In this document: one piece after another, positions 1 through 35,748 of the stretch
Numbering within the stretch: position 1 is the first letter of the stretch
Layout of the letters: each line of letters opens with the position of its first letter
DNA from: a virus
Length of the DNA stretch: 35,748 nucleotides
Direction: 5' to 3' (one strand)
IMG/VR virus record: IMGVR_UViG_3300037963_000974
Location: 1 to 35,748 of that record
Program-made: the position numbers and the translations under genes
Notes under the pieces: generated by a model
The model's database searches: none
What the model saw: the letters and a program-made list of their open reading frames with translations, nothing else
Told to the model about the DNA's origin: nothing

Positions 1-2
1 CT

Positions 3-896
3 AGGATAGGGAGATGGTACAATACAGAATACAATATATTACCTAAGTTATTAGTAACATGTAACCCCAAAAGGAACTGGATGTATGATGAATTTATACA
101 GCCATTTAGGCAAAAGAATTTAAAACCACATCAGGCTTTTGTAGAAGCTTATGTAACTGATAATCCATACATAGATAAAGAGTACATAGAAAATCTAAAA
201 GGAATTAAAGACCAATCTAAAAAAGAAAGGCTATTACTAGGTAACTGGGATTATGATAACGATCCAAACAGAATATACTCGGATGATGGTTTAGATAACT
301 TACTTACTAATGAGTTTATAAAGCCAGATAGTAAAAGTTTTATAACATGTGATGTCGCTAGATTTGGAGCAGATAAGACCGTTATAATGGTATGGAGTGG
401 TTTTGTAATTACTGATATTCATACGATAGATAAATCTGGAATAGATGAGGTAGTATTGAGTATTAGGCACATGGCTAATAAGTATAATGTTGCTAGAAGT
501 AATATAGTACTTGACCAGGATGGCGTAGGTGGTGGTGCTGTGGATATTTTAAGAGGCTCTAAAGGATTTACTAATAATGCTAAAGCGATAGTAAACAAAT
601 TTAAAAATGAGAACTATAAGAACTTAAAAAGTCAATGTTATTTTAAGAGTGCTGAAAGGGTTAATGATTATGGTATTTATATTAGTCCTAATGTTGCTAA
701 TAAGTGCTGGAATGAGTTAAAAGAAGAGTTAGCAGCCATTAAGCAAGCTAATCCAGATAGCGACGAAAACAAAATAGGTATAATAGCAAAAGATAAAATT
801 AAAGAGAGTATAGGACGTTCTCCTGACTATGCAGATTGTTTTATGATGCGTGAATATTTTGAGCTTGCTAAGAAATCAGTAAGAGCTATAGCATAA
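3..896 (+). CDS. terL: Terminase large subunit, C-terminal part (5' truncated by window)
   Basis: The reading frame is open from base 3, so the gene starts before the window; the internal ATG at 81 is not the real start. The first residues read LLVTCNPKRNW, the end of the packaging ATPase (the TCNP..NW motif after Walker B). The RNase H-like nuclease domain follows, with its acidic residues visible in ITCDVARFGADKT, in VLDQDGVGGGAVDIL and in SPDYADCF near the end. The protein pumps DNA into the prohead and cuts concatemers. No small terminase subunit is recognisable beside it. It is followed by a gap with a promoter. Confidence 0.92.
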   Translation, partial: RIGRWYNTEYNILPKLLVTCNPKRNWMYDEFIQPFRQKNLKPHQAFVEAYVTDNPYIDKEYIENLKGIKDQSKKERLLLGNWDYDNDPNRIYSDDGLDNLLTNEFIKPDSKSFITCDVARFGADKTVIMVWSGFVITDIHTIDKSGIDEVVLSIRHMANKYNVARSNIVLDQDGVGGGAVDILRGSKGFTNNAKAIVNKFKNENYKNLKSQCYFKSAERVNDYGIYISPNVANKCWNELKEELAAIKQANPDSDENKIGIIAKDKIKESIGRSPDYADCFMMREYFELAKKSVRAIA

Positions 897-928
897 TTTT
901 TTTTAATTTTTTTTATAAAAAGTTTTTA

Positions 929-954
929 TTTGTATTAAAAAGTTATTATATTTG
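929..954 (+). promoter_or_regulatory. Bacteroidetes-type promoter upstream of 987
   Basis: A -7 box TATATTTG lies at 947-954, with TTTG at 929-932 (14 bp between). The same TTTGTATTAAAAA...TATATTTG layout recurs at 24856-24881. The next gene starts 32 bp downstream behind an A/C-rich leader. Confidence 0.65.
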
Positions 955-986
955 ATATATCAATAACAAACAAAAACAACAACAAA

Positions 987-1277
987 ATGGAAAATTTAAA
1001 CAACTGGAAAGAATATACTACTGAAGAGTTTGAAGCTAAATTAATAAAGGTTGCTACAAAAAAAGCCAGAAAGGAAGTTAAGAGGCTTCACAACATTGTA
1101 AAACTCAATGGATGGAAGTCTGAAGAAGGTAGAGCAGCTATGTTAGAAGAATCTAAACTATATGCAGACTTTTTAGAGAAATATGGGGAGGATAATTTAA
1201 TTATTATGAAAACAGGTAAGGTTAGCCAGTTCGGTAAATCTTTAAACTCTAAAGGTAATAAATACGGTAACTTATAA
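987..1277 (+). CDS. Small charged protein, function unknown
   Basis: A 96-residue soluble protein that I do not recognise. It is lysine- and glutamate-rich and predicted largely helical from its pattern (EEFEAKLIKVATKKARKEVKRLHN), with a glycine/serine-rich end. It has its own promoter and a leader typical of the early genes elsewhere in the window, which suggests independent expression despite its place after the terminase gene. No membrane segment, cysteine cluster or enzyme motif is visible. Confidence 0.75.
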   Translation: MENLNNWKEYTTEEFEAKLIKVATKKARKEVKRLHNIVKLNGWKSEEGRAAMLEESKLYADFLEKYGEDNLIIMKTGKVSQFGKSLNSKGNKYGNL

Positions 1278-1299
1278 GAAAATAAACAAAACTAATTAA

Positions 1300-1437
1300 A
1301 TGCTACAAGTTCCACCCATTCGATATGGTTTTATAGGGATAAAGGGGATTACTAAGCGGTACAGTCTGGTTGAAAGCGAAAAGTCAGACCATTTAATTTT
1401 AAACAAACAAACTAAAACAAATAAACATGAATATTAA
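1300..1437 (+). CDS. Possible 45-residue ORF in a GC-richer island, or a structured RNA
   Basis: An open frame begins at ATG 1300 after an A-rich stretch (MLQVPPIRYGF...) and overlaps the start of the next gene by 11 bp. Bases 1303-1395 are clearly GC-richer than their surroundings and carry a hairpin, GTCTG...CAGAC, near 1364-1389. The unusual composition could mean a structured RNA, a transferred peptide gene, or both. I do not recognise the peptide. Confidence 0.35.
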   Translation: MLQVPPIRYGFIGIKGITKRYSLVESEKSDHLILNKQTKTNKHEY

Positions 1438-1666
1438 CAGCAAAGAATATTTATTAAATCAATTAGTATCTTTAGAAGTTGCTAATTACAGGAGAATAGG
1501 AAAGTTAGATACTGGTAAATATGCTAGAGAGCCTATTGGCTATCATAGAGAGCTTACAGAGATTTACGGACAGTTAAGTAAAGAAAACATTATACAGCTT
1601 TTAAAGATGAAGCCAATGAGTGATAACTTTAAAAAAGGAATGGTGCTTAATCTGGAGGATATTTGA
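1427..1666 (+). CDS. Small protein, function unknown
   Basis: A 79-residue soluble protein with no recognised motif. The start at 1427 follows an AAACAAACAAACTAAAACAA leader, the translation signal seen before many genes here. The sequence has an N-terminal helix (SKEYLLNQLVSLEVANYRR) and a second helical stretch (HRELTEIYGQLSKENIIQLL). It is followed by an inverted repeat that may end or control its transcript. Confidence 0.7.
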   Translation: MNINSKEYLLNQLVSLEVANYRRIGKLDTGKYAREPIGYHRELTEIYGQLSKENIIQLLKMKPMSDNFKKGMVLNLEDI

Positions 1667-1691
1667 TAGACTTATATTAAAAAATGTTTAT

Positions 1692-1711
1692 AAGTGCAAT
1701 AATTAGCACTT
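1692..1711. repeat. Inverted repeat AAGTGC/GCACTT
   Basis: A perfect 6-bp inverted repeat with an 8-base spacer between genes, just upstream of the putative promoter of the next gene. It lacks a good T-run, so an operator is as likely as a terminator. Confidence 0.45.
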
Positions 1712-1717
1712 TATTAA

Positions 1718-1741
1718 TTGTTTAGTATTTTATTATATTTA
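1718..1741 (+). promoter_or_regulatory. Putative promoter for the metallophosphoesterase gene
   Basis: TATATTTA at 1734-1741 resembles the -7 box, with TTG at 1718-1720. The last base differs from the consensus, so this is weaker than the site at 947. The gene starts 17 bp downstream. Confidence 0.45.
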
Positions 1742-1758
1742 GCTAAACACCCTTAATA

Positions 1759-2901
1759 ATGAGTAAATTACATCCTTACAAGGATATTATTATAGCCTTA
1801 AAAGAAAAAGGTATCTCCTCAGAAAAAATAGCAAAGCACTTACATAAAGAATACAATTTTAAAGTAGAAGGTAGAACTGTACACTACTACATAAAGAAGT
1901 ATTATAAGCCTAATATATTCCAAGCTAAACTAAATGAAGCAGAATTTACTTCTGACTCTGACTGGTCGCATGGATGGTTAAAAACTAAAGGAGCTTCTAT
2001 ATTTATTAAAAACAAACAAGGTATAATATCTTTTGATGAAATGCGAAGTAAGTTTATTACTGAGATGAGTCAATATTCACCAAGTTATAAGAAGTACAAA
2101 AGAGCAGAAATAAAGGATAAACATTTATTAGTAATTGATATAGCAGATTTACACATAGGCAAGCTAGCAGATAGATCAGAAACAGGAGAGGAGTATAATT
2201 CTGAAATAGCAATAGAAAGAGCTTTAAAAGGGGTTAATGGTATTTTAAATAAGGCTAAAGGATTTCCAATAGATAAGATACTTTTTATAATAGGTAATGA
2301 TGTATTACATATTGATAACTCTACTAGAAGCACAACAGCTGGTACTGGTCAGGATGTAGATGGAATGTGGTATAAGAATTATACAGATGCTAGAGATTTA
2401 TACATTAACATTATTGAAATGTTAGTTACTGTTGCTGATGTTCATATAGTTCATAATCCATCTAATCATGATTATGTATCTGGATTTATGTTAGCAGATT
2501 CGATATATTGCTGGTTTAGAAAACATAAAAACATATCTTTTAATATTACTAATAAGCATAGAAAGTATTTTGTTTATGGTAAAAACTTAATAGGCTCTTC
2601 TCATGGAGATGGTGCTAAGATGCAAGATATGCCATTATTAATGGCTAATGAAGCTCCTTTACAATGGGCTAATACTTTGTATAGATATGTTTACTTACAT
2701 CATATACATCATAAAGACGTTACTAAGTTTAAAAGTGGTAAAGATTATCAGGGAGTTACTGTTGAGTACATGAGAAGCCCATCAGGTACTGACTCATGGC
2801 ATCATAGGAAAGGCTATCAACATGCACCAAAAGCAATAGAAGCTTTTATACATAGTAAGGAATATGGTCAATGTGCCAGGTTAACACATATTTTTAAATA
2901 A
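1759..2901 (+). CDS. Calcineurin-like metallophosphoesterase with N-terminal helix-turn-helix
   Basis: Residues 1-50 look like a helix-turn-helix (KEKGISSEKIAKHLHKEY, then GRTVHYYIKKYY). Residues 120-320 carry all metal-binding signatures of the calcineurin-like phosphoesterase fold in order: D130-L-H132, GND at 179-181, NHD at 236-238 (preceded by NPS), HGD at 282-284 and the histidine cluster HHIHH at 314-318. The enzyme should be a two-metal phosphodiesterase, possibly a nuclease guided to DNA by its HTH. It sits between the packaging and tail genes, where such proteins occur in other phages without a proven role. Activity is inferred from the complete motif set; the substrate is unknown. 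Confidence 0.85.
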   Translation: MSKLHPYKDIIIALKEKGISSEKIAKHLHKEYNFKVEGRTVHYYIKKYYKPNIFQAKLNEAEFTSDSDWSHGWLKTKGASIFIKNKQGIISFDEMRSKFITEMSQYSPSYKKYKRAEIKDKHLLVIDIADLHIGKLADRSETGEEYNSEIAIERALKGVNGILNKAKGFPIDKILFIIGNDVLHIDNSTRSTTAGTGQDVDGMWYKNYTDARDLYINIIEMLVTVADVHIVHNPSNHDYVSGFMLADSIYCWFRKHKNISFNITNKHRKYFVYGKNLIGSSHGDGAKMQDMPLLMANEAPLQWANTLYRYVYLHHIHHKDVTKFKSGKDYQGVTVEYMRSPSGTDSWHHRKGYQHAPKAIEAFIHSKEYGQCARLTHIFK

Positions 2902-2918
2902 ATAATTATATTTACAAC

Positions 2919-3137
2919 ATGGAAAAGAAAGTAGTAAAGGCAAAGAAGCCAGTAGTTAAAAAAGAGGCTAAGAAGCCCGTAAAAGTGGATCTAAATAATA
3001 AACTAACTGAGATAGCAGAGTTTATAGATAAGACTATTAAAGAGGAGAGAAATAAGCAGTTAAGTACTGTTGCATGTGCTAGATTAGGAAAGGTTAAACA
3101 AGATTTATTATTTATTGCTAGAAATATAATCAAGTAA
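2919..3137 (+). CDS. Small protein with lysine/proline-rich tail, unknown
   Basis: A 72-residue protein. Residues 1-24 are a repetitive basic tail (KKVVKAKKPVVKKEAKKP) like histone H1 or nucleoid-protein tails; the rest is a helical acidic/basic segment ending IARNIIK. The tail suggests nucleic-acid or capsid contact, but this is inference. A TATATTTA box ends four bases before the ATG. The stop codon shares one base with the next start (TAATG), so translation is probably coupled to the tail chaperone. Confidence 0.7.
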   Translation: MEKKVVKAKKPVVKKEAKKPVKVDLNNKLTEIAEFIDKTIKEERNKQLSTVACARLGKVKQDLLFIARNIIK

Positions 3138-3925
3138 TGATTAAAGCAACTATCCTAGATAAATCATATACCATTAGAAATAAATGGGAGGATAACACTA
3201 TTAAGCAAATGTCTAAAGCTCAAAACTACATAGACAATATGCCTAAATGGTTATCTAACTACATTTATAGCGATAACGATGAGCCAGTAAGTGAAAGTAA
3301 ACTATTAGATTTTCAGGTTGACTGGGTTGAGCTTTTCACTGATATACCTAGAGAATACTTAGAATGTGAAATATCCGTTAATAAACCTGATGAGGTTAGT
3401 TTATTAGAGTTGTTTGGTGCTGTTAGTAAATTCTTAGGAGAGCCTAATCAAGATGAATTAGGAGCAAGTAATACTATTACATTAAATAATACTAATTATC
3501 ATTTAATTAAATCTGTTAAGACTGCTGGAGGTATAGATAAGATGTTAGGAGGAGCTACTTATAAGCATTTTGCAGAGAGTCAGGCTTTATCTAGTTTATT
3601 TCAAAAAAATACTTATAGAAAGTGGGAGTATTTAAGTAGGATAACAGCTATATTATTTAGAGAGTCTGAGGATGAAAAGTATGATGAGGAGTTAATTGAA
3701 ATGAGGGCTAAAGCTTTTGAGAACTTACCAGTATCAGAGGCTTACAAAGGGTATTTTTTTTTGCAAGAGCATTTGAACAAATTACAAAGCTCTACAGTAA
3801 CATCTTTAATGGCAAAAGCGGAAAGCCTACAGGAACAACGTCAGAAGCCATTGTTAAAAATACTTACTGGACTAGTAAAGCCTATAAACTGGCTGAAAAA
3901 GGTATTTTCAATAAACAAAGGTTAA
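3137..3925 (+). CDS. Tail assembly chaperone, zero-frame product
   Basis: A 262-residue protein. The N-terminal part (MIKATILDKSYTIRNKWEDN) and the overall plan fit the gpG-like tail assembly chaperones that coat the tape measure during tail assembly. Near codon 206 the message contains a run of nine T, and an overlapping -1 frame stays open from 3721 to 4065. The zero frame continues 54 more codons after the slip site and ends in a basic, amphipathic segment. The family call rests on the frameshift architecture and gene context, not on a recognised motif. The tape measure gene is unusually far downstream (12391). Confidence 0.65.
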   Translation: MIKATILDKSYTIRNKWEDNTIKQMSKAQNYIDNMPKWLSNYIYSDNDEPVSESKLLDFQVDWVELFTDIPREYLECEISVNKPDEVSLLELFGAVSKFLGEPNQDELGASNTITLNNTNYHLIKSVKTAGGIDKMLGGATYKHFAESQALSSLFQKNTYRKWEYLSRITAILFRESEDEKYDEELIEMRAKAFENLPVSEAYKGYFFLQEHLNKLQSSTVTSLMAKAESLQEQRQKPLLKILTGLVKPINWLKKVFSINKG

Positions 3926-4065
3926 CTCCTTTAAATAGTGTTTATAGCACTAATTTATATGATGTATTAGAGTTTATTAGCATTGAAACAGCTGAAGAAA
4001 CATATAAAGCAGAATTACAACAGCAAGCACATGACGACTCACTAAAGAAGCAAAAAAGGAGATGA
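3137..4065 (+). CDS. Tail assembly chaperone, predicted -1 frameshift fusion product
   Basis: If ribosomes slip -1 on the T-run, the first 209 residues join 100 residues of the -1 frame, giving about 309 residues. The added part begins ARAFEQITKLYSN, includes NTYWTSKAYKLAEKGIFN, and ends QQAHDDSLKKQKRR. This extension has no start codon near its opening at 3721 and reads like a real protein. Its stop overlaps the next start (ATGA at 4062). A G/GT-type fusion is normal for siphophage tail chaperones. Slippage at a second, weaker site (GAAAAAG, about 3895) cannot be excluded. Confidence 0.6.
3754..3763 (+). promoter_or_regulatory. Slippery heptamer for -1 ribosomal frameshift
   Basis: Nine consecutive T (3754-3762) followed by G. 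In the zero frame the codons are TAT TTT TTT TTG, which includes T TTT TTG, a perfect X XXY YYZ slippery heptamer. After slipping, reading resumes at GCA 3763 in the -1 frame. Confidence 0.6.
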
Positions 4066-4277
4066 CAAAAGATGAGTTTTTAGAACAAATTTTAGAGGCA
4101 TGTTCTGCTTATCATTGGGAGTTTAATGGTACTTATAAGCATTATGAAATAGCTTCTATAACATCTCATGTAGTTAGTATTACTGTTGTTAGTTTTGGTT
4201 TTGATTCTGGTTATGCTGATATAATAGACTTTCAAAATGATGAAGATTTAATAGATAAAATGTTAGAAAAGTTATAA
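4062..4277 (+). CDS. Small protein, function unknown
   Basis: A 71-residue protein whose ATG overlaps the TGA of the frameshifted chaperone frame (ATGA), so it depends on ribosomes reaching the -1 stop. This supports the -1 frame as truly translated. It has an N-terminal helix, then a beta-rich middle (YKHYEIASITSHVVSITVVSFGF) and an acidic end. No family recognised. Confidence 0.7.
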   Translation: MTKDEFLEQILEACSAYHWEFNGTYKHYEIASITSHVVSITVVSFGFDSGYADIIDFQNDEDLIDKMLEKL

Positions 4278-4278
4278 A

Positions 4279-4989
4279 ATGTACTATCCAAAAATATTAA
4301 TAGCCTTTCCTACGTCAGATAAAAAAGATTATTGCGTAGATGAGTTTATACAACAAATTAAAAGCTTTACCTATCCATTATACGATATATTTGTAGTGGA
4401 TAACTCAAAAGATTCTAAACACGTTAGAAAGTTCTGGAAAGAGGGAATAAAAGCTATCCATGAGCCATTAAAAGGAGATTTTAGAGAGGAGCTTGCTAGG
4501 CATCAAAACATTATAAAAGATTATTTCTTAGCTGGTGATTACGATTATTTAATGATGATTGAAAGTGATGTTTTCACTGGTGAATGTATCTTAGAAAAGT
4601 TAGTTAGTTATGCTGAGGTGTATAATGCTGGAGTAGTTACTGCTACTTATGAGATAGATAGAGGAGAGCCTACATTATGTTTAACATCTACTGTTGATTC
4701 TAGGTTAGTAAGGTCTGAAAAGCTATTAGATAGGTCATTAGGTTATGAGATAATGGGGCAAGGTGTTATACCTCTTAGAAAGTTATTAAGTGATCCAGAT
4801 GCTAAGTTAACAGCAACAGGAATAGGATGTACTTTATTTAGTAGATTTGCACTTGAGGATGTTAATTTTAGAGTAGATTTAAGCTTGAATAAAAGAGCTT
4901 TTAGTGATACTTTTATATTTACTGATATTGCTAGTAAAGGATACGAGATATTAATAGATAGTAACATTATTTGTAAACATGTTAAATGA
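4279..4989 (+). CDS. GT-A-type glycosyltransferase-like protein
   Basis: 236 residues with a glycosyltransferase family-2-like plan: an N-terminal beta strand (KILIAFPTSDK), the nucleotide-binding strand IFVVDNSKDS, a DXD-like metal site in YLMMIESDVFTG, a glycine-rich acceptor region (ATGIGCTLFSR), and the C-terminal FSDTFIFTDIASKGYEIL with IICKH. It may glycosylate virion proteins or modify host surface sugars. It sits inside the tail gene block, which favours a virion target; that part is inference. One base separates it from the preceding gene. Confidence 0.75.
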   Translation: MYYPKILIAFPTSDKKDYCVDEFIQQIKSFTYPLYDIFVVDNSKDSKHVRKFWKEGIKAIHEPLKGDFREELARHQNIIKDYFLAGDYDYLMMIESDVFTGECILEKLVSYAEVYNAGVVTATYEIDRGEPTLCLTSTVDSRLVRSEKLLDRSLGYEIMGQGVIPLRKLLSDPDAKLTATGIGCTLFSRFALEDVNFRVDLSLNKRAFSDTFIFTDIASKGYEILIDSNIICKHVK

Positions 4990-5054
4990 TTTATAAATTA
5001 ACTATTATAGGAATTATTATATTATTAGTATTAAAATTAATCATCAATGGATAA
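4986..5054 (+). CDS. Possible 22-residue membrane peptide
   Basis: An ATG overlapping the stop of the glycosyltransferase gene opens a frame for MIYKLTIIGIIILLVLKL plus a short tail, essentially a single membrane helix. It overlaps the start of the next gene. It could be a genuine coupled micro-protein or a chance result of AT-rich sequence. Confidence 0.3.
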   Translation: MIYKLTIIGIIILLVLKLIING

Positions 5055-5199
5055 AGATATAGAGTATTTCACATTAGTAGACAAAGAAACATATTCAATA
5101 GAAGAGGAAACAGATATACATTATGAGTTATTAAATTATCAATTAGCAGTAGGGCATATACCAGAATCACAGAAATATAAATTAATAAAACAAAATTAA
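5047..5199 (+). CDS. Small acidic protein, function unknown
   Basis: A 50-residue frame (MDKDIEYFTLVDKETYSI...) ending at TAA 5197-5199, one base before the next ATG. The tight spacing on both sides and the rich acidic composition support translation. No motif recognised. Confidence 0.55.
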   Translation: MDKDIEYFTLVDKETYSIEEETDIHYELLNYQLAVGHIPESQKYKLIKQN

Positions 5200-5200
5200 C

Positions 5201-5704
5201 ATGTTAGCAACTATCCAAGTATTAGAAACAGAATTAGAGAATTATAAAAAGAGGGTTAACTTTTTAAGACAGTATATTGAGCACTTAACAAAACATACTA
5301 CTAACATGAATGGAGATGTAGTTTATAATAGTTTAGATGATGTTGATAAAGCTTATAGATTACAAAATGAGTTAGACTTCAAGAATGTTTTAATTAAGCA
5401 AAGAGAAAGCCAGATTAAGCAAGTCCAGGAGCAAGAACAACTAAAGCAAAAAGCTATAGAAGAGATGCCAGAGCTAATAGATAAGTCTAAAGTAGTTTAT
5501 GATGCTATGTTAGATGACCTTGATAAGCTTAAAAAAGCTAAGAAAACAAAAGAGATTAAAGACGCTATTAAGATGGTGGAGATGCAATCTGATGAGGTTA
5601 GTGATATAATAGATGGTATTGAGGATAGATTTAATAATGATGATTATAAAAACATATTAAATGATTTTAGGCAAATTAATAATATTTTAAAATTAAAAGA
5701 GTGA
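5201..5704 (+). CDS. Coiled-coil protein, function unknown
   Basis: 167 residues, almost entirely charged helix with heptad-like spacing: residues 1-35, and 60-120 with KQRESQIKQVQEQEQLKQK and LDDLDKLKKAKKTKEIKD. The end (FNNDDYKNILNDFRQINNILKLKE) is also helical. No enzyme motifs or membrane segment. Position between the chaperone and tail fibre genes suggests a virion-assembly role, which is inference only. Confidence 0.7.
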   Translation: MLATIQVLETELENYKKRVNFLRQYIEHLTKHTTNMNGDVVYNSLDDVDKAYRLQNELDFKNVLIKQRESQIKQVQEQEQLKQKAIEEMPELIDKSKVVYDAMLDDLDKLKKAKKTKEIKDAIKMVEMQSDEVSDIIDGIEDRFNNDDYKNILNDFRQINNILKLKE

Positions 5705-5784
5705 GTATCCTTTTTTTTATGGGCTTTATAATGGCTATTTTATTAATATCTAAATGGATTGAAAATAATAACGATTTATTTTAG
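5701..5784 (+). CDS. Possible small membrane peptide (GTG or internal ATG start)
   Basis: A GTG at 5701 overlapping the previous stop, or the ATG at 5719, starts a short hydrophobic peptide (SILFFMGFIMAILLISKW, then IENNNDLF), 21-27 residues. Together with the peptide at 4986 this is the second mini membrane helix coupled to a longer gene here. Weakly supported by size alone. Confidence 0.3.
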   Translation: MSILFFMGFIMAILLISKWIENNNDLF

Positions 5785-5806
5785 GTTTATAGGTTTATTT
5801 TTATTA

Positions 5807-5832
5807 AGGGGCATTTGTTGCCTCTTTTTTTT
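5807..5832 (+). terminator. Rho-independent terminator
   Basis: Stem AGGGGCA (5807-5813) pairs with TGCCTCT (5819-5825) across a 5-base loop, followed by a run of T to 5832. It closes the block that includes the chaperone and glycosyltransferase. Confidence 0.75.
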
Positions 5833-5840
5833 TATATTTA
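5833..5840 (+). promoter_or_regulatory. Possible -7 promoter box
   Basis: TATATTTA directly after the terminator T-run and 34 bp before the ATG at 5875. No clear -33 element because the terminator occupies that region. Confidence 0.35.
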
Positions 5841-5874
5841 TACTTATCCAATTATAAGCCCTATAATAATACAT

Positions 5875-6114
5875 ATGGCTACAATTACTAATAAAACAGA
5901 TGGTTTAGAGATAGTGGACTCACATGGAGATACTTATTTTATTAAGTATGCAAATGTAAAGCTTATTAAAAGTGCTTCTACTGTATCAATTTATGATAAC
6001 TCAGAAAACAGGAGAGGAGCTGATGCTATTAGGGTTACTCATGCAGAGGTAACAAGCCCAAGTACAGCAGATTTAAATAATTTATACACAACTATAAGAG
6101 GATATATTGACTAA
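5875..6114 (+). CDS. Small virion-like protein, paralogue of the next gene's N-terminus
   Basis: A 79-residue protein starting MATITNKTDGLEI. It aligns over its whole length with residues 1-80 of the next gene: MATITN, TY-IK--NVKL, IYD-S, EVTSPS, and RGYID at the end. That alignment fixes the start here and not at an upstream TTG. The stop overlaps the next start (TAATG). It is probably a small fibre or attachment domain made separately from the full fibre; the role is inferred from the fusion next door. Confidence 0.75.
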   Translation: MATITNKTDGLEIVDSHGDTYFIKYANVKLIKSASTVSIYDNSENRRGADAIRVTHAEVTSPSTADLNNLYTTIRGYID

Positions 6115-6995
6115 TGGCAACAATAACTAATTTAACAAGTGGTATAGAGATTGACTTCGGAGGATCGGTTACCTATATCAAGCATGGAAATGTAAAGCTC
6201 CTAAAAAGGGGTACTAATATTAATATTTACGATGATTCTGATGATGATGGTAATCAAAGAGGACAGGTTTATATAAGCATTCCTTTTAGTGAGGTTACTA
6301 GTCCTAGTGAGGCTAATATAGATGCTTTATATGCTACTGTAAGAGGTTATATTGATGTTTCTTCTAGTGGTGGTGGTACTGATGCTAATGCAGTACATGT
6401 AAACGTAGGAGGAGAGATAAACGGAATAACTGCTAAGGCTACTCCAACATCTAGCGATATTCTTTTAATAGAGGATGCAGCGGATAGTAACAATAAAAAA
6501 AAGATTACTATTGCAGATTTACCAGCTACAAGCGATGCAAATGCAGTTCATGTAAACGCATCTAATGAGATCACAGCAATAACAGAAAAAACTTCTATAG
6601 ATAATCAGGATGAGTTTATTATTGAGGATAGTGAGGACTCAGGTAATAAAAAGAGTGTTAAGAGAAAAGCTATAATAGATCCTATTGTAAATTCTACAGC
6701 ATCAACAGCTACATTAACAATAGATGCAGATAATACGGATATAGAAACACTAACAGCTCAAAACGGTAGCTGTACAATAGCAGCTCCAACTGGTACTCCT
6801 GTTAATGGTCAAAAGTTGATTATAAGAATTAAGGATGATGGTTCTGCTGCTCCTTTATCATGGAATGCAATTTTTAGAGCAATAGGAGTAACATTACCTA
6901 GTACAACTACCTCAAGTAAGATTATTTATGTTGGATGTATTTATAACGGGGTTGATAGCAAATGGGATGCAATCGCAGTTAAAGAAGAAGCGTAA
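6114..6995 (+). CDS. Tail-fibre-like protein
   Basis: 293 residues. Residues 1-80 are the MATITN domain shared with the preceding gene. Two repeats follow, each with DANAVHVN, a GEI/NEI-ITAK/ITEK strand and an IEDAADSNNKKK/IEDSEDSGNKKS segment. Such repeats are common in phage tail fibres. The C-terminal domain (TIDADNTDIETLTAQNGS, GQKLIIRIKDDGSAAPLSW, KIIYVGCIYN) is a beta-rich module found at fibre ends. It probably forms part of the host-contact apparatus. Confidence 0.75.
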   Translation: MATITNLTSGIEIDFGGSVTYIKHGNVKLLKRGTNINIYDDSDDDGNQRGQVYISIPFSEVTSPSEANIDALYATVRGYIDVSSSGGGTDANAVHVNVGGEINGITAKATPTSSDILLIEDAADSNNKKKITIADLPATSDANAVHVNASNEITAITEKTSIDNQDEFIIEDSEDSGNKKSVKRKAIIDPIVNSTASTATLTIDADNTDIETLTAQNGSCTIAAPTGTPVNGQKLIIRIKDDGSAAPLSWNAIFRAIGVTLPSTTTSSKIIYVGCIYNGVDSKWDAIAVKEEA

Positions 6996-6996
6996 G

Positions 6997-7278
6997 ATGA
7001 TAACAATTATTTCAAAAATAGAATTAGAAGGTACTGATAATCTTAAATATACTGATGTAGGTTATACTGAAGATGTTAGTATTATTAATCAGATTAATGA
7101 GAGCTATGATTCTACATTAGGTAAATTCATAGGAGAGAACAGAACTAAATTAACTTTAGGAGAGGTTTCAATAAGTACATTTTTTGAAACTACTGAATAT
7201 GTAAATGAAGCAGCTACTCAAACAGATAGTATTGATGGTTTAGATTTAGTAGAAATAACTAACATAAATCAGTTATAA
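6997..7278 (+). CDS. Small virion-associated protein, unknown
   Basis: The start is ATG 6997, two bases after the fibre stop; a longer frame beginning at 6928 would overlap the fibre gene and is unlikely. 93 residues: a beta start (MITIISKIELEGTDNLKYTDVGY) and an acidic end. The stop overlaps the next start. No family recognised; position suggests a fibre accessory. Confidence 0.65.
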   Translation: MITIISKIELEGTDNLKYTDVGYTEDVSIINQINESYDSTLGKFIGENRTKLTLGEVSISTFFETTEYVNEAATQTDSIDGLDLVEITNINQL

Positions 7279-7943
7279 TGGCAGCACCAACTAAAGGAAA
7301 TACAACTAACTCAAGCGCTACTCCTGGAGCTAATTTTAAAAACTATACCCATAATCAAAATACTGGTAGTGATGGATTAATAGTGGTACAGCTCTCAATG
7401 ACTAATAACCGTAATTTTACTGGATGTAATTATGGAGGTCAGTCTATGACTCAATTATATCAAATTAATAGAGGTGGTTTAGGTCAAAAAATGGCTTTTT
7501 ATTATTTAGAGAATCCTCCAACAGGAAGCAATACATTAAGAGTTAATTTTAATAATAGTGTTTGGAATGGTGTTAGTGTTCATATTAGAAGTTTTACGGA
7601 TTCAGGAGGAGTAGGAGCATCACAAAGAACGGGAGGACAACCAAGTCCTCATAGTGGAGATATTACAGTAGAAGAGGATTCATTAATTATGATTACTTCG
7701 TGTTGTGTTAATGTTATTCTTACTCAACAGATTCCAACAGGAACTAATAGAACTTTTACTACTCATAATGTTAATAGACAAATAGCAACAGGTGCAATAA
7801 GTGCTAATGCTGGTCATAGTGCTGGTACTATTAGTGTTAGAGCTACTAGTGCAAGTGGTAACTTAACTTTAGATAGGACAGAGATAAAAGGGCTAGGAAG
7901 CTCAGTAGATACAACAGGAGGCGACTTCTTTGCAATAATGTAA
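7278..7943 (+). CDS. Beta-sandwich virion protein, probable fibre component
   Basis: 221 residues rich in G, S, T and N with alternating strands. The pattern DGLIVVQLSMTNNRNFTG, YGGQSMTQLYQ, QKMAFYYLENPPTGSNTL, VSVHIRSFTDSGGVG is typical of a jelly-roll-like domain found in phage and surface proteins of Bacteroidetes. A cysteine pair lies in MITSCCVNV. It is coupled to its neighbours (TAATG at the start, TAATATG at the end). Likely structural, with possible carbohydrate contact; this is inference. Confidence 0.6.
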   Translation: MAAPTKGNTTNSSATPGANFKNYTHNQNTGSDGLIVVQLSMTNNRNFTGCNYGGQSMTQLYQINRGGLGQKMAFYYLENPPTGSNTLRVNFNNSVWNGVSVHIRSFTDSGGVGASQRTGGQPSPHSGDITVEEDSLIMITSCCVNVILTQQIPTGTNRTFTTHNVNRQIATGAISANAGHSAGTISVRATSASGNLTLDRTEIKGLGSSVDTTGGDFFAIM

Positions 7944-7944
7944 T

Positions 7945-8427
7945 ATGGCAGTATTTAAAGATATAATAGATGAATTTAAGACCGTTGCAGATGCTTTTAC
8001 TTCGGTTAATTACTTTGTATATGACAGGGTAAGTAGAGTTAATGGCACTTTACAAAATAAAGCCTATCCAATGATATTAATTGATTCTACTCCTAATTTT
8101 AATAGAGGTGCAAATAATAATGTTTATTTACCAAGAGGTAAGCAGTTTACGTTTAACATCTTTTGTTATGGTGACTATAATACAGCTGAAAGAAATACTA
8201 AAAGCTTGCAACAGAAGCAAGGCGAAATAGATAACATTTTAGATCAGTACATAGCAGAAATCATTAACCGTAATATTGATGGCTCTAATGGTTTTAGTAT
8301 AGTTAATAATACTGCTTTAAGTGGTTTTTTAGCTCATGATGTTCATAATGATAAATTAGTACAATCTACTTACACTATGACTATTGAGCTTGATAGCAAT
8401 TGCACTTTAGGCTCATTTAGTTACTAA
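7945..8427 (+). CDS. Probable tail terminator protein
   Basis: 160 residues. An N-terminal helix (MAVFKDIIDEFKTVADAF), then KAYPMILIDSTPNF and a beta segment QFTFNIFCYGDYN, a long helix and a C-terminal strand with YTMTIELDSNC. This alpha/beta layout and the place just before a gp10-like gene match tail terminator (gpU-like) proteins, which cap the tail tube. The call rests on position and fold pattern, not on a diagnostic motif. Confidence 0.5.
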   Translation: MAVFKDIIDEFKTVADAFTSVNYFVYDRVSRVNGTLQNKAYPMILIDSTPNFNRGANNNVYLPRGKQFTFNIFCYGDYNTAERNTKSLQQKQGEIDNILDQYIAEIINRNIDGSNGFSIVNNTALSGFLAHDVHNDKLVQSTYTMTIELDSNCTLGSFSY

Positions 8428-8915
8428 TGGTAGATTTTAATAAAGTTGGTAATTTTATTATTAAGGCTCTTCAGATGGAGCTTATACAGCAAGGTCATAA
8501 AGCTACTGGTAATCTAGTTAATAGTTTTGAGCAAAGGTTTTTAGAGTTACCTAATTCATTAGTATTAGAGATATTAATGGATGATTATGGTATTTATGTT
8601 AATCAGGGGAGGAGAAAAGGAGCTAAGAAAGTGCCTATTAATGTACTTATAGAATGGATAGAAAGAAGAGCCATTGTTAATGGAGATAAAGAAGTTAAAA
8701 GTTTAGCTTTTGCTATTCAGCAGACTATATTTAAAGAGGGTAGTCCTACTAAAGGGAGTTTTAGATTTAGTAACAATGGTAGGAGAAAAGGATTTATAGA
8801 TTTTGTAATAGATAATGAGTTAAACTTTGTTTATACAGAACTAGAAGAGCAAGTATTTAAAGACTATGATGCTTCAATAGCTACAATAGTTAAAGATTTT
8901 AATAAAGTTAAATAA
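8427..8915 (+). CDS. HK97 gp10-like tail completion / neck protein
   Basis: 162 residues. The segments HKATGNLVNSF, YGIYVNQGRRKGAKKVP, INVLIEWIERR, SLAFAIQQTIFKEGSPTKGSF and FSNNGRRKGFI follow the layout of HK97-gp10-like proteins that join tail to head. The start overlaps the preceding stop (TAATGG) and its stop overlaps the next start, so the completion genes form a coupled run. Confidence 0.7.
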   Translation: MVDFNKVGNFIIKALQMELIQQGHKATGNLVNSFEQRFLELPNSLVLEILMDDYGIYVNQGRRKGAKKVPINVLIEWIERRAIVNGDKEVKSLAFAIQQTIFKEGSPTKGSFRFSNNGRRKGFIDFVIDNELNFVYTELEEQVFKDYDASIATIVKDFNKVK

Positions 8916-10153
8916 TGGCAATATCATTAATAAGCGTACCTAATCAATTAAGCATAGCTTATAGACCTTTAGTTTATAGATGGTCTAGTAATGCATCAAA
9001 CTTACAATATTGTATAATAGAGGTATTAAATAACGGTACTAGAATAGCTGCTAAAAGCGTACAATTAGATTTAGGGAGCTCGACAAATTTCAGAGTTAAC
9101 ATAAGTGATATAATTCAAGATAATATAGGTTTTCAGTTAAACACTTTAGGCTCTACTGGTGTTATAACTCCTACTAATTCTAGTGGTAGAATGGAGAATA
9201 TTACTATTAAGATTTATGAAGTTACTTTAAATTCTGGTTTAATAGTTACTGCTTATGATCCTGATGATGATAATAATAGTAATTTTGATTTTCAGACTCA
9301 AACAGATGCTGTTAACACGTGGGTAAATGCTTATAATTGGACTCTTAGCCATTTTAATTATAATGGTTTTGATATTTCAGATTATCAGTTAACTTCTGCA
9401 AGTGGTAAGTTTTTAAACAATGCACCGTTAATAAAAGATATTGAGCTAGGAGTAAGTGAGTATTTAGGGTTATTGTATGGTAGTAATGTTAATACAACTA
9501 GAGATTTTAAACTAGAAGTTTTAACGTATAATAGTGCCGATGCTTTATTAAATACTGATTACATAAATGTTACTGACTGGAATACTGTTTATGATCCTCT
9601 TAGTTATTTAACTAAAACATATTTAAGCATTGGAGTAGGTACTTCTAACTTAATAAATGAGGGTATAAGTTTAACTAATGTTTCATATTATACAGTACAA
9701 TTAAAAGAGGGTAGTAATGTATCTTCAGAGCTTAGAAGATTTAATATTTCTCATGTATGTGATGGAGATGTTAGAATACATTGGAGTAATAACTTCGGTA
9801 AACAGGATTCTTACACGTTTAAAGGCAATAAAATAGAAACTCTTAACCATAAGGCTAAAACTTATTTAAAAGCCATTGGTAATACTTATTCTAGTGAAAA
9901 AAGAGGTACTACAGTTATGCAGAATATCAGCAGTACTAGTTTTGAAATATTTACGGATAGTATAGGTAGAAATGACTATGAGTTTTTAGCAACTATGTTA
10001 ACTAATAAAAACGCTTTTATAGAAGATAATGGTAGTTACTATCCAATTATTATAGAAGATGGCTCTAAGCTTATTAGAAACGAGAAAAACGTACCTATAC
10101 AATTTAAGTTAGTTTATAGCTTTGCTAACGATACAAAAGGATTAAGAGGATGA
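8915..10153 (+). CDS. Large tail protein, probable distal tail/tip component
   Basis: 412 residues, beta-rich with short helices and many N, S, T residues. The C-terminal half contains DGDVRIHWSNNFGKQDSYTFKG and later YEFLATMLTNKNAFIEDNGSYYPIIIEDGS, a pattern found in Bacteroidetes phage tail-tip proteins. The gene overlaps the next by 4 bp. Together they probably build the tail tip or baseplate hub. The exact role (Dit-like versus hub) cannot be set from sequence alone. Confidence 0.55.
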   Translation: MAISLISVPNQLSIAYRPLVYRWSSNASNLQYCIIEVLNNGTRIAAKSVQLDLGSSTNFRVNISDIIQDNIGFQLNTLGSTGVITPTNSSGRMENITIKIYEVTLNSGLIVTAYDPDDDNNSNFDFQTQTDAVNTWVNAYNWTLSHFNYNGFDISDYQLTSASGKFLNNAPLIKDIELGVSEYLGLLYGSNVNTTRDFKLEVLTYNSADALLNTDYINVTDWNTVYDPLSYLTKTYLSIGVGTSNLINEGISLTNVSYYTVQLKEGSNVSSELRRFNISHVCDGDVRIHWSNNFGKQDSYTFKGNKIETLNHKAKTYLKAIGNTYSSEKRGTTVMQNISSTSFEIFTDSIGRNDYEFLATMLTNKNAFIEDNGSYYPIIIEDGSKLIRNEKNVPIQFKLVYSFANDTKGLRG

Positions 10154-12387
10154 ATGAGGTAATAATTAGGATATTAGATAATACTAATAACGTACTTGGA
10201 GATTTAGACTTAGAAAACTTTGATGACTTTCCTTTAGTTATTACTAAGGGTATTGTAAATCTAGATAATTTAAAAGCTAGGACAGGAACATTCACTAAAA
10301 ACTTTAAAGTACCTAATACTAAAAATAATTCTGTTTTACTTTCTAATGTAGATGATATAAACTCAAGAAAGGACTTTAGAGATGCTTTAAACCGTAAGCC
10401 ATGTAGTATAATGGTTAATGGTAATGAGATTGAAAAAGGATTTGTACAGGTATCTAAAAGTTATAACGGTTTTGATGTTGATAGCTTTGAATTAGTATTT
10501 TTTGGTAATAATATAGACTGGGTTAAGCAAGCGGCTGAGTTTAAACTAAATACTTTAACTTTTGCAGATAATGCTCAGGTTTATAATGTTGCTGGTATAA
10601 ATAGTGCTAATGCTAGTAGTTTTCCTACTAAAGATCATTGCTATCCTTATATTTCTAGAGGTGGTATATTAAGTGGTAATAATGATTCAGTAGTAGAGGA
10701 GTATTACCCATGTTTTTATTTATCTGCTTTATTACAAAAGGGTTTAAATAGTTTAGGATATGAAGTTTCTAGTAGTTTTATAAATGACTCTAACATTAAA
10801 AAATTAGCATGTGATTTAAATGGAGATATGCGAGTATCTCAGACTACTATTGATAACAGTAAGACTAGAGCTAGTAAGACATCTGATCAAACTGTTAATG
10901 CTACTGGTTCTGGTGTTATAACTTTTGATGATGATTCTACAGTACCTAATGAAGATAATAACAATAATTATAATACCTCAACTTATGATTATACAGTACC
11001 TACTACTGGAAGATACACTTTTACAGTTAGTTTAATTATAGGAGATTACACTTTATTAGGAGGCTTAACATCTTTTCCTTTAGATGTTAAAATAATGAGG
11101 AATAATTTCTTTGAAGAAGCTAGGGTTACTCAAACAATAAATACTCAATTAGGGCAACAAACTAAAGAATATACATTAACAGCTTTATTAAATGCTGGTG
11201 AAGAAATAAGGGTATATTATGAATGGTCTAGACCTCTTAGTGTAGGTTTTGATATAAAAACAGGCTCATATTTTAAAGTACAAAGAAGCTCAGAATTAAA
11301 AGAGGGAGATAACTTTGCTCTTAATGAAGTTATACCAGATGATATTAAATTACTAGATGTAATAAATGATTTTACTAGAATGTTTAATATTTATTATTGG
11401 ACTGATATTAAAACAAAAAAAATATATTTTGAGCCTAGAGATACTTTTTTTAAAGATAGCACTACTGCTTTAGACTGGTCTGATAAGATAGATTTAAGTA
11501 ATAACTATGAAATAGATTATGTAAGCTCTTATAAGCGTGATATTAAGTTTAGTTATAAAGAAGATGGCAATGATGAATGGTTAAAAGGATGGGAAGATAC
11601 TAATAAAAGAAAATACGCTGAATATACTTATAATTTACCTGATAGATTTGGAGAGGGAACAACAGAAGTTAAACTAGATTTATTTAGTGCTAGTTATGCT
11701 CATATTTGTAATGAGGCTACTCCATTAAATAGCAATGCTTTTACTAGTTTAAAATATTGGAATGAGTATATAAATGATCCTAATTCTGTACCAACAGATA
11801 AAATAAGTAGTTATAATAGTAGAATATTTAATTTCAGAAAAAATAGCCAATTAGAGCCTAATGGAGATAATAGAAAGTATAGTTTAAATGGTGTTTCTAG
11901 CCCATCTATACCTTATGGTATTTTTGAAAGTTATAATAATACTACTGCTGATATTAATTTAAGCTTTACTGGTAGTAACGGACTTTTCAATACTTATTAT
12001 TCTAACATGTTAAAAAACATTGAAGAGGGAGGTAGATTGATAGCTTATTTTAATTTAACTAGTATAGATTTTGATAATTTAGACTTTAGAAAGTTAGTTT
12101 ATATTGATGCACCAATACAGGCTAAAGGATATTATTTAATAGAAAGTGTTAATGATTATAACCCTATTAATAACGGACTTACGAAAGTTAGTTTATTTAA
12201 GTATGAAAACTTAGGAAGCGTAGATACTGACTTAACTCAAGAGGGCAATAATGATAGCGATGATGATAATGCAGATGTAAATGTATTAGAGCCTATTTTT
12301 ATAGAAAGTGGAAGTAATTTAATAGAGGTATGGAGTGAGGTTGAAGGCTCAAGAGGTACTAGATATGAACAAGTGTTTAAAGATTAA
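10150..12387 (+). CDS. Large tail-tip / hub-like protein
   Basis: 745 residues. The N-terminus (LVITKGIVNLDNLKARTG followed by TFTKNFKVPNTKNNSVLLSN) looks like an insertion/hub domain seen in tail-associated proteins. The middle is long and beta-rich; the region around 390-450 (LLDVINDFTRMFNIYYWTD, KKIYFEPRDTFF) resembles tail-associated hub proteins that hold fibres or lysins. The C-terminus carries an acidic linker (NNDSDDDNADVNV). It lies immediately before the tape measure, whereas hub genes usually follow it. No lytic domain is visible. Confidence 0.55.
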   Translation: MNEVIIRILDNTNNVLGDLDLENFDDFPLVITKGIVNLDNLKARTGTFTKNFKVPNTKNNSVLLSNVDDINSRKDFRDALNRKPCSIMVNGNEIEKGFVQVSKSYNGFDVDSFELVFFGNNIDWVKQAAEFKLNTLTFADNAQVYNVAGINSANASSFPTKDHCYPYISRGGILSGNNDSVVEEYYPCFYLSALLQKGLNSLGYEVSSSFINDSNIKKLACDLNGDMRVSQTTIDNSKTRASKTSDQTVNATGSGVITFDDDSTVPNEDNNNNYNTSTYDYTVPTTGRYTFTVSLIIGDYTLLGGLTSFPLDVKIMRNNFFEEARVTQTINTQLGQQTKEYTLTALLNAGEEIRVYYEWSRPLSVGFDIKTGSYFKVQRSSELKEGDNFALNEVIPDDIKLLDVINDFTRMFNIYYWTDIKTKKIYFEPRDTFFKDSTTALDWSDKIDLSNNYEIDYVSSYKRDIKFSYKEDGNDEWLKGWEDTNKRKYAEYTYNLPDRFGEGTTEVKLDLFSASYAHICNEATPLNSNAFTSLKYWNEYINDPNSVPTDKISSYNSRIFNFRKNSQLEPNGDNRKYSLNGVSSPSIPYGIFESYNNTTADINLSFTGSNGLFNTYYSNMLKNIEEGGRLIAYFNLTSIDFDNLDFRKLVYIDAPIQAKGYYLIESVNDYNPINNGLTKVSLFKYENLGSVDTDLTQEGNNDSDDDNADVNVLEPIFIESGSNLIEVWSEVEGSRGTRYEQVFKD

Positions 12388-12390
12388 AAA

Positions 12391-15249
12391 ATGGCAGAAA
12401 AGGTAATAGCGATAAAGGTTGACTTAAAAGGTACTGAAGCACAACAAAAAAAGTTAGCAAGGCTAGAAACGGAGGTTAAAAAACTAAGTTTAAGAAGGAC
12501 TGAATTAAATAAAGCTCTTAAAAAAGGAACTATATCTCTTAAGCAATACGGTAAAGAAATAGCAGAGGTTAACACTAAGTTAAAAGCTAACAGGAGAGCT
12601 ATGTTGGTGGCTAGGGAACAGATACTAGGCATGGACTCTTTCACAAAAAAACTAGGTAAAAGTTTTAACAGATTAGGAACTGCTATTAGTGGTGCTTTTG
12701 TTGGTTTATTTGCTATCCAAAAGGTATTTGATATATTTAGAGAAGGTGTCGAAGTAAATAAGCAATTCGAGAAGTCTATTAGTGAATTAAGTGCTATCAC
12801 TGGGCAATCAGGAGAGGAATTAGATAAGCTTTCAGATGCAGCCCGTAGAATGGGGAAAGAAACAACTAAAAGCGCTGTTCAAGTTGCCGAAGCCTTTACT
12901 GTTGTAGGTTCAAAACGACCTGAATTGTTAAAAAATGCGGATGCTTTAATCGAAGTAACAGAAGCAGCTATTACGTTAAGCGAAGCTGCAGGTATTGAGG
13001 TTCCCGAAGCTGCTCAAGCTGTAACTTTAGCGATGAATCAGTTTGGTGATTCTGCGGGTGGTGCTGCAAAAATAATAGACGTTTTAGCTGCTGCTTCTGT
13101 TGAAGGTTCTGTATTAATTCCACAGTTAGCAGAAGAATTGAGTAAGTTTGGTGGTATTGCTGAAAAATCTGGTTTAACCGTTGCACAAGCTGCTGCTTCT
13201 GTTGAAGTTGTAGGTAAAACAGTACAAGAGAGTGGAACAAAAATTAGAAACATATTAATCAAATTAGAATCAGGAGTTGAAAAATTTAGACCTAGTGTGG
13301 TTGGTTTGAATACTGCTCTTGATAATCTAGCTAAAGATGGATTTAACCAAATAGCACCACTAGCAAAAACCTTTGGAAAACAAAACGCAGAAGCTGCTTT
13401 GTCTATTATACAAAACAGAGCAGAAGTAGAAAGGTTAACAAGTGCTTTAGATAAAAACGGAATAGCTCAACAAATGGCTATAACAATGACTGATAACTTA
13501 GACGGGGCACAAAAAAGGTTAGGGAGTGCTTTTGATGAGTTATTTTTAACTATTGGCGACGCTTCTGAAGGTGGTGCTTTAACTAATTTAATTGACAATA
13601 TAGCCGAAGGAATTAACGGTTTTTCTGAATGGGCTAATAGTACAGGTTTTTTCACTGAAATATTTAAGATATTAACAAAAGCTTTTAGATTAGCAACTTT
13701 ACCGATTAGATTAGTATATGAGAATTTAAAAGCTTTAACAAGTGGTTTTACTGACTCAGGTGATGAAATAAGCACAACTACAAAAGTTTTAAGAGTTTTC
13801 GGCGCTACTATTGAAACTGTTTTAGGTGGTATTAAAACATTTGTTAAAAATATTGTAAACGGTTTTAGTGGTATTGGTCAAGTTATAAAAGCAGCTTTAT
13901 CTGGTGAGTTTACAAAAATACCTGACATAGTAAAAAACACTTTTAATAAGAGTGCTGATAATATAGTCAAGTTTAAAAATGACACTGTAAAATCATTTAA
14001 AGACGCTGTTAACGAATCTGTTATACAAGCAGAAAGGCAAACTAACAAAGAAAAGTTAGAACTCGATAAAAGAATTAAACAGATTAAGGACGCTAATAAG
14101 CAGAAGGAAAAAGAAGAAAAAGCTTTAGCTATTAAATTAACTAAAGAAGAAGAGGCTTTAGCTAAGAAAAAAGAGCAAGCTACTAAGAACTTAATTAAAA
14201 AAACTAGAAAACTAAAAGAGCAGGCTTTAATATTAGAGATTGAAGATAAAAGAGAGGCAGAAGATAAAAAACTGGAATTAGCAGAAGCGTCTGCTAAAAG
14301 AGAGGTAGAAGCGTCTATAGCTAGTGCAGAAGCTAAAGGGGAGGCTTTAAAGGCTATTGAGGCTAAATTCCAAGCACAAAGGGAGTCTATTGCTAGAACT
14401 AGAGCGAAAGAGGATAAGAAAATAGCCGATAAAGAAGCAGAAAAAGAAAAGGCTGAAAGTTTAAAAAAGCAAGAAGAAAAAGATGCTTTTAAGAAACAAG
14501 TACAAGCCGAAGCAGTCCAATTAGCCGAACAAACAGCAAACGCTTTAGTAGATGTTGCTAATAGGAGAGCAGATAGAGAAAAACAGCTAGAACTTGACAA
14601 CTTAAACGCAAAGCTTGAGAATGGTTTAATATCACAAGAGCAATTTGAATCAGAAAGGTTAAAGATTGAAAAAAAGGCTTTTGAGAAAAAGAAAAAGTTA
14701 GAATTAGCAGGAATAGCAATTAGTTTAGCTAGTGAGATTGCTAGTATCAACATGAATGCTGCAGCTAACCCTGCAAACGCTTTTACTTTTGGTGGTGCAG
14801 GTGTATCGCAAGCGGCTGTATTAACTGCTCTAGCTGTTGGTAGGTCTGCTGTGCAAGCGGGTGTTATAGCGTCACAGCGATTCGCTCAAGGTGGATTTAC
14901 TGGTGAAGGTTATGGTTCTCCCGATAGCACTGGCTTCAAGCAGGCGGGAATCGTGCATGAAGGTGAGTATGTAGTACCTAAACATGTATTAGAATCTCAA
15001 AGAGGTGGACAATTAGTAGGAGCTTTAGAATCTATGAGAATGAATAAACCTACTCCATTATCTAATATTGGATTTGCTAACGGTGGATTCACCAGCGGAA
15101 ATAATTTAGATTTATCGGACATGGAAAGCAGAATTAGTAATGCTGTTATATCATCAATAGGAGCTATTAAAGTTCAAAATGTTGCTACTGATACGACTAC
15201 AGAAGCGGTAAAAGTGAATAATATCATGAGTGAGGCTACTTTTGGATAG
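12391..15249 (+). CDS. Tail tape measure protein
   Basis: 952 residues. An N-terminal coiled coil (residues 10-75) precedes a TP901-type tape measure core (about 125-310: FEKSISELSAITGQSGEEL, DAARRMGKETTKSAVQVAEA, EVPEAAQAVTLAMNQFG, GLTVAQAAASVEVVGKTVQE). Residues 545-780 are a long Lys/Glu/Ala coiled coil. The C-terminus has the usual GG-rich segment (AQGGFTGEGYGSPDSTG) and HEGEYVVPKHV. By the 1.5 angstrom per residue rule the tail would be near 140 nm. Bases about 12800-14080 use more GC-ending codons than the rest, hinting at a mosaic core. A terminator follows. Confidence 0.92.
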   Translation: MAEKVIAIKVDLKGTEAQQKKLARLETEVKKLSLRRTELNKALKKGTISLKQYGKEIAEVNTKLKANRRAMLVAREQILGMDSFTKKLGKSFNRLGTAISGAFVGLFAIQKVFDIFREGVEVNKQFEKSISELSAITGQSGEELDKLSDAARRMGKETTKSAVQVAEAFTVVGSKRPELLKNADALIEVTEAAITLSEAAGIEVPEAAQAVTLAMNQFGDSAGGAAKIIDVLAAASVEGSVLIPQLAEELSKFGGIAEKSGLTVAQAAASVEVVGKTVQESGTKIRNILIKLESGVEKFRPSVVGLNTALDNLAKDGFNQIAPLAKTFGKQNAEAALSIIQNRAEVERLTSALDKNGIAQQMAITMTDNLDGAQKRLGSAFDELFLTIGDASEGGALTNLIDNIAEGINGFSEWANSTGFFTEIFKILTKAFRLATLPIRLVYENLKALTSGFTDSGDEISTTTKVLRVFGATIETVLGGIKTFVKNIVNGFSGIGQVIKAALSGEFTKIPDIVKNTFNKSADNIVKFKNDTVKSFKDAVNESVIQAERQTNKEKLELDKRIKQIKDANKQKEKEEKALAIKLTKEEEALAKKKEQATKNLIKKTRKLKEQALILEIEDKREAEDKKLELAEASAKREVEASIASAEAKGEALKAIEAKFQAQRESIARTRAKEDKKIADKEAEKEKAESLKKQEEKDAFKKQVQAEAVQLAEQTANALVDVANRRADREKQLELDNLNAKLENGLISQEQFESERLKIEKKAFEKKKKLELAGIAISLASEIASINMNAAANPANAFTFGGAGVSQAAVLTALAVGRSAVQAGVIASQRFAQGGFTGEGYGSPDSTGFKQAGIVHEGEYVVPKHVLESQRGGQLVGALESMRMNKPTPLSNIGFANGGFTSGNNLDLSDMESRISNAVISSIGAIKVQNVATDTTTEAVKVNNIMSEATFG

Positions 15250-15274
15250 AAGCTATTTATTAACACAAATAATT

Positions 15275-15308
15275 AAAGGGTATTACTTAAAAGTTTTACC
15301 CTTTTTTT
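15275..15308 (+). terminator. Rho-independent terminator after the tape measure gene
   Basis: AAAGGGTA (15275-15282) pairs with TACCCTTT (15297-15304) across a 14-base loop, ending in a T-run to 15308. It closes the tail operon. Confidence 0.8.
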
Positions 15309-15363
15309 ATTGATTTTTTTTACTAAAATTATCTAAGTAATTGATTAGTAAATAATTAACGTG

Positions 15364-15445
15364 TTAAGACTAGTTTAAGAGGTGTTTAACAGGTGTTAAA
15401 GACTAGTTAAAGAGTAGTTAAAGAGTAGTTAAAGACCTGTTTAAC
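15364..15445. repeat. 11-bp tandem iterons (intergenic copy)
   Basis: Seven consecutive units at near-exact 11-bp spacing: TTAAGACTAG (15364, 10 bp), TTTAAGAGGTG (15374), TTTAACAGGTG (15385), TTAAAGACTAG (15396), TTAAAGAGTAG (15407 and 15418) and TTAAAGACCTG (15429), then a partial TTTAAC (15440). The 11-bp period is close to one helical turn, as expected for a protein-binding array. The same iterons recur inside the initiator gene at 30042-30085. Candidate origin or operator array. Confidence 0.8.
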
Positions 15446-15451
15446 TAAATA

Positions 15452-15480
15452 TAGAATAGAATAGAATAGAAGATATTATA
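15452..15480. repeat. AGAAT repeat block sharing a 20-bp element with the initiator gene
   Basis: AGAAT-type repeats follow the iterons. The 20 bp at 15459-15478 (gaatagaatagaagatatta) are identical to 30110-30129 inside the initiator gene, also just after iterons. AT-rich and a plausible duplex-opening element. The rest of the 261-bp gap holds the terminator, the iterons and a -7 box; no gene is seen. Confidence 0.7.
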
Positions 15481-15497
15481 AGAGAGTTAAATTTTTT

Positions 15498-15505
15498 TAT
15501 ATTTG
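15498..15505 (+). promoter_or_regulatory. Possible -7 box close to the next start
   Basis: TATATTTG lies five bases before the ATG at 15511, the same spacing as at 19199-19206. Transcription would begin at or near the start codon, giving a leaderless or near-leaderless message. Confidence 0.4.
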
Positions 15506-15510
15506 GTTTT

Positions 15511-15744
15511 ATGTGGTTAACTAATCTATTCGGGAGAGCAAAAAATATTAATTCTGATTTAGCTACTGAACTACAAAAAAAAGTTAGATTGAGGTTATGT
15601 AATGTTTGTCCAGAAAAAAGGAATGATTTTATTTTTTTATATTTCTTTAAAAAAAAAGGAGTGTCTCAGTGCTCGATTTGTAAATGTGCTTTGTTAGATA
15701 AAATTTTATGGAATGATGAGAAATGTCCTTTAGAAAAATGGTAG
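15511..15744 (+). CDS. Small zinc-ribbon protein
   Basis: 77 residues with two cysteine knuckles: CNVC at about 30, then CSIC followed by C within CSICKCALLDKILW, and a final CPLEKW. This C-x2-C...C-x2-C-x-C...C arrangement is common in small phage zinc-ribbon proteins beside head genes. Probably structural or regulatory with one bound zinc; the partner is unknown. It overlaps the next gene by 7-22 bp. Confidence 0.7.
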   Translation: MWLTNLFGRAKNINSDLATELQKKVRLRLCNVCPEKRNDFIFLYFFKKKGVSQCSICKCALLDKILWNDEKCPLEKW

Positions 15745-15968
15745 ATTTTAATCCAGAAGAAAATATGCAAAGTTTAGACGATGAAACTAAACAACTAATT
15801 AAAGAAGCTGTTAAAAAAACTTATTCTAAGTTTATGCCTAATAGCAAAAGTCTTGAGTACCTTTTTGAAAAGTTTAAAGAATTAATAGAGCCTAATTTTG
15901 AAGTATCATGTGGAAAGTGCCGAACAAGAGTAATAAACTTCTTCCATCAGAGGTCAAAGAACTGGTAG
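15738..15968 (+). CDS. Small helical protein with C-terminal CxxC
   Basis: ATG 15738 (MVDFNPEENMQSLDDE) is preferred because it gives a short overlap with the previous gene; an in-frame ATG at 15723 would add five residues. About 76 residues: acidic helix, then LEYLFEKFKELIEPNF and CGKCRTRVINFFHQR. The C-x2-C next to a basic end resembles small phage proteins found near head genes. It shares 61 bp with the next gene. Confidence 0.6.
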   Translation: MVDFNPEENMQSLDDETKQLIKEAVKKTYSKFMPNSKSLEYLFEKFKELIEPNFEVSCGKCRTRVINFFHQRSKNW

Positions 15969-16213
15969 ACGTTTTAACAGATACTCTTTTCAGTTACGTA
16001 GATAAAGCTGAGAATGGTAGGCATGCTGCTACTATTTTATTACATGCTGGATTGATAGATGAAAAAGCAGTTAGAAACTTAGCAATACTAAGAGATTACT
16101 ACATTATGAGAAATATGCCATTAAACAAAATGAGAGATATTTATTATAATCTTAGTGTTAAGTATGATGTATCAGTGGTGTTAATACAAAAGATAATCTT
16201 AGATAAAAAATAA
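15908..16213 (+). CDS. Putative HTH protein
   Basis: 101 residues. ATG 15908 is the only good start, giving a long 61-bp overlap with the previous gene. The C-terminal half (VRNLAILRDYYIMRNMPLNKMRDIYYNLSVKYDVSVVLIQKII) reads like a helix-turn-helix with a recognition helix near the end. Candidates are a transcription factor for the head operon or a small terminase subunit, which is otherwise missing; neither is proven. Confidence 0.55.
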   Translation: MWKVPNKSNKLLPSEVKELVDVLTDTLFSYVDKAENGRHAATILLHAGLIDEKAVRNLAILRDYYIMRNMPLNKMRDIYYNLSVKYDVSVVLIQKIILDKK

Positions 16214-16265
16214 TTATTATATTTAATTCTGTAGTTACTTTGCAGAAAGTTTAAGCGTGGTTTTT

Positions 16266-16292
16266 GGAGGGTTAATAGCCCTCCTTTTTTTT
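16266..16292 (+). terminator. Rho-independent terminator, copy 1 of a repeated sequence
   Basis: GGAGGG (16266-16271) pairs with CCCTCC (16279-16284) over TTAATAG, then eight T. The stem-loop is identical to that at 19140-19158; both are preceded by TAGTTACTTTG. Confidence 0.8.
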
Positions 16293-16320
16293 GTGTAACT
16301 TTTTTATATATTTTTTTAAT

Positions 16321-16337
16321 AATGTTTTTCTAACATT
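16321..16337. repeat. Short inverted repeat before the protease gene
   Basis: AATGTT (16321-16326) and AACATT (16332-16337) with a 5-base spacer, ending six bases before the ATG at 16344. It could fold at the ribosome entry site or bind a regulator. Confidence 0.35.
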
Positions 16338-16343
16338 GTTAGA

Positions 16344-17420
16344 ATGAATTGGTATTCTATAAATAATTCAATTAATAATAAGCTATCCATTGCGATAGAT
16401 GAGGAAATTGGCTCATTTGGAATAGATGCTAAAAGCTTTATTGATGAGGTAAAAGCTTCTGGTTCTAAAGATATTGAGCTAACTATAAATAGTGGAGGTG
16501 GATCTGTATTTGATGCTCTTGCTATTTACGACTTTTTGAAAAACTCTAATTACACTGTAAATGTTAAAATTGAGGGGCTCGCTGCTAGTGCTGCTACTAT
16601 TATCGCTCTTGCTGGTGGTAGTAAGCCTGTTATGACTGAAAACAGTTTTTTCATGATTCATAATGCATGGATGCCAGTAGTATCTATGAGTGGTATGAAT
16701 AGCGATGAGATTAGAGAATACACAGAAGAGCTAGAAAAGCAAGCTGAATTAATGGATAAAATTAATTTAAAACTTGCTAAGATTTATTCTAATGCTACTG
16801 GTGTAGAGTTATCAGAGATTCAATCTATGATGGCTAATGAAACTTGGTTAACAGCTGAAGAGGCTAAAGAGTACAATTTTATAAGTGAAATAGAAGTAGC
16901 TTTAGCGATTGCTGCTTATGCATCTCCTAAAGAGTTAGCTAAGAAAGGGTACAATGTACCATCAAATTACGTAAATCAATTAAATAACGTGAATATGTCT
17001 GAAAACAAAGATGGTCTATTAGATCAACTAAAGGCTTATGTTTCTGATTTGTTAGCTCCAAAAGCTGAAGCAGTAGAAGAAACAGTAGAAGAAACTAAAG
17101 AGGTAGAAGCTACTGAAGAACTTACTGAAGAGGTAGAAGAGGAGGTATCTGAAGATGTAACAGAAGAGCCTAAGGACTCAGTAGATGTAGAAGCTATCAA
17201 GGCAGAATTGTTAGCAGAAATAAAAGCTGAGGTATCTGCAAAAGAAGAGGCTCATGCTTCTGAATTAGCAGAATTAAAAAAGGAATTGGATAAAGCAAAA
17301 GCATCTAGAAAGCCATTAGAGGCTAAAGAAGATGTAGTTAACCCAGAAGCTAAAAGCGAGGAGGTGGATGAGTTAGGTGCTGCAATCCTTAATATTTTAA
17401 AATCTTCGTATAAAGCTTAA
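16344..17420 (+). CDS. ClpP-type prohead protease fused to a scaffold-like domain
   Basis: 358 residues. Residues 1-195 form a ClpP-like serine protease: oxyanion-region strand INSGGGSVFDAL at 48-59, nucleophile Ser82 in GLAASAATI and His106 in MIHNAW, spaced as in ClpP; the acidic third residue should lie in the helix near 130-155. Residues 215-358 are very acidic and then coiled coil (EEVEEEVSEDV, AELLAEIKAEVSAKEEAHA), like a capsid scaffold that is cut away during maturation. It lies directly upstream of the capsid gene. In-frame ATGs near the scaffold part (for example MSENKDG at about residue 218) could give a separate scaffold product. Confidence 0.88.
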   Translation: MNWYSINNSINNKLSIAIDEEIGSFGIDAKSFIDEVKASGSKDIELTINSGGGSVFDALAIYDFLKNSNYTVNVKIEGLAASAATIIALAGGSKPVMTENSFFMIHNAWMPVVSMSGMNSDEIREYTEELEKQAELMDKINLKLAKIYSNATGVELSEIQSMMANETWLTAEEAKEYNFISEIEVALAIAAYASPKELAKKGYNVPSNYVNQLNNVNMSENKDGLLDQLKAYVSDLLAPKAEAVEETVEETKEVEATEELTEEVEEEVSEDVTEEPKDSVDVEAIKAELLAEIKAEVSAKEEAHASELAELKKELDKAKASRKPLEAKEDVVNPEAKSEEVDELGAAILNILKSSYKA

Positions 17421-17439
17421 TTAATAATTTTTTTAAAAA

Positions 17440-18468
17440 ATGGCAAATTTTATTACACAATCAATTTCGTCTACTTACGCTGGACAGGAATTTACAGAAA
17501 TCTTATTCGCTCCACAAGAAGGAAGCTCAGATTTAGCTGGTATTAGAGTAATACCAAACATTAAAGTTAAGGCTAACATGTACCTTAACTCATCTCTTAC
17601 GAAAATCGTAAGAAAGTATTCTACTTGTGGTTTTTCTGCTACTGGTGGAGTAACTAACGTATCTGATAGAACTTTAGAAGTATCTAAATTAAAAGTAAAC
17701 CTAGAAGAGTGTGGTGATGCTTTTTATGGTACTATCTTTGAAGAGTTCTACGGATCAGGAACTTCTATTGATGATTTAACTGATACTGTAGTAGGTGAGG
17801 TTGCTAGAAAGAGAGTTGCTGAGGCTATCGCTGATGACAATGGTCGTATGGCTTGGTTTGCTGCTTCTACTGCTGCATCTTCTGATTACAATCAGTTTGA
17901 TGGTTTTGTACAGTTGTTTGTAGCTGGTTCTGCTTCTTTAGGTAAGTATGTTGAAATGACTGCTATTTCAAATGTAGAAGATACTAACGGTGATTTAGTT
18001 GCTGATGGTGCTTACACTTTGTTAAAGTCTGCTTACGAAAACCAAACTAAAGTTTTAAGACAAATGCCAAATGCATCTAAGAGCTTTAGAGTTACTGCTA
18101 CAATTGTAGATAACTTAATGACTACTTATGAGCAGTTAGGTACTGGAAATGCTTTAGGGCTTCAGTTACTTAAAGATGGGCAGTCTTTAACTTTTAGAGG
18201 TATTCCAGTTATAGAAGTTACTGGATGGGATACTCAGTTAGCTGATGCTGCTAACCCTAACTCTCAGACTTTAGGAATTGACATAGGAAAGAACATGTTA
18301 GTTTACACTGTAGATGATAACTTAGTTATTGGTACTGATGTTGCTGATGCTGGTTCTCAATTGAAGTTTAGAAGCAATGATGATGACGATGAGTTGTTAA
18401 AGATTATTGCTAAGTACAAAATGGGTGCTCAGTTTGTATTTGGAGAATTAATCTCTTTCTACTACTAA
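17440..18468 (+). CDS. Major capsid protein
   Basis: 342 residues, directly after the protease-scaffold and followed at once by a terminator, as expected for a highly expressed capsid gene. Codon use is more uniform (GCT, ACT, TCT, GGT) than in neighbours. The sequence fits an HK97-type fold: an N-terminal arm, a helix with VGEVARKRVAEAIADDNGR, and strands with KNMLVYTVDDNLVIG and YKMGAQFVFGELISFYY at the end. No single diagnostic motif exists; the call rests on context, size and expression signs. Confidence 0.85.
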   Translation: MANFITQSISSTYAGQEFTEILFAPQEGSSDLAGIRVIPNIKVKANMYLNSSLTKIVRKYSTCGFSATGGVTNVSDRTLEVSKLKVNLEECGDAFYGTIFEEFYGSGTSIDDLTDTVVGEVARKRVAEAIADDNGRMAWFAASTAASSDYNQFDGFVQLFVAGSASLGKYVEMTAISNVEDTNGDLVADGAYTLLKSAYENQTKVLRQMPNASKSFRVTATIVDNLMTTYEQLGTGNALGLQLLKDGQSLTFRGIPVIEVTGWDTQLADAANPNSQTLGIDIGKNMLVYTVDDNLVIGTDVADAGSQLKFRSNDDDDELLKIIAKYKMGAQFVFGELISFYY

Positions 18469-18476
18469 AATATAAA

Positions 18477-18504
18477 GCCCCTCTTTTATGGGGGGCATTT
18501 TTTT
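18477..18504 (+). terminator. Rho-independent terminator after the capsid gene
   Basis: GCCCCTC (18477-18483) pairs with GGGGGGC (18490-18496), including one T-G pair, with a T-rich tail. Partial read-through would set the capsid to tail-tube ratio. Confidence 0.75.
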
Positions 18505-18524
18505 AACTAATTAAATTTTTTAAA

Positions 18525-19094
18525 ATGGCAGAAATTACAACTGATATTTTACTAGCATGTAACGATGAAAATAGACGTGGAGGTATTAAGCGTGTATTCG
18601 TTATAAACAAGGATGATATTACTAGTTTTACTGCTTCTACTGATAATCATAGTTATACAGCTGTTACTTTGAGTACAACTGATGACAAATTTTACGAGAT
18701 AGAAGGAGAATTAGAAACTAAGTCATATTCATCTGAGGGAAGTAGAGAAAATGGATCTATTTCTTATGAAACTTCTTTAGAGGTATTTGCTCCAAAAATG
18801 GAGAAAGTTAAAGCAAAGGGTATTAACTCTTATGTAGAGTCATGTGGTTTGGTAGTTATATTTGAAACATATAACAAAGAAACTAATGATAATAAAGCTT
18901 TTGTATTAGGTTATGATGAAATTATGGGGGCTGATGCTTCTGTAGATGCTATAGCTAATGAAGTTTTAGAAGCTGAGGTACAAGGGCAAAATGGTTATAC
19001 TGTTACTTTTGCTGGAAAGCAAGCTCAACCAGTTAGAGAATTTGTAGGTTCTATTGAAACTAACTCTAGTGGTACTGTATCATTCGGTTCATAA
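18525..19094 (+). CDS. Probable major tail (tube) protein
   Basis: 189 residues, beta-rich and compact: EITTDILLACNDENRRGGI, KRVFVINKDDITSFTAS, YEIEGELETKSYSSEGSREN, and the end REFVGSIETNSSGTVSFG. Size and fold pattern match siphophage tail tube subunits. It is flanked by strong terminators on both sides, a sign of separate, high expression. It stands next to the capsid gene and far from the other tail genes, which is unusual. It could alternatively be a capsid decoration protein. Confidence 0.65.
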   Translation: MAEITTDILLACNDENRRGGIKRVFVINKDDITSFTASTDNHSYTAVTLSTTDDKFYEIEGELETKSYSSEGSRENGSISYETSLEVFAPKMEKVKAKGINSYVESCGLVVIFETYNKETNDNKAFVLGYDEIMGADASVDAIANEVLEAEVQGQNGYTVTFAGKQAQPVREFVGSIETNSSGTVSFGS

Positions 19095-19123
19095 TATTGC
19101 ATAATTTGGTTTATGATTGGATA

Positions 19124-19136
19124 GTTACTTTGTAAC
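19124..19136. repeat. Inverted repeat GTTAC-TTT-GTAAC
   Basis: A perfect 5-bp palindrome with a 3-base spacer immediately upstream of the terminator, overlapping the TAGTTACTTTG sequence shared with the region before the other terminator copy. Confidence 0.4.
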
Positions 19137-19139
19137 ATA

Positions 19140-19163
19140 GGAGGGTTAATAGCCCTCCTTTTT
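19140..19163 (+). terminator. Rho-independent terminator, copy 2
   Basis: GGAGGG (19140-19145), loop TTAATAG, CCCTCC (19153-19158), then five T. Same stem and loop as at 16266-16284. Confidence 0.8.
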
Positions 19164-19198
19164 ATTTTTATGTAACTCCTAAAAGAAAATATTTTTAT

Positions 19199-19206
19199 TA
19201 TATTTG
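19199..19206 (+). promoter_or_regulatory. Possible -7 box for the portal operon
   Basis: TATATTTG five bases before the ATG at 19212, behind a terminator. Same spacing to the start codon as at 15498-15505; suggests a nearly leaderless message. Confidence 0.4.
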
Positions 19207-19211
19207 ATAAT

Positions 19212-19388
19212 ATGAAAAAATTTATTATAGAGCCTAGCTTCTTAGGAAAGAAAATAACAGGTAAAGTAGGAGTTATCTACCTTACTGATAAAACTAGCCA
19301 GAAAGACTTAAAGAAGTTGTATAGTGCTGGATTTAATAATGTTGTTAAAGTAGAAGAGGTTAAAGATGAGCCAAAAGAAGATAAATAA
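19212..19388 (+). CDS. Small protein upstream of the portal gene
   Basis: 58 residues: MKKFIIEPSFLGKKITGKVG, then VIYLTDKTSQKDLKKLYSAG and FNNVVKVEEVKDEPKEDK. The pattern of beta start, helix with Q-DLKKLY-AGF and an acidic end is seen in small phage proteins near head-tail genes. It overlaps the portal gene by 23 bp. It probably assists the connector; function is not known. Confidence 0.65.
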   Translation: MKKFIIEPSFLGKKITGKVGVIYLTDKTSQKDLKKLYSAGFNNVVKVEEVKDEPKEDK

Positions 19389-21009
19389 TATTAAGGCTAG
19401 TAGTGTTAAATCTGATCCGATTACTACTCCTATAATTAAAAAAGAAAAAGAGCCTAATCAGAATATAGAGCAAAGATGGATACCATTTTTCCAAGATTCT
19501 GATAATATTTATGTTAATGATTTAGCTAAAAGAGCTAGAAGGTCATCTACTCATTCTAGTATAATTAATCAAAAGATTACATTTATAAAGGGTAAACAAT
19601 TTACTTTTAGTATTGATGGTGAGCCTGTAAGTTATGATGAGCTTCCAGAAGATTTTAAAGAGTGGTGTAAAGAAGTTAACCCAGAAGGAGCATCTTTATA
19701 TGATGTTTTTTGTGAGTGGATACAATCTTATGTTATTACTGGTAATTACTATCCTCATATAAAAAAGAGTGGAGATTATACTGCTTTATATTCTGAGGAT
19801 GCTACAACAGTAAGAAAGTCAAAAGATGCTAAAAAAGCATATTTATCAAACTTTTGGAGAGATATAAAATTAAATACATATCCTACAGATGAATACCCTG
19901 TAAATGAGTTAGAGTTTTACGATGGCACTAATCAAAAAGAGTTTTTAATTCATGGAATGAGAAAATATCCAGAATTTAACTATTATGGATTACCTGATTA
20001 TGTAGGTGCTTTAGACTGGATTGATATTGAGTACAGAATGAGTAAGTACAATATTGATAAATTCGATAATGGCTTTTTTCCTAGTGTATTAATTCAGATG
20101 TTTGGAGAAGTACCTGATGGTATGAATGCACAACAGTATGTTGATAAGATTAAAGATAAATTTACTGGAGAGGCTAACAATGATAAGTTTTTAGTAGAAC
20201 TTTTAGATAGCCCTGAGCAAGCTGCAAGCATTAAAGAATTTGAAAGGGAGAGAGATGGAGAGTTTTTAGAACTATCTCAACTAGCTACTAAATGTATAGT
20301 AACTGCTCATCGTATTACTGGTAGTTTAGCTGGATTAGAAACAGCTGGTAAATTAGGAAGTAACCAACAGATAAAGGATGAATATGATAAGTTTATGAGT
20401 AGTGTTATTATTCCAGACTTTCAAGAGCCTTTATTAAATATCCTTAATAAAATCATAGCAAGAGATACTAAATGGAGTAATATTAAAGTAGGTATTTTAA
20501 ATGTTGCTCCAGTAGGCAATTCTGAGAGAGTAGATATTAATGGAGTAATTACTATTAATGAAGCTCGTAAGATGTTAGGTTTAGAGGAGTTGGAAGATGT
20601 TAGAGGAGAGTTGTTTGTTAATCAAAATGCTATAGCAAATATAGAAGCTAATGAGGATGATGAAGATGAGGAGGTTTATGCTAGTGCTAATGATTTTGTT
20701 TATGTAAAAACTTATGCCGACTATCCTGATGCAGCTGTTAACAATGCTAAGAGAGGTATTAAGCTTAATGATGAGGTTAATAATAAATGTGCTACTGATG
20801 TAGGTAAGCAAAGAGCACAGGATATAGCAAATAGAAGAGGGTTATCTTTTAGCACTATAAAAAGAACTTTTAGCTATTTGTCAAGAGCTGAAGAGTATTA
20901 TGATCCATCAGATACTAAAGCATGTGGAACTATTTCTTACTTATTATGGGGAGGTAAAAGTATGAAAAGCTGGGCAGAGAGAAAGATTAAAGAAATTGAA
21001 AACAGTTAA
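19366..21009 (+). CDS. Portal protein with an extra C-terminal domain
   Basis: 547 residues. Residues 35-420 follow a siphophage portal plan: QRWIPFFQDSDNIYVNDLA, THSSIINQKITFIKGKQFTF, SYVITGNYYPHI, a stem helix region and AHRITGSLAGLETAGKLGS. After an acidic linker (EANEDDEDEEV, about 428-440) comes a separate domain of about 95 residues: DYPDAAVNNAKRGIKLN, CATDVGKQRAQDIANRRGLS, TIKRTFSYLSRAEEYY and LLWGGKSMKSWAERK. This module also occurs in other phage head proteins. The portal is the DNA channel and motor dock. It lies downstream of the capsid gene, an inverted order. Confidence 0.85.
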   Translation: MSQKKINNIKASSVKSDPITTPIIKKEKEPNQNIEQRWIPFFQDSDNIYVNDLAKRARRSSTHSSIINQKITFIKGKQFTFSIDGEPVSYDELPEDFKEWCKEVNPEGASLYDVFCEWIQSYVITGNYYPHIKKSGDYTALYSEDATTVRKSKDAKKAYLSNFWRDIKLNTYPTDEYPVNELEFYDGTNQKEFLIHGMRKYPEFNYYGLPDYVGALDWIDIEYRMSKYNIDKFDNGFFPSVLIQMFGEVPDGMNAQQYVDKIKDKFTGEANNDKFLVELLDSPEQAASIKEFERERDGEFLELSQLATKCIVTAHRITGSLAGLETAGKLGSNQQIKDEYDKFMSSVIIPDFQEPLLNILNKIIARDTKWSNIKVGILNVAPVGNSERVDINGVITINEARKMLGLEELEDVRGELFVNQNAIANIEANEDDEDEEVYASANDFVYVKTYADYPDAAVNNAKRGIKLNDEVNNKCATDVGKQRAQDIANRRGLSFSTIKRTFSYLSRAEEYYDPSDTKACGTISYLLWGGKSMKSWAERKIKEIENS

Positions 21010-21014
21010 TTAAT

Positions 21015-21518
21015 ATGGCGTATAATACTGAGATGATGACCTCAACAGAAGTAAGCACTGAGGCTATAAATGATAATTATTTTGATACTGCTTATTTTGA
21101 TAAGTATATTTTAACTTCTCAAAGAAAGTATATTAAACCAGTATTAGGGGTAAAGTATTATGATGAATTATTAACTCAAATCGCTGGAGCTAGTTTAACT
21201 GCTGATAATACTATAATAGTAAATCAGTTTATAAAGCCTATGTTAGCTCATTATGTAGTTTATGAGGTATATTCTAAGGTGCATACTCAATTAACTAATC
21301 AGGGAGCAATGGAGAATGAAACAGAGCAATCTAGTCAGGCTAGAAGCTTTGAATATTCACAGTCTAGAGATTTTTATATTAATAAGGCTGATTTTTGGAA
21401 AAAAGATATGATAGAATATATCAAAGAGGCTAAAGATGATGATTCTACTAAATTTCCTTTATTTGATGACTGTGATACACCTCCTCAAGTAAATAAAAAA
21501 GGATTTATATTTTATTAA
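21015..21518 (+). CDS. Head-tail connector / adaptor-like protein
   Basis: 167 residues, mostly helical: DTAYFDKYILTSQRKYIKPV, LGVKYYDELLTQIAG, and VNQFIKPMLAHYVVYEVYSKV, ending in an acidic, proline-containing tail. The plan fits head-completion adaptors found right after the portal in Bacteroidetes phages (DUF6712-like). It should bind under the portal ring. Family assignment is from pattern and position. Confidence 0.65.
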   Translation: MAYNTEMMTSTEVSTEAINDNYFDTAYFDKYILTSQRKYIKPVLGVKYYDELLTQIAGASLTADNTIIVNQFIKPMLAHYVVYEVYSKVHTQLTNQGAMENETEQSSQARSFEYSQSRDFYINKADFWKKDMIEYIKEAKDDDSTKFPLFDDCDTPPQVNKKGFIFY

Positions 21519-21521
21519 AAT

Positions 21522-23336
21522 ATGGCGATACTACACAAAAATATAACCTCATCAGGAGATATACATAATCCTAAATGGCATCCAGATGCGAATAATGGAG
21601 ATTACGCATGGAAAAACGAAAAAGGAGAGTTAGAGAGCTTAGATGAATTATTGTTACCAGCTGCTTTAAATTTTGTAGATGGTAGTGTAGCTCCTCCAAC
21701 ATCAAATACTAATGATATTTATGTATTGTCTAGTGGTGGTAGTGTTAATGCTGGATGGGGTTCTGTTGCCTTACAGGACTGGGTAAGATATGATGGAACT
21801 GCATGGAATGTTATAACTCCTCAAAAAAGTAGTTTATGTTATGATAAAACTGCTGATAGTTTAATGAGTTTTAACGGTACTGCATGGGCTGCTATTGGTG
21901 GAGGAGGTGGTGGAAACACTATCTATACTGCTAATGATACTATAGGTAGTGGAAGAACTGCTACTATAACTGATACTTTAACTCTTGCTGGTGGTAAATT
22001 AGTGTTATCAAGTACTAACGATGGTATTTTATTAAATAGGGTTGATGATTCACAAATGGCAGCTATAACTGCTGATACGCATGAAATAGTTTTTAATACA
22101 GATAAAGAGGCTTTATATCGTTGGGATGGATCAGCGTGGGTGGCTTTGGCTGTTGGATTCGGAATTGTAGGAACAACAGATTCAACTGGAAAACCAACTT
22201 TTTATGCAACAGTAAAAGCTGCTTATGATTCAGGAAATGGAAGTATTAAATTATATTCAGACATAACAGAAACAAGCACAAATACAATAACAATTGCAGA
22301 TGGTGTTAATATTGATTTAAACGGATATACATATACCTATGACGTTTCAGATAGTTCAGACGTTTTTGACGCTACAACTACAAATAATAACTTTAGAATT
22401 ATAAACGGGCGAGTAATACGTAAAAACGGAACAGCGGGAAGCTATGTTTTTTACTTTAACAATGCACAAAAACAAATTGATATAATAAACGTTTATGTTG
22501 AAAATGAAAGCTCAACGGGCTTAAATTTAAGAATGGCTTCTGAAAATTTTAATGCGGTTGGAAGTACATTTGTTTGCAATAACACTACGGGTGAAGGGGT
22601 GTATTTTCAAGTGAATACTAAAGTTACTAGCGGTAAATACATACAAAAAGCTAATGGAGATAATACAACTTTAGGAGATGAATTGAATGACGTTCAATTA
22701 ATTTGCGAGGGAAGCGGGAAAAATAATGTTAGAGGGATAATAAAAAACAGCTCGCTTGTTGCTAACACAGGAAGGGGTGCGGTAACATCTGCATTAACTA
22801 AAATATATAATTCTTATATGTATAGTTCCACTTTAAACGCTATTGATTTAAGAAATGGTTCAGAGGTACATAACTCTGTTATGATTAGTAATACGTCGGT
22901 GGCTCTTGGTGGTACTGTTGGTTCGGAAACAAGGGTGGTAAATTCTACCATTATAACGGAAAGCAGTACAGCAACTCAGTACCCTGTAAATTGTCCAAAA
23001 TATTTACAAGGATGTAATATTATAAGCAATGGAAATGCAGATGGCGTAAATGTGCCAAATTTTCAAAACGATGTAGTAATCTCAGGTAATATAATAACTT
23101 TAAACAATGCAACTTCAAAATATGGAATAAAAATACATACAAGTGCTTCAGATGCAATTATTACAGATAATAAAATTTTTGTTAATAGTTCAACAAATAC
23201 GGGGATAAGAATATTAAATGATGCTTATATAGCAAACAACACAATTAAAGGAACTTCAACAGCCTTAAATTTAGGAGCAAATAGTAATTTGTGGACAGCT
23301 TCAATAGATTCGCAGGGTAATTCAGCACAATTATAA
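21522..23336 (+). CDS. Tail spike with beta-helix receptor-binding region
   Basis: 604 residues. Residues 1-210 carry a virion-anchoring region and three W/N-G-T-A-W repeats (VRYDGTAWNVI, MSFNGTAWAAI, YRWDGSAWVAL) with a glycine linker. From about residue 210 a parallel beta-helix follows: DGVNIDLNGYTY, NNFRIINGRVIRKNG, KIYNSYMYSSTLNAIDL, NDVVISGNIITLNNA, DAIITDNKIFVNSSTNTG, DAYIANNTIKGTS. It probably binds or cleaves a surface polysaccharide. Codon choice changes near 22150: GGT/ACT/GCT before, GGA/ACA/TCA and CGA/CGT after, a sign that the binding part was exchanged. Confidence 0.75.
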   Translation: MAILHKNITSSGDIHNPKWHPDANNGDYAWKNEKGELESLDELLLPAALNFVDGSVAPPTSNTNDIYVLSSGGSVNAGWGSVALQDWVRYDGTAWNVITPQKSSLCYDKTADSLMSFNGTAWAAIGGGGGGNTIYTANDTIGSGRTATITDTLTLAGGKLVLSSTNDGILLNRVDDSQMAAITADTHEIVFNTDKEALYRWDGSAWVALAVGFGIVGTTDSTGKPTFYATVKAAYDSGNGSIKLYSDITETSTNTITIADGVNIDLNGYTYTYDVSDSSDVFDATTTNNNFRIINGRVIRKNGTAGSYVFYFNNAQKQIDIINVYVENESSTGLNLRMASENFNAVGSTFVCNNTTGEGVYFQVNTKVTSGKYIQKANGDNTTLGDELNDVQLICEGSGKNNVRGIIKNSSLVANTGRGAVTSALTKIYNSYMYSSTLNAIDLRNGSEVHNSVMISNTSVALGGTVGSETRVVNSTIITESSTATQYPVNCPKYLQGCNIISNGNADGVNVPNFQNDVVISGNIITLNNATSKYGIKIHTSASDAIITDNKIFVNSSTNTGIRILNDAYIANNTIKGTSTALNLGANSNLWTASIDSQGNSAQL

Positions 23337-23355
23337 TAAATAATAAAAAAAAGAT

Positions 23356-23775
23356 ATGAATAGTAACATTTACGAATACGGAACAGATCCAAAAACGGGA
23401 TTAAAAAGGCGATTAATAAGAGATTCTGCACTTGTTCAGGAAGAAATGGATACAAACCCAAAACCTAAAGCAGTAGTATTTTTAAGGGAGCAAACTTATG
23501 TAGAGAATAATAATGAAATAGTAGTAGTTACTGATATATCTGCTGGTTATGAAGTTATAAAAGGGCATATTAGTTATGATGTTAATGGTAATCCATTACC
23601 TAAACATATAATAAACCCTGAAACAGGAGAAATAACTACTCCTATTAATCCTGATACAGATGAGCCATATCAAAGAGATAACGGTTATGATAATATCATA
23701 ATTTTATCAAAATTACCTATATCTTTTGATGGTGTATTAGATGCTGGGATTAGAGAATACTACGGAATACAATAA
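23356..23775 (+). CDS. Spike-associated protein, unknown
   Basis: 139 residues. It follows the spike gene by 19 bases and contains YEVIKGHISYDVNGNPLPKH and a proline-rich stretch (INPETGEITTPINPDTDEPY). A chaperone or accessory of the spike is possible by position only. The first third uses codons like the spike's imported part, the rest like the phage core, so the exchange boundary may lie inside this gene (about 23480). Confidence 0.6.
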   Translation: MNSNIYEYGTDPKTGLKRRLIRDSALVQEEMDTNPKPKAVVFLREQTYVENNNEIVVVTDISAGYEVIKGHISYDVNGNPLPKHIINPETGEITTPINPDTDEPYQRDNGYDNIIILSKLPISFDGVLDAGIREYYGIQ

Positions 23776-23827
23776 AAATAAAATTTTTATACATTTTTAA
23801 TTTTTTTAATTAATATATTTAAATGAT

Positions 23828-24097
23828 ATGGATGATGCACTAACTATAGAGAATGTAATACAATTTATAGTATTAGTTAGTGGGTTGTTTGCTGGTTTTA
23901 TTAGATTTAATAATAAGACCGAAAAGAATGGATTGATGATAACGCAACTGGAGAAGGATATAAAATCTGTTAAAACTGAGAATAAAGAGAATTACAGCAG
24001 ATTAGAAGAGAAGATAAGCGATGTAGAGGATGATTTAAAGCGTATTGCTTCAGATATTGGAGAAATAAAAGGCTTTATAAAGCAATTAAGCAAATAA
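23828..24097 (+). CDS. Holin-like membrane protein with coiled coil
   Basis: 89 residues. One N-terminal membrane helix (VIQFIVLVSGLFAGFIRF, about 10-27) is followed by a coiled coil (ITQLEKDIKSVKTENK to GFIKQLSK). This resembles XhlA-type lysis proteins. It is the first gene of the lysis group. Holin function is inferred from topology and context. Confidence 0.65.
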   Translation: MDDALTIENVIQFIVLVSGLFAGFIRFNNKTEKNGLMITQLEKDIKSVKTENKENYSRLEEKISDVEDDLKRIASDIGEIKGFIKQLSK

Positions 24098-24106
24098 CTC
24101 ATTACA

Positions 24107-24544
24107 ATGAAGCTTACAATAATTAGAGATACTTATACAAGTAAAAGCACTATAGGTAGGCTTTTTATAGATGGTGTAGAGTTTTGTTATACACTTGAGG
24201 ATATTGTAAGGGGAGAGGGTATAAAAGTCTATGGAGAAACTGCTATACCTAGTGGAGAGTACAGCATGACAATGAGCTACTCTAATAGATTTAAAGAACT
24301 TATGCCATTACTTTATAACAAACCAGATTTAAGCGTAAGAGATAGCAATGGAATATCGTTTAGTGGTATTAGAATCCATTCAGGAAATAAAGCGGAGCAT
24401 TCGCATGGATGTATTTTATTAGGATCATCAAAAAGCGTAGATTTTATTGGTAACAGTAGAAAGACTTATAAAGAGTTTATTAAGGTCTTAGGAGATTTTG
24501 ATATATTAAAGATTAATATAGTTAATAAAATTCAGTTAAAATGA
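24107..24544 (+). CDS. DUF5675-like lysis protein
   Basis: 145 residues. Conserved features in order: GRLFIDGVEFCYTLED, GETAIPSGEYSM, SNRFKELMPLL, and SGIRIHSGNKAEHSHGCILLG with His91, His100 and Cys102. This His-x-Gly-Asn...His-Gly-Cys arrangement marks the DUF5675 family, found in phage lysis regions and thought to act on peptidoglycan; the Cys/His pair recalls L,D-transpeptidase-like sites. Enzymatic action is inferred. It overlaps the next gene by 4 bp. Confidence 0.75.
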   Translation: MKLTIIRDTYTSKSTIGRLFIDGVEFCYTLEDIVRGEGIKVYGETAIPSGEYSMTMSYSNRFKELMPLLYNKPDLSVRDSNGISFSGIRIHSGNKAEHSHGCILLGSSKSVDFIGNSRKTYKEFIKVLGDFDILKINIVNKIQLK

Positions 24545-24744
24545 AAAAAGCAATTAGTGCAGTAGGTAAATGGTTTATGACTGCTAAGAGTGGAGCTGTG
24601 GTAGATGGTATTGAGGCTGTTGGTAAAAACAAGTTAAATAAAAAGAAAGTAGGAATAGTAATTACAGTTATATTGGCTATATTGCTTCTTTGTGGAGCTA
24701 TTTCTGAGGAAACATTTATAGGATTATTTGATAAAATTAATTAA
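24541..24744 (+). CDS. Small membrane protein of the lysis group
   Basis: 67 residues with a basic N-terminal half (KKAISAVGKWF to NKLNKKK) and one strong membrane helix (VGIVITVILAILLLCGAI). Coupled to the DUF5675 gene through an ATGA overlap, it is a good holin or spanin-like candidate. No lipoprotein signal. Confidence 0.6.
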   Translation: MKKAISAVGKWFMTAKSGAVVDGIEAVGKNKLNKKKVGIVITVILAILLLCGAISEETFIGLFDKIN

Positions 24745-24751
24745 AAGTTTT

Positions 24752-24772
24752 TAGCTCTCTCGAGCTATTTTT
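24752..24772 (+). terminator. Rho-independent terminator 1 after lysis genes
   Basis: TAGCTC (24752-24757), loop TCTC, GAGCTA (24762-24767), then five T. Confidence 0.7.
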
Positions 24773-24796
24773 CTTGTTTTTTGTTTGTTTGTTTTG

Positions 24797-24823
24797 GGGA
24801 GGGGTTGTTACCTCCCTTTTTTT
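24797..24823 (+). terminator. Rho-independent terminator 2 after lysis genes
   Basis: GGGAGG (24797-24802) pairs with CCTCCC (24811-24816), followed by seven T. Two terminators in tandem separate the late block from the early block. Confidence 0.75.
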
Positions 24824-24849
24824 ATGTCTAAAAATATTTTTTTTAAAAC

Positions 24850-24881
24850 TTGCTATTTGTATTAAAAAAGTATTATATTTG
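24850..24881 (+). promoter_or_regulatory. Early promoter
   Basis: -7 box TATATTTG at 24874-24881. TTG lies at 24850-24852 (21-bp spacer) and also TTTG at 24856-24859 (14-bp spacer), the latter in the repeated TTTGTATTAAAAA context. A leader of AAACAAACAAAACAAA precedes the ATG at 24911. Confidence 0.75.
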
Positions 24882-24910
24882 TAATATACAAACAAACAAA
24901 ACAAATAGAC

Positions 24911-25174
24911 ATGAAAACAATTAAAGAAACATTAGCAGAAATCCAAACAGCAAATAATACTATTTTCTCAGTTGAGTTTATTAAGAAAGATGGTACAGTA
25001 AGAACTATGGTAGCTAGATTACATGTTAAAAAAGGTGTTAAGGGTACTGGAATGGCTTACAATCCAATAGAAAAAGGTTTACTTCCTGTATGGGATATGC
25101 AAAAAAACGGATTTAGAATGATCAACTTAAAAACAGTAACTAAATTACAAATTAAAGGAGAGGAGCTTATTTAA
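24911..25174 (+). CDS. Small SH3-like early protein
   Basis: 87 residues: FSVEFIKKDGTVRTMVARLH, VKKGVKGTGMAYNPIEKG, and LLPVWDMQKNGFRMINLKTV. This all-beta KDG-R-M-AR...DMQ-GFRMIN layout recurs in small phage proteins of unknown function. As the first gene behind a strong promoter it is likely made early in infection and may act on host processes; this is inference. A terminator overlaps its stop codon. Confidence 0.7.
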   Translation: MKTIKETLAEIQTANNTIFSVEFIKKDGTVRTMVARLHVKKGVKGTGMAYNPIEKGLLPVWDMQKNGFRMINLKTVTKLQIKGEELI

Positions 25175-25186
25175 GCTCTTCTTTTT
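25160..25186 (+). terminator. Terminator overlapping the stop codon
   Basis: GAGGAGCTT (25160-25168) pairs with AAGCTCTTC (25173-25181), nine pairs including one G-T, followed by five T. It should limit transcription into the next gene. Confidence 0.75.
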
Positions 25187-25201
25187 ATAAACCAGATAAC
25201 C

Positions 25202-25432
25202 ATGTATATTAAAATAAAAAACAAAAGAATCAATTTTAATAATGTAGTTTGTTATAAGCCAATGAGTAAACTTATATACGGTAAAACTAACCATTATGAG
25301 CATTATTTAAGCTTAGATACATTAGGAGATGATGTAAACTATGAAAAGCAGTCTATTGAGTTTGATACTTTAATAGAGGTTAATGCAATTATTAAGGAAT
25401 TAGATGAACTTTTAGAGGTAAAAAGTATATGA
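25202..25432 (+). CDS. Small protein, function unknown
   Basis: 76 residues: a beta start (YIKIKNKRINFNNVVCY), a middle with HYEHYLSLDTLGDD and a helical end (LIEVNAIIKELDELLEVKSI). No motif recognised. Its stop overlaps the next start (ATGA at 25429). Expression depends on read-through of the terminator just upstream or on an unseen promoter. Confidence 0.65.
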   Translation: MYIKIKNKRINFNNVVCYKPMSKLIYGKTNHYEHYLSLDTLGDDVNYEKQSIEFDTLIEVNAIIKELDELLEVKSI

Positions 25433-25557
25433 AAGATCCAGCTTATAGATTATGCACAACTAGACAAAGAATAATAAGAGTAAATTCTTTGCCATTATGT
25501 AGTGATAAAGATTGCCCAGCATGTACTCAATTTAGTATTAGCTTAATTAGGTTATAA
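25429..25557 (+). CDS. 42-residue cysteine-rich mini protein
   Basis: The ATG at 25429 overlaps the previous stop. The product MKDPAYRLCTTRQRIIRVNS continues with C-x4-C-x2-C (LCSDKDCPAC), suggesting a small metal-binding knuckle together with Cys9. The stop TAA is the first part of TAAC, the left edge of a large palindrome (25555-25605). Confidence 0.5.
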   Translation: MKDPAYRLCTTRQRIIRVNSLPLCSDKDCPACTQFSISLIRL

Positions 25558-25605
25558 CGTTGAATACATGAGCCTGTGCGAAGCATGGCTTTATGTATAG
25601 TGTTA
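25555..25605. repeat. attC-like palindrome S1
   Basis: TAAC (25555-25558) and GTTA (25602-25605) bound a long hairpin: ATACAT (25564-25569) with ATGTAT (25593-25598), then GAGCC with GGCTT, and an inner TGC-GAA-GCA tip. The left edge overlaps a stop codon. The right edge GTTAGCTA (25602-25609) is an exact inverted copy of TAGCTAAC at 25880-25887. Confidence 0.6.
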
Positions 25606-25646
25606 GCTATCTGTATTTATTTTTAACCTAAAAAACAAAAAACAAA

Positions 25647-25886
25647 ATGAGAATTATAAAAACAACTTTAGAAAATATACTTTCTTTAATTGCTTGCGCA
25701 AGTGACTACGGATTTGAAGATGATGTTTTATTTGATGCTTTTAGAGAGATGTTAGATGGAAAACTAACCAACGAGGAAATAGAAACCTACGCAAGAAGTG
25801 TAGAGTTTATGGAGGGATATAGACAAGAAGATTACGAGGCAATTAAAGAACGATTAAAGGACTTTAAAAATAAATATTGTAGCTAA
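25647..25886 (+). CDS. Cassette-borne small protein, unknown
   Basis: 79 residues, acidic and helical: FEDDVLFDAFREMLDGKLTN, YARSVEFMEGYRQEDYEAIK. No family recognised. The gene lies exactly between two palindromes (S1 and S2), has its own A-rich leader, and its stop overlaps the TAAC of S2. The flanking GTTAGCTA/TAGCTAAC pair matches the relation between core and inverse core sites in integron cassettes, so I read this as a single-gene cassette. Confidence 0.7.
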   Translation: MRIIKTTLENILSLIACASDYGFEDDVLFDAFREMLDGKLTNEEIETYARSVEFMEGYRQEDYEAIKERLKDFKNKYCS

Positions 25887-25956
25887 CGACCTTATAAATT
25901 AGCTTGAGCGACTGTTTGTAATTCTCAAATTGCAAATTGAATTTATAATAATGTTA
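25884..25956. repeat. attC-like palindrome S2
   Basis: TAAC (25884-25887), GACC, then TTATAAATT (25892-25900) pairing with AATTTATAA (25940-25948), ending GTTA (25953-25956). Just inside the left stem is AGCTTGAGCGACTG (25901-25914), identical to 35173-35186 in S4. Confidence 0.65.
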
Positions 25957-25978
25957 AAATAATATTATTTTTATAGTA

Positions 25979-26006
25979 TTGTATTAAAATATTATTATTA
26001 TATTTG
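25979..26006 (+). promoter_or_regulatory. Early promoter
   Basis: TTG (25979-25981), 17-bp spacer, TATATTTG (25999-26006), in the repeated TTGTATTAAAA context. A/C-rich leader precedes ATG 26036. Confidence 0.75.
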
Positions 26007-26035
26007 TAATATACAAACACAAAAAACAAAACAAA

Positions 26036-26278
26036 ATGAGAACAACAGAAGAAGTAACAGTATTATTAGGAGAAACATCAGAAAGAAGTTTTACAGTTAA
26101 AGTAACTTGTGATTATGATCATGGAGATTATTATAACCCACCATCAGCTGATTATTATTTAGACAGCGAGATCCAGGAGAACGGTTTAGAGTGTAATGAG
26201 TTAATTGAGAGATACGAAAGTATTTTTAAAGTTGATTTTGAAGCTTTAGCAATAGAAGAATTTAAGGATTTATATTAA
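26036..26278 (+). CDS. Small acidic protein, unknown
   Basis: 80 residues, strongly acidic, with VTCDYDHGDYYNPPSADYYL and an acidic helix at the end (ERYESIFKVDFEALAIEEF). The N-terminal half is beta-like. It is first behind its promoter and probably begins the recombination/replication operon. Acidic early proteins can mimic DNA or bind host factors, but nothing here proves that. Confidence 0.7.
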   Translation: MRTTEEVTVLLGETSERSFTVKVTCDYDHGDYYNPPSADYYLDSEIQENGLECNELIERYESIFKVDFEALAIEEFKDLY

Positions 26279-26288
26279 ACCAATAATT

Positions 26289-26528
26289 ATGAATGAGGAT
26301 GATTTAGGGAGTTTTCTACATGAGAACTCCCAAAACTCTAATAAAGAGTTAGCAGATGAGATAAGAGCTATTAAGAAGCTTAGTAATAAGCATGATAATG
26401 TAGTTATCCATCAAGAGAAGAGAAGCATAAACAAAGCATCAGAAAAGCTAAGTAAAATTATTAAGGCTTTTGATAAGGATGCAAAATTATTAATAAACTT
26501 AAAAGATAAAACATGGCATCAGGATTAG
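26289..26528 (+). CDS. Small helical protein, unknown
   Basis: 79 residues, charged and helical (NKELADEIRAIKKLSNKHDN, KASEKLSKIIKAFDKDAK). It overlaps the annealing-protein gene by 16 bp, so it is likely translated with it. No recognised motif. Confidence 0.65.
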   Translation: MNEDDLGSFLHENSQNSNKELADEIRAIKKLSNKHDNVVIHQEKRSINKASEKLSKIIKAFDKDAKLLINLKDKTWHQD

Positions 26529-26932
26529 AAAGAGCTTTAAAAACAGTAGATATAAAAGGTAAGGCTTACGTAACAGTAAATGAACGTGTAAAGTACTTTA
26601 GAGAGCATTTTACGAATTATAAGCTAATAAGTGAGATAGTATATCAAAATGATGCTAAGTATCTTACATGGCAAGAGAACGGAGAAACAAAAGGAGCTTG
26701 GAAAAGTGCTGAGATTTGTTTTAAAGCAAGTATCTTAAATGAGCAGAATGATGTAGTCGCTACTGGTTATGCAATGGAGAAAGCAGATAGTTCATACATA
26801 AATAAAACTAGTTATGTAGAAAACTGTGAAACTTCTGCATGGGGTAGAGCTTTAGCCAATTTTGCTATAGGTGTAGATGCTTCTGTAGCTAGTGCTGATG
26901 AGGTTGCTAATGCTATAAAGAATCAAAAGTAA
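26513..26932 (+). CDS. Probable single-strand annealing protein (ERF/Rad52-like)
   Basis: 139 residues. The core YVTVNERVKYFREHFTNYKL, a beta sheet ending FKASILNEQNDVVATGYAME, and SYVENCETSAWGRALANFAI followed by VASADEVANAI match the annealing-protein signature in which E-x-TSA-GRAL and the SADEV segment end the DNA-binding core. Such proteins anneal phage DNA ends during recombination. Neighbouring ssDNA-binding-like and RusA genes support this. The exact family (ERF versus a Rad52-type relative) is open. Confidence 0.7.
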   Translation: MASGLERALKTVDIKGKAYVTVNERVKYFREHFTNYKLISEIVYQNDAKYLTWQENGETKGAWKSAEICFKASILNEQNDVVATGYAMEKADSSYINKTSYVENCETSAWGRALANFAIGVDASVASADEVANAIKNQK

Positions 26933-27153
26933 TGGGATACGATAACACTACTGAGAATGCTACAGAATGGCAAATAACAATCATAGAAAACTTAATAACT
27001 ACATCTACAATACCTCAAGAGGAGAAAGAAGAGGTAGAAAGGATGCTATTTGATACTGAGTTAAAATATGATAGAGCAAATGAAATAATAGACTATCTAA
27101 AGGATAATAATGAGCCTTTAGATCCAAGAGAACAATTTAATAAACGTTTTTAA
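26932..27153 (+). CDS. Small helical partner of the annealing protein, unknown
   Basis: 73 residues: TEWQITIIENLITTSTIPQE, EKEEVERMLFDTELKYDRAN, EIIDYLKDNNEPLDPREQF. A small helical protein with this ATEWQI...YLK plan often lies next to annealing proteins and can also be fused to their C-termini. The start shares one base with the previous stop. Confidence 0.65.
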   Translation: MGYDNTTENATEWQITIIENLITTSTIPQEEKEEVERMLFDTELKYDRANEIIDYLKDNNEPLDPREQFNKRF

Positions 27154-27164
27154 TTTTAATAGAT

Positions 27165-27437
27165 ATGGATAATAATTTAGAATTTCCAGAGGGAATAATT
27201 TTTAAGCTTCCAAGAAATGAAGCTCCTGATTTTGTAAAAGGCTCATTAAGCATTAAAAGAGCTGATTTAATTAAATGGCTTAATAGTAAGTCTGATGAAT
27301 GGATTAACTTAGATTTAAAAGTTGGTAAAAGTGGAAAGGCTTATGCAGCTATTAACACATGGAAGCCTGAGAACAAAGGGCAAAGCATACCAGCTCCAGC
27401 ATTAGATAATAGTTCTAACGATGATTTACCTTTCTAA
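27165..27437 (+). CDS. ssDNA-binding-like protein with DDLPF tail
   Basis: 90 residues. A beta-rich core (LIKWLNSKSDEWINLDLKVG, GKAYAAINTW) is followed by a proline/serine linker and the acidic end SSNDDLPF. This tip resembles the C-terminal hook of bacterial SSB (DDDIPF), which recruits replication proteins. The protein is short for an OB-fold SSB, and the core call is tentative. The same tip ends the ATPase at 31366. Confidence 0.65.
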   Translation: MDNNLEFPEGIIFKLPRNEAPDFVKGSLSIKRADLIKWLNSKSDEWINLDLKVGKSGKAYAAINTWKPENKGQSIPAPALDNSSNDDLPF

Positions 27438-27868
27438 TGGATAGAAAAGAATTAGAAGAGTTAACTAAAGGAATAGAGGGTATATTAGCCCTCTATTCTG
27501 GTTTAGGTAAGGACTTTAAAGATATAGATAGATTGATAGTAGCTAAAAGAAAGTTATCAGGTTATTTGTATAGATTTAGTGTTTTAGTAGGAGATGCTTT
27601 AGAGCAGTATAATGTTAATTATGCAAATAGAAAGAGCTTAACAGCTGAAAAGATACTTAACTATGTTAGTTCTGGTGATGCTCAATTTAAAGCAACTATG
27701 AAAGCAGAAGTAGACTTAAAAGATGTTAGACTATTAGAGGCAAGTTCTGAGGCTGTTTATAGACGTATTAAGAGCCAATATGATAGTTTAAGAGATACTT
27801 TAAATAGTATTCAACAAGATATAAGTACATTAAAAATGGAGCTTAGTGATGCAAAAATACATCATTAA
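27437..27868 (+). CDS. Helical recombination-region protein, unknown
   Basis: 143 residues, helical: YLYRFSVLVGDALEQYNVNY, NYVSSGDAQFKATMKAEVDL, RRIKSQYDSLRDTLNSIQQD. Proteins with this plan sit between annealing and resolvase genes in other phages; the role is not known. Bases 27471-27498 near the start form a perfect 10-bp inverted repeat within the coding sequence. It overlaps the RusA gene by 23 bp. Confidence 0.65.
   Translation: MDRKELEELTKGIEGILALYSGLGKDFKDIDRLIVAKRKLSGYLYRFSVLVGDALEQYNVNYANRKSLTAEKILNYVSSGDAQFKATMKAEVDLKDVRLLEASSEAVYRRIKSQYDSLRDTLNSIQQDISTLKMELSDAKIHH
27471..27498 (+). repeat. Perfect 10-bp inverted repeat inside a coding region
   Basis: GAATAGAGGG (27471-27480) and CCCTCTATTC (27489-27498) with loop TATATTAG, in codons 12-21 of the surrounding gene. 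The GAGGG...TTA...CCCTC core resembles the two repeated terminators but has no T-run. Confidence 0.55.
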
Positions 27869-28205
27869 AGGTAATACACCATCTAAGAGTAATTGCTATA
27901 AGGTAATTAGATTAGGTAATAGATGCTCTTTAGGTAAGCAAAAGCACCTTAAAAGCTATGAGAACAGTTTTAAGCTACAGATGTTAAATTATAAGTATAA
28001 TCTTATAGAAAGTGAGTTTAAGTTTATTATAGATGTTTATTATCCATCTAGAAGGAGTGATTTAGATAATAGTTTAAAAGTTGTCCTAGACTGTTTACAA
28101 AAAGCTCAAGTTATAAAGAATGATAATAAATGTATTGAGATAATTGCTAAGAAACATTTAGACAAAATAGATCCTAGAATAGAATTTAGTTTAATACCTA
28201 TTTAA
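27846..28205 (+). CDS. rusA: RusA-like Holliday junction resolvase
   Basis: 119 residues. The RusA signature is clear: a strand IIDVYYPSRR, then SDLDNSLKVVLDCLQ with Asp72 and Asp74, and VIKNDNKCIEI with Asp93, the acidic residues that bind metal in RusA. The start is MMQ at 27846 or the second Met at 27849. It resolves branched phage DNA before packaging. A terminator follows. Confidence 0.85.
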   Translation: MMQKYIIKGNTPSKSNCYKVIRLGNRCSLGKQKHLKSYENSFKLQMLNYKYNLIESEFKFIIDVYYPSRRSDLDNSLKVVLDCLQKAQVIKNDNKCIEIIAKKHLDKIDPRIEFSLIPI

Positions 28206-28225
28206 CACCAAGTACCACCACTAAC

Positions 28226-28259
28226 AAACTCAAGAATTAATTTTTTTGAGTTTTTTTTT
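28226..28259 (+). terminator. Rho-independent terminator after rusA
   Basis: AAACTCAA (28226-28233) pairs with TTGAGTTT (28246-28253), with T-runs in the loop and after the stem to 28259. Confidence 0.75.
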
Positions 28260-28270
28260 GCTTAATAGTT

Positions 28271-28298
28271 TTGTATTAAAAAATTATTATTATATTTG
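28271..28298 (+). promoter_or_regulatory. Early promoter of the replication block
   Basis: TTG (28271-28273), 17-bp spacer, TATATTTG (28291-28298), again with TTGTATTAAAA. It sits right after a terminator and opens the DnaA-like/initiator operon. Confidence 0.78.
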
Positions 28299-28330
28299 GT
28301 TTATAAACAAACTTTTAAACAACAAACATT

Positions 28331-28528
28331 ATGGAAAAAGAACAAATTAAAAACTATTTAGAAACTCTTCATGCGGAGTATCTTGATATAGCTAATGAGT
28401 CTATAAATAATTATAATAATTCTGGTAAAGATGAGCAAGTAATGAAAGACTTTTATTTAAAAGAGGCTACAAAATATGCTAACAAAGCAGAAGCACTATT
28501 AGACGTAATTAATTTTATAAACAATTAA
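28331..28528 (+). CDS. Small helical protein, unknown
   Basis: 65 residues, charged helices (EQIKNYLETLHAEYLDIANE, FYLKEATKYANKAEALLDV). First gene behind the promoter at 28298, with an AAACAACAAAC leader. No motif recognised. Confidence 0.65.
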   Translation: MEKEQIKNYLETLHAEYLDIANESINNYNNSGKDEQVMKDFYLKEATKYANKAEALLDVINFINN

Positions 28529-28538
28529 ACTAAAAACA

Positions 28539-28682
28539 ATGAACAAACAAACAAAATTTTATTTAGAGTTATTAAGCCTAAAAAAGTTTTATGAGGATAA
28601 ATTAAAACTTACAAAAGCAATGAGATATGTACATAAGATTAACGCAACAGAAGAAATAATAAAAATTTATAAAAACAATTAA
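28539..28682 (+). CDS. 47-residue basic protein, unknown
   Basis: MNKQTKFYLELLSLKKFYED, KLKLTKAMRYVHKI, ending IIKIYKNN. A single basic helical pair. The start follows TAAAAACA and spacing to both neighbours is short and regular (10 and 12 bases), which supports real translation. Confidence 0.5.
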   Translation: MNKQTKFYLELLSLKKFYEDKLKLTKAMRYVHKINATEEIIKIYKNN

Positions 28683-28694
28683 AAACAAACAAAG

Positions 28695-28895
28695 ATGAAA
28701 GATTTACACAAATTTGAGGAAATGTTTATGATTTTTGCTAGTTCTCTAGATCAATTTGGAAGCGAAATAGAACAAGCCAGATTTAAAGATGAGGTAGGTA
28801 TGGTATCCTGGTCAACATCCAATAAACTAAAAGACCTTTACACAGAAATAGAAGCAGAAATAAACAGACTTAAAGAATACCAAAAGATAAAATAA
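28695..28895 (+). CDS. Small helical protein, unknown
   Basis: 66 residues: LHKFEEMFMIFASSLDQFGS, then SNKLKDLYTEIEAEINRLKE. Helical, acidic-amphipathic, no motif. Its stop directly abuts the next ATG, so it is co-translated with the DnaA-like gene. Confidence 0.65.
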   Translation: MKDLHKFEEMFMIFASSLDQFGSEIEQARFKDEVGMVSWSTSNKLKDLYTEIEAEINRLKEYQKIK

Positions 28896-29342
28896 ATGAA
28901 CTACAATGAAAGAGATTTACACAAAGTTTATAGCCTCGCTAAGCGAGGTTTTAACTTTAAGGAGAGCTTAGAAGCTTTAAAAACAGATAGGATAAAAGCA
29001 TGTGATGGAGATAAATTGCAGATACTTGTTAATAGTATTTGTAATTATTATCATGTAACCATAGAGGAGTTGACAGGTAGGACTAGATTTGGTTATATTG
29101 TTGAAGCTCGTAGGATGTACTGCTATTTAGCAAGAGTATTAACACCTAAGAGCCTCAAGTCTATAGGCAAGAAAATATCAAGAGATCATGCAACTGTACT
29201 ACACCAATTTAAACAGGTTAGCGGATATGTAGATGTTAATGATAGGACTATAATATCTGATATTGATGATGTTACTTTAGATTATTATAAGAATTTAAAG
29301 ATACATGAATTAGAAACTAATAAAGAGTTAATAGATGTATGA
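28896..29342 (+). CDS. DnaA domain IV-like DNA-binding protein (first copy)
   Basis: 148 residues without any AAA+ ATPase motif. Residues 48-107 match the DnaA DNA-binding domain: NYYHVTIEELTGRTRFGYIV, then EARRMYCYLARVLTPKSLKS, and the signature SRDHATVLHQF (95-105), close to the DnaA GRDHATV motif that reads DnaA boxes. It may bind host or phage origin DNA without ATP control. The beginning of its message contains a strong hairpin plus T-run (28934-28952). It overlaps the second copy by 8 bp. Confidence 0.8.
   Translation: MNYNERDLHKVYSLAKRGFNFKESLEALKTDRIKACDGDKLQILVNSICNYYHVTIEELTGRTRFGYIVEARRMYCYLARVLTPKSLKSIGKKISRDHATVLHQFKQVSGYVDVNDRTIISDIDDVTLDYYKNLKIHELETNKELIDV
28934..28952 (+). 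promoter_or_regulatory. Attenuator-like hairpin inside the DnaA-like gene
   Basis: CCTCGC (28934-28939), loop TAA, GCGAGG (28943-28948), then TTTT, within the first 19 codons. GC-rich stem plus T-run has the form of an intrinsic terminator and could limit expression of the initiation genes. Confidence 0.5.
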
Positions 29343-29718
29343 GTTTAAGGATATTAAAACAGCAATAGAGTTAACTAAATTAGGATTATCAGAAAAAGAG
29401 ATTAAAAAGTTTTTTAACTTTGAAAAGAAAACTTATACTAATCCTAATGATATTTTATACATCATTTGTGATTATTTTAAGGTACATCCTAAGATGGTTA
29501 CTAGCGATTCTAGAGATCCATTACATGTATTAGTTAGAAAGTATGTTAGTTACTTTGCATGTAAAAAATTTAAGATTATACAGCAAGAAGTCGCTTTTAT
29601 TTTAAAAAGAGATAGAACAGGTTTAGTACATTATAATAAATGTATTCAAGACTGGATAGATATTAAGGATAAAGAAACTTTAGAGCATATTGAAAACATT
29701 AAAAAACTACTTACATAA
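29335..29718 (+). CDS. DnaA domain IV-like DNA-binding protein (second, divergent copy)
   Basis: 127 residues with the same plan as its neighbour: ICDYFKVHPKMVTSDSRDPL (44-63), LVRKYVSYFACKKFKIIQQE, then ILKRDRTGLVHYNK (89-102), where RDRTGLVHY takes the place of the DnaA RDHATVLH signature. The changed signature suggests a different target sequence. Also lacks an ATPase domain. Its stop shares one base with the initiator start. Confidence 0.7.
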   Translation: MYEFKDIKTAIELTKLGLSEKEIKKFFNFEKKTYTNPNDILYIICDYFKVHPKMVTSDSRDPLHVLVRKYVSYFACKKFKIIQQEVAFILKRDRTGLVHYNKCIQDWIDIKDKETLEHIENIKKLLT

Positions 29719-30374
29719 TGGCAAAAGAGATACCATATTTTAAATTTTTTATAGGAGAATGGGCTAACGGAGATATAACATGTGAAAGTTATGAAGCTCA
29801 GGGAATATTTATAAATATCTGCTCTATCTACTGGGCAAAATTAGGAAAGTTAACAGAAAGATACATTAGAAAAAAGTTTAAATCTGATGAGGCTATTAAT
29901 GAGCTTATAGAGTCTAATATTATTAAGATAGAAGATGGAAAAGTAATAATTAACTTTTTAGATGAACAATTACAAGAGGATCAATTATTAAGAAGAATTA
30001 AAAGTGCTGGAGGTAAAAAGTCAGCTGAAAATCGTAAAAAATCTAAGACTAGTTTAACACCTGTTAAAGACCAGTTAAACACCTCTTCAAGTAATAATAG
30101 AATAGAAGAGAATAGAATAGAAGATATTAAGAGCGATAAAGTTTTAAAAACTTTTGATATAACTAGTTTTGAGAATTTAGAGATGAGGTTAAAAACATCA
30201 AAAGCAGAAATTAAAAAAAAGTTAGAAGAGTTTTTAGAGATTGAAAAAATTACTCCTACATTTAAGAACAAACAAATAGGAGAAATACTAAAACACTTTA
30301 GAAACTGGCTTAACTATAATAAGCCTAAAGAAATAACAAACAAACAAACTAAAGCTCCTTGGATAGATAAATGA
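29718..30374 (+). CDS. Replication initiator-like protein (DUF4373 / Lin1244-like N-terminus) with internal iterons
   Basis: 218 residues. Residues 3-90 (IPYFKFFIGEWANGDITCES, QGIFINICSIYWAKLGKLTE, NELIESNIIKIEDGKVIINF) form the winged-helix type domain seen in phage replisome organisers. A low-complexity linker follows (TSLTPVKDQLNTSSSNNRIE, ENRIEDIK), whose DNA contains four 11-bp iterons and an AGAAT block. The C-terminal helices could contact the helicase. It probably binds the iterons and loads the ATPase encoded next, with which it overlaps by 4 bp. Role inferred from family and context. Confidence 0.75.
   Translation: MAKEIPYFKFFIGEWANGDITCESYEAQGIFINICSIYWAKLGKLTERYIRKKFKSDEAINELIESNIIKIEDGKVIINFLDEQLQEDQLLRRIKSAGGKKSAENRKKSKTSLTPVKDQLNTSSSNNRIEENRIEDIKSDKVLKTFDITSFENLEMRLKTSKAEIKKKLEEFLEIEKITPTFKNKQIGEILKHFRNWLNYNKPKEITNKQTKAPWIDK
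30042..30085. repeat. 11-bp iterons inside the initiator gene
   Basis: Four units in exact 11-bp register: TCTAAGACTAG (30042), TTTAACACCTG (30053), TTAAAGACCAG (30064) and TTAAACACCTC (30075), then a partial TTCAAG. They match the intergenic array at 15364-15445, although 11 is not a multiple of 3, so the repeat is selected as DNA and not as protein. Confidence 0.8.
30098..30133. repeat. AGAAT block with the 20-bp element shared with 15459-15478
   Basis: Bases 30110-30129 are identical to 15459-15478, and the same distance class separates it from the iterons. AT-rich; a likely unwinding element of an origin. Confidence 0.7.
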
Positions 30375-31366
30375 TGAAAAAAATTTACACCAAGCCCTAT
30401 GATGAGTATTTAGGGTTAGAAGATATTAGATTAGGTAAAATAGAGCAAGGATTAAAGATAGGAGTTGATAAGTTTGATAATCATGTAAGATGGAAGCAAG
30501 GACAGTTTAACATGATAAATGGGCATGATAATGTAGGTAAGACAGATGTATTATTATGGTACTTTGTTTGTATGGCTAAACTGCATAATAAAAAGCTTTT
30601 AATATATTCATCTGAGAATACTATAAGAAGTCAAGTATTTAAAATATTTAACTTTTGGACAGGTAAAAGAATGGATAAAGACTTTCTTAAAGATGATGCT
30701 GGATTCCAACATACCCTCCATGAGATTACAGATTGCTTTGAGTTTATACCTAATAATAAAAGATACTCTGCTTATGATATTATTGAGTTAGCATCTAAGC
30801 AACATCATGACGGGCTGTTAGTTGATCCTTTTAATAGTTTAATGGTTGAAACTGGAAATAAGCATCAAGAGGATTATGATATTTGTGCTAATCTAAGAAT
30901 ATTTGCAAGTGAACAAAATACTAATGTATTTGTTAATGCTCACTTAGTTACTCAAGCTGCTAGAAACAGATACCCAAAAGAGCATATTTATGAGGGACAT
31001 TTAGCAGCGCCAGAAAAAGCAGATACTGAGGGAGGTCAAAAGTTTGCGAATAGGGCTGATGACTTTTGGACTATTCACAGAATGACTCAACATCCTGAAA
31101 GATGGAACTTAGGAGAGCTACATGTAAGAAAGGTTAAAGAAACTATTACAGGTGGAGGAGTAACTCCAAGAGATGCACCGATAGAGCTGAGATGGAGTAA
31201 CCATTGTAAATACTTTATTGATAACATTAATCCATTAGATAAAACTTATTCTGATGTAGGTCATACTGAGATGGATATACTAGGAAAGAAAGGCATAATA
31301 AGGAATAAACAGCATAAAGGAATGAATAATATGAGTTACGGAATAGATGACGATTTACCATTTTAA
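30371..31366 (+). CDS. RecA/DnaB-type ATPase, probable replicative helicase
   Basis: 331 residues. Walker A GHDNVGKT (51-58), a strand-helix with LLIYSSENT (77-84), Walker B HDGLLVDPFNSL with Asp152, and a sensor-like NAHLVTQAA (about 198-206) define a RecA-fold ATPase. The position after the initiator suggests a DnaB-like helicase made of the ATPase domain only, or a related RecA-family motor. The end YGIDDDLPF copies the SSB-type hook. The start is Met 30371 or 30374. Confidence 0.8.
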   Translation: MMKKIYTKPYDEYLGLEDIRLGKIEQGLKIGVDKFDNHVRWKQGQFNMINGHDNVGKTDVLLWYFVCMAKLHNKKLLIYSSENTIRSQVFKIFNFWTGKRMDKDFLKDDAGFQHTLHEITDCFEFIPNNKRYSAYDIIELASKQHHDGLLVDPFNSLMVETGNKHQEDYDICANLRIFASEQNTNVFVNAHLVTQAARNRYPKEHIYEGHLAAPEKADTEGGQKFANRADDFWTIHRMTQHPERWNLGELHVRKVKETITGGGVTPRDAPIELRWSNHCKYFIDNINPLDKTYSDVGHTEMDILGKKGIIRNKQHKGMNNMSYGIDDDLPF

Positions 31367-31368
31367 AT

Positions 31369-31725
31369 ATGATAAGCAAGAAAGTAAAATTAACAGATAG
31401 ACCTATTTACAATTTATTTAAGCAAGATAAAACTGTTTTGAGTGGTAGTATTAGAAGAGAGGTAAAAACTTCTTTAATAGGCACTGATATAGCTCTAAGA
31501 AAAGTTTACAAAGCTTATGAAGATACTAACAGGTTAAATGATCCATTAGCACAAATAGTAAAAGCTGGTATTGATGGAGTAGCAGATTTAGAGTTTTTTA
31601 GTAATGCTATTTATGATGAAATAGAGGCTCTAAAAGATTATACACAAAGATTAAAAGACCAGAATAAACAACTAAGAGAGCTTAATTATGAATTAAAATT
31701 AAATAATCAACAATTAAAATTTTAA
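31369..31725 (+). CDS. Coiled-coil protein of the replication block, unknown
   Basis: 118 residues. A basic N-terminal part (SKKVKLTDRPIYNLFKQDKT) and a C-terminal coiled coil (AIYDEIEALKDYTQRLKDQN, KQLRELNYELKLNNQQLKF). Two bases separate it from the ATPase stop. A helicase partner or oligomerising regulator is possible, without direct evidence. Confidence 0.65.
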   Translation: MISKKVKLTDRPIYNLFKQDKTVLSGSIRREVKTSLIGTDIALRKVYKAYEDTNRLNDPLAQIVKAGIDGVADLEFFSNAIYDEIEALKDYTQRLKDQNKQLRELNYELKLNNQQLKF

Positions 31726-31770
31726 TATTAATTTTTTATTATTATCATTGTATAAACAAACAGATAAATT

Positions 31771-31974
31771 ATGAATCAGAACAAAAGGCTGCTCACCTAT
31801 TTAGAGCAAGGTCAAACAATTAACCCTTTAAAAGCATGGAATGAGCTAGGTATCTATAGACTGGCTTCCAGAGTTTGCGACCTTAGAAAACAGGGTATAG
31901 AGATTAAAGATAGATGGTTAGATGTGCCTAATCGTTATGGAGAATTTGTAAAAGTTAAACAGTATTATTTATAA
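31771..31974 (+). CDS. Small HTH protein
   Basis: 67 residues: LLTYLEQGQTINPLKAWNEL, GIYRLASRVCDLRKQGIEIK, then a beta wing (WLDVPNRYGEFVKVKQYYL). This is the compact winged-helix domain common in phages (HTH_55-like), whose GIYRLASR-DLRKQG core is well kept. It probably regulates transcription or binds DNA ends. Upstream is a short AT-rich gap with TATCATTG, only a weak -7 box. Confidence 0.75.
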   Translation: MNQNKRLLTYLEQGQTINPLKAWNELGIYRLASRVCDLRKQGIEIKDRWLDVPNRYGEFVKVKQYYL

Positions 31975-31989
31975 TTAAAACATAGAAAA

Positions 31990-33396
31990 ATGGAAAAGTT
32001 AAAAAGAACAAAACAAGCAAAATTATTTAATGACAAAATTGAGTTAATAACATTAGATTCTGTAATAGGATCAGGATATGAGGAGGATGTTGCAAAATTG
32101 GCTATTGAAGATAAAATAGCATACAGAGCAGCCCGTAAAAATATGCAAATACATTCAGCTATTGTATTAAAAATAAATGAGGAGTTTGCTGGGTTTTTTA
32201 CATTTGAAATTAATCATGATGCTAAAGAATTTTGTTTACTTCAATCAGCAATGTATCCCCGTTTTAAAGATGTTGAGATATATTCTATGATGGTAGATAA
32301 AATTATATCACATAATACTTTTGGTTATCCAATGATAATGACAGTTAGTAAAAAACACGATTTGGAAAAGCCATCAGTATTTAAGGATTTAGGATTTAAA
32401 ACTAACATAGATAAGAATGATTTTATTTATATGGTTTATGGTGAGTTATCACAAGTAAGATTAAAATTATTAGCACATACTGCAATGACTAATCTATGGA
32501 AGTCAACATCTGGCTTATGGTTAAAAAATAAAAGAGAATGGAATAATAAAATAGAAGAAGCTGGCAAAAAACATAATGTATTAAATCCAAAATTTGCGAG
32601 TAGAGAGGGATGTTGGCAAGGCTCTGCGGGTTTTTCAAATGTTGTTTTATCAAAAAATGAAATAAAAAACGGTAAAATAGTACATAACAATAAAAAGTCA
32701 TTAAATGGTAATGCTTCTGTATTAGATCCTACTGCATGTGAAATTATTTTAAGAATGTGTATGCCTAAAAATGGTGTTAGGGTTTATAATCCTTTTGGTG
32801 GTGGTGTTCAAATGGGCTTTATAACTGGCTCTCATGATTTAGAATATTTAGCTACTGATATTAGACAGAATCAAGTAGATGCTAATAATAAAATATGTTC
32901 AGATTTTTATCGTACAAGATGGATTAAAGCAGATAGCTCAACTTATAAGCCTAAAGAAAAATTTGATTTAGTTTTTAGTTGCCCTCCGTATTATAGGGTT
33001 GAAAAATATATTGATTATGATGGATTACCTCCAGAGGGCGAGATAAATCATTTAGGAAGCTATGAAGAGTTTAGAGATACGCTTTTTGAGGGTTATAAAA
33101 AAGCTATAGAAGCAATGAATGATAATACTTTTTTTGTAGTTATGACTGGTGATAGTAGAGGTAAAGATGGTGCTTATTATGGATGTGAGGCTGAACATGA
33201 ATTATTTTTTAAAGAGCAAGGCCTGCATATCTATAATAAAATAATTTATTTAGAAAGTGAGTTTACTAGATTTAGTCAAGCAAAAAAAACATTACATAAT
33301 AGAAAGTTTCCTAAAGCAGATCAAAAAATTTATATGTTTTATAAAGGAGATATGAGTAAAATAAAAGAGTTATACCCTAATATTGGAAGAATGTGA
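31990..33396 (+). CDS. GNAT-like domain fused to a DNA methyltransferase
   Basis: 468 residues. Residues 15-150 look like a GNAT acyltransferase fold: SAIVLKINEEFAGFFTFEIN, FCLLQSAMYPRFKDVEIYSM and FKDLGFKT. From about 200 a DNA methyltransferase follows: SAM-binding motif I VYNPFGGGVQ (265-274), an acidic strand ATDIRQNQVDANN (288-300), and catalytic motif IV SCPPYY (330-335), as in N4-cytosine or N6-adenine enzymes. Phage Mu Mom is a GNAT-fold DNA modifier, so a two-step base modification is conceivable. GNAT call is from pattern only. No restriction enzyme lies beside it. Confidence 0.75.
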   Translation: MEKLKRTKQAKLFNDKIELITLDSVIGSGYEEDVAKLAIEDKIAYRAARKNMQIHSAIVLKINEEFAGFFTFEINHDAKEFCLLQSAMYPRFKDVEIYSMMVDKIISHNTFGYPMIMTVSKKHDLEKPSVFKDLGFKTNIDKNDFIYMVYGELSQVRLKLLAHTAMTNLWKSTSGLWLKNKREWNNKIEEAGKKHNVLNPKFASREGCWQGSAGFSNVVLSKNEIKNGKIVHNNKKSLNGNASVLDPTACEIILRMCMPKNGVRVYNPFGGGVQMGFITGSHDLEYLATDIRQNQVDANNKICSDFYRTRWIKADSSTYKPKEKFDLVFSCPPYYRVEKYIDYDGLPPEGEINHLGSYEEFRDTLFEGYKKAIEAMNDNTFFVVMTGDSRGKDGAYYGCEAEHELFFKEQGLHIYNKIIYLESEFTRFSQAKKTLHNRKFPKADQKIYMFYKGDMSKIKELYPNIGRM

Positions 33397-34187
33397 GAAA
33401 GTATAAAGATGAAATATCCCTCTCTAATAATGAGAGGGGTATATGGGATTTAGATACTATTAAAGGTTGTAAGTCAGGTATGGCTTTAAATAAAAAAGGT
33501 TGTTACGGTGATTGTTATGCTTTTAAAACTGCAAATAGATATAAAATAGATTTTAGTACATCAGTAGAACGAAAGTTTATAAATGAAGCTCATAGATTAC
33601 AAATTATAAGACAGATAGAAAAGATAGATATGCCTTTTATTAGAATTGGATGTAGTGGAGATCCTTCAGAAAATTGGAATCATACAATTAATATTATAAG
33701 TGAATTAAAAAGGCAAAAACAGTTATCATTATTTGATATATCATCTAATAAAAAAATAGTTATAATTACTAGGCATTGGAATACCTTAACAGATTTACAA
33801 CTAAAAGAAATTAGTAAATATAATTTAGTTATAAATACATCTATTTCAGCTTTAGATAGTGATGATTTAATACAAAAATGTTTAAAAGAATATCATAGAA
33901 TTAAAAAATATTGTAAATCTATTTTAAGGGTTGTTACATGTGATTTTAATGAAGATAATTTAGAGGGTAAAAGGAGGGCAGAAATACAGCGTAAATTATT
34001 AAAAAATAATAATATAATTGATACTGTTTTTAGACCATCTAGTAAAAATGAGTTTTTAGTTAAAGGAGTTATAAAAGCTAAAAAAATGTCATTTATGAAA
34101 TCAAAAGCCCTTTTAAGTAAATACAATAAAAAAACATTTGTAGGTAAGTGTAATAAATGTATTGAGCAATGTGGATTAAATGTGTAA
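33393..34187 (+). CDS. Cysteine-cluster protein, possibly radical-SAM-like
   Basis: 264 residues, starting at GTG 33393 that overlaps the methyltransferase stop (GTGA). The N-terminus has Cys26 and C-x3-C at 37-41 (GCYGDCYAFKTANRY). A strand FIRIGCSGDPSENW (82-95) and KIVIITRHWN suggest a TIM-barrel-like enzyme. The C-terminus has CNKCIEQC (253-260). Similar layouts occur in radical SAM and DUF5131-like phage proteins, but the spacing is not the canonical C-x3-C-x2-C. Coupling implies joint action with the methyltransferase. A strong hairpin lies within its first codons. Confidence 0.6.
   Translation: MRKYKDEISLSNNERGIWDLDTIKGCKSGMALNKKGCYGDCYAFKTANRYKIDFSTSVERKFINEAHRLQIIRQIEKIDMPFIRIGCSGDPSENWNHTINIISELKRQKQLSLFDISSNKKIVIITRHWNTLTDLQLKEISKYNLVINTSISALDSDDLIQKCLKEYHRIKKYCKSILRVVTCDFNEDNLEGKRRAEIQRKLLKNNNIIDTVFRPSSKNEFLVKGVIKAKKMSFMKSKALLSKYNKKTFVGKCNKCIEQCGLNV
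33418..33438 (+). repeat. Inverted repeat in the 5' coding region
   Basis: CCCTCTC (33418-33424) pairs with GAGAGGG (33432-33438), extended by ATA/TAT after a one-base bulge. No T-run; may affect translation after the overlapping stop. Confidence 0.5.
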
Positions 34188-34467
34188 AATGAAAGAGCTA
34201 ATAGAAGCAAATTATAAAAGTATAGTAGATAGGGGTTTTATTACTCCTACTACTACCCTTTTTGAGTTTTTAGATAAAATAGATGAGGAGGTTTATGAGC
34301 TTAATGATGAAGCTTTAAAGCCTAGAGATAACAGCAACTTACCAGAAGAGTTAGCTGATGTTATAATGGTATGTTTAAACATGGCTAATCATTATAATAT
34401 AGACATAGAACAAGAGATAAAAAACAAGATTGAAATAAACAAACAAAGAGCAAAAAATGGAAAATAG
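34180..34467 (+). CDS. MazG-like nucleotide pyrophosphohydrolase
   Basis: 95 residues: TTLFEFLDKIDEEVYELNDE, LPEELADVIMVCLNMANHYN, IDIEQEIKNKIEINKQRAK. The EExxE and EELADV helices and the final K-x2-N-x2-R match the all-alpha NTP pyrophosphohydrolase (MazG/dUTPase) superfamily. It may clean the nucleotide pool or remove a modified-base precursor made by the neighbouring genes. The start is 34180 (overlap of 8) or the Met at 34189. Confidence 0.75.
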   Translation: MCKMKELIEANYKSIVDRGFITPTTTLFEFLDKIDEEVYELNDEALKPRDNSNLPEELADVIMVCLNMANHYNIDIEQEIKNKIEINKQRAKNGK

Positions 34468-34705
34468 ATTAATATTAGAAAGTAATATAATGTTAGCTTT
34501 ATTAAAGGCTACTATAGAGCAATCTGAATACCTTAGAGGAGAGCTAAAACAAAAGCCTAAACAAGTATTTAATAACTGGTCAAACTTAGGGCATATGCTT
34601 TTAGATGAGCTAGAAAAAAAGAATATTGCTAATGAAGATTATCTAAATCAATTAACGGATGTTATTCATGATGTTTTACATGAGATTAGAAAACAAGATG
34701 ATTAA
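34457..34705 (+). CDS. Small helical protein, unknown
   Basis: 82 residues, helical: ESNIMLALLKATIEQSEYLR, LGHMLLDELEKKNIANEDYL, TDVIHDVLHEIRKQDD. Overlaps the MazG-like gene by 11 bp. Its stop TAA is followed by C and GTTA (TAACGTTA, 34703-34710), resembling the collapsed edges of a cassette junction. Confidence 0.65.
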   Translation: MENRLILESNIMLALLKATIEQSEYLRGELKQKPKQVFNNWSNLGHMLLDELEKKNIANEDYLNQLTDVIHDVLHEIRKQDD

Positions 34706-34928
34706 CGTTAAAAATAAATACTGTATGAAAGAGCAGATTATAAAGATAATAGAAAATAGCAGTCCAGAGTTGGCAGCGGAAGAAATATTGGATTTATTTG
34801 GTGTTATCAAACATCGTGAACTGTTGATTGATTTTTACAAATCTTTTTATTCCGATGTCGGTTGGTTAACACATAAAGAGGACGCTATTGAATACATTGA
34901 TAAATATTTAAAATCAATTAATAGTTGA
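34698..34928 (+). CDS. Cassette-like small protein, unknown
   Basis: Up to 76 residues from ATG 34698; a start at 34725 (MKEQIIKIIENSS) gives 67 and avoids the overlap, and is my preference. Helical with FGVIKHRELLIDFYKSFYSD and a C-terminal EYIDKYLKSINS. Codon use (CTG, TTG, GCG, CGT, CCG, GTC) differs from the phage core, a sign of recent import. Its stop TGA is followed at once by TAAC, the left edge of palindrome S3. Confidence 0.6.
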   Translation: MINVKNKYCMKEQIIKIIENSSPELAAEEILDLFGVIKHRELLIDFYKSFYSDVGWLTHKEDAIEYIDKYLKSINS

Positions 34929-34974
34929 TAACGCTAAATGTAAAAAGCGTTTTAATGATTTTTAAATAATGTTA
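34929..34974. repeat. attC-like element S3
   Basis: TAAC (34929-34932) and GTTA (34971-34974) bound a 46-bp AT-rich stretch with an inner hairpin AACGCT (34930-34935)/AGCGTT (34946-34951). Weaker symmetry than S1, S2 and S4. Confidence 0.4.
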
Positions 34975-34987
34975 TAAACTTTTAATT

Positions 34988-35143
34988 ATGAATTGGATAA
35001 CTATAAAGTTGATGCAATACCAACTAAAAAAAGTACAAAAGAAACAAGACAAAGAAGAGTATGACTTGGTAGCAAGAGCATATAATGAATGTATTAAGAC
35101 ATATAAAAATGCTATAATGTTTCTTGAAGCAAACAGTAAATAA
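34988..35143 (+). CDS. 51-residue cassette-like protein, unknown
   Basis: MNWITIKLMQYQLKKVQKKQ, then DKEEYDLVARAYNECIKTYK and NAIMFLEANSK: a charged helical hairpin. It lies alone between S3 and S4. The S3 right edge GTTATAA (34971-34977) is complementary to TTATAAT (35153-35159) just after its stop at six of seven positions, as expected for a cassette. Confidence 0.55.
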   Translation: MNWITIKLMQYQLKKVQKKQDKEEYDLVARAYNECIKTYKNAIMFLEANSK

Positions 35144-35155
35144 TTTTATTGTTTA

Positions 35156-35219
35156 TAATGACCCTATAAAAAAGCTTGAGCGACTGCCGACTTTAGGAGG
35201 TTGTTTTTATAGTTTGTTA
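35156..35219. repeat. attC-like palindrome S4
   Basis: TAAT (35156-35159), GACC, then CTATAAAAA (35164-35172) pairing perfectly with TTTTTATAG (35204-35212), ending GTTA (35216-35219). Inside the left stem, AGCTTGAGCGACTG (35173-35186) is identical to S2. The 35144-35287 gap holds only this and a GTTCAT/ATGAAC hairpin near 35235-35270. Confidence 0.65.
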
Positions 35220-35230
35220 ATTTTAGTATA
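35213..35230. repeat. 18-bp direct repeat, copy 1
   Basis: TTTGTTAATTTTAGTATA, covering the right edge of S4; repeated exactly at 35517-35534. Confidence 0.7.
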
Positions 35231-35287
35231 ATGGTGTTCATCCGTAATAGTTGTTTAGTGACAATGAACGCTTAAAAATATTGAACA

Positions 35288-35512
35288 ATGAGAAATAAAG
35301 CAAAAGTAGAAATTATTGAATTAATTAAATTATTTGGTAAAACAGCAACAGGAGAAGTAAAAACAGATAAACATGTAAATAAAAGACATGGTAGGAGATG
35401 TAATAAATGCGATGAAAAAATAAAACATAATGATGAATGTTATACGCAATCTTACAAACTAAAAAACACAAAACAAATATTTCAAGTTTCCTTTTGTATT
35501 AATTGCTTATAA
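35288..35512 (+). CDS. Cassette-like zinc-finger mini protein
   Basis: 74 residues. A helical basic start (RNKAKVEIIELIKLFGKTA), then RRCNKCDEKIKHNDECYTQS and FCINCL: two C-x2-C pairs (plus a middle Cys) form a probable zinc ribbon, as in HNH-like or HNH-free treble-clef proteins. No HNH catalytic motif is complete. The stop overlaps TAAC (35510-35513), followed by a shortened TAAC-TGTTTT-GTTA junction and the 18-bp repeat. Confidence 0.6.
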   Translation: MRNKAKVEIIELIKLFGKTATGEVKTDKHVNKRHGRRCNKCDEKIKHNDECYTQSYKLKNTKQIFQVSFCINCL

Positions 35513-35516
35513 CTGT

Positions 35517-35534
35517 TTTGTTAATTTTAGTATA
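35517..35534. repeat. 18-bp direct repeat, copy 2
   Basis: Exact copy of 35213-35230. The two copies bracket the 35288-35512 gene, one on each side, like the ends of an inserted unit. Confidence 0.7.
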
Positions 35535-35562
35535 TTAGTATAAATAGTAAATTAATATAATA

Positions 35563-35748
35563 ATGATTGAAATAAGCTTATTAAAAGAGGGTAACTGGTT
35601 TAAACATAAAAACTGTACCTATGAAATAATGAGCTTCGATTACGTATTTACAACAGCTAAAAAGATTAATAATGATGGTATCAAACATTACTTTCTAAAT
35701 AGTATTAAAGTAGAAAAAATGTATAAAGATCACTATCAAAAGAATAAC
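35563..35748 (+). CDS. Unknown protein, 3' end cut by window
   Basis: ATG 35563 opens a frame that runs 62 codons to the window end without a stop: MIEISLLKEGNWFKHKNCTY, EIMSFDYVFTTAKKINNDGI, KHYFLNSIKVEKMYKDHYQK. Beta-rich start, helical end; no family recognised. Codon use is like the phage core again. Confidence 0.55.
   Translation, partial: MIEISLLKEGNWFKHKNCTYEIMSFDYVFTTAKKINNDGIKHYFLNSIKVEKMYKDHYQKNN

Follow-up and report, generated by a model that had tools for sequence, protein, structure and literature searches.

The genome of an uncultured virus of marine bacteria, of which a stretch of 35,748 nucleotides (the window) was analysed in full, contains the same two-part array at two sites: array 1 is located between genes, in the late region, while array 2 lies in frame within the linker of a putative replication initiator gene, 14.7 kb away. 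The pair probably represents a two-site replication system resembling oriL and oriR of the Bacillus phage SPP1. This reading is favoured because the window matches the SPP1 anatomy, including predicted unstable A-rich blocks and a RusA-like resolvase. That one initiator reads both arrays, as had been proposed in the initial annotation, is strongly supported, although indirectly, by the matched variation of array and initiator types among other phages. The relevant features are the following:

15277..15309, + strand: hairpin resembling a terminator, located after the tape-measure gene and before array 1 (RNA fold -13.6 kcal/mol, z -3.2)
15361..15445, + strand: iterons of array 1, 7-8 GTTNAANANNN units of 11 bp, non-coding, SPP1 oriR-like
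15446..15486, + strand: purine-rich ATAGA/GATATTA block of array 1, DUE-like (TRF, predicted low stability)
15511..15744, + strand: ORF of 77 aa (orf15511), the first head-cluster gene, just 3′ of array 1
27846..28205, + strand: RusA-like Holliday junction resolvase (PF05866, E 6e-10; PHROG 140)
28896..29342, + strand: stand-alone DnaA domain IV protein (Bac_DnaA_C, E 8e-19)
29335..29718, + strand: second DnaA domain IV-like protein (Bac_DnaA_C, E 1.5e-6, below the curated cut-off)
29718..30374, + strand: putative replication initiator gene, 218 aa (PHROG 29280, PHROG 9327, gene neighbours)
30042..30088, + strand: iterons of array 2, about 4 units within the part of the gene encoding the linker, SPP1 oriL-like
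30089..30129, + strand: AATAG block of array 2, encoding NNRIEENRIEDI, with the 21-bp identity to array 1
30371..31366, + strand: DnaB/primase-helicase-like ATPase (PHROG 18375, E 8e-36; DnaB_C, E 1e-3)

The initial description of a two-part array present at both loci on the same strand was confirmed. In array 1, TRF identified a period of 11 at 15366-15435 (6.4 copies, 83% matches), and in its block a period-5 ATAGA repeat at 15451-15471 (4.2 copies, 100%); in array 2, a period of 11/22 at 30045-30091 is followed by a period of 5 at 30096-30124. The same-strand alignment of the two arrays ranks first among the non-local self-matches of the window (E 2.2e-14); with the linker alone as query, the region 15399-15480 was retrieved with E 1.6e-16, the best of 20 codon shuffles giving 1.1e-4. 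Moreover, three tandem GTTNAANANNN units have five exact matches in the window, all within the two arrays, and none in 100 dinucleotide shuffles. Some details of the description required correction: seven units had been counted in array 1, where seven to eight are visible; 11-bp units occur at both loci, but array 2 contains only about four, some of which are reverse-complement to those of array 1 (16 bp exact, 15385-15400 versus 30053-30068); and the identical element is indeed present, but it is 21 bp long (AGAATAGAATAGAAGATATTA) instead of 20. The block of array 1 is predicted to be among the least-stable ~1% of the 40-60 bp windows, and that of array 2 among the least-stable 2-5%.

Array 1 (15361-15486) is non-coding, stop codons interrupting each of the three + frames. 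The tape-measure gene is located on its 5′ side and orf15511 on its 3′ side; the region 3′ of the array comprises three small ORFs and a Clp-type head protease, followed by the capsid and portal region. No match to an RNA element was found in Rfam, and the junction has no DNA similarity to isolated phages. The array is flanked by the terminator-like hairpin and by a TATATTTG element ahead of orf15511, and other intergenic arrays are similarly found at gene-cluster boundaries; these positions would suit an operator, through which the initiator would control the downstream head-gene promoter and tie replication to late expression. An operator, however, would not need the A-rich block, the TATATTTG element is not above chance, the frequency of TANNTTTG in the window is at chance level, and in the GYxKG clade described below the upstream array is directly adjacent to the start codon and no promoter is visible in the interval; we regard this function as improbable. 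Elements of the form TTGTATTAAAAA...TATATTTG recur ahead of genes elsewhere in the window (905-975, 24832-24901, 25979-26053 and 28225-28345) and are probably ordinary promoters.

The ORF containing array 2 shows similarity to PHROG 29280, of unknown function (E 6e-20), and weakly to PHROG 9327, a primosomal protein (E 1e-5); its gene context suggests that it encodes the initiator. Its structure prediction is poor (pLDDT 48), and the order of helices and strands gives only hints of a winged helix. Directly 5′ of this gene, two adjacent stand-alone DnaA domain IV-like proteins are encoded (28896-29718); neither for them nor for the initiator were direct relatives found in IMG/VR. MCP relatives were absent from GTDB genomes. 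The end of the window is joined to its start by another contig (L032; regions compared, 30983-35748 and 1-2734), with about 0.95 kb between them, thus the genome appears to be circular or permuted, with a size of about 36.7 kb. The GC skew has a constant sign along the window, with no switch at array 1 or array 2, and is uninformative as an origin signal.

In SPP1, oriL is embedded in the initiator gene 38, and oriR is found 12-13 kb away, within the late region and between transcription signals; each of them consists of repeats and an AT-rich unwinding element. G38P binds both sites: replication begins at oriL in the theta mode, and it was proposed that the protein, when bound to oriR, stalls the fork, leading to the sigma mode (PMC6316719, PMC3485210). 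The window resembles this organization in having a repeat array in the coding sequence of its putative initiator (30042-30129), a second, non-coding array of the same repeats in the late region and a predicted AT-rich unwinding element beside each of them, with a separation of 14.7 kb. The likeness is one of layout; unlike SPP1, the neighbouring genes code for the DnaA domain IV proteins and the DnaB-like ATPase, any correspondence of which to G39P and G40P is tentative. The two origins, or the switch between modes, which had been put forward in the initial annotation would correspond to the published oriL/oriR model (PMC6316719, PMC3485210).

By analogy with this model, we infer the following course of events in the window virus. 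The N-terminal domain of the initiator would bind the 11-bp repeats of array 2 in its own gene, and the bound protein would open the neighbouring, easily melted A-rich block, so that theta replication may begin there with the adjoining DnaB-like ATPase. The initiator would also bind the matching two-part module at array 1, between the late-region transcription units; this site could, as at SPP1 oriR, act as a second (late) origin, as a protein barrier stalling the fork, or as both. The stalled fork would then allow the switch to recombination-dependent synthesis of concatemers.

Phage lambda, which had been cited as a precedent, has a single embedded origin. Within the coding sequence of its initiator gene O lie iterons together with an A/T-rich region (PMC4488673, PMC5043065; for Stx phages, PMC7466680), and array 2 shares this organization. 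The window, however, has a second copy 14.7 kb away, and SPP1 is the closer precedent. The P1 oriL also lies within an initiator gene, repL, and a matched second array is not described in the portion of that source considered here (PMC9948254).

A different possibility is that array 1 is a control site, which the initiator would pair with array 2 by handcuffing or looping, which would titrate it, or which would serve as a cis helper. Distant second arrays of the same initiator-binding repeats occur in P1 (oriR/incA), F (inc loci) and P4 (ori/crr); the inc loci of P1 and F set initiation frequency, while P4 crr is a required cis helper. Such precedents among plasmid and satellite replicons, the higher number of repeats in array 1 than in array 2, and the existence of a clade with three arrays, which suits extra control sites, are all in agreement with this function. 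To our knowledge, however, the control arrays of P1, F and P4 do not include a complete unwinding block placed in this order, whereas array 1 and the other intergenic copies retain the A-rich block in that order, which pure titration would not require. In addition, the junction array of one phage (G001, see below) has no gene-embedded partner that could be found. A control site is therefore rather unlikely.

The array pairing was also examined in the relatives of the window virus. Capsid relatives were fetched and the tape-measure/orf15511 junction was read in each of them; orf15511 is conserved in those that retain the junction. In many close relatives, which have other initiator types, the junction is only about 22 bp long and a second copy is absent, indicating that the lineage can do without array 1. 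Other relatives contain junction arrays of different types: GTTCAAG in L052-L054; GTTNAA, with reversed units and an unchanged block, in L074 and L075; GTTGAACGGGT in L078; AAGGGGCTT with GATAAA in the L043 group, L064 and L073; AATAACAA types in L070 and L071; and CACATCT in L077, where a minus-strand DnaD-like helicase-loader gene accompanies the iterons at the tape-measure/head junction (6963-8190). The initiators encoded beside the conserved ATPase have differing N-terminal domains, each with its own linker repeats and A-rich stretch. The closest relative of the window in the replication genes is L009 (ATPase 86%, DnaA-like proteins 62% and 59%, initiator C-terminus 74%); its initiator has a swapped N-domain (MAKRFTD type), and its linker repeats belong to the AAGCCCCTT/GATAAA type, the one found at the junctions of the L043 group. 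L009 and L043 are two non-overlapping contigs of one metagenome sample, so that the match is linked by sample and not by contig. A pattern scan for the AAGCCCCTT/GATAAA type returned 38 stretches: those in coding DNA fall within the linkers of MAKRFTD-type initiators, and those in non-coding DNA are at junctions of the window group and in L195. Among relatives, the arrays, for which a search was suggested in the initial annotation, are found as matched sets.

Further evidence comes from a clade defined by GYxKGSQ/GLQ linkers (GYxKG clade), whose loci were picked by the N-domain protein alone; a set picked earlier by DNA motif was dropped from the synonymous test. Among codon pairs for the same residue, identity in the linker is 0.85-0.98, and elsewhere mostly 0.45-0.8, which shows that the embedded array of this clade is constrained as DNA. 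A second array is present ahead of a holin-like gene in 20 of the 22 loci with enough upstream DNA; in the long contigs (29-36 kb), the second array was found in all eight and a third one in six. The linker arrays vary together with the upstream ones (partial Mantel r 0.66, p 0.0002), and the DNA of the N-domain does not follow them (r 0.08); the direct self-pairing test within the clade, taken alone, is weak (p 0.08). The third array lies next to, and just upstream of, the gene that precedes a terminase large subunit-like gene. A link to packaging, which had been suggested for the window, was not substantiated there, the terminase fragment (81-896) being far from array 1. The idea of antipodal origins was rejected, as in the GYxKG clade no more than about 4-7 kb separate the arrays from the initiator gene.

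These data also bear on whether array 1 is simply a duplicate, without function, of the origin embedded in the gene, produced by recent copying or recombination. The patchy presence among relatives would be in line with such an origin, and repeated copying could yield the matching of types; however, array 1 exceeds the coding copy in length and regularity, both parts are kept in non-coding copies at fixed positions in several unrelated lineages, and a decayed copy is not expected to co-vary beyond relatedness. An inert duplicate is accordingly very improbable.

Paired arrays are also found in G021, an unrelated phage of 45.7 kb that includes L195, where both are contained in one contig: its own MAKRFTD-type initiator is 22 kb from the L195 array and has the same repeats (E 1.8e-19). 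An independent scan with the window repeat pattern matched mostly linkers of initiator-like genes (DUF1376, Lin1244) in unrelated phages, indicating that arrays embedded in genes are, in themselves, widespread. Pairing is not universal, as no convincing second array was found in long contigs with MAKRFTD-type initiators (G027, G029, G040, G043 and G044) or in G041; nor was a second array present in nine isolated phages whose initiators are related or analogous. In G001 the initiator is absent from its usual place, and the junction contains a minus-strand DnaD-like helicase-loader gene beside CACATCT repeats; TRF detected no other array of this type in G001. This case suggests that the junction can host an origin on its own.

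In favour of the SPP1-like pair we counted the match between L009 and L043, the G021 pair, the co-variation in the GYxKG clade, the codon constraint in the linker and the junction array of G001. Against it we counted the patchy distribution among relatives, the nine isolated phages, the flat GC skew, the p value of the self-pairing test, and the fact that the L009/L043 match spans two contigs of one sample.

With somewhat less than even confidence, we propose that many uncultured phages carry a portable, type-matched set of initiator and origins, in which a swap of the N-domain replaces every array; some clades would have three arrays, the outer two flanking the early region, and dispersed initiator sites may represent a general and diverse form of control of the replication mode. 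The two-origin layout of SPP1 has seldom been described elsewhere, and here it is seen in several phage groups that are unrelated, with arrays that match the swappable domains of the initiators. This natural comparison could be used to test why such phages keep a second origin, and it supplies many candidate pairs of initiator and site with differing specificity.

Other repeat arrangements were noticed among the sequences examined. An iteron-like GTTCAACA array with an A-rich stretch lies in frame in a head maturation protease gene (PHROG 976, E 2e-56) in L146 (5051-6256), and also in L151, L163 and L167. Inside the initiator gene of Flavobacterium phage morran9-1 (L005), 24 bp are exactly duplicated (14708-14731 and 14888-14911). 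Finally, a 38-kb contig not otherwise related (L150) contains seven near-perfect, non-coding 11-bp TAGTTAAACAG repeats at 511-584.

Follow-up and report, generated by a model that had tools for sequence, protein, structure and literature searches.

Work on integrons has treated them as systems by which chromosomes and plasmids capture genes, and the gene of an integron cassette is typically, albeit not absolutely, read in the same direction as its attC site. The attC sites of class 1 integrons and of Vibrio (attCaadA7, VCR) follow the plan R''-spacer-L''...L'-spacer-R', which the site described below shares, and are cleaved at G^TT (PMC2727003). The occurrence of attC sites in phages is already known: according to Qi et al. 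(2023; PMC9892861), attC clusters are present in virulent phages including Polaribacter phage P12002L, and one of these sites, P12002L_attC2, recombines with attI1 through IntI1 on the bottom strand only. Few complete integrons of Bacteroidota are reported by IntegronFinder 2.0 (PMC9024848).

The window, by which we mean the whole stretch of DNA analysed, is a linear virus record of 35,748 bases. Its gene 25647-25886 lies between two palindromes edged by TAAC and GTTA, and the two cassette edges are exact inverted copies of each other; both features had been claimed in the initial annotation and could be read directly from the coordinates (Table 1). In the upstream palindrome AAC (25556-25558) and GTT (25602-25604) enclose the arms ATACAT-G-AGCC (25564-25574) and GGCT-TT-ATGTAT (25587-25598), and in the downstream palindrome AAC (25885-25887) and GTT (25953-25955) enclose the arms TTATAAATT (25892-25900) and AATTTATAA (25940-25948). 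On the minus strand the 5' arm of the upstream palindrome, ATACAT-AA-AGCC, is one base longer than GGCT-C-ATGTAT, i.e. there is an extra-helical base on the R''-L'' arm as defined in PMC2727003. The 8-bp cassette edge is complementary to the start of the unit's own attC, and the unit reads on the minus strand CG^TTAGCTA, antisense gene, TAGCTAAC-attC-CG^TT. The minus-strand boxes GTTATAA and GTTAGCT depart from the RRRY of the GTTRRRY consensus.

Table 1. Coordinates of the mobile unit, its ends and the adjoining resident site in the window
Feature	Position	Strand	Remark
Whole mobile unit	25558..25886	+	329 bp; reverse-polarity cassette (attC, leader and gene)
Presumed cuts of the unit, AA^CG	25557/25558 and 25886/25887	+	Based on the integron rule G^TT
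Left TAACG (CGTTA on the minus strand), R'-type crossover box	25555..25559	+	
Right TAACG, second crossover box	25884..25888	+	
attC-type site carried by the unit	25550..25611	- (canonical orientation)	Spacers 3/5; R''-L'' arm one base longer
Cassette edge GTTAGCTA, R box	25602..25609	+	Exact inverted copy of 25880-25887
Cassette edge TAGCTAAC	25880..25887	+	Exact inverted copy of GTTAGCTA
Conserved internal loop separating the two terminal inverted repeats, TCTG side	25610..25613	+	
TTG side of the internal loop	25877..25879	+	
Second inverted repeat, left arm TATTTATTTTTAA	25614..25626	+	Score 13; 0/3000 background pairs
Second inverted repeat, right arm TTAAAAATAAATA	25864..25876	+	Overlaps the 3' end of the gene
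Cargo gene	25647..25886	+	79 aa; no family found
Resident palindrome, candidate recipient attC	25885..25955	-	Kept in the empty site; minus strand ends in GGTCGTTA

With the neighbouring protein (26513-26929) as query, 80 viral loci were found. L043, a relative about 93% identical to the window (92.8% over 23820-25559 and 93.7% over 25884-27979), lacks exactly the 329-bp unit, with the flanks joined at TAACG, a direct repeat present at both junctions of the filled site and at the empty site. The exactness of this absence and the TAACG join imply a real insertion or excision. L043 retains the downstream palindrome (L043 5373-5443) and lacks the upstream one, which means that the unit consists of the upstream palindrome and the gene, and not, as initially annotated, of the gene and its downstream attC; it also means that the upstream palindrome varies with the presence of the gene. 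The join lies inside minus-strand CGTTA, which contains G^TT. As the 5-bp repeat leaves the exact base ambiguous, the cut falls somewhere inside TAACG, and the integron rule would place it at AA^CG (CG^TT on the other strand).

The second filled/empty pair is provided by the Polaribacter phages: P12002S carries a methyltransferase unit after the stop of gene A, with a TAACG join, and P12002L lacks it there. In L011, L014 and L015 different units are found between the stop of a conserved gene and a palindrome AACATC...GTTA, those of L014 and L015 having 10-bp inverted edges, and the same site is empty in L009, L012 and L018. The L011 cassette protein has no match in any other virus; L088, the sole relative of the L014 cassette protein, was rejected, since it is part of an operon and has no palindromes beside it. 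Related phages often have gene-sized insertions at gene boundaries with no palindrome at all, thus an insertion as such does not call for an integrase.

Whether the palindromes are attC sites was judged by comparison, since their folding is unremarkable (weakly better than shuffles, with z values of -1.3 to -2.3 for the upstream and -0.75 to -1.7 for the downstream palindrome) and an Rfam search of the window gave no match. Two covariance models were built, because MAFFT, run on phage and chromosomal sites together, did not align the stems: R1 from integrase-adjacent chromosomal attC sites, which are richer in G+C than the phage sites, and R2 from four sites of P12002L/S only, among which attC2 may or may not be included. 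The top R2 match in the window is 25550-25611 on the minus strand (30.9 bits, E 1.4e-5; the runner-up scores 14.5 bits). R2 also matches sites in L015 and L010, and gives a single match at E <0.01 in 541 kb of other phage loci. The upstream site was not among the R1 matches in the window; owing to the G+C-richer training sites of R1, the miss reflects limited sensitivity as much as a negative outcome. The resident downstream palindrome is not significant with R1 (11.1 bits, E 0.88) and is unmatched by R2. The window therefore contains one significant attC site, where a CALIN is defined by at least two attC without intI, and of the two attC-like palindromes initially annotated the upstream one is supported as a scoring attC and the downstream one is not. 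The R2 E value, the empty site of L043 and the second, 13-bp inverted repeat together put the upstream site well above chance. A naive ab initio palindrome finder was discarded as unspecific in the AT-rich window (17 hits, 11 in a shuffle), and inverted 8-bp edges, counted in phages, were near chance (105 vs 63 expected) and were for this reason not used alone as evidence. BLAST searches of one P12002L site against 99 Bacteroidota genomes and of attC plus leader against the phage collection gave no match and no convincing match, respectively.

The ends of the window unit are bipartite, with the 8-bp R box, the TCTG/TTG loop and, at a nearly fixed offset, the second 13-bp inverted repeat, a score that no random pair reached (0/3000). 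The second repeats of phage cassettes score 18, 13, 12 and 9, with a maximum of 7 in 61 IntI-type chromosomal cassettes, in which no extended bipartite ends were seen. Arms are more complementary to their own than to swapped partners (permutation p 0.0003 and 0.0002, with related cassettes treated as independent). A leader-based search found matching ends in further viruses, the leader pattern having 25 viral hits of which about half are clearly without an attC link. Matching ends are also present in one bacterial chromosome (G199), where both ends of a cassette resemble those of a P12002L cassette, with 87 nt at 90% identity on one side, and the attC arms are similar to the ATGAGCCTGT/ATGGCTTAT of the window site. 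The presence of such cassettes in several viruses and in a bacterial chromosome agrees with the earlier suggestion that they occur in phages and bacterial replicons alike. In L168 (7286-10067) the chromosomal cassette with phage-type ends adjoins a cytosine-methyltransferase-like gene, possibly of a restriction-modification locus, and in four different viruses (L188, L190, L187 and L200) near-identical attC and leader sequences precede different genes.

Because the unit consists of the upstream palindrome and the gene, with a minus-strand join that the integron rule places at CG^TT, the gene is read against its attC: the gene lies on the plus and attC on the minus strand. The integron-cassette idea of the initial annotation is sustained in substance by the attC match and the empty site, and fails in polarity. 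Genes flanking attC are antisense in 51/55 cases in related phages vs 18/197 in Bacteroidota chromosomes. With a common procedure, in which the canonical orientation is that of attC sites pointing away from a divergent integrase gene (checked on L126), sense/antisense counts are 161/16 for chromosomal sites found by R1, 18/2 for chromosomal sites found by R2 and 1/28 for phage sites. The fact that R2 calls the chromosomal genes sense shows that the strand of the model is not the cause of the phage polarity. Phage sites found later and chosen without the leader motif are flanked by 23 antisense and 3 sense genes, the latter being ORFs of <66 aa. Counted by locus, with labels that we assigned from the table of flanking genes, 9/9 phages vs 3/26 chromosomal loci are antisense (Fisher p 3e-6, the loci being not fully independent). 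One integrase-adjacent chromosomal array (L121, 5932-8952) is unlike the others in that most of its cassette genes are antisense to attC.

A site-specific recombinase presumably moves these genes, as initially annotated. PF00589 (tyrosine recombinase) gave no match in the window, in L043, in P12002L/S or in a further seven viral records, any of which may be fragments, and the window record, possibly itself a fragment, accordingly showed no complete integron (intI plus attI); eleven other viral records, again possibly fragments, gave one match (in G432). Integron integrases are common in Bacteroidota: TIGR02249 scored over its curated cut-off in 105/395 Bacteroidota genomes and 0/14 controls. 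In the same search of Bacteroidota genomes G199 had no IntI match. About a quarter of the sampled Bacteroidota genomes thus have an integron integrase vs the few complete integrons reported (PMC9024848), which may point to a blind spot of the tool. R2 sites were found in at least 8 of the 395 genomes, under strict filters that left few candidates. P12002-type attC sites form a long cluster in L169 (G135:C1:2599000-2618000), and no integron integrase is listed for G135. An integron integrase of the host acting in trans would be the simplest, and a plausible, source of the enzyme.

The 79-aa protein of the window belongs to no Pfam or PHROG family and no viral relative of it was found. Its sole match in a genome contig (L089, 44% over 34 aa) was rejected, as it lies inside an unrelated 576-aa gene, and its single-sequence AlphaFold model, although helical, is of low quality (pLDDT 56) and not good enough for a fold search. 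Cassettes with bipartite ends in other viruses and in the one bacterial chromosome lie mostly around DNA-methyltransferase and Mom genes, including D12 methyltransferases, N6/N4 methyltransferases and two Mom proteins. Since the related cassettes mostly carry DNA-modification genes, the benefit of such cassettes would likely be protection against host restriction, and by analogy with this cargo the window gene may have a counter-restriction role.

We propose that the unit 25558-25886 is probably an integron-type cassette whose gene is opposite to attC, moved most likely by a host-supplied integron integrase. The L043 and P12002S/L pairs, the R2 match, the polarity counts and the use of attC2 by IntI1 (PMC9892861) speak for this reading; the lack of a phage recombinase in the records searched, the missing IntI match in G199, the R1 miss, the palindrome-free insertions and the absence of bipartite ends from the chromosomal cassettes speak against it. 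The infected, presumably Bacteroidota, host would supply the integrase, and the folded single-stranded attC of a circular cassette would recombine at a CG^TT box with the attC-like site resident in the phage, by which the window phage would have gained the unit or, in the opposite direction, L043 would have lost it. The layout would be that of a Bacteroidota integron cassette except for the direction of the gene. The resident site is oriented opposite to phage transcription, so that co-transcription would be restricted to cassettes with a reversed gene.

As extended ends were not seen in the 61 chromosomal cassettes, those of phages may differ from the ordinary integron cassette. The bipartite ends could be the site of a non-IntI recombinase, supplied by a co-infecting phage, a satellite or a host element, with attC being just a part of the recognition site. 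Such a phage-specialised system would account for the conservation of the ends around non-homologous genes, in several viruses as well as one chromosome, for the covariation of their arms and for a gene polarity opposite to that of chromosomal arrays; we nevertheless consider it unlikely, both as a system and in the role that it gives to attC, as no such recombinase was found in the records searched, the attC part alone matches the class used by IntI1 (PMC9892861), the L014 and L015 units have R-box edges without a second repeat, and the permutation test on the arms treats related cassettes as independent. The exactness of the join at the 5-bp TAACG boxes, as a CG^TT exchange predicts, makes it improbable that recombination between short repeats (TAACG, attC arms, leaders), be it homologous or illegitimate, moved the gene, with the palindromes as passive remnants of an older cassette. 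The two palindromes of the window differ in sequence, hence arm homology cannot explain the window/L043 pair. In favour of this rival, these phages often have ordinary insertions at gene boundaries, L090 and L091 differ by a deletion within repeated attC half-arms, and L188 and L190 have attC and leader in common with different genes. The palindromes are intergenic hairpins, as transcription terminators at fixed positions would be; L043, however, lacks the upstream one as well as the gene, the stem of this palindrome is not followed directly by a T run and its score comes from attC features, which makes this explanation very improbable indeed.

With the cassette reading preferred, the window unit, its absence from L043 and the DNA-modification cargo of related cassettes suggest that these phages, among them the marine-type phage of the window, swap possible counter-defence genes as movable cassettes. 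Tentatively, Bacteroidota phages might possess a distinct, phage-adapted class of cassettes (reversed gene, bipartite TCTG/TTG ends, DNA-modification cargo) that forms a traded counter-restriction pool, with a recombinase acting in trans and a site requirement possibly unlike that of ordinary integron cassettes. The precise filled/empty pair, and the recurrence of such ends in many viruses and in one chromosome, would mean that phage genomes serve as working recipients of cassettes and are not passive carriers; reversed polarity and bipartite ends are testable marks separating phage-adapted from chromosomal cassettes, and the cargo would link integron-type recombination to the contest between phages and bacteria over restriction.

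Compared with attCaadA7 and VCR, the window site differs in sequence, in its shorter AT-rich stem and in the direction of the gene. The chromosomal integrons of Bacteroidota (TIGR02249-adjacent arrays, such as L125, L126, L132 and L134) share with it the CGTT...AACA edges, with inverted repeats of 9-14 bp in the arrays, spacers that are short on the 5' side (2-3 nt in the arrays) and longer on the 3' side (6-7 nt), and the R''-L'' extra base, and differ in that their genes are mostly sense to attC, their sites are G+C-richer and a second inverted repeat is lacking. The cassettes and CALINs of virulent phages, notably P12002L, resemble it in attC type, in the lack of a phage integrase and in the methyltransferase cargo of relatives, while the window gene itself is small and unrelated. 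In the accessible part of PMC9892861 the 'divergent directions' of P12002L are read as possible mosaicism, whereas in the relatives of the window the polarity is consistently reversed. Relative to that part of the work of Qi et al., which is without all three, consistent reversed polarity, bipartite ends and a filled/empty pair are the new features of the present analysis.

Follow-up and report, generated by a model that had tools for sequence, protein, structure and literature searches.

The window, a virus record of 35,748 bases analysed at its full length, carries on its plus strand three consecutive open reading frames, which were confirmed at the positions given in an earlier note made from the sequence alone. 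The first (31990–33396) encodes a 468-aa fusion of a GNAT-fold domain and a methyltransferase (MTase), the second (33393–34187), with a GTG start, a 264-aa protein with the predicted fold of radical SAM enzymes, and the third (34180–34467) a MazG-like pyrophosphohydrolase (PF03819, E 7.1e-8). As the earlier note had described, the stop codon of the MTase gene (TGA, 33394–33396) overlaps the next start at 33393, by four nucleotides, and a MazG-like gene follows, the start of which (34180) falls inside the 3' end of the 264-aa frame. All three genes had been grouped there into one candidate DNA-hypermodification module. For the first two this grouping holds, as indicated by gene fusions and constant adjacency, but MazG adjoins the pair in only 10/100 loci, so that it was rejected as a third part and probably lies outside the module.

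In the 468-aa protein, sequence libraries recognise the MTase part only, and the N-terminal domain has no match in Pfam. The structure of the fusion was predicted with AlphaFold2, giving a model of middling confidence with a mean pLDDT of 75.2, falling to 54 around motif IV. The structural matches of about residues 15–155 range from Z 13.9 to 16.0 and include NatC (Z 16.0 over 133 residues, VIA-align) and Naa50 (Z 15.0), and residues 15–153 (32032–32448, plus strand) are accordingly modelled as a GNAT fold. Structure prediction, which the earlier note had itself named as the check on its GNAT-like domain, thus favours that claim. The domain is not classed as an acetyltransferase. The acetyl-CoA loop [QR]xxGx[GA] was sought in it and is absent, K/x-D-x-x-I-Y standing in its place (motif A degenerate), which makes acyl transfer from CoA doubtful, and the donor is probably bound otherwise than in typical acetyl-CoA GNATs. 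Since many residues are invariant in 89/89 rows (D41, R46, R49, N51, Q53, N75, H76, E80, C82, Q85, S86 and Y98) and the dN/dS of this part is 0.026–0.043, the domain has not decayed.

Residues 157–453 of the fusion (32458–33348, plus strand) are assigned to a class I SAM-dependent transferase domain, which matches phrog_498 (E 1.4e-36) and phrog_12517 (E 3.3e-37) and weakly PF01555 (27.2 bits in a six-frame search; 24.4 bits against a cut-off of 26.7 in the protein search). The best structural matches are tRNA methyltransferases, namely Trm11 (Z 17.2, about residues 157–453) and TrmN. Motif I (NPFGGG, residues 267–272, 32788–32805) precedes motif IV (CPPYY, residues 331–335 beginning with C331, 32980–32994), and both are present on the plus strand of the window and in 89/89 rows. 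The two motifs had been noted as intact, but motif IV reads CPPY instead of the usual D/N/S-PPY. That this is peculiar to the 468-aa protein was ruled out, since CPPY is family-wide: it is common to 13/13 annotated phage relatives examined, and two unannotated records have CPPY (L115) and SPPY (L116). On domain kinship and the CPPY motif, the MTase domain is placed as a branch of the phage ParB-MTase (CPPY) family, in which a ParB domain is the normal N-terminal fusion and has been replaced in the 468-aa protein by the GNAT fold.

The 264-aa protein gave a confident model (pLDDT 92.8), which in Foldseek first matched spore photoproduct lyase (E 1.7e-3). In a VIA structural comparison the 50 rows, with Z from 8.3 to 11.7, could all be read as radical SAM enzymes, RlmN and TYW1 among them, and the best match was spore photoproduct lyase, with Z 11.7 over 222 residues at 10 percent identity. 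The fold predicted for the protein is a barrel of the radical SAM type (TIM-type), so that the fold check proposed in the earlier note speaks for its radical SAM assignment, and the barrel core and two cysteine clusters noticed there are borne out. The predicted SAM-binding cluster C26-x10-C37-x3-C41-Y (33468–33515, plus strand) lies between beta-1 and helix-1 according to DSSP of the model; C26, C37, C41 and Y42 are found in 95/95 rows and the exact C-x10-C-x3-C-Y spacing in 91/94 homologues. After beta-2 follows G86-x-S-G-[DE]-P91 (33648–33665, plus strand), which from its position we take to be the GGE motif, with G86 and P91 in 95/95 rows, G89 in 93/95 and D or E at position 90 in 95/95. 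The C-terminal C253-x2-C256-x3-C260-G (34149–34172, plus strand) is likewise kept in 95/95 rows and possibly holds a second cluster or a structural metal site. All six cysteines are thus kept throughout the alignment, which comprises the copy of the window and 94 homologues no shorter than 230 aa and excludes a shorter copy (L020) without the C-terminal part. Tested for the canonical CX3CX2C spacing and for a match to PF04055, the 264-aa protein has neither and is not classed as a PF04055 member. Searches against Pfam, PHROG, NCBIfam, PADLOC and PDB sequences returned nothing convincing for it, a weak DUF5131 match (E 0.0065) appeared in 1/19 members of its family, and a search of cultured-phage records gave no match.

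The GNAT-MTase and radical SAM genes are adjacent and on the same strand in 100/100 loci (L002–L101), which were collected by scans with either protein and include at least five contigs twice. Since it was the radical SAM protein that had led to many of the loci, a second set (n = 85) was formed from 80 viral loci anchored on the GNAT domain alone and five genome contigs retrieved with the complete fusion as query; many contigs are common to the GNAT-anchored 80 and the set of 100. A partner of the 264-aa type is present in 75 of these 85 loci, and in six of the 75 it is joined to the GNAT-MTase in a single open reading frame of about 740 aa, with the radical SAM part at the N-terminus (L247, L250, L260, L271, L272 and L273; L247 equals L272, so that there are five distinct proteins). 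Three of the six fused forms stem from Desulfobacterota assemblies. In six further loci (L213, L228, L230, L235, L240 and L254) its place directly downstream is taken by a radical SAM gene of the canonical CX3CX2C kind; three of these genes were tested against PF04055 and match with E 4e-9 to 1.2e-6, two of them over the cut-off. A contig edge cuts off the partner region in L234 and L237, an intact GNAT-MTase lies beside a mere remnant of a radical SAM gene in L270, and in L223 a second GNAT-MTase occupies the place of the partner before the contig ends. Every readable locus of the 85 has a radical SAM gene, save L223 and the remnant of L270. The tandem GNAT paralogue of L223 has WKGNGLA at the loop and matches PF00583 below the cut-off (E 0.0023); a search with it returned only itself. 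Among GTDB genomes, the search with the 264-aa protein found none, while the fusion is present in five, four of which have a radical SAM partner of the 264-aa type, that of L269 being cut by the contig end.

Relative to the two closest relatives, dN/dS is 0.02–0.10 (0.02–0.04 for the fusion gene), with no difference in kind between the GNAT, MTase and radical SAM domains, each of which evolves under purifying selection. Together with the adjacency in 100/100 loci, this argues that the pairing is more than chance. The GNAT-MTase and the radical SAM protein work together, the gene fusions showing their functional coupling, and the conserved, functionally coupled three-domain module is real.

The radical SAM component is exchangeable between two types. 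In a tree of 83 rows, which includes, drawn at random, 22 AdoMetDC-coupled members of the MTase family and 32 for which no partner was recognised, the GNAT branch forms one clade with 100/100 support, and L235, which has a partner of the canonical type, nests within it among the fused members (starred branches), indicating at least one exchange of the partner. Comparison of the 264-aa family with the canonical partner family by hhalign, on shallow alignments, gave a probability of 0.75 percent and detected no kinship; common descent of the two types was dropped for this reason, and the exchange is termed a replacement. The canonical family also occurs in other settings: among 80 fetched loci 77 had a readable gene, upstream of which lies a GNAT-MTase in 15, another gene in 57 and nothing in 5, and ParB-type proteins are encoded downstream in 20/73.

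Among relatives of the MTase, an AdoMetDC gene is the next gene in 47/80 loci most similar to P2559S_66 of Croceibacter phage P2559S, and a gene for SAM synthetase (MetK) lies just upstream in 3/80 of these loci, one of which was checked against Pfam. AdoMetDC genes of the family matched Pfam in 6/6 cases (four from the sample, plus the P2559S and ZRG1 genes). The enzyme of phage P2559s is a proven AdoMetDC, since a speD mutant that received it regained spermidine (PMC9992855); in the main text of that report the terms "methyltransferase" and "ParB" are absent and the neighbouring gene is undiscussed. The share of 47/80 applies to close relatives of P2559S_66 and not to the CPPY family at large. 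In a second sample of 80 loci, ranked by similarity to AlanGrant gp1 and reduced by eight in which the MTase frame was not recognised, AdoMetDC is found in 0/72, a PLP-type (PALP) gene in 7/72 (three tested, one over the cut-off) and a gene whose protein ends in an oxygenase of the Asp/Asn-hydroxylase type in 3/72. The PALP gene of AlanGrant overlaps the MTase gene, and in Pam4 a PALP domain lies inside the MTase protein. No partner was recognised for 94/150 labelled CPPY relatives.

Coupling to AdoMetDC goes along with a difference in motif I. An Asp (FAGD-like) is present in 46/46 AdoMetDC-coupled members as opposed to 12/104 others, a count that leaves out five frames in which the motif could not be read and that takes related sequences separately. 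The same position is Gly in 89/89 GNAT-MTase rows, as in most relatives without AdoMetDC. This difference may be read as a donor switch between decarboxylated SAM (Asp) and SAM (Gly), although the link between Asp and AdoMetDC partly reflects shared ancestry, since the AdoMetDC label needs only four changes on the tree (PLP five, oxygenase three). Because the 468-aa protein has Gly and not Asp, ordinary SAM is its likely donor. An AdoMetDC in the same phage as the module was considered and rejected, PF02675 (AdoMetDC) being found in 0/14 records that carry the module.

The earlier note had proposed methylation followed by acyl transfer or radical chemistry on the methylated base. Its hypermodification part agrees with the partner genes of the MTase relatives, while the degenerate loop speaks against the variant with CoA. 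We consider it somewhat likelier than even that the genes form a compact phage DNA-hypermodification module, in which a base would be alkylated, tailored by radical chemistry and taken through a GNAT-fold step, to the protection of the phage DNA. In such a pathway, the CPPY transferase would use ordinary SAM to alkylate, most simply to methylate, an exocyclic amine of a DNA base (N6-adenine or N4-cytosine). The 5'-deoxyadenosyl radical of the radical SAM partner could then abstract hydrogen, either at the newly added N-alkyl carbon or on the base, and so open the way to further functionalisation, and the GNAT-fold domain would complete or transfer the group in cis, so that the resulting bulky base may shield the phage DNA from restriction. 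To judge from its relationship to DNA methylases and ParB fusions, the MTase would have DNA as its substrate. We infer the donor (SAM, not decarboxylated SAM), the order of the steps and the protective role; the radical SAM step would most likely come after transfer, since motif I Gly makes ordinary SAM the likely donor. Iron oxygenases also abstract hydrogen, and the oxygenase-coupled CPPY branch offers a parallel to the proposed radical step. A wider and more tentative reading, to which we give somewhat less than an even chance, is that this is a new DNA hypermodification, in which the radical SAM enzyme acts on the carbon placed by the MTase and the GNAT fold completes the group, in some phages on one polypeptide, and that it forms a branch of a wide phage system pairing a CPPY core with exchangeable AdoMetDC, SAM synthetase, PLP enzymes, oxygenase or radical SAM enzymes.

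The main rival to DNA hypermodification is that the trio acts on the infected cell's tRNA or rRNA. Trm11 and TrmN, to which the MTase is closest in structure, and the presence of RlmN and TYW1 among the matches of the 264-aa protein would suit such an RNA hypermodification, but fold matches to RNA enzymes are to be expected for class I MTases, and by sequence the domain groups with ParB-fused phage DNA methylases (phrog_498, PF01555), which renders this rival unlikely. The radical SAM enzyme could also make the donor, turning SAM into an analogue that the MTase transfers to DNA. Its model would be the CPPY relatives with AdoMetDC and motif I Asp, in which AdoMetDC probably supplies the donor, and CmoA, which serves CmoX likewise with Cx-SAM in phage S-B43 (PMC12783734). 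The 468-aa protein, however, has the Gly of most members without AdoMetDC. Moreover, no radical SAM enzyme is known to release a SAM analogue for use on DNA, and we regard such donor-making as quite improbable.

Plain methylation, in which the MTase makes 6mA or 4mC while the other two parts have a different target such as a small molecule or a host protein, may occur among its relatives, given the 94/150 labelled ones without a recognised partner, and GNATs commonly act on proteins. The single-chain fusions of all three domains and the fact that one radical SAM type has taken the position of the other argue against such a division of labour, and hypermodification fits better than plain methylation because the MTase relatives are coupled to AdoMetDC, PLP and oxygenase genes; plain methylation here is rather improbable. 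A role in repair or removal, with a photoproduct-lyase-like enzyme reversing DNA damage or erasing the MTase mark, is suggested by the best structural match of the 264-aa protein. We consider it very improbable, as the match has 10 percent identity and fold similarity alone shows no function, and damage repair would leave the constant linkage to the GNAT-MTase unexplained.

Compared with known systems, the module resembles the phage ParB-MTases (phrog_498; P2559S_66 of P2559S and Pseudomonas phage ZRG1) in having motif I followed by a CPPY motif IV and, as for the many of these that lie beside AdoMetDC, an adjoining enzyme of SAM or amino-group chemistry. It differs in having GNAT for ParB, radical SAM for AdoMetDC and Gly for Asp in motif I. 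The nearest published logic is CmoX-CmoA-CmoY of phage S-B43, where an MTase-fold enzyme and helpers produce 5-carboxymethylcytosine, a base with a handle for further tailoring (PMC12783734). CmoX is a C5-cytosine enzyme with SPPC, unlike the CPPY of the 468-aa protein, which is paired with a radical SAM gene, and no CmoA-associated N6- or N4-carboxymethyltransferases were identified, according to the same paper (PMC12783734). A GNAT fold for DNA modification has been proposed for Mu Mom, which modifies N6-adenine, and the same source makes another GNAT-based prediction besides Mom (PMC7824862). In the module, unlike Mom, the GNAT domain is fused to an MTase and has a radical SAM partner, and hhalign against the single Mu Mom sequence, a weak test, gave a probability of 0.1 percent and no signal of kinship. 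Spore photoproduct lyase, the fold of which the 264-aa protein shares, acts on DNA, but the two differ in cysteine spacing and in the MTase and GNAT partners. In thymidine hypermodification, reportedly described by Lee et al. in 2022, radical SAM enzymes and acetyltransferases are said to act after 5-hmdU; the proposed reading likewise has radical SAM and acetyltransferase-type steps on phage DNA, with the difference that an MTase would start the pathway. A route through 5-hmdU was dropped for the module, as PF00303 (thymidylate-synthase-type hydroxymethylase) is found in 0/14 records with the module, which may be fragments.

In the open-licence literature, no paper naming a GNAT-MTase-radical SAM module was found, and PMC10853773 has no bearing on it. 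In its abstract, the 2013 NAR survey by Iyer and colleagues reportedly foresaw modifications in phages "derived using modified S-adenosyl methionine derivatives", and the survey may already cover the AdoMetDC pairs and perhaps also this module. If the proposed reading is true, radical tailoring of a freshly alkylated base would be a further strategy of phages for concealing their DNA, and a chemically new base would be predicted. Given the single-chain rSAM-GNAT-MTase forms and the simple AdoMetDC-MTase pairs, a laboratory strain with no more than two added genes would allow a direct test, and the Asp/Gly difference in motif I would serve as a readable prediction of the donor of each transferase. 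The phage of the window itself is far from cultured phages, judged by its portal protein, the identity of which is below 60 percent in all 69 matching records and 24–37 percent in the 12 listed.

Among the relatives of the methyltransferase (MTase) domain, phage CPPY-family MTases fused to ParB (ParB-MTases) are found in rows of consecutive genes, between a SAM synthetase and a SAM decarboxylase (homologue loci L134, 387-3058, and L143, 2452-5244), or, as judged by eye, between a SAM synthetase and a PP-loop-like ATPase (L149, 2458-6210). These compact operons resemble a supply of SAM derivatives for DNA modification. For other CPPY-family ParB-MTases the neighbour is a protein carrying a PF05118 domain, of the Asp/Asn beta-hydroxylase type (L362, 2797-3984; L369, 4928-6076; L389, 1936-3075); the N-terminal part of this protein is unrecognised and looks GNAT-like by eye.

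PLP-type elements occur as well. The 829-aa MTase protein of Pseudanabaena phage Pam4 (L114, 1012-3501) carries a PLP-enzyme domain (462-591) located between MTase motifs I and IV. A small protein with a 'PTGSGET'-like stretch is encoded downstream of the ParB-MTase in L183 (4825-5313), L187 (2250-2732), L190 (4121-4609), L191 (4747-5274) and L116; it is perhaps a reduced PLP-fold protein, and the single member checked (L183) had no Pfam match. The sole plasmid record found with an MTase-domain relative is from Borrelia turcica (NZ_CP028891.1, 23354-24016; 28.8 percent).

In L270, a remnant of the canonical radical SAM gene (7398-7664) separates the GNAT-MTase, which is intact, from a MazG-like gene, and possibly represents natural loss of the radical SAM partner.

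Relatives of the 82-aa protein of the window (34457-34705) lie close to the GNAT-MTase/radical SAM pair in 11 of 100 loci, upstream of it in some and downstream in others. Also in the window, each of two consecutive small proteins (28896-29718) has a match to PF08299, the C-terminal helix-turn-helix of DnaA; for the second protein the match falls below the cut-off.
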